A stretch of 34,380 nt of DNA. It comes from Bacteroidaceae bacterium. GTDB taxonomy: Bacteria > Bacteroidota > Bacteroidia > Bacteroidales > Bacteroidaceae. Position 1 is the first letter of the stretch, and every line of letters starts with the position of its first letter. The stretch spans positions 1 to 34,380 of the forward strand of contig JAFSWM010000096.1 of assembly GCA_017444485.1 (NCBI GenBank), in the 5' to 3' direction. Positions 1 through 34,380 of the stretch are shown here, piece by piece. The notes below the pieces were generated by a model. It had not been told where the DNA came from, searched no databases, and saw nothing but the letters and a program-made list of their open reading frames with translations. The translations under genes were made by a program, and so were the position numbers.

Positions 1-88
1 CTTCGGCGGGCGGGGAGTAGTTACTCCTCCCGCGCTTCGGCGGGCGGGGACGCCCGCGCTCCCAACCTTTGCAATAGGCGGGCTGACG
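1..88. repeat. GC-rich palindromic repeat, copy 1 (with extra hairpin)
   Basis: Positions 34-86 form a GC-rich unit whose core (GGGCGGGGACGCCCGC, about 42-57) is self-complementary, followed by CAATAGGCGGGCTGA. The same unit occurs in reverse at 18515-18567 with one difference in 53 bases, and at 27301-27346. Here a second partial copy (1-15) is joined to a small hairpin with arms GGAGTA/TACTCC at about 15-28. It lies just downstream of pyrE, so it may mark the 3' end of that transcript. Function is unknown; REP-like elements with such hairpins can stabilise or end transcripts. Confidence 0.7.
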
Positions 89-91
89 ATT

Positions 92-112
92 GCTAATGGT
101 CAATGGTCAATG
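92..112. repeat. TGGTCAA heptad repeat overlapping the pyrE stop
   Basis: Short tandem run of TGGTCAA heptads, the reverse complement of the TTGACCA units seen at 9.8, 16.2 and 27.2 kb. The pyrE stop codon (107-109 on the plus strand, read as TGA) falls inside it. Confidence 0.7.
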
Positions 113-739
113 AATAACTCTGCCCCACTCTGCGGGGTTCTCGCGCCAGACAGCGAGGATAGCCTGCTGTTCGGCGGTAATATATCCCCTCGTCAAGGCA
201 GCGTTTAGCACATGAGGATAGTCGGAAAGCGTGACGAGGTTCACGTCAGCCTCGCGGAAGGCTGCCTCGGCAACGGGGAAACCATAGGTAAAACTGGCCG
301 CCATGCCTTCAATCTGCGCCCCCGCCTTTCGCAGGGCTTCCACGGCCTTCAGGCTACTTCCGCCGGTGGATATAAGGTCTTCGACCACCGCTACACGCGC
401 ACCGTCGGGGAGTCGCCCTTCAATTTGGTTGCCCATGCCGTGGTCCTTGGGTTTGGGACGCACATACACAAAGGGCAGCCCCAGCGTGTCGGCGACCAAT
501 GCGCCTATTGCAATGGCCCCCGTGGCCACGCCTGCCACCACGTTGGCTTCGGGGAAGTGGGTGTGCACCAATGCAGCAATGCCGTCCTTGACGAAGGTGC
601 GGATGTCGGGGAATGAGAGCAGGCGGCGGTTGTCGCAATAGATGGGCGAATGCCAGCCACTGGCCCAGGTGAAAGGGTTGTCGGGCTGCAGGCGCACGGC
701 CTCAGCCTGTAGGAGTTTTTCGGCAAATGAATTTTGCAT
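107..739 (-). CDS. pyrE: Orotate phosphoribosyltransferase
   Basis: Joins orotate to PRPP to give orotidine 5'-phosphate in de novo pyrimidine synthesis; cytoplasmic. The 210-residue length is normal for PyrE. The PRPP-binding loop is clear (VVEDLISTGGSS, about residues 117-128), preceded by the GVATGAIAIG strand-loop and the YVRPKPKDHG segment that carries the catalytic flexible-loop lysines. The start MQNSFAEKLL fits the family. It follows the alpha-galactosidase gene on the same strand after 90 bases, with no clear promoter box seen between them, so it could be read through, although the two functions are unrelated. The stop codon lies in a heptad repeat. Confidence 0.95.
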   Translation of the reverse strand: MQNSFAEKLLQAEAVRLQPDNPFTWASGWHSPIYCDNRRLLSFPDIRTFVKDGIAALVHTHFPEANVVAGVATGAIAIGALVADTLGLPFVYVRPKPKDHGMGNQIEGRLPDGARVAVVEDLISTGGSSLKAVEALRKAGAQIEGMAASFTYGFPVAEAAFREADVNLVTLSDYPHVLNAALTRGYITAEQQAILAVWRENPAEWGRVIH

Positions 740-829
740 AGGTAGAGAAGTGATGAGATTTACTTAGAATACGTGCTGCGGACGGGACGTCATCATTTTT
801 AGCACGCCCGCGTTTGCAGGATTGGCTGC

Positions 830-2881
830 TTAGAGTTTCCGAACACGGAACACGCGCGTCTGGTGGCTGTCGGCAACGACACCGAGGCCCGTCTCGCCGA
901 CCGTGACATCCTGTTTGGCTACGCCCCACACGTCGTGGAAGGCATAAGCACCGGTTTCAAGACCAAGCATAGCGGGAGTAATGGTGATCGCCGCGCGGCT
1001 GTCACCACGATTAAGCACTGCGCAGGCCACATCGCCGTTTGCCAATTCCTTGACCAGCACCTCAAAGCGACAGGGTGCAGTCCCCTGTCCCACGATGGTG
1101 TCGCACACCACCTCGGCCTGCTGCCCCATAGGATCTTGGTTGATGGCAATCATTTCCTTGTTGGATATGATGCGCAGGTCGTCCGCGCGGATACTTCGTA
1201 GGTCGAAGGAGAGGGTGAGCGGCGAAGCCATCATGGCCCAGAGAGAGAACTGACTCTGATACTCCTCCTGTGTCATTCCTGAATAGGACGTCTGGCCTGT
1301 CATTGTCAGATAGGATGCGAAGTCGTGGCTCGACGATTTGCCCGTTCCGTGCAGCCCCACCATCATCATGTCAGCGTCGTTGAAGCGGTTCACGCCGCCA
1401 TAGGGCCAGAGGTGCTTGTTGCCGTCGTAGCCCTGCATGGCACCGATGTGTCCACCATCGGCCTTGGCGCGCCAGTCCCAGAAATCGCGGCTGTCGTAGG
1501 TGGTGCGCCAACACGTGCCACCGGTTTCGCTGCCCCATTTCCAAGGCTCGCGCGGTCCCCATTCGCAGATGTAGAAGAGGATGTCGCGCCCGCTGTGGCG
1601 TAATGCATCGCCCATCGCCTTATAGCGGCGTATGGCTTCTTGCTGGCCCGTGGGAGCACCGCAATAGTCGTATTTCAGCAAGTCCACGCCCCACTGTGCA
1701 TATCTCTTGGCGTCAGTCTCTTCAAATCCGTATGATCCGAAGGCGCGGGCGCAGGTCTGTGCCGCCGCGTCGCTGTAGATTCCGAGTTTGAAGCCCATGC
1801 GGTGCAGGCTGTCGGCAAGCCAAGCCAGGCCGTGCGGGAACTTCGCGTGGTCGTAGTCGGGCTGGCCATCGGCAGGGCGCGTGGCACAGCAATGCCACCA
1901 GTCATCAAGACAAAGGTAGCGGTAGCCGAGTGTGTCAAGGCCGTATCGCTGGGCGGCATGGGCCATGGCAAGCATCTTTTCTTCGTCGATCTCTTCCTCA
2001 AACACGTTCCACGAGAGCCATCCCATGAAAGGGACGGGCTGAATGAGGTCTTGGCTCACGCATAGATGCACGGTGTCGCAGAACGTCTCCCTGTCATCGC
2101 GCACCGTCACGAAATAGGTATACTCGCCCTCAGCCTCAATCACTCCCTCCACACGCTTGCGGGATGCGTTCCAAGCCAAACCGCTTGGCAATCCGCTGAC
2201 ACTGACTTGTGCTGTGGCATGCACTGGTTTCAAACGATGCATATAGCGCACGCCAGGCAGGGAGAAAGTCCGCGTGGCGCACGCCAGCCCCTGCCCCATC
2301 TCGTCCTGCGACACGATGAAAGGCGGTGAGGCCGCCCCATCATCGTCGTGCCAAAGAAAGCGTGCGGCTGCCAAGTCCAAATGGTCGAACTCGTCGCTGC
2401 CGCCCTGGGGGAAGTCCATGATGAGGTACTTGAAGCCGTTCACATCGAGGTCTATGTTTACGGGCGTCTCACCGCCCTTGACGCTACCCTCGGCAATGAC
2501 AGTGCGCAAGCCATTCTCGCCTTGTCCGGTGAAGCAGTAGTCGGCAGCACCTTTTCCGCCAGTCTCATCATCGATGCCGAGCAGACAGCGAAAACGCAGC
2601 GCACTGCCGTTCAGTTTCACGACGATCTTGGCAGTGGCATGGGTTCCCACGCCGCAGGCGTATTCCTTTCCTGCGAGCGTGATGGGATTGCCATCAATGC
2701 TTCTGTTGGCCCTTACCGTGCCCCATCCGCAAATGGTTTTTGAGAGTTCCATCATACTGAGCGGGGCCACCTGCAAGCCGTCCTCCAGCGTAGCGGGGGC
2801 TGGTACGTCCTGCGCCCATGTGGACATGGTCATTAGGCAAAACACAAGGGCTGGAGTGATTTTCTTTATCCAAGCGTACAT
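830..2881 (-). CDS. Secreted GH27 alpha-galactosidase with N-terminal NPCBM domain
   Basis: Predicted to remove terminal alpha-galactose (or a related alpha-linked sugar) from glycans outside the cytoplasm. The start is placed at the Met that opens a signal peptide (MYAWIKKITPALVFCLMTMSTWAQ); a longer form could begin at 2923. Counting from 2881, residues about 30-165 look like an NPCBM carbohydrate-binding domain (GVGTHATAKI), about 175-262 like an Ig-type domain, and about 270-570 form the GH27 barrel (GWLSWNVF, YLCLDDWW). The likely nucleophile is Asp405 in LLKYDYCG and the acid/base Asp463 in WRTTYDSRDFW. A beta domain closes the protein at VFRVRKL. A TAnnTTTG box lies 63-70 bases upstream. 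Specificity cannot be read from sequence alone. Confidence 0.9.
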   Translation of the reverse strand: MYAWIKKITPALVFCLMTMSTWAQDVPAPATLEDGLQVAPLSMMELSKTICGWGTVRANRSIDGNPITLAGKEYACGVGTHATAKIVVKLNGSALRFRCLLGIDDETGGKGAADYCFTGQGENGLRTVIAEGSVKGGETPVNIDLDVNGFKYLIMDFPQGGSDEFDHLDLAAARFLWHDDDGAASPPFIVSQDEMGQGLACATRTFSLPGVRYMHRLKPVHATAQVSVSGLPSGLAWNASRKRVEGVIEAEGEYTYFVTVRDDRETFCDTVHLCVSQDLIQPVPFMGWLSWNVFEEEIDEEKMLAMAHAAQRYGLDTLGYRYLCLDDWWHCCATRPADGQPDYDHAKFPHGLAWLADSLHRMGFKLGIYSDAAAQTCARAFGSYGFEETDAKRYAQWGVDLLKYDYCGAPTGQQEAIRRYKAMGDALRHSGRDILFYICEWGPREPWKWGSETGGTCWRTTYDSRDFWDWRAKADGGHIGAMQGYDGNKHLWPYGGVNRFNDADMMMVGLHGTGKSSSHDFASYLTMTGQTSYSGMTQEEYQSQFSLWAMMASPLTLSFDLRSIRADDLRIISNKEMIAINQDPMGQQAEVVCDTIVGQGTAPCRFEVLVKELANGDVACAVLNRGDSRAAITITPAMLGLETGAYAFHDVWGVAKQDVTVGETGLGVVADSHQTRVFRVRKL

Positions 2882-2943
2882 AAGAAGAAAGATTTTTGTG
2901 CGCTGTGGCAGCAATATCTGCACACCAAAACGGCATTTGTGCG

Positions 2944-2951
2944 CAAAAATA
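2944..2951 (-). promoter_or_regulatory. Candidate -7 box for the alpha-galactosidase gene
   Basis: On the minus strand this reads TATTTTTG, matching the Bacteroidota -7 consensus TAnnTTTG. It lies 63 bases before the proposed start. No good -33 TTTG was found at the expected spacing. Confidence 0.4.
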
Positions 2952-3036
2952 AGGATTTCCGCCCATTCGGATGGCGCGCCCGTCTGTAAGAAAGCAAAAA
3001 GGAACTGTTTTACTTTCCACAGCCCCCGCGTTTCAT

Positions 3037-3044
3037 TACTTTTG
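3037..3044 (+). promoter_or_regulatory. Candidate -7 box directly before the epimerase start
   Basis: TACTTTTG matches TAnnTTTG exactly. It ends only four bases before the ATG at 3049, so transcription would begin at or next to the start codon, giving a message with almost no leader. Confidence 0.5.
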
Positions 3045-3048
3045 CACC

Positions 3049-4026
3049 ATGAATTTGAATGACAAGCGCATTCTCATCACGGGCGCAAGCGGCTTTATCG
3101 GTAGTTTTGTGGTAGAGGCGGCGCTCGCGGCAGGTGCGGAAGTTTGGGCAGCGGTGCGCCGCTGCTCCAATCGCGAGTATTTGCAAGACAAGCGCATACG
3201 CTTCATTGATATCAGCCTTAGCGACAAGTCACGCCTTTCTGCGGTGTTGTCAGACGCAGAGCCCTTCGATGGTGTCATCCATTGCGCTGGCGTCACCAAG
3301 GCGGCCCGTACGGAGGATTTCCAAAAAATCAATTGCGAGGGAACACGCATGCTGGCCAAAGCGCTTATGGAGACCGGCAAGTTGCGGGGCAGATTCGTAT
3401 TCCTCAGTTCCCTGTCGGTGATGGGAGAGTCAAAGTCCGAGCCGCAACCCAATAGTGCCTATGGGCGCAGTAAGTTGGCGGCAGAACAGGCTCTGGCGGC
3501 CATACCAGGGTTGGACTACGTGACACTGCGCCCCACGGGAGTCTACGGCCCACGCGAGAAGGACTATTTCCTTATGGCGAAAAGCATCGGCCAAGGCATT
3601 GATTTCGCCGTGGGCTTCAAGCCACAGGTCATCACCTTTGTTTATGTCAAAGACGTGGCCGCTGCCGCGCTACTTGCACTGTCTGAGGGCAAGAGCCGAT
3701 CGGCCTACTTCCTTACGGATGGCGGCGAGTATTCCAGCCGTGCATTCAGCGACCTGCTCCAGACGGAGATGGGTAAGCGCCGTGTGTTGCACATCACTGC
3801 GCCGCTCTGGGTGCTACGAATGGTATGCGCTGTAAACGGGTGGTTCGGCAGTTTACGAGGAAAGGCCGTGACACTGAACATGGACAAGTACCACACGTTG
3901 GCACAACGCGACTGGCGCTGCGACATCACTGCGGCCCGCCAGGAGTTGGGCTTCTCGCCCGAATACGACCTGACGCACGGCGTGAAGGAAACCGTGGCGT
4001 GGTATAAACAGTCGGGCTGGCTATGA
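3049..4026 (+). CDS. NAD(P)-dependent epimerase/dehydratase (extended SDR)
   Basis: A 325-residue extended short-chain dehydrogenase. The Rossmann motif TGASGFIGS (residues 11-19) binds the nucleotide, and the catalytic set is Ser121 region (FLSSLSVMG), Tyr138 and Lys142 (YGRSK). The VTLRPTGVYGPREKDY segment is typical of nucleotide-sugar or sterol-like epimerase/dehydratases. Substrate unknown. The start at 3049 is chosen because MNLNDKRILITG puts the nucleotide-binding strand at the usual distance; upstream in-frame codons run through the promoter. Its stop overlaps the next start (ATGA at 4023-4026), so translation of the PAP2 gene is probably coupled to it. Confidence 0.85.
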   Translation: MNLNDKRILITGASGFIGSFVVEAALAAGAEVWAAVRRCSNREYLQDKRIRFIDISLSDKSRLSAVLSDAEPFDGVIHCAGVTKAARTEDFQKINCEGTRMLAKALMETGKLRGRFVFLSSLSVMGESKSEPQPNSAYGRSKLAAEQALAAIPGLDYVTLRPTGVYGPREKDYFLMAKSIGQGIDFAVGFKPQVITFVYVKDVAAAALLALSEGKSRSAYFLTDGGEYSSRAFSDLLQTEMGKRRVLHITAPLWVLRMVCAVNGWFGSLRGKAVTLNMDKYHTLAQRDWRCDITAARQELGFSPEYDLTHGVKETVAWYKQSGWL

Positions 4027-4961
4027 AGAGACTCTTGCTGACCGATTGGGCCACGCTGATTTATGCAGCCTTCACCGCTGTCATTGTTTTGATGTGGTGG
4101 CCACGGATGGAAGCGCCATGGGCGTTGCTGAGTCTGCGCATCATTGTCGTTGCGGCAGTCTTTGCTTTGCTATATATATATAAGGTATGGCCAAATCGCC
4201 TGACGATGTTGGCACGATTGGTCTTCCCCTTGTTGATGCTGGGCGTGTGGTATCCCGACACCTTCGAGTTCTCACGCCATTTGCCCAACCTTGACCATCA
4301 CTTTGCACAGGCCGACCATACGCTGTTTGGCTGCCAACCCGCGTACGAGATGAGCCGACTCTTTACAGGAAAGGTATGGAGCGAATTGTTCAACGCGGGC
4401 TATTTCTCCTATTTTCTGATGATTGCGCTCGGCGCGCTTATCCCACTGTGCTGTAAACGCGAGGAGATGGGGCGCGCCGTATTTGTGGTCACGGCGGGAT
4501 TCTTCGCTTACTACGCCATCTACCTTTTCCTCCCCGTGGCCGGGCCGCAGTTTTATTTCACCGTCATCGACCCTGCGCTCATTCCCCACGGCCCCTACCC
4601 CTCGCTGGGAGACTATTTCAACCTGCACCCCGACACGCCGATTACAGGCAACGAAGTGCCTGGTTTCTTCCACAGCCTTGTAGAGATGGCGCACAACGGC
4701 GGCGAACGCCCTGTTGCCGCATTCCCCTCAAGCCACGTCGGAATGAGCACCGTGCTGATGATTCTGTTCTGGCAGATGAAGCGCGGCGCTTTCTTAGCCA
4801 TGCTACCGCTCTACGTTTTGCTTTGTGCCTCTACGGTATATATCGGTGCGCACTACCTCGTTGATGTGTTCGGCGGGTGGGCCACCGCACTCCTCTTCTA
4901 TGCCATTTTCAACGCTATTTATAGGAAATATGCCCCTGATGATGAAACGTATCCTCTTTAG
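4023..4961 (+). CDS. PAP2-family membrane phosphatase or lipid phosphotransferase
   Basis: A 312-residue multi-pass membrane protein with hydrophobic spans throughout. The PAP2 signature is present: FPSSHVGMST with His238, and YIGAHYLVDVFGG with His277 and Asp281, the nucleophile and charge-relay residues of the family. An upstream basic motif is less clear. Members dephosphorylate lipid phosphates or transfer head groups (the Aur1-like branch), and the length and the PVAGPQFYF stretch before the catalytic core would allow either. It overlaps the epimerase by four bases and the aminopeptidase by about 20, which suggests one transcript. Substrate is not predictable from sequence. Confidence 0.8.
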   Translation: MKRLLLTDWATLIYAAFTAVIVLMWWPRMEAPWALLSLRIIVVAAVFALLYIYKVWPNRLTMLARLVFPLLMLGVWYPDTFEFSRHLPNLDHHFAQADHTLFGCQPAYEMSRLFTGKVWSELFNAGYFSYFLMIALGALIPLCCKREEMGRAVFVVTAGFFAYYAIYLFLPVAGPQFYFTVIDPALIPHGPYPSLGDYFNLHPDTPITGNEVPGFFHSLVEMAHNGGERPVAAFPSSHVGMSTVLMILFWQMKRGAFLAMLPLYVLLCASTVYIGAHYLVDVFGGWATALLFYAIFNAIYRKYAPDDETYPL

Positions 4962-6324
4962 TCTGTTGTCGGCTCTCCCCTTGTGGGCTGCCGCACAAGG
5001 CATCTCGCCTGAGATGTTGGACAAAATCCGCACGGCCTCGCCCGTCAGTGTCAGTGACCGAGCCATCGGAAATGCCATGGCAGGCACAAGCCTCAATCAA
5101 TTGGCGCGCACCGCCGGAAACCCTGCGGCCAACGACACGCACTTTTCTCACAGCGTGCCATCGCGTGGTGTCACCGACCAGAAATCAAGCGGTCGCTGCT
5201 GGCTCTTCACTGGTCTCAACGTGATGCGGGCCAGAGCCATCAAGGAGAAAGACCTCGGCGATTTCTTCTTCTCGCAAAGTTACGTCTTCTTCTTCGACCA
5301 GTTGGAGAAGTCCAACCTCTTCCTGCAGGCCGTCATCGACAACGCTTCGAAGCCCATGAACGACCGCACAGTGGAATGGCTCTTTAAGAACCCGCTGTCG
5401 GACGGCGGCACGTTTTGCGGCGTGCAGGACCTTGTGACTAAATACGGCCTTGTACCCGCCGAGGTGATGCCTGAGCGCTACAATGCCAACAACACGTCGC
5501 GCATGTCGCAACTCTTGCAACTGAAACTGCGCGAATGGGGACTCGAACTGCGCGCCATGGTGGCGAACAAGGCCAGGGCCTCGCAACTTGAAACCCGCAA
5601 GACGGAGATGCTGGGCACAGTTTACCACATCCTCACGCTCTGCCTCGGCACGCCGCCCACAGATTTCGTTTGGACGCGTCGCACGCCCGATGGCACAGCG
5701 GTGGAGACGAAGCGCTACACCCCGCTCTCGTTCTACCAAGAGTATGTGGGCAAAGACCTCACTGACGGCTATGTGATGCTGATGAACGACCCCTCGCGGC
5801 CCTACTACAAGACCTATACCATTGAATACGACCAGCACGTCTATGACGGCCACCGATGGACGTACATCAACCTACCCATGGAGGACATCAAAGCCATGGC
5901 TGTGGCCAGCATCAAGGACAGCACGATGATGTACTTCTCGTGCGACGTGGGTAAGCAATACGACAGCGAGACGGGCGTGCTGAGCCTTGAAAACTTCGAC
6001 TACGGCGCATTGCTCGGCACCGACTTCCCGATGAACAAGGCCGACCGCATCCGCACTTTTGCCTCGGCTTCGTCGCACGCCATGACGCTGATGGCCGTGG
6101 ACCTCAACGCTGAGGGCAAGCCCGTGAAGTGGAAGGTGGAGAACAGTTGGGGCGCCACAAGCGGCAAAGCCGGCCACCTCATCATGACCGACGAGTGGTT
6201 CGATGCTTACATGTTCCGCCTCGTAGTGGAACGCCGCTTCGTCCCCGCCGAGACGCTCCGTCTGCTCGACCAAACTCCCGTTGTGCTACCCGCTTGGGAC
6301 CCGCTCTTTGCAGGAGAAGAATAA
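4942..6324 (+). CDS. C1 peptidase, aminopeptidase C / bleomycin hydrolase family, exported
   Basis: A papain-fold cysteine aminopeptidase of 460 residues. The catalytic residues are Cys86 in DQKSSGRCWLF, His379 in SSHAMTL and Asn401 in VENSWG, with the preceding Gln80 as oxyanion residue. Unlike most cytoplasmic PepC enzymes it starts with a signal-peptide-like segment (MKRILFSLLSALPLWAAAQ), as is common in Bacteroidales. The start at 4942 was chosen for that reason; ATGs at 4930 and 4939 are also in frame. The start lies inside the 3' end of the PAP2 gene. Bleomycin hydrolases usually form hexamers with the active sites facing an internal chamber. Confidence 0.88.
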   Translation: MKRILFSLLSALPLWAAAQGISPEMLDKIRTASPVSVSDRAIGNAMAGTSLNQLARTAGNPAANDTHFSHSVPSRGVTDQKSSGRCWLFTGLNVMRARAIKEKDLGDFFFSQSYVFFFDQLEKSNLFLQAVIDNASKPMNDRTVEWLFKNPLSDGGTFCGVQDLVTKYGLVPAEVMPERYNANNTSRMSQLLQLKLREWGLELRAMVANKARASQLETRKTEMLGTVYHILTLCLGTPPTDFVWTRRTPDGTAVETKRYTPLSFYQEYVGKDLTDGYVMLMNDPSRPYYKTYTIEYDQHVYDGHRWTYINLPMEDIKAMAVASIKDSTMMYFSCDVGKQYDSETGVLSLENFDYGALLGTDFPMNKADRIRTFASASSHAMTLMAVDLNAEGKPVKWKVENSWGATSGKAGHLIMTDEWFDAYMFRLVVERRFVPAETLRLLDQTPVVLPAWDPLFAGEE

Positions 6325-6408
6325 CCGCTTGTAAAGGCCCTTGGCTCAAAGGCAAAGCGTGCGACATGCACCGCCCACAGGCCAATCACTTGTCACATTC
6401 TCTTTAAT

Positions 6409-7317
6409 ATGCAACCCGTCCGTACATTTTCTGATTTGGTCAGCCGGCTCTCCTCACAAGGCCGTCGTTTGCGCGTAGCCGTAATCAACGCTGCAGACGA
6501 GAGCACTGTCACCGCGCTCTGCAAAGCCATCGACAAGGGTTTTGCTCGTGGCATCCTTGTCGGCACGCAGCCCAACGAAGCGTTAAAGGCTTGCTTATCT
6601 CCATACTCGGAACACATCACCTACCTGCCTGCCGCTGACGAGGACGAAGCGGCTCGCATGGCCGTGGAACTGGTGCGGAACGAAGAGGCGGACATCTTGA
6701 TGAAAGGCCTGCTCCACACCGACAACCTGCTGCGCGCGGTCCTCGACAAGCAGCACGGCCTGCTGCCACCTGGAAGGGTGTTGTCGCACATCACTGTGGC
6801 TGAACTTCCTGATTTTCCTCGCCTGCTTTTCATCACCGACGTGGCCGTCATCCCGCAGCCCACCGACGAGCAGCGCGAGTGGCAGGTGCGCTACATTGAT
6901 GCCCTTTGCCGCAACTTCGGAATATCCGCGCCTCGCATCGGGCTGGTGCATTTCACAGAAAAGGTGAGCCCCAAGTTCCCCCTCACGCTACACTATCGTG
7001 CGCTGGCGGAAGCCTCAGCACAGGGCGCATGGGGCGCCACCATCATAGACGGACCGCTCGATGTACGCACCTGTCTCGACCCCGAGGCCTTGCGAGCCAA
7101 AGGTATCCGCTCCCCCTTGAGGGGATATGCCGACGCGCTGGTCTTTCCCGATTTGGAGTCCGGCAACAGTTTCTATAAAACCATCACATTCTTTGCCCAT
7201 GCTACTGTGGCTGGCATTCTACAAGGCACCACCGCGCCGGTGGTGCTGACCTCACGCGGCGACGATGCGCGCAGCAAATTCCTCAGCCTCGCCACCGCAG
7301 CCATTTCCTTAAATTGA
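6409..7317 (+). CDS. ptb: Phosphate butyryltransferase (phosphate acyltransferase family)
   Basis: Interconverts butyryl-CoA (or a branched acyl-CoA) and phosphate with butyryl-phosphate and CoA. The 302-residue length and the motifs ADILMKGLLHTDNLLRAVL and HFTEKVSPKFP fit the PTB/PTA-like family, and the neighbouring butyrate kinase, four bases downstream, makes Ptb rather than phosphotransacetylase the likely identity. Together the pair would yield ATP from acyl-CoA, or make acyl-CoA from the free acid. The 84-base gap before the gene contains no clear promoter or repeat. Acyl specificity (butyrate, isobutyrate, isovalerate) is not readable from sequence. Confidence 0.88.
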   Translation: MQPVRTFSDLVSRLSSQGRRLRVAVINAADESTVTALCKAIDKGFARGILVGTQPNEALKACLSPYSEHITYLPAADEDEAARMAVELVRNEEADILMKGLLHTDNLLRAVLDKQHGLLPPGRVLSHITVAELPDFPRLLFITDVAVIPQPTDEQREWQVRYIDALCRNFGISAPRIGLVHFTEKVSPKFPLTLHYRALAEASAQGAWGATIIDGPLDVRTCLDPEALRAKGIRSPLRGYADALVFPDLESGNSFYKTITFFAHATVAGILQGTTAPVVLTSRGDDARSKFLSLATAAISLN

Positions 7318-7321
7318 CTTT

Positions 7322-9148
7322 ATGCGCATACTTGCCATCAATCCCGGAGCGAGCAGCACCAAGATAGGCGTCTATGAAGACGACAAGGCCTTGCTTGAGA
7401 AGGTTATCCTACACAGTGCCCAACAACTTTCAAGCCTGAGTGGCATGGCCGCGGCCAGGGCTTTCCGCCGCGGCTTGGTGCTTCAGGCTTTGCGTGAGGC
7501 AGGGCTCCCTCTCCGTTTTGACGCCATAATCGGGCGCGGTGGCCTGTTGCGCCCCCTGTCCGGTGGGGTGTATGAGGTGGACGAGGCGATGTGCACCGCC
7601 CTACAAAACGCCCCTCGCCAGCACCCGTGCAACCTGGGTAGCATTCTGGCCTACGAACTTTCCCAGCAATGCGGCTGTCCGGCCATGATGGCTGACCCTG
7701 GTGTGGTGACGGAAATGGACGAGGTGTCGTTCCTCAGCGGCAGCCCGCTGATACGCAGGGAGTGTTTTTGGCACGCACTGAACCAGAAAGCGGTGGCACG
7801 TCGCTATGCACGCAGCGTTGGGAAGCGGTATGAAGACCTGCGCCTCATTGTGTGTCACATGGGCAGCGGCATCAGCGTGGCTTCCCATTGTGAGGGACGC
7901 GCCATCGATGTGAACAATGCTCTTGACGGCGAGGGGTCGTTCAGCGTGGGGCGTAGCGGTTCGCTGCCCGTGCTGCCCCTTATCCGGCTGTGCTACAGCG
8001 GGCGCTTCACCGAAGCGGAGATGGAGGAGCACATCATGCGGGGCTGCGGACTACAAGGCTATCTCGGCACGAGCGATATGCGCGAGGTGATGCAGCGCGT
8101 GGAAGCAGGAGACGCTGAGGCACGCCTTGCAGTGGATGCGATGGTGTTCCAAACCTCCAAGGAAATCGCTGCCCAAAGCGCGGTGCTCAGCGGGCAGGTG
8201 GATGCCATCCTCATCACTGGCGGGTTGGCACATGTGCCTTACGTCACCGAGGGCATCACCCGTCGCGTGGGCCACATAGCCGCAGTCACCATCTATCCTG
8301 GCGAGGACGAACTTGCCGCACTCGCCAGAAACGCTCTCGCGGTGCTGGGGGGCGAGAAGGATTTGAAGCACTACACCCCTGAACCCTGGGAATTGGCGAA
8401 AGCAAACACACCGACGGAATCTGCCGCAGCAGGACATCGCACGCGCCCCGTAGTGGCTGCCATCCTGGCTGGCGGAACGGGGCTGCGACTCGGAGCAGAA
8501 AAGCCCAAGCAGTTCCTTGAAATCGCTGGAAAAACCGTTTTGGAACATGCCGTTGATGCCTTTGTGCAATGCGACGATGTGGACGAGGTGATCATTGTTT
8601 GCCACGCGGACTATGTGGAACGACTAAAAGAACAGGTGTGGCAAACACCGCGTTGGAAGAAGGTTCGCGACGTGGTCTGCGGCGGCAGCGACCGCACCGG
8701 CTCTTCTTTGCAAGCCATTCGTTGGTGCGACTCCCGCGATGTGGATTTGCTCCTGCACGATGCGGCGCGTCCCTTCGTGCCACAGCGTGTCATCAGCGAT
8801 GTGTGCCGCGCCTTGCTGACCGCTGAAGCCGTGAACGTGGTGATGCCTGCTGCCGACACAATCCTCCTCGCCACTGGTGACCACGTCACCAGCATTCCCG
8901 ACCGCTGCACGGTGCGCAGGGTGCAGACGCCGCAGGGCTTCAGGCTCGCCACGATCGCCGCTGCCTACGACAAGGCCACAAAAGACCCTGCCTTCCGCGC
9001 CACCGACGATTTCTCCGTCGTACACAAATACCTCCCCAGCGCACGCTATGCGCTCGTAGCGGGCGACGAAAACGCTCGCAAAATCACTTACCCCGCCGAC
9101 CTTTCCTATTTTAGGGCGGTTACTTGGCCGTTGAACATTGAACATTGA
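7322..9148 (+). CDS. Butyrate kinase fused to an IspD/TarI-type cytidylyltransferase
   Basis: One uninterrupted 608-residue reading frame with two enzymes. Residues 1 to about 352 form a butyrate kinase of the acetate kinase fold (MRILAINPGASSTKIGVY; CHMGSGISVA; NNALDGEGSFSVGRSG; ITGGLAH). A polar linker of about 22 residues (around PTESAAAGHRT) leads to residues 376-598, a complete CTP-dependent transferase: ILAGGTGLRLG, EKPKQF, DRTGSSLQAI, HDAARPF, VQTPQGF, TDDFSVV, ARKITYPADL. No Met occurs near the junction, so the second domain is not an independent overlooked gene. IspD makes CDP-methylerythritol for isoprenoids; TarI makes CDP-ribitol; the TDDFSVVHKYLP and KITYPADL segments leave both open. 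The final residues LNIEH and the stop come from a heptad repeat. Confidence 0.88.
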   Translation: MRILAINPGASSTKIGVYEDDKALLEKVILHSAQQLSSLSGMAAARAFRRGLVLQALREAGLPLRFDAIIGRGGLLRPLSGGVYEVDEAMCTALQNAPRQHPCNLGSILAYELSQQCGCPAMMADPGVVTEMDEVSFLSGSPLIRRECFWHALNQKAVARRYARSVGKRYEDLRLIVCHMGSGISVASHCEGRAIDVNNALDGEGSFSVGRSGSLPVLPLIRLCYSGRFTEAEMEEHIMRGCGLQGYLGTSDMREVMQRVEAGDAEARLAVDAMVFQTSKEIAAQSAVLSGQVDAILITGGLAHVPYVTEGITRRVGHIAAVTIYPGEDELAALARNALAVLGGEKDLKHYTPEPWELAKANTPTESAAAGHRTRPVVAAILAGGTGLRLGAEKPKQFLEIAGKTVLEHAVDAFVQCDDVDEVIIVCHADYVERLKEQVWQTPRWKKVRDVVCGGSDRTGSSLQAIRWCDSRDVDLLLHDAARPFVPQRVISDVCRALLTAEAVNVVMPAADTILLATGDHVTSIPDRCTVRRVQTPQGFRLATIAAAYDKATKDPAFRATDDFSVVHKYLPSARYALVAGDENARKITYPADLSYFRAVTWPLNIEH

Positions 9149-9225
9149 ACATTGAACATTACTAATACCTTTGCTCTCGGTTTTGCAAAAATGGTCAATG
9201 GCCAATCATCAATGGTCAATGAAAA
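9131..9225 (+). repeat. Heptad repeat and 81-bp promoter-bearing element, copy upstream of hpt
   Basis: Four TTGAACA heptads (9131-9158), a unique core containing TAATACCTTTGCTCTCGG, then TGGTCAA-type heptads to TGAAAA at 9225. The segment 9145-9225 matches 16186-16266 at 80 of 81 positions. The two heptad arms are nearly complementary, so the element is also an imperfect inverted repeat. The Buk fusion ends inside the left arm. Confidence 0.85.
9145..9173 (+). promoter_or_regulatory. Repeat-borne promoter upstream of hpt
   Basis: TACCTTTG (9166-9173) matches the -7 consensus TAnnTTTG, and a TTG supplied by a heptad at 9145 lies 21 bases before it, a spacing close to that of Bacteroidota -33/-7 pairs. 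The identical arrangement occurs at 16186-16214. Confidence 0.5.
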
Positions 9226-9230
9226 GAATG

Positions 9231-9238
9231 TACCTTTG
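9231..9238 (+). promoter_or_regulatory. Second candidate -7 box for hpt
   Basis: A second TACCTTTG, 28 bases before the hpt start and outside the 81-bp repeat. If used, the transcript would begin downstream of the repeat ATGs, which supports the hpt start at 9266. Confidence 0.45.
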
Positions 9239-9265
9239 CACGTCCAAATCCCACATGCAATCATC

Positions 9266-9799
9266 ATGGAAACAGTAAGAATTCTCGACCGCGACTTCAA
9301 GATCTACCTTCGCGAGGCCGACATCCAAAAGCGCATCAGCGAAACGGCAGCACAAATCAGCCGAGACCTGGAAGGGAAAAATCCCCTGCTGCTCGGCGTG
9401 CTGAACGGAGCCTTTATGTTTGCCGCCGACCTACTGCGCGCCCTGACCATCCCTGCCGAAATCTCATTTATCAAAGTGGCGAGTTACGAGGGCACGGCAT
9501 CAACGGGCACCGTGTCGCAACTCATTGGACTGAATGAGAGCCTGGAAGGGCGCACCGTGGTCATCGTCGAAGACATCATTGACTCTGGTCTCTCCATGAC
9601 CAACCTCATCGAAGAGGTGAAGAAGCACAATCCCGCAGAGATACGTATCTGCACACTGCTACTCAAGCCCGGCAATCTGCAAGTGGACCTCGACGTGCCC
9701 TACTGCTGTTTCCGCATTCCCAACGATTTCATTGTGGGCTATGGTTTGGACTACGACCGCTACGGACGTGGGCTGCGCGACATCTATTCAGTTTTATGA
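9266..9799 (+). CDS. hpt: Hypoxanthine phosphoribosyltransferase
   Basis: Salvages hypoxanthine and guanine with PRPP to IMP and GMP. The PRPP motif is VVIVEDIIDSGLSM, and FIKVASYEG and DFIVGYGLDYD are the usual type I purine phosphoribosyltransferase segments. With the start at METVRILDRDFKIYL the protein has 177 residues, the normal size. The reading frame stays open upstream through the heptad repeat and would add MVNEKN and more, but a promoter box at 9231-9238 lies between, so the shorter form is preferred. First gene of the conserved hpt-adk-obg-pgeF series. Confidence 0.93.
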   Translation: METVRILDRDFKIYLREADIQKRISETAAQISRDLEGKNPLLLGVLNGAFMFAADLLRALTIPAEISFIKVASYEGTASTGTVSQLIGLNESLEGRTVVIVEDIIDSGLSMTNLIEEVKKHNPAEIRICTLLLKPGNLQVDLDVPYCCFRIPNDFIVGYGLDYDRYGRGLRDIYSVL

Positions 9800-9809
9800 G
9801 GTTTCTTCA

Positions 9810-9886
9810 TTGAACATTGACTATTGACCATTGACCATTAGCAAAACCCATTGCAGCCGGTATTGACAATGGTCAATGGTCAATGA
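9810..9886. repeat. Heptad inverted repeat between hpt and adk
   Basis: TTGAACA/TTGACCA heptads lead into a 17-base arm (9823-9839), followed by a 28-base loop and a perfectly complementary arm (9868-9884). Unlike the copies at 9.1 and 16.2 kb the core here lacks TACCTTTG. In RNA this would fold as a long AU-rich hairpin between the two cistrons, without a following U-tract. Confidence 0.8.
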
Positions 9887-9935
9887 AAAAAACTTAAGAC
9901 CTTATCACGTTAAAACAACTTCATTATTCGCGACA

Positions 9936-10508
9936 ATGAAAAACATCGTCATCTTCGGCGCGCCAGGTTCGGGCAAAGGCACGCAGAGCGACTTGCTTGT
10001 CAAGCACTATGGTTTTGACCACATCAGCACCGGCGACGTGCTCCGTGCCGAAATCAAGAACGACACCGATCTGGGACGCACTGCCAAGGCGTATATTGAC
10101 AACGGGCAACTCATCCCCGACGGCCTGATGATAGACATTCTGGCAGCCACCTACGACGCGCTGCCCAAGCAGTCGGGCGTCATCTTCGACGGCTTCCCCC
10201 GCACCATTCCCCAGGCCGAGGCCCTCAAGACCATGCTCGCCACTCGCGGCACGGCAGTGCATGCGATGCTTGAACTCGATGTTCCCGACGAGATGCTCAC
10301 AGAGCGACTCATCAACCGAGGCAAGGTCAGCGGGCGCGCCGACGACAATGCCGAGACCATCGCCAAGCGCCTTGCGGTCTATCACACCCAAACGCAGCCG
10401 CTCATCGACTGGTATGAAGCCGAGGGCTTGCGCCACGCTGTCAAAGGCTATGGCGCACTCGACGACATCAACGCCGCCCTGCGCGCCGTAATAGACAATA
10501 TCTTTTAG
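9936..10508 (+). CDS. adk: Adenylate kinase
   Basis: Converts ATP and AMP to two ADP. The P-loop GAPGSGKGT is at residues 8-16, the AMP-site segments are HISTGDVLR and FDGFPRT, and the lid is of the short type (RGKVSGRADDN) with no zinc cysteines. The 190-residue length is usual for Bacteroidota. The start MKNIVIFGAPG is chosen because it places the P-loop correctly; an in-frame upstream ATG at 9876 lies in the heptad repeat and would add 20 unconserved residues. Obg follows after 18 bases. Confidence 0.95.
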   Translation: MKNIVIFGAPGSGKGTQSDLLVKHYGFDHISTGDVLRAEIKNDTDLGRTAKAYIDNGQLIPDGLMIDILAATYDALPKQSGVIFDGFPRTIPQAEALKTMLATRGTAVHAMLELDVPDEMLTERLINRGKVSGRADDNAETIAKRLAVYHTQTQPLIDWYEAEGLRHAVKGYGALDDINAALRAVIDNIF

Positions 10509-10526
10509 GCTTATAAGCCTCAATCC

Positions 10527-11684
10527 ATGGCCTCAACCAACTTCATCGACTACGTCAAAATACTCTGCCGCTCAGGAAAGGGCGGTAGGGGCTCTATGCA
10601 CCTGCATCGCGCCAAATACAATCCCAAAGGCGGTCCCGATGGCGGTGATGGCGGACGTGGTGGGAATGTCTATCTGAGGGCCAATCGCAACTACTGGACG
10701 CTGCTGCACCTGCGCTATGACCGCCACATCTTTGCCGGCAATGGTGGGAACGGCGGCAAGGACAATGCGCACGGGGCCGACGGAGAAGACCGCTATATCG
10801 AAGTGCCCTGCGGCACAGTGGCTTACGATGCTGAAACCGGCAAGTACCTCTGCGACGTGACGCGCCACGGCGAGACCGTCATCCTGCTTCAGGGAGGGCG
10901 CGGCGGACTTGGCAACTGGCAGTTCCGCTCAGCCACCAACCAGACGCCACGCTACGCCCAGCCCGGGGAGCCAATGCAGGAAAAGACCATTGTGCTTGAA
11001 CTCAAGATGCTTGCCGACGTGGGGCTCGTGGGATTTCCCAATGCCGGCAAGAGCACGCTCGTTTCGGCGGTCTCTGCCGCGCGCCCCAAGATAGCCAACT
11101 ATCCATTCACCACCCTCGAGCCCTCCGTGGGTGTGGTGCCCTATCGCGGAGGCCGCTCCTTCGTCATCGCCGACATCCCCGGAATCATCGAGGGAGCCGC
11201 CGAGGGACGCGGCCTGGGCCTCCGTTTCCTGCGCCACATTGAGCGCAACGCTGTGTTGCTCTTCCTCATCCCTGCCGACAGCGATGACATCGCCGAGAGT
11301 TACCGCATCCTGCTCCACGAGTTGGAGAAATACAACCCCGCCATGCTGCAAAAACGCAGGGTGCTGGCCGTCAGCAAGAGCGACCTCATCGACTACGAGT
11401 TGGAAGAGATGCTTCGTCCCGGCCTGCCCGACAGCGTGCCCACCATTTTCATTTCCGCCGTAACGGGCAAGGGCATTGACCGGCTCAAGGACCTGCTCTG
11501 GGAAGCCATGGAGCAAGGCGGAGCCCACGCTCTTGAGTTGCAAAACGAGGACATCGTGCACCGCGACCGCGAAGCCGCACTCCTCCACAGCGATTTTGCC
11601 GAATGGGACGACGCGGAGGAACAAGACGTGGAGGAGGACGAAGAAGAGTTGGAAGAATACGACCTCGAAACGCTCGAGGAATGA
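10527..11684 (+). CDS. obgE: Obg family GTPase
   Basis: An essential GTPase in most bacteria, linked to 50S ribosome assembly. Residues 1 to about 157 form the glycine-rich Obg fold (KGGPDGGDGGRGGNVYLRA; GGRGGLGN), followed by the G domain with G1 GFPNAGKST (169-177), G3 DIPGIIEGA (216-224) and G4 SKSDLID, in which the usual Asn of NKxD is Ser. The C-terminus is a highly acidic tail (EEDEEELEEYDLETLEE) as in several Obg proteins. Total 385 residues. Its stop overlaps the pgeF start (ATGA, 11681-11684). Confidence 0.95.
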   Translation: MASTNFIDYVKILCRSGKGGRGSMHLHRAKYNPKGGPDGGDGGRGGNVYLRANRNYWTLLHLRYDRHIFAGNGGNGGKDNAHGADGEDRYIEVPCGTVAYDAETGKYLCDVTRHGETVILLQGGRGGLGNWQFRSATNQTPRYAQPGEPMQEKTIVLELKMLADVGLVGFPNAGKSTLVSAVSAARPKIANYPFTTLEPSVGVVPYRGGRSFVIADIPGIIEGAAEGRGLGLRFLRHIERNAVLLFLIPADSDDIAESYRILLHELEKYNPAMLQKRRVLAVSKSDLIDYELEEMLRPGLPDSVPTIFISAVTGKGIDRLKDLLWEAMEQGGAHALELQNEDIVHRDREAALLHSDFAEWDDAEEQDVEEDEEELEEYDLETLEE

Positions 11685-12454
11685 CCACCGCCGTCCCCGC
11701 ATTCGTTCTGCCCCTGCCGCTTCATCCCGAGGTCACCGCGTTCAGCACGCTACGCGCCGGCGGGGTGAGCCGAGGAGAATATGCCTCGTTCAACATCTGC
11801 CCCTACACCGGCGACCGTCCCGAGAATATTGAAATCAATCGCCACTTGCTGGCCGCCTTCCTCGGCATCCCCGACAGCCACATCGCCCTGCCTCACCAAA
11901 CCCACAGCACCGAGGTGCGCCGCCTCGACACTCCCGCCGCGCTCCATACGCTCCGAGGAGTTGATGCCCTCATCACCGACAAGCCCCACCTTTGTGTCGG
12001 GGTGAGCACCGCCGACTGCATCCCCGTCCTTTTGTACGACGCAGCCCATCGGGCCGTGGCCGCCATACATGCTGGCTGGCGCGGCACGATAGGGCGCATT
12101 GTGGAGCGCACCATTTCCATGATGCAAAAGGAATATGACACGCGGCCCGCAGCACTCTTTGCCGCCATCGGCCCCGGGATTAGCGGCAATGCGTATGAGG
12201 TGGGCGACGAACTGCCTGGGCTATTCAGCGAGGCAGGATTTCCCATGGGCGAGATAGCCTTCAAAACGGGCGGGCATTACCACCTTGACCTTCCCCGTGC
12301 CAACACCCTTGAACTTATCCGCCTCGGCGTACCCGCAGACCATATTCACCGCTGCAACCTTTGCACCTACACCCACCATCAGCGCTTCTTTTCTGCCCGA
12401 CGTCAAGGTATCCGCAGCGGACGCATTTTTACGGGCATCCTTATTCCAAATTAA
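11681..12454 (+). CDS. pgeF: Multicopper-polyphenol-oxidase-fold purine nucleoside phosphorylase (PgeF/YfiH/LACC1 type)
   Basis: A 257-residue member of the DUF152 family, which has purine nucleoside phosphorylase and adenosine deaminase activity in studied members and has also been linked to peptidoglycan editing. The expected zinc-site residues are present: His72 in LPHQTHS, Cys113 in STADCIPVL and His130 in IHAGWRGT; FNIC near residue 40 and RFFSARRQG near the end are also typical. The start overlaps the obg stop, implying coupled translation. It closes the hpt-adk-obg-pgeF run, and all but obg act in purine metabolism. Confidence 0.92.
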   Translation: MTTAVPAFVLPLPLHPEVTAFSTLRAGGVSRGEYASFNICPYTGDRPENIEINRHLLAAFLGIPDSHIALPHQTHSTEVRRLDTPAALHTLRGVDALITDKPHLCVGVSTADCIPVLLYDAAHRAVAAIHAGWRGTIGRIVERTISMMQKEYDTRPAALFAAIGPGISGNAYEVGDELPGLFSEAGFPMGEIAFKTGGHYHLDLPRANTLELIRLGVPADHIHRCNLCTYTHHQRFFSARRQGIRSGRIFTGILIPN

Positions 12455-12470
12455 TCGAACGCTCCAAGTG

Positions 12471-12554
12471 TGAAACTACATCCGTTGTAGTTTAAACTAG
12501 GTCCGTGTGACTTTAAAGTCACACGGAGATAGTTTTAACAAGGTCCGATGTAGT
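12471..12554. repeat. Four degenerate 21-bp tandem repeats with palindromes
   Basis: Units at 12471-12491, 12492-12512, 12513-12533 and 12534-12554 share a pattern that on the minus strand reads roughly ACTACANCGGACC then AGTTTAA. Within the array lie a perfect 24-bp palindrome (12503-12526, half-site CCGTGTGACTTT) and an 8-bp inverted repeat AAACTACA/TGTAGTTT (12473-12480, 12486-12493). It lies between two convergent genes. Function unknown. Confidence 0.7.
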
Positions 12555-12635
12555 TTTTCCCAACTCTGTCATCAGCCTTTCTATCTCCTTTCTGCACTGC
12601 CCTGAGAGCGCAAGTTTTCCGCCTGCGACAGGCAT
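12519..12635 (-). CDS. Possible 38-residue small ORF or gene relic
   Basis: An ATG-initiated frame (MPVAGGKLALSGQ...) that runs through a charged helix-like stretch (CRKEIERLMTELG) and ends in KTTSDLVKTISV, which is encoded by the 21-bp tandem repeat. It may be a remnant of a larger gene whose end carried these repeats, or chance. It starts beyond the strong hairpin that follows the kinase gene, so it would need its own promoter; none was recognised. No family recognised. Confidence 0.2.
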   Translation of the reverse strand: MPVAGGKLALSGQCRKEIERLMTELGKTTSDLVKTISV

Positions 12636-12644
12636 CGGAGGCAC

Positions 12645-12696
12645 AAAAGCACTGCGGGGATTTGCTTCGGTCGAAGCAAATCCCCGCAGTGCTCGT
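12645..12696. terminator. Strong hairpin between convergent genes, likely terminator
   Basis: Perfect inverted repeat with 21-base arms (12649-12669 and 12672-12692; arm begins GCACTGCGGGGATTTGCTTC) and a two-base loop. Read on the minus strand, downstream of the kinase stop, the stem is followed by TTTTG, as in an intrinsic terminator. It may also serve the pgeF transcript from the other side. Confidence 0.8.
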
Positions 12697-12706
12697 GATG
12701 AAAAGG

Positions 12707-14284
12707 TCAGTTACCGCCGATACTCAGTTCGTCACTGCTATTCGATTGTGCCGGTCTAGAAGAGCCAGAGCCTCCGCCAATAGATAATTCATCAGGGGCG
12801 GAGCGGCTCGGCGCAGGCGTGGGGCGGCTGGTCACTGACGGCGTGGTCTGAGTGCCACTATTGGTGGACTGTCGGTCTGCGTGCCTTCCTGCCTGAGTTG
12901 TGCCAGCTGGCGGGCCCCCGGTATGCGATGGGGCTGAGCTGGCTTGCGGGCTTGCGGGCGACGGGGCAGACGGAGCGGGGGCTGTGCCCAGCGTGTCGCT
13001 GGGGAGGTCGGCGGCGACGGAATCCACGGGGGGCGTAGTGTCGGGCGCTATGTGGGTGTCGGGACGATTCGCTTTCTTCACATACCACCATCCGCCCACC
13101 ACGCCCACGAAGGCTATCAGGCCGGCGATCAAGGTTATGAGGAAACCATTCATCCGCTTCGGCTTTTCTACAGGCGGCTCTGGGTTCCCGTAAAATTGGT
13201 TTATACCTCCTGCCTGGGCGGGGTCGGTCTCCACGATGGTTTTGTCTTCGGTGAGCGGCGGTTCGCTCGTTTTGGTGACCTCGCCGGTGTCGGGATCTAT
13301 CGCATAATCAGCGGGAGCATCATCGGGAACGTCTTCGGCCTCAATGCTGTCGGGTTCATCTTCTTCGGGGGTGGACGCGGAGGTCGTTGTCCCCATGACG
13401 TGGGGCACGACTTCTGCGGCGGTTTGAGGGCGACGTTTCCGGGCGGGCTGCATCAGCCAAAGTATAATCTCCCGCATCGCTGACGAGACTGTGGGCGGGA
13501 ACTTGAAGGCGTCGGCTCCATCATCCTCGATGTCGCTCACGATGGGCGGACGAAGGCCGGTGAGCAGGTAGTATATGGTGGCGCCGAGGGCATACAAGTC
13601 GGTCCAGGGGCCGAATTTGTCGTAGGCCTGAGCCACTTGCTCACCAGGGGCATAATAGGGCGTGTAGCACAGGGAGGTGACGCTGTGCGTGGCTTCCTGA
13701 TCGTCCTGTATAATCTTGCTAGCCCCGAAGTCGATAAGCACGGCTTTCCCCTTTCTGTTAATCATGATGTTACCGGGCTTGATGTCGAAGTGGTAGATAC
13801 CTTTGGCGTGGATGTCGTCGAGGGCGTCGAGCATCTGTACGAGGATTTGCTTGATCTCCGTTTCGGGCAGGGGGCCGTGCTCTGACACGCGCTGTTGAAG
13901 TGATTCTCCGTCGATATACTGCATCACGTAGTAGGAGGTAGAATTTTCCTCGAACAGGTCGGTGACGCTGCAAACGTGGTCGCAATCTCCGAGATTGGCC
14001 ATGCGCTCGGCTTCTTTGTGGAACTTGCGGCGCAACTTGTCGAACTGCTCGCTGTTGATAACATTGGAAACGGTGACGGTGCGCAGGTCATCCTCACGGT
14101 GCGTCATGCCTTTGACGAAAAACTCTTTTACGGCTACCACCTTGTTGTTCAACTGGGTGTCAAGGGCGTAGTAGGTATTGCCAAAGCCTCCGCTGCTGAG
14201 GTAGTGGTGCACTTTGTAGCGTCCGTGCAAGAGGGTGCTTTCGGGCAGGAGGTTGCTCCGTTGGCTGTCGGAAGGGGTGAACAT
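12707..14284 (-). CDS. Membrane-anchored Ser/Thr protein kinase (Hanks type)
   Basis: A 525-residue kinase. From the chosen start (MFTPSDSQRSN): glycine loop SSGGFGNTY near 31-38, catalytic Lys53 in VAVKEFF, catalytic loop HFDIKPGN at 165-172, DFG at 185-187, APG in place of APE near 213. The Arg of the HRD motif is Phe, so it is a non-RD kinase. After the domain (about residue 300) comes an acidic linker, one membrane span near 378-401 and a Ser/Pro/Thr-rich tail that ends with DELSIGG twice. No PASTA domain is present, but a separate PASTA membrane protein is divergently transcribed 138 bases away. A TATATTTG box lies upstream. Targets unknown. Confidence 0.88.
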   Translation of the reverse strand: MFTPSDSQRSNLLPESTLLHGRYKVHHYLSSGGFGNTYYALDTQLNNKVVAVKEFFVKGMTHREDDLRTVTVSNVINSEQFDKLRRKFHKEAERMANLGDCDHVCSVTDLFEENSTSYYVMQYIDGESLQQRVSEHGPLPETEIKQILVQMLDALDDIHAKGIYHFDIKPGNIMINRKGKAVLIDFGASKIIQDDQEATHSVTSLCYTPYYAPGEQVAQAYDKFGPWTDLYALGATIYYLLTGLRPPIVSDIEDDGADAFKFPPTVSSAMREIILWLMQPARKRRPQTAAEVVPHVMGTTTSASTPEEDEPDSIEAEDVPDDAPADYAIDPDTGEVTKTSEPPLTEDKTIVETDPAQAGGINQFYGNPEPPVEKPKRMNGFLITLIAGLIAFVGVVGGWWYVKKANRPDTHIAPDTTPPVDSVAADLPSDTLGTAPAPSAPSPASPQASSAPSHTGGPPAGTTQAGRHADRQSTNSGTQTTPSVTSRPTPAPSRSAPDELSIGGGSGSSRPAQSNSSDELSIGGN

Positions 14285-14314
14285 GATTTGTGTGCCTTTT
14301 TGAATTCTGTGCGG

Positions 14315-14322
14315 CAAATATA
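14315..14322 (-). promoter_or_regulatory. Candidate -7 box for the kinase gene
   Basis: On the minus strand this reads TATATTTG, an exact TAnnTTTG match, 31 bases before the kinase start. No clear -33 element. Confidence 0.45.
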
Positions 14323-14386
14323 TGAAAAGCATTCGGCTTTTGGCGGTTTCTGCAGGTTTTATGCGGAGCGATAAACATATTTTCCC

Positions 14387-14394
14387 TATTTTTG
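14387..14394 (+). promoter_or_regulatory. Candidate -7 box for the PASTA-rluD-ddl gene run
   Basis: TATTTTTG matches TAnnTTTG and lies 28 bases before the PASTA gene start, back to back with the kinase promoter 65 bases away. Confidence 0.45.
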
Positions 14395-14422
14395 CCCGTC
14401 ACAACACTTAACGCAGACCTAT

Positions 14423-15133
14423 ATGCGCCTTTCCAAATATATCGAGAAAATTCCAGGCTTCTTCGTGGGGGCCAATTGTTTGGGTATGCTGTTGCTTGCC
14501 GCCATCCTTGTGGCGGGCGGCTACTATGCGCTCCATATCTACACCCATCATGGCGAGACGGTCAAGGTGCCCGATGTGCGCGGGAAGGACGCGCGTGAGG
14601 CAATACGCATCCTTGAACGCGAGGGCCTCGGAGTAGAGGTGAGCGACACGGACTATGTGGCAGCAAAACGCCCTGACATCATTCTCGAACAGTCGCTCGC
14701 ACCAGGGCAGACGGTGAAGCCAGGGCGCATGGTGCATCTCACGGTGAACGCCGCGAGCCCCCTCCCTGTGGCCTTCCCCGACATCGCTGACAATTCCTCC
14801 ATGCGCCAGGCGCAGGCCCTGCTCAAGTCAATGGGCTTCGACAGCGTGAGGGTGGAATGGCGCAACGGTGACAAGGAGTGGGTCTATGCGGTGAAAGCGG
14901 GCGGCAAAGAGATTGCCGCCGGCACGCGCATCTCTGCCGGCACCATCATCTCCTTGGTGGTGGGCAACGGCAAGGAGGTGGACCAGTATAATGGTCAGGA
15001 CGAAGACGGCGCGACAGCCGAATACGTCACGGACACCATTCTGGAAAGCGAACTCGGAACGCTCGGCCCAGGCGACATCGTGCTGGACAACCCGGAGATA
15101 TTGGTGGAAGAGCCAATAGAGGAAGAACGCTGA
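14423..15133 (+). CDS. PASTA-domain membrane protein
   Basis: A 236-residue protein with a short cytoplasmic start, one membrane span (about residues 14-36, CLGMLLLAAILVAGGYYAL) and two periplasmic PASTA domains (about 46-110, beginning VKVPDVRGKDAREA, and 112-187, beginning PVAFPDIADNSS), then an acidic tail. PASTA domains bind muropeptides or beta-lactams in some proteins. In Firmicutes and Actinobacteria they are fused to PknB-type kinases; here the kinase is a separate divergent gene. The gene leads into rluD after two bases and is close to ddl, a conserved Bacteroidota arrangement. Confidence 0.87.
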   Translation: MRLSKYIEKIPGFFVGANCLGMLLLAAILVAGGYYALHIYTHHGETVKVPDVRGKDAREAIRILEREGLGVEVSDTDYVAAKRPDIILEQSLAPGQTVKPGRMVHLTVNAASPLPVAFPDIADNSSMRQAQALLKSMGFDSVRVEWRNGDKEWVYAVKAGGKEIAAGTRISAGTIISLVVGNGKEVDQYNGQDEDGATAEYVTDTILESELGTLGPGDIVLDNPEILVEEPIEEER

Positions 15134-15135
15134 CC

Positions 15136-16167
15136 ATGAGCGAAGAGCCTATCACCGAACCCGGCGCGGACGAATTGTACGAACATATGCGCGTGGTGGC
15201 CGACCGTGGCCAGGAATTGCTCCGTGTAGACAAGTTCCTGATGGAACACCTACCAAACACCAGCCGCGCCCGTATCCAAGCCGCTGCCCAAGCGGGGTTC
15301 ATCCACGTGAACGGACAGCCGGTGAAGAAAGGCTATCGGGTGAAGCCTGGCGACGTAGCCACCCTACAATTAGATCGCCCGAGGCACGACACGACCATCG
15401 TGCCAGAGGACATTCCCCTTCACATCATCTACGAAGACGAGGCACTGCTCGTGGTGGACAAACCCGCCGGCATGGTGGTGCACCCCGGCGCAGGCAATTT
15501 CAGCGGCACACTGGTGAACGCCGTGGCATGGCACATGCGCGGCGTGTCGGACTACGACCCTAACGACCCCACAGTGGGCCTTGTGCACCGCATTGACAAA
15601 GACACCAGCGGGCTACTCGTGGTGGCCAAAACGCCCGAGTCCAAAACTCGCCTCTCCCTGCAATTCTTCAATAAGACATCACGCCGCCTCTACACAACCC
15701 TTGTATGGGGTAACCCCGCCGATGAGGGACGCGTGGAAGGCAACATAGGCCGCGACATACGCGACCGGCTGAAAATGGCTGTCTATCCCCCCGACAGCGA
15801 GCAGGGCAAACCCGCTGTCACCCATTGGCGTGTGCTGGAACGTTTCGGCTATGTCACACTGATAGAATGCCGCTTAGAAACAGGGCGCACGCACCAAATC
15901 CGTGCACACATGGCCAGCCTCGGACACCCCATCTTCGGCGACGAACGCTATGGCGGCACGCAGATACTGCGCGGACAGCCCGGCACGGCCTATAAGACGT
16001 TTGTTCACCGACTCTTCCAACTCTGCCCGCGGCAAGCACTGCATGCCCGCACTCTCGGATTTAAGCATCCGATTAGCGGCAAGGAGATGGACTTCGAAAG
16101 TCCCCTCCCCGAGGACATGCAGGCACTGCTCGCCCGCTGGAAAGAATACAATCCTGCAACCCACTAG
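15136..16167 (+). CDS. rluD: RluA/RluD family 23S rRNA pseudouridine synthase
   Basis: Isomerises uridines in 23S rRNA. An N-terminal S4 RNA-binding domain (about residues 28-78) is followed by the synthase domain with the catalytic Asp154 in HRIDKDTSGLL; LETGRTHQIRAHMA and GDERYGG are further family motifs. Length 343 residues. The start two bases after the PASTA stop indicates the same transcript. Assignment to RluD rather than another RluA-family member is by the S4 domain, size and motif set. Confidence 0.92.
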   Translation: MSEEPITEPGADELYEHMRVVADRGQELLRVDKFLMEHLPNTSRARIQAAAQAGFIHVNGQPVKKGYRVKPGDVATLQLDRPRHDTTIVPEDIPLHIIYEDEALLVVDKPAGMVVHPGAGNFSGTLVNAVAWHMRGVSDYDPNDPTVGLVHRIDKDTSGLLVVAKTPESKTRLSLQFFNKTSRRLYTTLVWGNPADEGRVEGNIGRDIRDRLKMAVYPPDSEQGKPAVTHWRVLERFGYVTLIECRLETGRTHQIRAHMASLGHPIFGDERYGGTQILRGQPGTAYKTFVHRLFQLCPRQALHARTLGFKHPISGKEMDFESPLPEDMQALLARWKEYNPATH

Positions 16168-16266
16168 AACATTGACCATTGACCGTTGAACATTGAACAT
16201 TACTAATACCTTTGCTCTCGGTTTTGCAAAAATGGTCAATGGTCAATCATCAATGGTCAATGAAAA
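16168..16266 (+). repeat. Heptad repeat and 81-bp promoter-bearing element, copy upstream of ddl
   Basis: Begins right after the rluD stop with TTGACCA/TTGAACA heptads; 16186-16266 repeats 9145-9225 with a single difference. Perfectly complementary 14-base arms (16171-16184 and 16234-16247) flank the core. Confidence 0.85.
16186..16214 (+). promoter_or_regulatory. Repeat-borne promoter upstream of ddl
   Basis: TACCTTTG at 16207-16214 with a heptad TTG 21 bases before it, the same geometry as at 9145-9173. It would give ddl and the acyltransferase a start point independent of the PASTA promoter. Confidence 0.5.
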
Positions 16267-16280
16267 AAAACAACCTCAAA

Positions 16281-17267
16281 ATGAAAAAGAAAATAGCCAT
16301 CGTAGCGGGCGGCGACTCGTCCGAATACCAAGTCTCCTTGCGTAGCGCGGAGGGACTGATGTCCTTCATGGACAAGAACAAGTACGACTGCACCGTCTGT
16401 GTCCTCCACGGCAAGGAGTGGCACGCGTGCTATGCCGATGGAAAATACCCCATCGACCGCAACGACTTCAGTTTTACTGCCACAGATGGCCGCCACACCT
16501 TCGATTTTGCCTACATCACCATCCACGGCACACCTGGCGAGAATGGTGTGCTGCAAGGGTATTTTGACCTGATAGGTATGCCCTACTCCACCAGCGGCGT
16601 AATGGTCGAGGCCCTTACGTTTGACAAACACACGCTCTGCGACCTGTTGCGCACGCAACCTGGACTCGTCATTGCCGACAGTCTGCTGCTTCGCAAAGGG
16701 GAAAGCCGCCCCTCGGACGAAGCCATAGTGAAGCGCCTCGGGCTGCCCTGCTTCGTGAAGCCCAATGGCGGGGGCAGTTCGTTCGGTGTGACCAAGGTGA
16801 AGACCGCCAGCCAACTCACCGAAGCCATCAACGCAGCGTTGGCCGAAGACAATGAGGTGATGATAGAAAGCCTGCTCGAGGGCACGGAAGTCACTTGCGG
16901 ATGCTATCAGGGCGCTGGCGACCTCGTCATGTTCCCACTGACAGAGGTGGTCACCGACCAGGAATTCTTCGACTACGACGCCAAGTACAACGGCAAAGTG
17001 GACGAGATAACGCCTGCTCGCATCAGCCCCGAGACTGCAAGACGTGTGCAAGAACTGACACGCACCCTATATCGTCGTCTCGGTTGCTACGGCATCATTC
17101 GCGCCGACTACATCCTACGAGGCGAAGCCGGAAAGGAAGAAATCTGCTTGCTCGAAATCAACACCACGCCCGGAATGACCGCTACCAGTTTCATCCCCCA
17201 ACAGGTGCGCGCCGCCGGGTTCGACATCAAAGACGTGCTTTCCGACATCATCGAGGGGAAATTCTGA
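16281..17267 (+). CDS. ddl: D-alanine--D-alanine ligase
   Basis: Makes the D-Ala-D-Ala dipeptide for peptidoglycan precursors, using ATP; cytoplasmic. An ATP-grasp enzyme of 328 residues: N-terminal IAIVAGGDSSEYQVSLRSA, FAYITIHGTPGENGVLQGYFD, GLPCFVKPNGGGSSFGVTKV (ATP loop), and metal/substrate residues in RADYILRG and LLEINTTPGMTATSFIPQQ, where many family members have NTLPGMT. The start MKKKIAIVAGG is chosen from family alignment; in-frame ATGs at 16239 and 16260 lie within the repeat. The acyltransferase follows after nine bases. Confidence 0.95.
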   Translation: MKKKIAIVAGGDSSEYQVSLRSAEGLMSFMDKNKYDCTVCVLHGKEWHACYADGKYPIDRNDFSFTATDGRHTFDFAYITIHGTPGENGVLQGYFDLIGMPYSTSGVMVEALTFDKHTLCDLLRTQPGLVIADSLLLRKGESRPSDEAIVKRLGLPCFVKPNGGGSSFGVTKVKTASQLTEAINAALAEDNEVMIESLLEGTEVTCGCYQGAGDLVMFPLTEVVTDQEFFDYDAKYNGKVDEITPARISPETARRVQELTRTLYRRLGCYGIIRADYILRGEAGKEEICLLEINTTPGMTATSFIPQQVRAAGFDIKDVLSDIIEGKF

Positions 17268-17276
17268 CCTGCCACC

Positions 17277-18446
17277 ATGCAAATACCCAGCCGCTTTGAC
17301 CCTATCCGCCCCGTTGAGCCAGAAGAACTGCAACAAGCCTTGCAGGAGTTGCTTACCGACTCGCAGTTCCTACAAGCCCTGGCCTACCTTCCTGAAGGCT
17401 TCGCCGCAGGAAGCGGCGCAACGGACCTTATGCAGAAGGCTGCTGCATGTCGCTCTAACCTCGACTTCCAGCGGACATTCATCTATCCGCTCGTGCAAGG
17501 GCTGACCGACAAACTCACAAACGGTGTCACCATCAACGCAGATGCCATCACCGACAAGGCTCAGCCCCACACGTTCATTTCCAACCATCGCGACATTGTG
17601 CTCGACAGCGCGTTCCTCGCCAAACTCCTCATTGATGCGGGATTCCCCGACACGGTGGAGATAGCCATTGGCGACAACTTGTTGGTCTATCCGTGGATAG
17701 AGCGGCTCGTCAGGGTAAACAAAGCCTTTATCGTGCGGCGCGGCTTGTCCCTGCGCGAGACGCTGGCCGCCTCCAAACTGCTCAGCGAATACATGCATTT
17801 CGCCGTTGGCACCAAGGGGCAGAACATTTGGATTGCCCAACGCGAGGGACGCGCCAAGGACAGCAACGACCGCACACAAGAAGCACTTCTCAAAATGATG
17901 TGCATGGGCGGCAACGGCACACCCGCACAGCAAATTGCTGCACTGGGGCTGACACCACTCTCTATCTCCTATGAATACGACCCCTGCGACTACCTCAAAG
18001 CCCAGGAGTTCCAGCAAAAACGCGACAACCCTGCCTTCAAAAAGTCGCGTCAGGACGACCTTGACAACATGCGTACAGGCATCTTCGGCTTCAAAGGCCG
18101 CGTGCACTACCATATTTGCCAGCCCCTCAACCACTGGATTGAGGCACATGGCACACTTCCGAAAGCCGACTTCTTCACGGCACTCGCTTGCCACATTGAC
18201 AACGAGATACACCGCAACTACAAGATTTTCCCCACCAACCTCATTGCGCTCGACCTGCTTGAAGGCACCAAGCACCCGGGCTATACCGATCAGGAGCGTA
18301 CACAATTTGAGAACTACATCGACGAACGGATAGGCCTCGTGTCATTGCCCAATCCCGACGAATCCTTCCTGCGTCAGTGCATCCTTACCATGTACGCCAA
18401 CCCCGCCCGCAATCATTTATTAGGTTATGAGGTTATAAGGTTATGA
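17277..18446 (+). CDS. Glycerolipid acyltransferase (PlsB/PlsC-like)
   Basis: A 389-residue protein with the acyltransferase motif ISNHRDIVLDS (residues 101-111), the second motif around VNKAFIVRRG and the third IWIAQREGRAKD, in the usual order for lysophospholipid or glycerol-3-phosphate acyltransferases. The His-to-Asp spacing is one residue longer than the textbook HX4D if Asp110 is the partner. No clear membrane span, so probably peripheral. It is encoded directly behind ddl. The last residues (LGYEVIRL) and the stop are translated from an AGGTTAT repeat array, so the native C-terminus may have been replaced. Confidence 0.82.
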   Translation: MQIPSRFDPIRPVEPEELQQALQELLTDSQFLQALAYLPEGFAAGSGATDLMQKAAACRSNLDFQRTFIYPLVQGLTDKLTNGVTINADAITDKAQPHTFISNHRDIVLDSAFLAKLLIDAGFPDTVEIAIGDNLLVYPWIERLVRVNKAFIVRRGLSLRETLAASKLLSEYMHFAVGTKGQNIWIAQREGRAKDSNDRTQEALLKMMCMGGNGTPAQQIAALGLTPLSISYEYDPCDYLKAQEFQQKRDNPAFKKSRQDDLDNMRTGIFGFKGRVHYHICQPLNHWIEAHGTLPKADFFTALACHIDNEIHRNYKIFPTNLIALDLLEGTKHPGYTDQERTQFENYIDERIGLVSLPNPDESFLRQCILTMYANPARNHLLGYEVIRL

Positions 18447-18510
18447 GGTTTTGAGATTATGAGGTTATAAGGACCTCACAACCTAAAAACATTAAAACCT
18501 AACAACCTCA
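18418..18510. repeat. AGGTTATA / AACCTAAA repeat array, inverted halves
   Basis: AGGTTATGAGGTTATAAGG-type units (to about 18472) are followed by the complementary AACCTAAAAACATTAAAACC type, giving an inverted-repeat layout able to fold. It begins inside the acyltransferase coding end. Confidence 0.75.
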
Positions 18511-18514
18511 TATA

Positions 18515-18567
18515 TCAGCCCGCCTATTGCAAGGGTTGGGAGCGCGGGCGTCCCCGCCCGCCGAAGC
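18515..18567. repeat. GC-rich palindromic repeat, copy 2 (inverted)
   Basis: Reverse complement of 34-86 with one mismatch in 53 bases. Core GCGGGCGTCCCCGCCCGC is self-complementary. It is embedded between two AT-rich repeat arrays. Confidence 0.75.
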
Positions 18568-18579
18568 GCTGAAAAGTAA

Positions 18580-18631
18580 CTTCACCTCACAACCTAAAAA
18601 CCTCATAACCTCACAACCTAACAACCTCAAA
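18580..18631. repeat. AACCTAAAAACCTCATAACC repeat array
   Basis: Tandem AACCTMA units running to within a few bases of the NigD-like gene start, leaving AAAAAAACT as the only space for a ribosome-binding region. Confidence 0.7.
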
Positions 18632-18637
18632 AAAACT

Positions 18638-19294
18638 ATGCGTCCCGTTGCGCTACTCATACTCCTCCTCCCCCTTTGTTTCTCCTGTTCCGATGACGAC
18701 GGAGAGACCGCCCCGCCCTACGTCACTACGCTCGGTGAACTGCTGACGGGGGATGGCGGCAAAGCCGTCACGTTCATCCCCGACGGCAACACACCGCGCA
18801 ACGTCACATCCACCCACAGCGGCCTTGTAGCCGACAGCCTCTATCGTGTCTTGGTACGCGCACTCTACACCGAGGAAAACAACGTGCATTTGCAACAGGT
18901 GGCCGCCGTGCTTTCTCCTATGCCTCGGCACATCGCAGAAGAAAAGCAAAAATGTGACCCCGTGAAAGTGCTCGCACTCTGGAGCAGCGGGCGATATGTC
19001 AATATGCGGCTAGCCCTGCAAACAGCCACAGAACCCCACGCCTTTGCCTTTATTGAGAAAGGCATCGAAGAATTGCCCGACGGCACTCGCTGCCTGCGCC
19101 TCCACCTTTACCACGACCGAGGAGACAACCCCGAATACTATACCCGCGAGACTCACCTCTCTTGTCCCATCTACCAATATGCCGACGCCTCACGGCCCGA
19201 GGAACAACGTTTGCGTCAAGGGCAAGACTCGGTGTATTTTACCATTACCACCTACCACGGCGACCAAGAAATCCGCCTGCCCTATAATAATTAA
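18638..19294 (+). CDS. NigD-like lipoprotein
   Basis: A 218-residue predicted lipoprotein: MRPVALLILLLPLCFSC places the lipidated Cys at residue 17, followed by SDDDGE, an acidic stretch resembling the surface-export signal of Bacteroidota lipoproteins. The body has an N-terminal beta domain and a C-terminal region (VLALWSSGRYVNMRLALQT, then HLYHDRGDNPEYYT) that resembles NigD-like proteins. The molecular role of NigD-like proteins is not well defined. The start is the only Met before the signal peptide. A GNAT gene follows after 22 bases. Confidence 0.65.
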   Translation: MRPVALLILLLPLCFSCSDDDGETAPPYVTTLGELLTGDGGKAVTFIPDGNTPRNVTSTHSGLVADSLYRVLVRALYTEENNVHLQQVAAVLSPMPRHIAEEKQKCDPVKVLALWSSGRYVNMRLALQTATEPHAFAFIEKGIEELPDGTRCLRLHLYHDRGDNPEYYTRETHLSCPIYQYADASRPEEQRLRQGQDSVYFTITTYHGDQEIRLPYNN

Positions 19295-19316
19295 CAAGCG
19301 TCACAACAAGAAATCG

Positions 19317-19808
19317 ATGGAAACCACAATCATCATACGCCCCGCCGACATGCGCGATATCCCCCGCATGGGTGAACTCCTTGTACAGGTCTGCAATGTT
19401 CACGCCGCTGGCCGCCCCGACATCTTTATCCCCGAACACCGCAAATACAGCGATGAAGAACTGCGTTTCCTCGTTGGGCAAACAGAAACCGCTCCCATTC
19501 TCATCGCCACAGACCAGGACGACTACGTATTGGGCTATGCCTTCTGTCAAATACACGACCATCCCGCCACCGACAACACCCATGCCCGTCGCACGCTGTA
19601 TCTGGACGACCTGTGTGTGGACAGCCAATGCAGAGGGCAGCACATCGGCACGCGACTCTATAATGCAGTGCGGGAACTTGCCGTGGAAAAACAGTGCTGC
19701 GCCATCCAACTCAACGTTTGGGCCTGCAACCCCGCAGCCACGCGTTTCTATGAGAAGATCGGACTGCGCCCCCTGAAAACGTGCCTTGAAGAGGTGATAC
19801 AAGAATAA
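19317..19808 (+). CDS. GNAT family N-acetyltransferase
   Basis: A 163-residue acetyl-CoA-dependent acetyltransferase. The acetyl-CoA loop is in VDSQCRGQHIGTRLYNAV (Q/R-x-x-G-x-G/A type), preceded by the YLDDLCV strand and followed by LNVWACNPAATRFYEKIGL, a common end of the fold. Substrate unknown. It sits 22 bases behind the lipoprotein gene and may share its transcript. METTIIIRPAD is the natural start. Confidence 0.85.
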   Translation: METTIIIRPADMRDIPRMGELLVQVCNVHAAGRPDIFIPEHRKYSDEELRFLVGQTETAPILIATDQDDYVLGYAFCQIHDHPATDNTHARRTLYLDDLCVDSQCRGQHIGTRLYNAVRELAVEKQCCAIQLNVWACNPAATRFYEKIGLRPLKTCLEEVIQE

Positions 19809-19994
19809 TCGGGAGTTATGAAGGGAAGTTATCTTGCTGCGTTGAGAAGACTCTCCCCCGTACTCCTTCCTTTAACTCCACATCATAACTTCTGAAACTT
19901 AAGTAAAAACACAAAGCGCACACCATTTTGACAAAATAAGGGCGTGAAGTGGGCTTTTGCGCACTGCGCCACCTACATTTATTGCAGAAAACAC

Positions 19995-20002
19995 TAACTT
20001 TG
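19995..20002 (+). promoter_or_regulatory. Candidate -7 box for glmM
   Basis: TAACTTTG matches TAnnTTTG, 47 bases before the start. The rest of the 241-base gap 19809-20049 holds only a weak inverted repeat (AGTTATGA at 19814, TCATAACT at 19883). Confidence 0.45.
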
Positions 20003-20049
20003 CGCCGAACAAAGCGCAAATTATTCTAACACAAAAAATATCTGATACT

Positions 20050-21456
20050 ATGACACTGATTAAATCCATCTCGGGCTTCCGAGGCACTATCGGCGGCAAG
20101 CCGGGCGACACGCTCAATCCCCTTGACATTGTAAAAGCCGTATCGGCCTTCGCCCAACTCCGTGAGAATGTAGCTGGACAAGGCCAAATCCGACGCAAAA
20201 TTGTGGTGGGGCGCGATGCCCGTATCAGCGGCGAAATGGTGAGCCATGTGGTATGCGGCACTCTGATGGGTCTAGGATACGACGTGGTTAACATCGGGCT
20301 GGCATCTACGCCTACCACGGAAATTGCTGTGGTGGCAGAGCATGCTTGCGGTGGTATCATTCTCACAGCGTCCCACAACCCCCGTCAATGGAACGCGCTG
20401 AAACTGCTCAACGAGCGCGGCGAGTTCCTACCCGCGAAAGAGGCACAGGCTGTGGTGCGACTGATGAACAAAGAAGACTTCATCTACCCCGACGTAGACC
20501 ATCTGGGACAATATGTAAAGAACCTTTCCTACGACCAGCGCCACATCCAAATGGTGAAAGATCTGGAATTGGTGGATGTGGAAGCCATTCGCAATGCCCA
20601 CTTCCGCGTGGCTCTCGACACCGTGAACAGCGTGGGTGGCCTCATCCTGCCGCGCCTGCTGGGGCAACTCGGTGTGACCGAGGTGAAAGGCATCAACCTT
20701 GAACCTACTGGCGAGTTCGCCCACAACCCCGAGCCATTGGCAAAGAACCTGGGCGACATCATGGACATGATGCGTCGCGAAGGCAACTTTGACATCGGCT
20801 TCGTGGTTGACCCCGATGTGGACCGCCTGGCCATCATCTGCGAAGACGGCACCATGTACGGCGAAGAATATACATTGGTGACCGTGGCCGACTACGTGCT
20901 GCAGAACACTCCGGGCAACACCGTCTCCAACCTCTCCAGCACACGTGCCCTGCGCGATGTAACCGAGAAATACGGCTGCCGCTACACCGCCAGTGCTGTG
21001 GGCGAAGTGAATGTGGTGACAAAGATGTACGAGACGGGCGCTGTCATCGGTGGAGAAGGCAACGGCGGAGTGATTTACCCCCGTGCACACAGCGGACGCG
21101 ACGCGCTCGTAGGCATTGCCCTTATCCTCACCTATATGGCAAAACTCGGAAAGAAAGCCAGCGAGATGCGTGCCATGTACCCGCAGTATTTCATGGCAAA
21201 GCAGCGCATAGACCTCAGCCCAGGTACAGACATCCTGGGTATCCTGAACAACATCAAAGAGAAGTTCAAGGACGAACAGGTGACGGACATCGATGGCGTG
21301 AAGGTGGACTTCGCCGACAAATGGGTGCACCTACGCAAGTCGAACACCGAGCCCATCATTCGCGTTTACTCCGAGGCCCACACGCAAGAGGAGGCCGAAG
21401 CCCTGGCCAAGCAATTTGTAGATTTGGCCTACGCCTACAGCGGCGAGAGTTTCTGA
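20050..21456 (+). CDS. glmM: Phosphoglucosamine mutase (phosphohexomutase family)
   Basis: Interconverts glucosamine-6-phosphate and glucosamine-1-phosphate for UDP-GlcNAc synthesis. All four phosphohexomutase signatures are seen in the 468 residues: the phosphoserine loop TASHNP with Ser108, the metal loop DPDVDR with Asp254, Asp256 and Asp258, the sugar loop GGEGNGG and the phosphate-binding SNTEPIIRVYSEA. Phosphomannomutase activity cannot be excluded, as the subgroups are close; GlmM is preferred because the SISGFRGTIGGKPGDTLNP start is like GlmM of Bacteroidales. Start chosen at MTLIKSISGFRG, after the promoter box. Confidence 0.87.
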   Translation: MTLIKSISGFRGTIGGKPGDTLNPLDIVKAVSAFAQLRENVAGQGQIRRKIVVGRDARISGEMVSHVVCGTLMGLGYDVVNIGLASTPTTEIAVVAEHACGGIILTASHNPRQWNALKLLNERGEFLPAKEAQAVVRLMNKEDFIYPDVDHLGQYVKNLSYDQRHIQMVKDLELVDVEAIRNAHFRVALDTVNSVGGLILPRLLGQLGVTEVKGINLEPTGEFAHNPEPLAKNLGDIMDMMRREGNFDIGFVVDPDVDRLAIICEDGTMYGEEYTLVTVADYVLQNTPGNTVSNLSSTRALRDVTEKYGCRYTASAVGEVNVVTKMYETGAVIGGEGNGGVIYPRAHSGRDALVGIALILTYMAKLGKKASEMRAMYPQYFMAKQRIDLSPGTDILGILNNIKEKFKDEQVTDIDGVKVDFADKWVHLRKSNTEPIIRVYSEAHTQEEAEALAKQFVDLAYAYSGESF

Positions 21457-21493
21457 CAACACAACGCTACTGCATACGTTGGTAGCGCGTAGT

Positions 21494-21535
21494 CCCCGTC
21501 CGCCGTGTTTACACATGATTTCGCGGCGGACGAGG
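21494..21535. terminator. Hairpin after glmM, possible terminator
   Basis: Arms CGTCCGCCG (21497-21505) and CGGCGGACG (21524-21532) with an 18-base loop. No clear U-tract, so termination is uncertain. The flanking AGCGCGTAGTCCCCGTCCGCC resembles a decayed copy of the GC-rich palindrome. Confidence 0.4.
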
Positions 21536-21645
21536 ACATACTTATTCAATAGACGTTTTCTCGCCAAGTTTTGCTTTGCGCTTATGGCTTAACGAAAACA
21601 TTCCTTATATAAAGCGGCACATGCCACCTGTAAACCTTGTTAATC

Positions 21646-23223
21646 ATGAAGTCCACTTTCTCCTCCCCCCTACGCCTCTCGGCATTAGCACTTGCTACTC
21701 TGCCCGTGGCCAGCGCGGCCCAAAGATACAACATCGTCTACATCATGACCGACGACCACACGGCGCAAATGATGTCGTGCTATGACACGCGCTATGTGCA
21801 GACGCCCAACCTCGACCGCATAGCACGTGATGGTGTGCGTTTCACGCACAGTTATGTGGCCAACTCGCTCAGCGGACCCAGTCGTGCCTGTATGCTCACC
21901 GGAAAGCACAGCCATGCCAACGGCTTCACCAACAACGAGCACGGCATCTTTGATGGCACACAGCAGACGATGCCCAAACTGATGAGGCAGGCTGGTTATC
22001 AGACGGCGATGATTGGGAAATGGCACCTCGTGAGCCTGCCCACTGGATTTGACTACTGGAACATTCTGCCAGAACAGGGCGACTACTATAACCCCAACTT
22101 CATCACGATGCAAAACGACACTGTGGCGGAGCAGGGTTATCTCACCAACATCATCACCGACAAAGCCATCAACTGGATGGAGACAGGGCGTGACCGCAGC
22201 AAACCCTTCATCCTGTTCATTCATCACAAGGCCTGCCACCGCAACTGGCTACCCGAACTGAAATACCTGCGCGAGTACGAAAACGTAAACTTCCCGCTAC
22301 CCTATACGTTCTACGACGACTACGAGGGACGTGAAGCCGCCGCTGCACAGGAGATGCACATTGACCGCGACATGGACATCGTTTACGACATCAAGATGTT
22401 CCGCCCCGACCTCCACACACGACTCACGCCCAACTACCGCCGCATGATTTCCCGCCTCGGTGGTAGGGAACAGATGGAATACAATTGGTTCTACGACAGC
22501 CTGTCGCTCGACTTCTATCGCCGTTTCCCCCAGATGGCTGACGGGCGCACTACCGATGGCACACCCGCTGTGGCCGAGTTCAAGTACCAACGCTATATGC
22601 GCGACTACGCCAAGGTGGTGAAGTCGCTCGATGACAACGTGGGGCGCGTGCTGGACTATCTGAAACAAAGCGGGCTTGACGACAGCACGCTCGTGGTCTA
22701 TACCAGCGACCAAGGCTTCTATATGGGTGAACACGGATGGTTTGACAAGCGTTTCATGTACGAGGAGAGTTTTGCCACCCCGCTCGTCATGAAGCTGCCC
22801 AAGGGTATGAACCTGCGCGGCGACATCAACGAACTGGTGCAAAACATTGACTATGCGCCCACTTTCCTCGACATCGCTGGTGCCCCCGTCCCCGCCGACA
22901 TGCACGGCGTTTCCCTCCTGCCCTTGCTGCGTGGCGAACATCCTCGCGACTGGCGCAATGCGCTCTATTATCACTATTATGAGTACCCTGCCGAACACAG
23001 CGTGAAGCGCCATTACGGAGTTTTTGACGGGCGCTGGAAACTCATACATTTCTACCGCGACATCGACTGCTGGGAACTCTATGATCTGCAGACCGACCCG
23101 CACGAACTCCATAACCTCTACGGGCAGAAAGGCATGGACAGCCAGACAAAACGACTGCGCCGTGAACTGAAACGCCTTCAGCAGCAATACAACGACCCCA
23201 TACTTCAGCAGTTCCCCCTCTGA
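21646..23223 (+). CDS. Secreted Ser-type sulfatase (S1 family)
   Basis: Hydrolyses sulfate esters, most likely on host or plant glycans. A signal peptide (MKSTFSSPLRLSALALATLPVASA) precedes the sulfatase fold; IMTDDH near residues 34-38 supplies metal ligands and SGPSR at 76-80 is the formylglycine motif with Ser76 as the residue to be converted. Ser-type enzymes need an anaerobic radical-SAM maturase, which is not encoded here. MIGKWHL, YTSDQGFYMGEHGWFDKRFMYEES and the C-terminal LYDLQTDPHELHNLY are typical of S1 sulfatases; overall it most resembles the GlcNAc-6-sulfatase-like subgroup, but specificity is tentative. 525 residues. Confidence 0.88.
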   Translation: MKSTFSSPLRLSALALATLPVASAAQRYNIVYIMTDDHTAQMMSCYDTRYVQTPNLDRIARDGVRFTHSYVANSLSGPSRACMLTGKHSHANGFTNNEHGIFDGTQQTMPKLMRQAGYQTAMIGKWHLVSLPTGFDYWNILPEQGDYYNPNFITMQNDTVAEQGYLTNIITDKAINWMETGRDRSKPFILFIHHKACHRNWLPELKYLREYENVNFPLPYTFYDDYEGREAAAAQEMHIDRDMDIVYDIKMFRPDLHTRLTPNYRRMISRLGGREQMEYNWFYDSLSLDFYRRFPQMADGRTTDGTPAVAEFKYQRYMRDYAKVVKSLDDNVGRVLDYLKQSGLDDSTLVVYTSDQGFYMGEHGWFDKRFMYEESFATPLVMKLPKGMNLRGDINELVQNIDYAPTFLDIAGAPVPADMHGVSLLPLLRGEHPRDWRNALYYHYYEYPAEHSVKRHYGVFDGRWKLIHFYRDIDCWELYDLQTDPHELHNLYGQKGMDSQTKRLRRELKRLQQQYNDPILQQFPL

Positions 23224-23258
23224 GCGGCTGCACAGCAAACAAAACCCACTACTCACTC

Positions 23259-24635
23259 ATGAAAAAAATCCTATTGTTCTTCTCGCTCGCCTGCTTCGCC
23301 TTTACCGTGGCAGCCCAGCAAAACAGGGAATACCAGCAACTCACGCCCTCTCGCAGTTATCGCGTATATCTCCACGACAAGGAAGGAAACGGACACTCCC
23401 TCAGCCGTCCTGAGAAGTTCCTTTCTCAGAAGGCCCTTGACCGCCGTGCCAAATTCGGTATCAGTGTGGATGAATACGACCTGCCCGTATCCAAGAAATA
23501 CCTACGCAAACTCACTCAGGCAGGGTTTCCCATCCATTGCGTGAGCAAATGGAACAACACTGCCGTGGTGTCTTCTGCCCGCGAAGACGCTGCCGAGGCC
23601 TTGCTTGCTCTTCCTTTTGTGGATAGTGTGGTGCACGTCTATACTGCTCCCGACAGCATCAGAGTCATTACCGACCGTGACCGTGTGACTGACCGCAACC
23701 TATCCGAGGAAAACCGCTATGGTGGTGCCTACCGACAGGCCGAAATGATTGGAGTGCCGCGTATGCATGCCTATGGCTTCAACGGCCAGGGCGTGACCAT
23801 TGCTGTAATCGACGGCGGATTCCACAATGCCGACCGCATTGCCGGACTTGACAACGTCACCGTGTTGGGCACACGCAACTTCGTAAACCCCGGACGCGAC
23901 GTCTATCTCGAAGGTGAGCACGGCATGATGGTGCTCTCCTGCATCGCCAGCAACAAGCCTGGCATTCAGATCGGCACAGCCCCCGGCGCACAGTTCTACC
24001 TGCTACTCAGCGAGGACGGAGCCAGCGAGTTCCCCATCGAAGAGGACAACTGGTGTGCCGCAGTGGAATACGCCGACAGCCTTGGGTGCGACATCGTGAC
24101 GAGTTCGCTTGGCTACACCACCTTTGACGACAAATCCATGTCCCATCCCTATTGGCAACTCGATGGTAAGACCTTCGTGAACAGCCGTAGCGCCAGCCTA
24201 TGCGCCAGCAGGGGCATCGTCTGCCTCAACAGCGCGGGTAACAGCGGCAACGACCGCTGGAAACTCATCGGAGCACCCGCCGATGGCGACAACATGCTCG
24301 CCGTGGGAGCGGTGGACTCCAAGGAGCGCAACACATACTTCTCCTCCCTGGGGCACAGTGCAGACGGGCGTGTCAAGCCCGACGTGATGGCCATGGGACA
24401 GGCTTGTTACGTCTTTGACACCGATGGTGAAATCACCCAGGTGAACGGCACCAGTTTCTCTTGTCCCATACTGTGCGGCGGTGTGGCCTGCCTGATGCAA
24501 GCCTGTCCCGATGCGCGCCCCGAAGATATCTGTCGTGCAGTGCGTATGAGCGGAGACCGCGCTGAGCATCCTGACAATGTGTTCGGATATGGCGTGCCGA
24601 ACATTTGGAAAGCCTATCAGTTGCTCAAGAAGTGA
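23259..24635 (+). CDS. Secreted subtilisin-like serine peptidase (S8)
   Basis: A 458-residue exported protease. Signal peptide MKKILLFFSLACFAFTVAAQ, a propeptide-like region to about residue 155, then the S8 domain with catalytic Asp185 (AVIDGGF), His221 (GEHGMMV) and Ser399 (NGTSFSCP); oxyanion Asn in LNSAGNSGND. It ends soon after the catalytic domain and no C-terminal type IX sorting domain was seen, so periplasmic or Sec-only export is likely. It follows the sulfatase after 35 bases and could share its transcript. Substrate unknown. Confidence 0.9.
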   Translation: MKKILLFFSLACFAFTVAAQQNREYQQLTPSRSYRVYLHDKEGNGHSLSRPEKFLSQKALDRRAKFGISVDEYDLPVSKKYLRKLTQAGFPIHCVSKWNNTAVVSSAREDAAEALLALPFVDSVVHVYTAPDSIRVITDRDRVTDRNLSEENRYGGAYRQAEMIGVPRMHAYGFNGQGVTIAVIDGGFHNADRIAGLDNVTVLGTRNFVNPGRDVYLEGEHGMMVLSCIASNKPGIQIGTAPGAQFYLLLSEDGASEFPIEEDNWCAAVEYADSLGCDIVTSSLGYTTFDDKSMSHPYWQLDGKTFVNSRSASLCASRGIVCLNSAGNSGNDRWKLIGAPADGDNMLAVGAVDSKERNTYFSSLGHSADGRVKPDVMAMGQACYVFDTDGEITQVNGTSFSCPILCGGVACLMQACPDARPEDICRAVRMSGDRAEHPDNVFGYGVPNIWKAYQLLKK

Positions 24636-24703
24636 CACACTAGCCTGACTAATAGGAAAGCCGATCAGCGCAAACGGGGGGGGCATGAAATATAATGCCC
24701 CAC

Positions 24704-24734
24704 TTGGCCTATCAACGTGCTTTGCGTACTTTTG
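24704..24734 (+). promoter_or_regulatory. Promoter for the nusB gene run
   Basis: TTG at 24704-24706 and TACTTTTG at 24727-24734, with 20 bases between, fit the Bacteroidota -33/-7 layout. The start codon is 18 bases downstream. Confidence 0.6.
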
Positions 24735-24752
24735 CGGCTCAAAATTGACGAA

Positions 24753-25688
24753 ATGATAAACCGAGAACTAATTCGCTATAAGGCCGTGCAGCTGTTTTAT
24801 GCCTATCGCGTCAGCGGAGGTAAGACAGCCAATGAAGCCGAAAAGGAATTCACTGTGTCGCTGGAGCGAGCGCACGACCTCTATTTGTATCTGCTCACAC
24901 TCCTCACCTACATCCGCCGTTACGCTGAGAGACTTGCCGAGAACATTGAGGCGCGCAACGAAAGGCGCGGGCTCAAACTACCCACCTCATCGGCGGAACG
25001 CACGCTGGCTGACAACAAGTGGTTGCTCACTCTTGCCGACAACGAGGAACTGTCTGCCTATCGAGAAAAGAACCAGGACATCAACGACGAGGAGGAAGCC
25101 TTGATTAAACGGCTGACACACCTCTTTATTGAGAACGAGGATTTCCTCCTTTATATCAAGAAAGGGGACTTATCCCCGGAAGCGGACCAGGAGATTGTGC
25201 GCCGTCTGTACAAGACCATTATCACCACGTGCGAAGACATTGAGTCGGTACTTGAAACCCGCAGCCTTTATTGGAACGACGACAAAGCAGTCATTGATAC
25301 TTTCGTACTGAAGACCATCAAGCGCTTACGTCCTTATGGAAATGCGGCACAGCCTCTGCTTTCAGCATGGGGCGACGAGCAAGACCGCGACTTCGCCATG
25401 CGTCTCTTCCGTGCCACCATAGACGGGCAGGAAGAAGCCCAAGAATTGATAGAACGCTACAGCAGCGACCGTTGGGACAACTCACGCATTCCACTGATGG
25501 ACATCGTTATCCTGCACACGGCACTTGCCGAACTGATGGGCGTGCCAGGGATTCCTGCCAGCGTTACCATCAACGAATATATCAACGTGGCCAAGTGGTA
25601 CAGCACACCCCCAAGTCCCTCCTTCATCAATGCCCTGCTCGACACCATAGCCAAACATCTGCGAGAAGAAGGCCGATTGATGAAGTGA
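24753..25688 (+). CDS. nusB: Transcription antitermination factor NusB (long Bacteroidota form)
   Basis: An RNA-binding factor of rRNA antitermination complexes. At 311 residues it is about twice the length of E. coli NusB, as is usual in Bacteroidota, where an N-terminal extension precedes the NusB fold. The C-terminal part (residues about 190-311) carries the NusB signature: RDFAMRLFRATIDGQEEAQELIERY, MDIVILHTALAELMGVPGIPASVTINEYINVAKWYSTPPSPSFINALLD (shown here only as landmarks). The start MINRELIRYKAVQLFYAY follows the promoter closely. It leads the nusB-yajC-ybbR-coaE run. Confidence 0.9.
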   Translation: MINRELIRYKAVQLFYAYRVSGGKTANEAEKEFTVSLERAHDLYLYLLTLLTYIRRYAERLAENIEARNERRGLKLPTSSAERTLADNKWLLTLADNEELSAYREKNQDINDEEEALIKRLTHLFIENEDFLLYIKKGDLSPEADQEIVRRLYKTIITTCEDIESVLETRSLYWNDDKAVIDTFVLKTIKRLRPYGNAAQPLLSAWGDEQDRDFAMRLFRATIDGQEEAQELIERYSSDRWDNSRIPLMDIVILHTALAELMGVPGIPASVTINEYINVAKWYSTPPSPSFINALLDTIAKHLREEGRLMK

Positions 25689-25810
25689 AGGCCGACGGGC
25701 AAGAGGGCCCCAAACTCTTGCGCACACTGACGATTAGCGCATATACGGCAAGTGTGGTCACGTATTTCATAAACCTATAAACACAAAACATTCTTATATC
25801 ACAAATCATT

Positions 25811-26128
25811 ATGGCAATCCTTTTCTCATTCCTCCAGGCCCAACAAGGTGGCTTTGCCCAATACAGCGGCCTTATCATGATTGTGCTACTGTTCGCTATC
25901 ATGTATTTCTTCATGATACGTCCGCAAAACAAGAAGCAGAAGGAACTCCGCAACTTCCGCAACGCATTGAAACCTGGGCAGGACGTGGTTACTGTAGGCG
26001 GCCTGCATGGTACCATTCGCAGTGTGAGCGAGAAGGACGACACCGTGACTCTTGAAGTGGCTACGGGTGTGAAACTCCTCTTCGACCGCACCGCCATCGT
26101 GCCTCAGGGCGAGAAGCCTGTGGCATAA
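25811..26128 (+). CDS. yajC: Preprotein translocase accessory subunit YajC
   Basis: A small inner-membrane protein that associates with SecDF. In 105 residues it has one membrane span (about 18-36, YSGLIMIVLLFAIMYFFMI), the family junction RPQNKKQKE right behind it, and a small soluble domain (PGQDVVTVGGLHGTI). The 122-base gap before it holds no repeat and no clear promoter box. ybbR follows after 29 bases. Confidence 0.95.
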   Translation: MAILFSFLQAQQGGFAQYSGLIMIVLLFAIMYFFMIRPQNKKQKELRNFRNALKPGQDVVTVGGLHGTIRSVSEKDDTVTLEVATGVKLLFDRTAIVPQGEKPVA

Positions 26129-26157
26129 AATCCGCTTGCACATTTGTCACACCCGCA

Positions 26158-27177
26158 ATGACCTCCCCACGTCGTTCCTTTTCAGAAGCAGGGCGCGTCG
26201 TCATGCGTCGCGTCAAGGCACGCGGCACACTGACCTTCCTCGGCTTCCTGGCACTGGCAGCGGCTTTTTGGCTCGCCGTCACGCTCAACGACACTTATGA
26301 GGTGGAGGTGGCCGTACCGCTTGAATTGCGCGACGTGCCGAGCAACGTGGTTATCACCACCGAACTGCCCAAAGAACTGCGCATCACTCTGCGCGACAAA
26401 GGCGTTCGCCTGCTCCCGTATCTCTATGGTCCGAAGCCGATGCCTATCATTGTGAGTTATAAGGATCATCAGGCAGGAAAAGGGCGCGGGCGCTTCACGG
26501 GTGCTGAATTCCTTGGACAACTGAGCCGACAATTCTCCTCCCCTACACAAATTGTGCGTATCAAGCCCGACACACTTGAGTTCTACTACAACTTCGGTGC
26601 GAGCAAACGTGTACCAGTGCGTTTTGACGGAAACGTGCGCTGTGCGAACGGCTATTTTGTCACACAAACAAAGCTACAGCCTGAATTCGTCACCGTCTAT
26701 GCTCCGTCATCGGTGCTCGACACGCTACGTTCCGTAACGATCTCCCCGCTTCAGATAGACAACGTGCGCGACACGGTGAGAAGCAAACAGCCCGTAGCCA
26801 TAATGCGCGGGATGAAGTCTGTGCCTGCCGAAGTACAAGTCACGGTCATCACCGACCGGCTCACCGAGAAAACCATCCGCGTGCCAATCCATTCGCTCAA
26901 CTTCCCCGCCAACCGCGTGCTTCGCACCTTCCCTTCGTCCGTGGACGTGACCTTCAAGGTGGGTGTGAGCCAATACGAACACATCGGTCCTGAACGCTTT
27001 GTCATAACCCTTGCCTACGAGCAACTCCTCAGTATGCGAGGCAACAAGACCGAAATCAATGTGCGCAGCGTGCCCGACGGGGTTAGCGATGTCAGGATAA
27101 GCCCGCGCACCGTAGACTTTGTCATTGAGACAGTGCCGGAGGAGGCTGATTCAATCTCATTGAACATTGAACATTGA
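26158..27177 (+). CDS. YbbR-like domain protein (CdaR-like)
   Basis: A 339-residue protein with an N-terminal membrane anchor (about 22-42, TLTFLGFLALAAAFWLAV) and two or more YbbR-type beta domains (VPLELRDVPSNVVITTELPK; VPVRFDGNVRCANGYFV). In Firmicutes a YbbR protein regulates the diadenylate cyclase CdaA; no cyclase gene is seen here, so a like role is only a possibility. The final residues LNIEH and the stop are encoded by the heptad repeat that follows, the same ending as the Buk fusion. Confidence 0.82.
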   Translation: MTSPRRSFSEAGRVVMRRVKARGTLTFLGFLALAAAFWLAVTLNDTYEVEVAVPLELRDVPSNVVITTELPKELRITLRDKGVRLLPYLYGPKPMPIIVSYKDHQAGKGRGRFTGAEFLGQLSRQFSSPTQIVRIKPDTLEFYYNFGASKRVPVRFDGNVRCANGYFVTQTKLQPEFVTVYAPSSVLDTLRSVTISPLQIDNVRDTVRSKQPVAIMRGMKSVPAEVQVTVITDRLTEKTIRVPIHSLNFPANRVLRTFPSSVDVTFKVGVSQYEHIGPERFVITLAYEQLLSMRGNKTEINVRSVPDGVSDVRISPRTVDFVIETVPEEADSISLNIEH

Positions 27178-27187
27178 ACATTGACCA
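27160..27187 (+). repeat. TTGAACA/TTGACCA heptads at the ybbR 3' end
   Basis: Three TTGAACA units and one TTGACCA unit; the ybbR stop (27175-27177) is inside the third. They pass directly into TTTGCAAAACC and the next array. Confidence 0.8.
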
Positions 27188-27189
27188 TT

Positions 27190-27290
27190 TGCAAAACCTT
27201 AAAACCTCAAAACCTAAAAACCTTAAAACCTCAAAACCTTAAAACCTTAAAACCTTAAAACCTTAAAACCTTAAAACCTTAAAACCTAAA
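27190..27290. repeat. AACCTTAAAACCTTAA repeat array
   Basis: About a dozen 8-base units, mostly AAAACCTT with some AAAACCTC, all in one direction. Part of the 212-base gap between ybbR and coaE that consists almost wholly of repeats. Confidence 0.85.
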
Positions 27291-27300
27291 GCAATACCTG

Positions 27301-27346
27301 CGGGCGGGGACGCCCGCGCTCCCAGCGTTTGCAATAGGCGGGCTGA
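27301..27346. repeat. GC-rich palindromic repeat, copy 3
   Basis: Same orientation as 41-86 and identical but for two bases (CCCAGCG against CCCAACC). It is enclosed by AAAACC arrays on both sides, like copy 2. Confidence 0.75.
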
Positions 27347-27350
27347 TGGA

Positions 27351-27388
27351 CCTTACAACCTCATAACCTCAAAACCTTATAACCTAAA
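27351..27388. repeat. AACCTCATAACCTC repeat array before coaE
   Basis: Short tandem array that ends with AACCTAAAA immediately in front of the coaE ATG, so it forms the whole leader region of that gene. Confidence 0.7.
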
Positions 27389-27389
27389 A

Positions 27390-27923
27390 ATGCACTACGC
27401 GGTCACGGGCGGTATAGCCAGCGGAAAGACTTGGTTTTGCAACAAACTGCGAGGCCACGGCAACGAGGTGTATTCTTGCGACGAGGCAGCCAAACGCATC
27501 ATCCGAACCGACCCGCAGGTACGCGAAGCGCTGAAAGCCTTGGTGGCGGGCGACCTCTACCTCCCCGATGGAACGTTGCAGAAGCGGGTGCTCGCTGCGT
27601 ATCTCACCGCCTCGCCCGACCATGCTGCCCGTGTGAACGCCATCGTTCATCCCAAGGTGGCTGACGACTACCTCCGATGGCAACGGGCGCAAACCACGCA
27701 GCACACCTTTATGGAGTGTGCCCTGCTCTTCGAGAGCGGTTTCGACCGCCTTGCCGAGCGCTCTATCTGTATCTATGCCAGCGAGGCTGTGCGGTTGCGG
27801 CGGTTGATGCGGCGCGATGGTATCAGCGCGGAGCAGGCACGACGCTGGATGAGCCTGCAAATGCCCGAGGAGGAGAAACGCCGTAGGGCAGACATCGTCA
27901 TCTACAACGACAAAGACTGTTAG
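27390..27923 (+). CDS. coaE: Dephospho-CoA kinase
   Basis: Last step of CoA synthesis: phosphorylates the ribose 3'-OH of dephospho-CoA. P-loop GGIASGKT (residues 7-14), the acceptor-site motif SCDEAAKRI, the lid-flanking FMECALLFESGFD and the RLMRRDGISAEQARRWMSLQMPEEEKRRRADIVIYND region (landmarks) match CoaE. At 177 residues it is shorter than the usual 195-205: it stops at YNDKDC, where other CoaE proteins continue with a last helix. The catalytic parts are complete, so it is probably active, but the 3' end may have been lost. The gene follows an intergenic region made of repeats. Confidence 0.9.
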   Translation: MHYAVTGGIASGKTWFCNKLRGHGNEVYSCDEAAKRIIRTDPQVREALKALVAGDLYLPDGTLQKRVLAAYLTASPDHAARVNAIVHPKVADDYLRWQRAQTTQHTFMECALLFESGFDRLAERSICIYASEAVRLRRLMRRDGISAEQARRWMSLQMPEEEKRRRADIVIYNDKDC

Positions 27924-27966
27924 AACAACAATATAAACCTCATACCACATCGTCACACTCAGAGAA

Positions 27967-28035
27967 AGTTATAAGGTTATAAGGGGCTGGGCGACGACCT
28001 CAAAACCTCAAAACCTCAAAACCTTAAAACCTCAG
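27967..28035. repeat. AGGTT/AACCT palindromic array with GGGCTGGGCGACG core
   Basis: AAGTTATAAGGTTATAAGG, then GGCTGGGCGACGA, then CCTCAAAACCTCAAAACC: complementary arms around a GC-rich centre. The same plan occurs at 28465-28612 and 30117-30252. Confidence 0.8.
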
Positions 28036-28063
28036 AGTTGGCACAACACTCACGAAACACACT

Positions 28064-28465
28064 ATGCAAGACACTATTCTCGCCATTGCCGGACGCCCCG
28101 GCCTCTTCCGGTTGCTCACCCGTGGCACCGGACGCATCATCGTAGAAAGCCTTGACGAAACCAAGCACCGCTTCCCTGCAAGCCCGCGCGACCGTATCAC
28201 CTCGCTGAACGATGTGAGCATGTACACTGATGCCGATGATGTGCCGCTGATGGATATTTTCCAAAACATCGCAAACACGCTCGACAAGAAGTCCTCGCCC
28301 CTCAACCACAAGACCGCTTCGCCCGACGAACTGCGGGATTTCATGGCGATGGCCCTGCCCGACTACGACCGCGACCGCGTGCACCTCAGCGACATGAAGA
28401 AACTCCTGCAATGGTACAACATCCTCATTGCTGCCGGATACACCACTTTCGCTGACAAAGAATAG
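28064..28465 (+). CDS. DUF5606-like conserved protein
   Basis: A 133-residue cytoplasmic protein. MQDTILAIAGRPGLFRLLTRG, IIVESLDETKHRFPA, DRITSLNDVSMYTD and the C-terminal LLQWYNILIAAGYT (landmarks) agree with the Bacteroidota family I know as DUF5606, which is often found behind coaE, as here. No biochemical role is known to me. It has no signal peptide or membrane span. The gene is bordered on both sides by palindromic repeat arrays. MQDTI is the first Met of the frame and fits the family start. Confidence 0.7.
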   Translation: MQDTILAIAGRPGLFRLLTRGTGRIIVESLDETKHRFPASPRDRITSLNDVSMYTDADDVPLMDIFQNIANTLDKKSSPLNHKTASPDELRDFMAMALPDYDRDRVHLSDMKKLLQWYNILIAAGYTTFADKE

Positions 28466-28612
28466 TTTAAGGTTGTTAGGTTTTAAGGTTTTGAGGGGGC
28501 TGCGCGACGACCTCATAACCTTAAAACCTCACAACCTTAAAACCTCACAACCTTAAAACCTCACAACCTTAAAACCTCATAACCTCAAAGCCTCATAACC
28601 TCAAAGCCTCAA
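28465..28612. repeat. Long AGGTT/AACCT palindromic array with GGGCTGCGCGACG core
   Basis: Starts at the stop codon of the DUF5606-like gene with TTTAAGGTTGTTAGGTTTTAAGG, passes through GGGGGCTGCGCGACGACC (near 28494-28511), and continues as about ten AACCTTAA/AACCTCAA units. It ends two bases before the apparent TTG start of the next gene. Confidence 0.85.
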
Positions 28613-28614
28613 AC

Positions 28615-29160
28615 TTGAATGCCATCCTGATAGACTGCGAGTTCGTCTGCCAGACCGTGGCCGACCTGTCTGCTTTCCTCCGCAACAGCGTGCGCCGCCC
28701 CATTCCTGAGGCCGATTTGGCACGGTGGTTGGAATGTGCGGCCCTTGACGGAGGCATAAAGGCAGAACAGGGCACGGCCACACAGGTGTACCTCTTCCAT
28801 GAGGCCGACACACAGTTGCTCGATGGCTTCCGCCCGCACGGCTTGACTTCGGATATCGACGGCAAGGCCTTCAACGGCTCCGTGGGGGAATTTCTCCTGG
28901 CCGCCTGCCCCGCGCAGCCCGACCTCGGAACCAAGGAAACGCTGCTCTGCGAAACGCTGCAAGGACTCCTTCGTGGCAAGCAATGTGAGCGCATGGTGGT
29001 CGTAGCCGACCTGAAAGCCTACGGCGAGCGTATCCACCAACTGGCTGACGACTATCCCGACGCTCCCCTCTCCTACCTCACCCTCAGCCCTACCGAAGGC
29101 ACTCCCCTACCCTATTCCCTCATGGCCGCCCTCGGCATACGCGGCGACGAACTGCCGTAA
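28615..29160 (+). CDS. Hypothetical protein, non-ATG start
   Basis: A 181-residue reading frame (TTG)NAILIDCEFVC... with high coding quality and neighbour-like codon use. I do not recognise the family with confidence. An acidic strand start (ILIDCEF), a middle segment with QVYLFHEADTQLLDGF and a late MVVVADLKAYGERI are visible; no signal peptide or membrane span. The only start near the conserved beginning is TTG at 28615; the frame is closed by TAA at 28570 and the bases between are repeat array. The next in-frame Met is beyond residue 100. Either the gene uses TTG or the array has overwritten its original start region. Confidence 0.7.
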   Translation: MNAILIDCEFVCQTVADLSAFLRNSVRRPIPEADLARWLECAALDGGIKAEQGTATQVYLFHEADTQLLDGFRPHGLTSDIDGKAFNGSVGEFLLAACPAQPDLGTKETLLCETLQGLLRGKQCERMVVVADLKAYGERIHQLADDYPDAPLSYLTLSPTEGTPLPYSLMAALGIRGDELP

Positions 29161-29178
29161 TAAAGAATCACACCAACT

Positions 29179-29943
29179 ATGAAACTGACAAAAATCATGG
29201 CCACCTGCGCCATCCTGGCACTCTGCCAGGCAAACCTGCTGGCAGCATGCACGAGCAGCGATGAGAACCCGACCACGCCCGACACGTCAGCCCTCGCAGC
29301 CTGGCAAGCAGGCCAGACCGTCACCGCCGAGGCTGTTGAGGCATTCGGCGGACTCGACAAGTGCTTCGCCGCAGAGCCCATCCCCGACGGCGTGTGGCAA
29401 CGCATGCAGGGCAAGACCTACAAGGAGAACCCCTATATTGGCCGCGACGACCTGCGCCACATCCGCGCCCTCCACTGGGACTACGACGAGCAAATCCACA
29501 TCGGCGAGATGATCTGCAACGCTCAGATTGCCGACCGCCTGGTGCGTATCCTGCGGAAGCTCTATGAGGCCAAGTACCCGATACAGCGGATGCTCCTCCC
29601 CGACGTGTACGATGCCGACGACGAGACACAGATGCGCGACAACAATTCATCCTGCTTCTGCTACCGCCCCGTGGCCGGCACCACCAAGCTCTCGAAACAT
29701 GCACGAGGGCTGGCCGTGGATATCAACACCCTCTACAACCCCTACTACAAGGACCGGCCCGATGGCACACGCTTCATACAGCCCGCCACCGCCGCCGAAT
29801 ACTGCGACCGCACCAAGGATTTTCCCTACAAGATTGACCGCGGCGACCTCTGCCTGCGACTCTTCACCGAAGAAGGCTTTGAATGGGGCGGCGATTGGAC
29901 CACCTGCAAGGACTTCCAGCATTTCGAACTGATCGAAGAATAA
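29179..29943 (+). CDS. M15-type peptidase lipoprotein (D-Ala-D-Ala carboxypeptidase-like)
   Basis: A 254-residue predicted lipoprotein; ALCQANLLAAC gives a lipobox with Cys24, followed by TSSDEN. The zinc-binding pattern of the M15 VanY/DD-carboxypeptidase fold is present: His174 and Asp181 in SKHARGLAVDIN and His248 in DFQHFEL. It may trim peptidoglycan stem peptides in the periplasm, but family members vary. The start lies 18 bases after the preceding gene, so the two are probably co-transcribed. A strong terminator follows. Confidence 0.82.
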   Translation: MKLTKIMATCAILALCQANLLAACTSSDENPTTPDTSALAAWQAGQTVTAEAVEAFGGLDKCFAAEPIPDGVWQRMQGKTYKENPYIGRDDLRHIRALHWDYDEQIHIGEMICNAQIADRLVRILRKLYEAKYPIQRMLLPDVYDADDETQMRDNNSSCFCYRPVAGTTKLSKHARGLAVDINTLYNPYYKDRPDGTRFIQPATAAEYCDRTKDFPYKIDRGDLCLRLFTEEGFEWGGDWTTCKDFQHFELIEE

Positions 29944-29967
29944 ACGCTGCCGTAAAGGTCTATTTCC

Positions 29968-30011
29968 CTCTGTGGGCAGGGCGCTTTTCCGTCCTGCCCA
30001 CAGAGCTTTTA
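29968..30011 (+). terminator. Intrinsic terminator after the M15 peptidase gene
   Basis: Perfect 13-base arms CTCTGTGGGCAGG (29968-29980) and CCTGCCCACAGAG (29993-30005) with a 12-base loop, followed by CTTTTAAA. It lies 25 bases after the stop and closes the run that begins at nusB. Confidence 0.85.
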
Positions 30012-30027
30012 AACTGCTGGCGACGCA

Positions 30028-30119
30028 CTGTACTCATAGTACACCTATAACTGTTCTCATAGTACACCTATAACTGTACTCATAGTACACCTATAACTGT
30101 ACTCATAGCACACCTATTG
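30028..30119. repeat. Four 23-bp tandem repeats with an internal palindrome
   Basis: Units start at 30028, 30051, 30074 and 30097; each begins CTGTACTCATAGTACACCTA, with one change in unit 2 and three in unit 4. TGTACT-CAT-AGTACA is an inverted repeat in the intact units. A decayed fifth copy (CTGTACTTGCCGCACACTTA) is at about 30256-30277. The region 29944-30288 holds no gene: it has the terminator, this array and the next one. Confidence 0.85.
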
Positions 30120-30252
30120 AAGGTTGTAAGGTCTTAAGGTTATAAGGTTATAAGGGGCTGCGCGACGCCCTCATAACCTCATAACCTCATAACCTCAAAA
30201 CCTTATGACCTCAAAACCTTATGACCTCAAAACCTTATGACCTCAAAACCTA
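30117..30252. repeat. AGGTT/AACCT palindromic array with GGGCTGCGCGACG core
   Basis: AAGGTTGTAAGGTCTTAAGGT-type units, then AAGGGGCTGCGCGACGCCC, then CTCATAACCTCATAACC and several ACCTTATGACCTCAAA units. Third occurrence of the GGGCTGCGCGACG core. Confidence 0.8.
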
Positions 30253-30288
30253 TATCTGTACTTGCCGCACACTTATAGGCTGAGGTTG

Positions 30289-31809
30289 TTAGGGCTTGTA
30301 CACGGCCTGTCCTGTGGCCTCGTCGTCGTATATGACCTGGCGGAACTGCTCGGGGCTGACGCTGACGCGCGAGCGGGTGAGTTCGGGCACGTTGTAACTC
30401 TTGAAGAATAGCCTGTGGTACTCGGGGTCCTGCTGCGGCAGGATGAAGGCTTTACGGGCCTTGCCGTCGGGCCCGAAGTAGGCTATGGCGGGACGGGTGA
30501 AGTTGCCATCCTCGCGCCGCGATGAGAAGACGAACCAGCGTGCGTTGCTGCTCCATGTGTGGTAACTATCCTGCTCGGGGCTGTTGGATTCGGTGAGCGG
30601 ATAGATGTCGCCGGTTTCAAGATTCTTCACCCACTGGTCGCTCGAACTATGCCAGATGTGGAACTGCCCGAACTGCCCTAGTGTGAACAGCAGGTATTTG
30701 CCATCGGGACTCACGCGGGGCACGGTGGCGCTGAGCCCCATGGAGTCGCACCGCACCTCAAGCCGCGGTTGGGAGAAGCGGTGCGTCTGCGGGTCGAAAT
30801 CCATGGAATAGATGTTGTAGCGGATGCTGTCGTAGGAGGCCAGCACGATGTCGGCATGGACGCTGTCGGGGGTGTTCTCAAAGCGGGGCATATGAGCCGA
30901 GCAGTAAAAGAGTTTCCTGCCATCGGGCGACCAGCAGGGGAAGGTCTCCATGTCGGTGCGCGTCTTGAGGATGTTGGTCAGTGTGTTGTGCTCCACATCG
31001 AAGAACACGAGGTCGCTGCCGTAGTCCACCACCTCAATCTTGTCCTTGTGCTGCATCTGGAAGGCCTGGCCTGTGAGGTTTGAGGAAAATACCACCCAGG
31101 GCTGCGAGGGGTGCCAGGTGGGGTAGACACAATTGGAAAGCACGGAATCAACCTTCATATTCATCTTGCGCACCTTGCCGTTATCCACAAAGATGGTGCC
31201 ACCATGGTTGGCGCGGACGTGGAAGAGCATCCGCCGCGTGTCGTACCCCTGATAGTTGTGGCAATTGATGCAGTGGTTGTGCTCCTCCTCATAGGAGCGG
31301 TTGTTCTCGTAGATGACGAATTCGTCAAAACTCTCCAAGTCGCGCTGATAGAGACCGAGTTGGCGGTAGAGTTCATAACTGGGCTCAATGAGGCGGTAGG
31401 AAAGGTAGCGGTCGATGGGTTCCTGGGCCACATCAAGGTGCCATGCGGGTAGGCTCACCCATTCGCCATCTCGTTTGGCATAGAGCGTCACGGTGAGCCG
31501 CTGCCCCTTGTTTGCACTCAGCAGGGCTGTCCAGGCCACGGCGTCGAACTGAAGTTTGCCGTCACTGCCCGCAGCTGCCACGAGCGACTCGCCCTGGCCC
31601 TCAATAGCGGCCACAAAAGCATCGCCAGCATTCTCGGTGAGGAAGTTGAGCGGAGCGATGTTAGGCGGGATGGTCACATCGCGATAGTCCGGATAGATAA
31701 CAGCCGTCTCCTCCACGGCACGGGCACCCTCGGGCACCTTGACTTCGGGCTTGCAGGAAATGCACAGAACTGCCGCCACGATATAGAGATAGAATGTATA
31801 GCGTTTCAT
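30289..31809 (-). CDS. PD40/TolB-like beta-propeller lipoprotein with CxxCH motif
   Basis: A 506-residue predicted lipoprotein (MKRYTFYLYIVAAVLCISC, lipidated Cys19). Residues about 25-140 are a beta-rich N-terminal region. A CxxCH motif (Cys180, Cys183, His184 in HCINCHNYQG) follows, the pattern that binds haem c when processed. Then comes a propeller with repeated WSPDG/SPDGK strands (FPCWSPDGRKLFYCSA; PRVSPDGKYLLFTLG; SSNARWFVFSSRREDG). Related Bacteroidota proteins pair this motif with PD40 repeats; their role is unclear to me. The gene follows the membrane-protein gene after 42 bases, probably as one transcript. Its stop codon abuts a TAACAACCTCA repeat. Confidence 0.8.
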   Translation of the reverse strand: MKRYTFYLYIVAAVLCISCKPEVKVPEGARAVEETAVIYPDYRDVTIPPNIAPLNFLTENAGDAFVAAIEGQGESLVAAAGSDGKLQFDAVAWTALLSANKGQRLTVTLYAKRDGEWVSLPAWHLDVAQEPIDRYLSYRLIEPSYELYRQLGLYQRDLESFDEFVIYENNRSYEEEHNHCINCHNYQGYDTRRMLFHVRANHGGTIFVDNGKVRKMNMKVDSVLSNCVYPTWHPSQPWVVFSSNLTGQAFQMQHKDKIEVVDYGSDLVFFDVEHNTLTNILKTRTDMETFPCWSPDGRKLFYCSAHMPRFENTPDSVHADIVLASYDSIRYNIYSMDFDPQTHRFSQPRLEVRCDSMGLSATVPRVSPDGKYLLFTLGQFGQFHIWHSSSDQWVKNLETGDIYPLTESNSPEQDSYHTWSSNARWFVFSSRREDGNFTRPAIAYFGPDGKARKAFILPQQDPEYHRLFFKSYNVPELTRSRVSVSPEQFRQVIYDDEATGQAVYKP

Positions 31810-31851
31810 CGCATGATAGGTTTTAGGATTCCACATTGAAGGCGGGCCCTG

Positions 31852-33639
31852 TCAGTTCACACCCGCACTCTCATGCTTGCGCACCTGTTCAGGATTGTTG
31901 TTCTCGCAGTAGTAGTAATAGACATACGCGCCGAGCCAGTCTTTCTTCAATTCACGACGCATAGCCTCCTTATCCTTTGTAAAGGGAGCCACATCACGGC
32001 TGAAAGCAGCGATGGTCTGCTCTGTCATGGGGCTGATGGCACCTTGGAACTGTTTGAGGAAGTCAGCCCCGCCGTGTTTCAGACTATAGATCACCAACGC
32101 CTGCTGCATACAGTCGGGGAGCGGCCACCTCTTGGCCATGAAGATTTGTGCACGGGGGACAAAGGCGTTGAGGTCCTTACTATAGAGACAGGCAGCAGCA
32201 GAGGTGCGCAACACGGCATCGGGCCCCTCAGTGAGCCCCATGTTGTAGCCCAGGAACACGGGCTTGCGGAAGAGTTGCTCAAACGGGTGCCTATCGCGGA
32301 TACCCATCTGAAGAACATGGGACAGTTCGTTGTCCTGAGCAATGAGAGTCGTGTCGGAAATCATCGGCTCTATGCGGTCGCAGAATTCACCCTCAAAAGG
32401 ATTAGCACGCAGAATGGCGATATACTTCCTGGCAAGCCGCTCCTCCCCATTCAGCACAGCAGCCTTTGCCATCGTCTTGAGCCAGTGAAGACGAAGGCCC
32501 GACATTACCGTCAGTTCAAATGCCTCATGATAGGCACTATTGATGAGTCCCGCTGCAAGGTCGCAGTCGGGATTGAACAGCGTGTATTCGTCAGCAGGCT
32601 GGTCCTCGTCAAATTTCACCTTAGGGAAGTCGAAAGGCAAATCAAACAGGCCTTCAAGTAGGGCATCCTGATGCTCCAAGGCCAACGCGTAATAGGCTGC
32701 AACAGAGCGTGTGGGGCGATCTAATTCCAAAGCCGTCTGGCACATAGCCTCCCAATCCTGCTCCTCCATCAACCGCTGCATACGCGCCGTGGCAATCACA
32801 CTGTCATTTATCTGATACGCAGCAAACCATGATGCAACCCCTAAGAGAATCAAAACACCAGCGCCAGTAAGCGACTGACCCACACTCATGGAGGCGGCAG
32901 ATGCACTCCCGTCAGCAACCAAACAGACGCAACGGACAATAGCAAAGCAATAAACAAAGATAAACAGCGACAGCCAAGTAGCCGCAGGCCATGGAAGGAA
33001 GAAGAAAGCACAAGCCGAACCCGCTAAGGCAAATACACAGCCGACAACATACAACACACGTCGCCAAAGCGCGGTAGAAACCAAAAGGCGCTTTCCAGGT
33101 AGAACACCCTTTATCAGCGTAGCAACCATCAGCAATAGGCTCGCCCAAGTAGGAATGAGTACCACCCAAGACGGCTCACTGCGGTAGTACAGATTAAAGC
33201 CACGATAGAGTAACCAAGCGAAAAACACAAATGAAACAAGATGAGCCGCCCAAGCCCACTTACGAGGGATACGCGTCACATCGGCCAACATCATAGAGCA
33301 CGACACAAGCAACAAGGCCAGAACCGCACCACCCACTGGTGGATAGCGCAACAACGTCAGCACCCAACGCCCAGCATAGAACATCCATCCCATGCTCACA
33401 TCCGTCAAGTGCTTCATCTGCACAGCATCAGCGGAGACATAACTATTCTGCTCCACACGCCAAAGCACATCACCATAAACAAATGCCAAGAGTACAAAAA
33501 CCGTACAAAAGCCCACAAGCGACGGGAGCCACTGCCAAAACGCGCCAACCTCTTTGCTTGTTGCCTTTCCAGCCACTTTCGCAGGTGCCCCGATAGCAGG
33601 GCGAGACACCGAGGGGGAAGTCCTATGCTTCTTGCTCAT
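31852..33639 (-). CDS. Multi-pass membrane protein, DUF6057-like
   Basis: A 595-residue protein. After a basic N-terminus (MSKKHRTSPSVSRP) come about seven membrane spans within residues 35-280, then a helical soluble region of about 310 residues that looks TPR-like (RMQRLMEEQDWEAMCQTALE; ARKYIAILRANPFEGEF). It ends in NNPEQVRKHESAGVN. I believe it belongs to the Bacteroidota family DUF6057, but this is from memory of the pattern, and no function is known to me. It is the first gene of a two-gene unit with the CxxCH propeller lipoprotein. A TACTTTCG box lies 26 bases upstream. Confidence 0.75.
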   Translation of the reverse strand: MSKKHRTSPSVSRPAIGAPAKVAGKATSKEVGAFWQWLPSLVGFCTVFVLLAFVYGDVLWRVEQNSYVSADAVQMKHLTDVSMGWMFYAGRWVLTLLRYPPVGGAVLALLLVSCSMMLADVTRIPRKWAWAAHLVSFVFFAWLLYRGFNLYYRSEPSWVVLIPTWASLLLMVATLIKGVLPGKRLLVSTALWRRVLYVVGCVFALAGSACAFFFLPWPAATWLSLFIFVYCFAIVRCVCLVADGSASAASMSVGQSLTGAGVLILLGVASWFAAYQINDSVIATARMQRLMEEQDWEAMCQTALELDRPTRSVAAYYALALEHQDALLEGLFDLPFDFPKVKFDEDQPADEYTLFNPDCDLAAGLINSAYHEAFELTVMSGLRLHWLKTMAKAAVLNGEERLARKYIAILRANPFEGEFCDRIEPMISDTTLIAQDNELSHVLQMGIRDRHPFEQLFRKPVFLGYNMGLTEGPDAVLRTSAAACLYSKDLNAFVPRAQIFMAKRWPLPDCMQQALVIYSLKHGGADFLKQFQGAISPMTEQTIAAFSRDVAPFTKDKEAMRRELKKDWLGAYVYYYYCENNNPEQVRKHESAGVN

Positions 33640-33664
33640 TTCCTAATGATTTTGAATTCACCGG

Positions 33665-33672
33665 CGAAAGTA
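33665..33672 (-). promoter_or_regulatory. Near-consensus -7 box for the DUF6057-like gene
   Basis: On the minus strand TACTTTCG, one base off TAnnTTTG, 26 bases before the start. Confidence 0.35.
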
Positions 33673-33751
33673 CTAAAACCTAAAACACCCGCAAAAACAT
33701 TACCCAAAAAGTGGCTTATACACCAAAAAGTCAACCCCCTCTTCCTCTCCC

Positions 33752-33759
33752 TACCTTTG
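33752..33759 (+). promoter_or_regulatory. Candidate -7 box for the DUF4373-like gene
   Basis: TACCTTTG, an exact TAnnTTTG match, 34 bases before the ATG at 33793. Confidence 0.45.
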
Positions 33760-33792
33760 TCCCCACTAAACATATAACATATTCTGTTAAAA

Positions 33793-34380
33793 ATGGGAAA
33801 AATGAGGACGAACGGAAGAGGGAGCGGTGCGGACGCCAATGGGAGTGCGCGCACGAAAGGGAGCGGTGCGGACACCAATGGGAGTGCGCGCACGAAAGGG
33901 AGCGGTGCGGACGCGGGCACAAGAAGTGCGGACGCGGGCACAAGAAGTGCGGAAGCGGGCACAAGAAGTGCGGAAGCGGGGGACGCCTTTATGGGTAAGG
34001 ACGCGGGGGTTATGGTGAACGGGAACACGGGAGCGGGGAGCGTGAACGCGGGAGCGGGGTTGGCCTTTGTGGGGACGGGTTTGCGCGGTGGTGGTGCGGG
34101 GGCTGCTGATTGGTTTCCGCATGGGGCGGGGCTTCGTAATGATATGCGTGTGCGGGCGCTGCGTAGGCGGTGTGGTGCGAGTGGTTATGCGGTGTGGCTG
34201 ATGCTCTTGGAGGCGCTGGCTGCGCGGGATGGTTTCCGCATGGAGTGGGATGGTTTGAGCCAGGAGTTGGTGGCTGCTGACTTTGATGTGGAGTGCGAGG
34301 AACTGGTGGCTGTGGTGGAGGTTTGTGTGCGGCTGGGGCTTCTTGCTTTCTATGCTATACCGGCGGGCGGTGCTATACCC
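33793..34380 (+). CDS. DUF4373 (Lin1244/Lin1753-like) protein, partial at the right edge
   Basis: An open frame of 196 codons from ATG (33793; a second Met at 33802) to the window end without a stop. Residues about 107-190 (ADWFPHGAGLRNDMRVRALR, then GASGYAVWLMLLEALAARDG and a LGLLAFYA segment) match the N-terminal domain of DUF4373/Lin1244-like proteins, which are common in Bacteroidota and often linked to phage or mobile-element replication genes. The first 100 residues are low-complexity: GSGADANGSARTK-type units, then AGTRSAD/AGTRSAE units. Codons are rich in GGG, GGT, GCG and GTG, unlike the C-ending codons of nearby genes, which hints at transfer. Function unknown. Confidence 0.72.
   Translation, partial: MGKMRTNGRGSGADANGSARTKGSGADTNGSARTKGSGADAGTRSADAGTRSAEAGTRSAEAGDAFMGKDAGVMVNGNTGAGSVNAGAGLAFVGTGLRGGGAGAADWFPHGAGLRNDMRVRALRRRCGASGYAVWLMLLEALAARDGFRMEWDGLSQELVAADFDVECEELVAVVEVCVRLGLLAFYAIPAGGAIP
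33820..33980 (+). repeat. In-frame 39-bp and 21-bp tandem repeats in the DUF4373-like gene
   Basis: A 39-base unit (start GGGAGCGGTGCGGACGCCAA) occurs twice with one base change plus a partial third copy, then a 21-base unit (GGCACAAGAAGTGCGGACGC-like) about three times. Unit lengths are multiples of three, so copy-number change would keep the frame. Confidence 0.8.

What the first reader, a model, noticed from the sequence alone, without database searches (positions are those of the whole stretch)
7322..9148. Butyrate kinase fused in frame to an IspD/TarI-type cytidylyltransferase
Seen: one frame of 608 codons with complete motif sets for both enzymes, a linker of about 22 residues and no Met at the junction. 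Known: the two families belong to unrelated pathways (acyl-phosphate energy metabolism; isoprenoid or polyol-phosphate nucleotide activation), and I know of no described Buk-IspD or Buk-TarI enzyme. Inference: either a recent gene fusion, or a deliberate coupling, for example of ATP made by the kinase half to nucleotide-dependent chemistry. If the genome has no other ispD, this half may be essential.
Basis: partly seen in the sequence, partly recalled or inferred. Interest (0 to 1): 0.72.

Follow-up and report, generated by a model that had tools for sequence, protein, structure and literature searches.

The report
Butyrate kinase fused to sole IspD
In a few gut Bacteroidales species a butyrate-fermentation enzyme and an enzyme of the isoprenoid pathway type are joined in one protein; the join is real and looks like two working enzymes on a string, and the second half seems to be the only copy the cell has.

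Summary
The fusion is real. Window 7322-9148 is one frame of 608 codons: butyrate kinase (residues 1-352), a free linker (353-374) and an IspD-type cytidylyltransferase (377-596). The same protein occurs full length in two other species' assemblies (71% identity); a fourth relative has the kinase half cut by a contig end. Samples of the order and phylum listed no other. The IspD halves form one clade (100/100). Both halves keep nearly all invariant residues and show purifying selection; the linker does not. No start codon is conserved at the junction. The genome shows no other butyrate kinase of this family and no other IspD match, while IspF and Dxr are present, so the IspD half is the best candidate for the MEP-pathway step; sequence models alone do not settle its substrate. 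Gene order suggests that a ptb-buk pair came to lie just upstream of ispD(-licD) and the genes joined. Best reading: two independent enzymes, tethered and co-expressed, without evidence of coupling. Of wider interest: in sister species the same divergent IspD family is fused to LicD, to an SDR reductase or to an unnamed protein, in some near-complete genomes as the only strong IspD match. No structure model.

The parts
7322..9148 (+). fused gene, butyrate kinase - IspD-type cytidylyltransferase, 608 aa
7322..8377 (+). butyrate kinase half (residues 1-352)
   Evidence: TIGR02707 429.2 bits, cut-off 289.1; best solved relatives 1x9j and 1saz, E 7e-97
8378..8443 (+). linker (residues 353-374), unconserved after PEPWE
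8450..9109 (+). IspD-type domain (residues 377-596), the one PF01128 match in the genome
6409..7317 (+). ptb, phosphate butyryltransferase-like, directly upstream (4 bases between the genes)
   Evidence: PF01515 124.5 bits over 24; TIGR02706 229.6, below its 410.5 cut-off
4825..6324 (+). C1-like peptidase; its relative lies next to ispD in G006
   Evidence: 71% identity to the G006 peptidase (PF03051)
4023..4961 (+). PAP2-family protein, same order in G006
2971..4026 (+). NAD-dependent epimerase, same order in G006
9131..9160 (.). TTGAACA heptamer array (4.3 copies) that holds the fused gene's stop codon
9266..9799 (+). hpt-like phosphoribosyltransferase (first ATG of the ORF 9152-9799), where licD stands in G018 and G035

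Best explanation
It is a fixed gene fusion of two complete enzymes that arose once, in the ancestor of a small clade of one Bacteroidales genus. A ptb-buk pair came to lie directly upstream of ispD, in front of licD; buk lost its stop, ispD lost its start, and the former gap became a flexible linker. The protein works as two independent enzymes on one chain. The Buk half, with Ptb from the gene upstream, turns acyl-phosphate and ADP into acid and ATP. The IspD half joins CTP and 2-C-methyl-erythritol 4-phosphate to CDP-methylerythritol for isoprenoid synthesis, as the cell's only such enzyme. The gain, if any, is shared expression. Shown: the frame, both complete domains, the conservation, single copies in a 94.8% complete genome, present gene order, single clade of the IspD halves. 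Inferred: the order of events, both activities, the substrate of the IspD half, essentiality, no coupling.
For: Complete frame and domains. Same fusion in G018 and G035, 71% identity. Fused IspD halves form one clade, 100/100; fused Buk plus G067 form one clade, 100/99. 53 of 54 columns invariant in 34 unfused Buk rows, and 41 of 42 columns invariant in at least 42 of 43 unfused IspD rows, are kept in all three. dN/dS 0.05-0.16 (Buk) and 0.09-0.33 (IspD) with dS 1.0-3.6, so rough; linker 6-9 of 20 residues alike. One PF01128 match in G000. Dxr and IspF in G000, G018 and in 19 of 19 near-complete genus genomes. Order in G006: epimerase-PAP2-peptidase-ispD-licD; window: epimerase-PAP2-peptidase-ptb-buk/ispD; G018 and G035: ptb-buk/ispD-licD. 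In the near relative G004 (one contig, 99% complete) buk and ispD lie about 67 kb apart.
Against: No assay, expression data, reads or structure model. The window's IspD half scores below NCBIfam's ispD cut-off (173.5 of 181.3) and far below the equivalog NF001186 (132.2 of 253); its two best solved relatives are 2vsh (deposited as IspD, recalled to be a TarI) and 4jis (ribitol-5-phosphate enzyme). The genome is 94.8% complete, so a second IspD could be missing. Dxr was not found in G035 (83% complete), one of the three fused genomes. In the Buk tree the three fused rows are not a clade without G067, whose fusion state is unknown; the IspD tree does not resolve the sister of the fused clade (63/42). 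Only the window shares G006's upstream block; G018 and G067 have the c3 gene before ptb instead.
Confidence: 0.68

Rival explanations
1. The IspD half is a polyol-phosphate (TarI-like) cytidylyltransferase that feeds a CDP-polyol to LicD for surface glycans, not the MEP enzyme; the MEP enzyme is missing from the assembly or too divergent for PF01128.
For: LicD directly downstream of the fusion in G018 (ATGA overlap) and G035; fusions to LicD or SDR in sister species; among the best solved relatives is a ribitol-5-phosphate enzyme, 4jis.
Against: 15 of 19 near-complete genus genomes have one strong PF01128 match, of this family, together with Dxr and IspF: the MEP enzyme would have to be missed in all of them. 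The ribitol model NF001183 is not reached: 143.4, 158.2 and 145.3 of 166 in the three fused halves. In the window genome the linked licD is gone (its two LicD matches are 34% and 28% identical to G018's), yet the half is kept.
Confidence: 0.17
2. Functional coupling: the fusion ties ATP yield or acyl-phosphate level of fermentation to isoprenoid output by channelling or regulation between the halves.
For: The fusion was kept over a divergence of 29% in protein sequence, with both halves under constraint.
Against: No shared metabolite (established biochemistry); linker length and sequence vary; no other genome listed with the fusion in the order and phylum samples (392 and 394 others); gene order offers a simple accident.
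Confidence: 0.07
3. Two proteins in practice: an internal start or cleavage in the linker releases IspD.
For: In-frame GTG at residue 378 in the window and at 375 in G035; an exposed linker could be cut.
Against: G018 has no ATG, GTG or TTG between residues 349 and 397, its IspD core starting there. No TANNTTTG box on the + strand between 3110 and 9165; this is weak, since the full two-box pattern matched nowhere in the window.
Confidence: 0.06

Closest known systems
IspDF bifunctional enzymes
   Same: IspD covalently joined to another enzyme, with activity comparable to the single enzymes (passage in PMC11770629)
   Different: partner there is IspF of the same pathway; here butyrate kinase, and IspF is a separate gene on another contig
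Bacterial IspD/TarI-LicD and IspD/TarI-reductase fusions
   Same: same cytidylyltransferase family; both kinds are mentioned in PMC4873967 (passages) and were found here in the window's genus
   Different: there the partner is thought to use the product or make the substrate; Buk does neither
Ptb-Buk pair of butyrate fermenters; butyrate kinase 2 (1saz, 1x9j)
   Same: ptb directly upstream, full Buk domain
   Different: IspD domain attached; the listed Buk frames of the order are about 350-415 aa, save G384, whose 598 was not borne out by the fetched stretch

Membership tests
Butyrate kinase (TIGR02707) | score over the curated cut-off, whole length | tested here: met
   429.2 vs 289.1 bits, profile 1-350 of 351
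Butyrate kinase (TIGR02707) | invariant residues of unfused Buks kept | tested here: met
   53 of 54 columns; D to T at residue 130 in all three fused
Butyrate kinase (TIGR02707) | acyl-phosphate:ADP phosphotransfer activity | not testable with these tools
   needs assay
IspD, MEP cytidylyltransferase | NCBIfam TIGR00453 cut-off | tested here: inconclusive
   window 173.5, G018 184.2 and G035 183.8 vs 181.3
IspD, MEP cytidylyltransferase | NCBIfam equivalog NF001186 cut-off | tested here: not met
   132.2 vs 253; of ten genus rows scanned only G034 passes (275.2)
IspD, MEP cytidylyltransferase | rest of MEP pathway present (Dxr, IspF tested), no other IspD | tested here: met
   Dxr, IspF and one PF01128 match in G000; other MEP genes not searched
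IspD, MEP cytidylyltransferase | E. coli active-site residues R20, K27, R85, S88, D106, R109, T140, R157, T165, T189, K213 (roles recalled) | tested here: met
   all kept in the three fused rows; not discriminating: by eye all are also kept in 2vsh, and 8 of 11 in the ribitol-type copy of G080
IspD, MEP cytidylyltransferase | CTP:MEP cytidylyltransfer activity | not testable with these tools
   needs assay
TarI, ribitol-5-phosphate cytidylyltransferase (NF001183) | curated cut-off | tested here: not met
   143.4 window, 158.2 G018, 145.3 G035 vs 166
IspDF | IspF domain in the same chain | tested here: not met
   no IspF domain among the Pfam matches; IspF on contig C79

The most novel reading that the evidence does not exclude
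In this genus one divergent IspD serves two pathways: it makes CDP-methylerythritol for isoprenoids and also the CDP-activated alcohol that LicD puts on surface glycans (CDP-ribitol, or CDP-methylerythritol itself, so that methylerythritol phosphate would be a surface decoration). Its tie to LicD, SDR and other genes made it a fusion hub, and the Buk fusion is one branch of that.
Probability: 0.2. Interest if true: 0.7.

Novelty: new variant of a known kind. Interest (0 to 1): 0.42.

Why it matters
It adds a domain pair that three searches of the held papers did not find and a clear case of how neighbours can fuse and trap an enzyme that the cell probably cannot lose inside a fermentation protein. 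More useful is the context: an IspD family that is the only strong match in several near-complete MEP-bearing genomes yet is fused to LicD or SDR, which are usually read as signs of CDP-ribitol synthesis. That makes the substrate range of IspD in Bacteroidales directly testable and warns against naming such proteins by fusion partner alone.

Tried and rejected
Assembly artefact: rejected, three assemblies of three species. Internal promoter or conserved restart for ispD: none found, weak evidence. A fusion in G384 (reported frame of 598 aa): in the fetched stretch the buk frame is 353 aa with a stop just before it, so not a fusion; the difference from the tool's frame length was not resolved. 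The LicD label that I first gave G072 in the quick tree was wrong: its IspD is joined to the unnamed c3 protein; corrected. Residue checks against E. coli do not tell MEP from ribitol substrates. The c3 protein: no Pfam or NCBIfam match, best PDB match E 0.44. A paper search on butyrate kinase in Bacteroidetes and Prevotella held 51 papers, 20 listed, seen as a listing only.

Limits of the counts. Careful IspD tree: 46 of 53 rows; dropped were E. coli, four second copies, G034 and G011 as long or cut rows. These 46 rows do not include G027, G069 and G078, whose IspD frames also hold a LicD match but were not fetched. Buk rows: 38 genomes, not every genome with a Buk. Order, family and phylum searches scored at most three candidates per genome and listed matches only up to E 1e-45, 1e-110 and 1e-105, the order list being cut; a distant fusion with a low score could be missed. 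Genomes overlap between these calls.

Full report
What is there. The window holds one + strand frame, 7322-9148, 608 codons from ATG to TGA, without a stop inside. Residues 1-352 are a full butyrate kinase (TIGR02707 429.2 bits, cut-off 289.1; best solved relatives 1x9j and 1saz, E 7e-97) and residues 377-596 a full IspD-type cytidylyltransferase (PF01128 159.7 bits, cut-off 27). Between them lie about 22 residues without Met. The gene directly upstream, 6409-7317, is ptb-like (PF01515 124.5 bits; TIGR02706 229.6, below its own cut-off of 410.5).

Is it real. A search of the genus (58 genomes with the window's own) found the full-length fusion in three: G000, G018 (73% in the match) and G035 (71%); over the alignment both are 71% identical to the window protein. 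G067 has a Buk of 79% identity cut by the contig end at residue 330, so its state is unknown. Elsewhere no full-length match was listed among 392 other order genomes and 394 other phylum genomes, and in the family sample of 398 others only G018 and G035. These searches score up to three candidates per genome and list only strong matches. No reads were seen.

Both halves are kept. Of 54 columns invariant in 34 unfused Buk rows, the three fused proteins keep 53; the exception is D to T at residue 130 in all three. Of 42 columns invariant in at least 42 of 43 unfused IspD rows they keep 41; the exception is C to F at residue 564 in all three. Nei-Gojobori dN/dS is 0.05-0.16 for Buk and 0.09-0.33 for IspD; dS is 1.0-3.6, so these are rough. 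Linker residues agree in only 6-9 of 20. Constraint on both sides and little on the linker is what two working domains on a string would show.

One origin. In a careful tree of 46 IspD rows the three fused halves form one clade, 100/100; its sister is not resolved (63/42). In the Buk tree of 38 rows the fused three together with G067 form one clade, 100/99. G067 lies inside it (93/84), so the fused three alone are not a clade there; this fits G067 being fused too but does not show it. The nearest outside rows are G012 and G004 (99/97). In G004, a single contig of 2.9 Mb at 99% completeness, Buk is at 1.673 Mb and IspD at 1.741 Mb.

How it may have arisen. G006 has epimerase - PAP2 - C1 peptidase - ispD - licD. 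The window has epimerase - PAP2 - C1 peptidase - ptb - buk/ispD - hpt. G018 has c3 - ptb - buk/ispD - licD, G035 ptb - buk/ispD - licD, G067 c3 - ptb - buk (cut). So ptb-buk came to lie straight before ispD and the gene ends joined; which block moved is not shown, and the upstream neighbours differ among the fused genomes. In G018 the stop of the fusion and the licD start share ATGA. In the window licD is replaced by hpt; the genome's two LicD matches lie on C52 and are only 34% and 28% identical to G018's.

What the IspD half does. G000 has one PF01128 match at E up to 0.001 and, besides the fused kinase, an acetate kinase on C108. IspF is found in 48 of 58 and Dxr in 52 of 58 genus genomes, both in 19 of 19 near-complete ones, G000 and G018 among them; G035 (83% complete) has IspF but no Dxr match. 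In 15 of those 19 there is one strong PF01128 match, and in all 19 the divergent family is present; G080, G075, G014 and G016 have a second strong match. So the fused half is the best candidate for the MEP step. Sequence alone does not settle it: the window half misses the TIGR00453 cut-off (173.5 of 181.3) while the G018 and G035 halves pass (184.2, 183.8), the ribitol model NF001183 is missed by all three, the strict equivalog NF001186 is missed by far in all three, and the best solved relatives are 2vsh (deposited as IspD, recalled to be a pneumococcal TarI), 4jis (ribitol-5-phosphate enzyme) and then 2xwn (IspD). That the half is conserved in the window genome although its licD is gone speaks for a duty beyond LicD.

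Context. Of 46 IspD rows of the genus, 13 are joined in frame to LicD, 10 to an SDR reductase, 1 to an unnamed 338-aa family (c3), 3 to Buk, 18 stand alone and 1 is cut (partners). In G061 and G076 the only strong IspD match is the LicD fusion, in G081 and G031 the SDR fusion, all four with IspF and Dxr. PMC4873967 (passages) notes that bacterial ISPD homologues are found fused with LicD proteins and with reductases and reads this as CDP-ribitol chemistry. If the same chain also makes CDP-methylerythritol, one active site serves two pathways, or LicD takes CDP-methylerythritol. This is the most novel reading open, and testable.

Mechanism and verdict. The two halves share no metabolite: Buk uses acyl-phosphate and ADP, IspD uses CTP and MEP (established biochemistry). 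No + strand TANNTTTG box lies between 3110 and 9165, so ispD may depend on the same transcript as ptb-buk; the full two-box pattern matched nowhere in the window, so this is weak. The best reading is a fixed, neutral or mildly useful fusion of neighbours. In print: no paper in the held library has butyrate kinase with IspD and fusion, with erythritol 4-phosphate cytidylyltransferase and fused, or with cytidylyltransferase, bifunctional and fusion protein; five papers with butyrate kinase and gene fusion were seen in the listing only. IspDF is the known precedent of an IspD fusion across non-consecutive steps (PMC11770629, passages).

Noticed in passing
window 9131-9160, 9190-9221, 9808-9839, 9867-9885: Four arrays of 7-base units (TTGAACA, AATGGTC, CATTGAC, CAATGGT) around hpt; the first holds the stop codon of the fused gene.
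   Followed up: partly
L079 2357-4096 (G072); L034 2031-3017; L105 2050-3036; L085 1218-2213: Unnamed family c3 of about 338 aa beside ispD-licD or ptb, once fused to IspD; no Pfam or NCBIfam match.
   Followed up: partly
L109 1193-3007; also L068, L083, L105, L119-L121: A nucleotidyltransferase joined to an aminotransferase/CobD-like domain (about 604 aa), mostly near licD, perhaps making another CDP-activated head group.
   Followed up: no
L123 2943-3644 (G080): Second IspD-family gene that passes the ribitol-5-phosphate model NF001183 (179.4 vs 166), beside an epimerase and a polysaccharide biosynthesis protein.
   Followed up: partly
L126 3123-3755 (G034): Of the ten genus rows scanned, the only one that passes the canonical IspD equivalog (275.2 vs 253); its Buk is also distant (42%), so G034 may be misplaced in the genus.
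   Followed up: no
window 9166-9173, 9231-9238 (+): Two TACCTTTG boxes (Bacteroidetes -7 type, recalled) upstream of hpt; TANNTTTG is over-represented in the window, 22 vs 10 expected.
   Followed up: no
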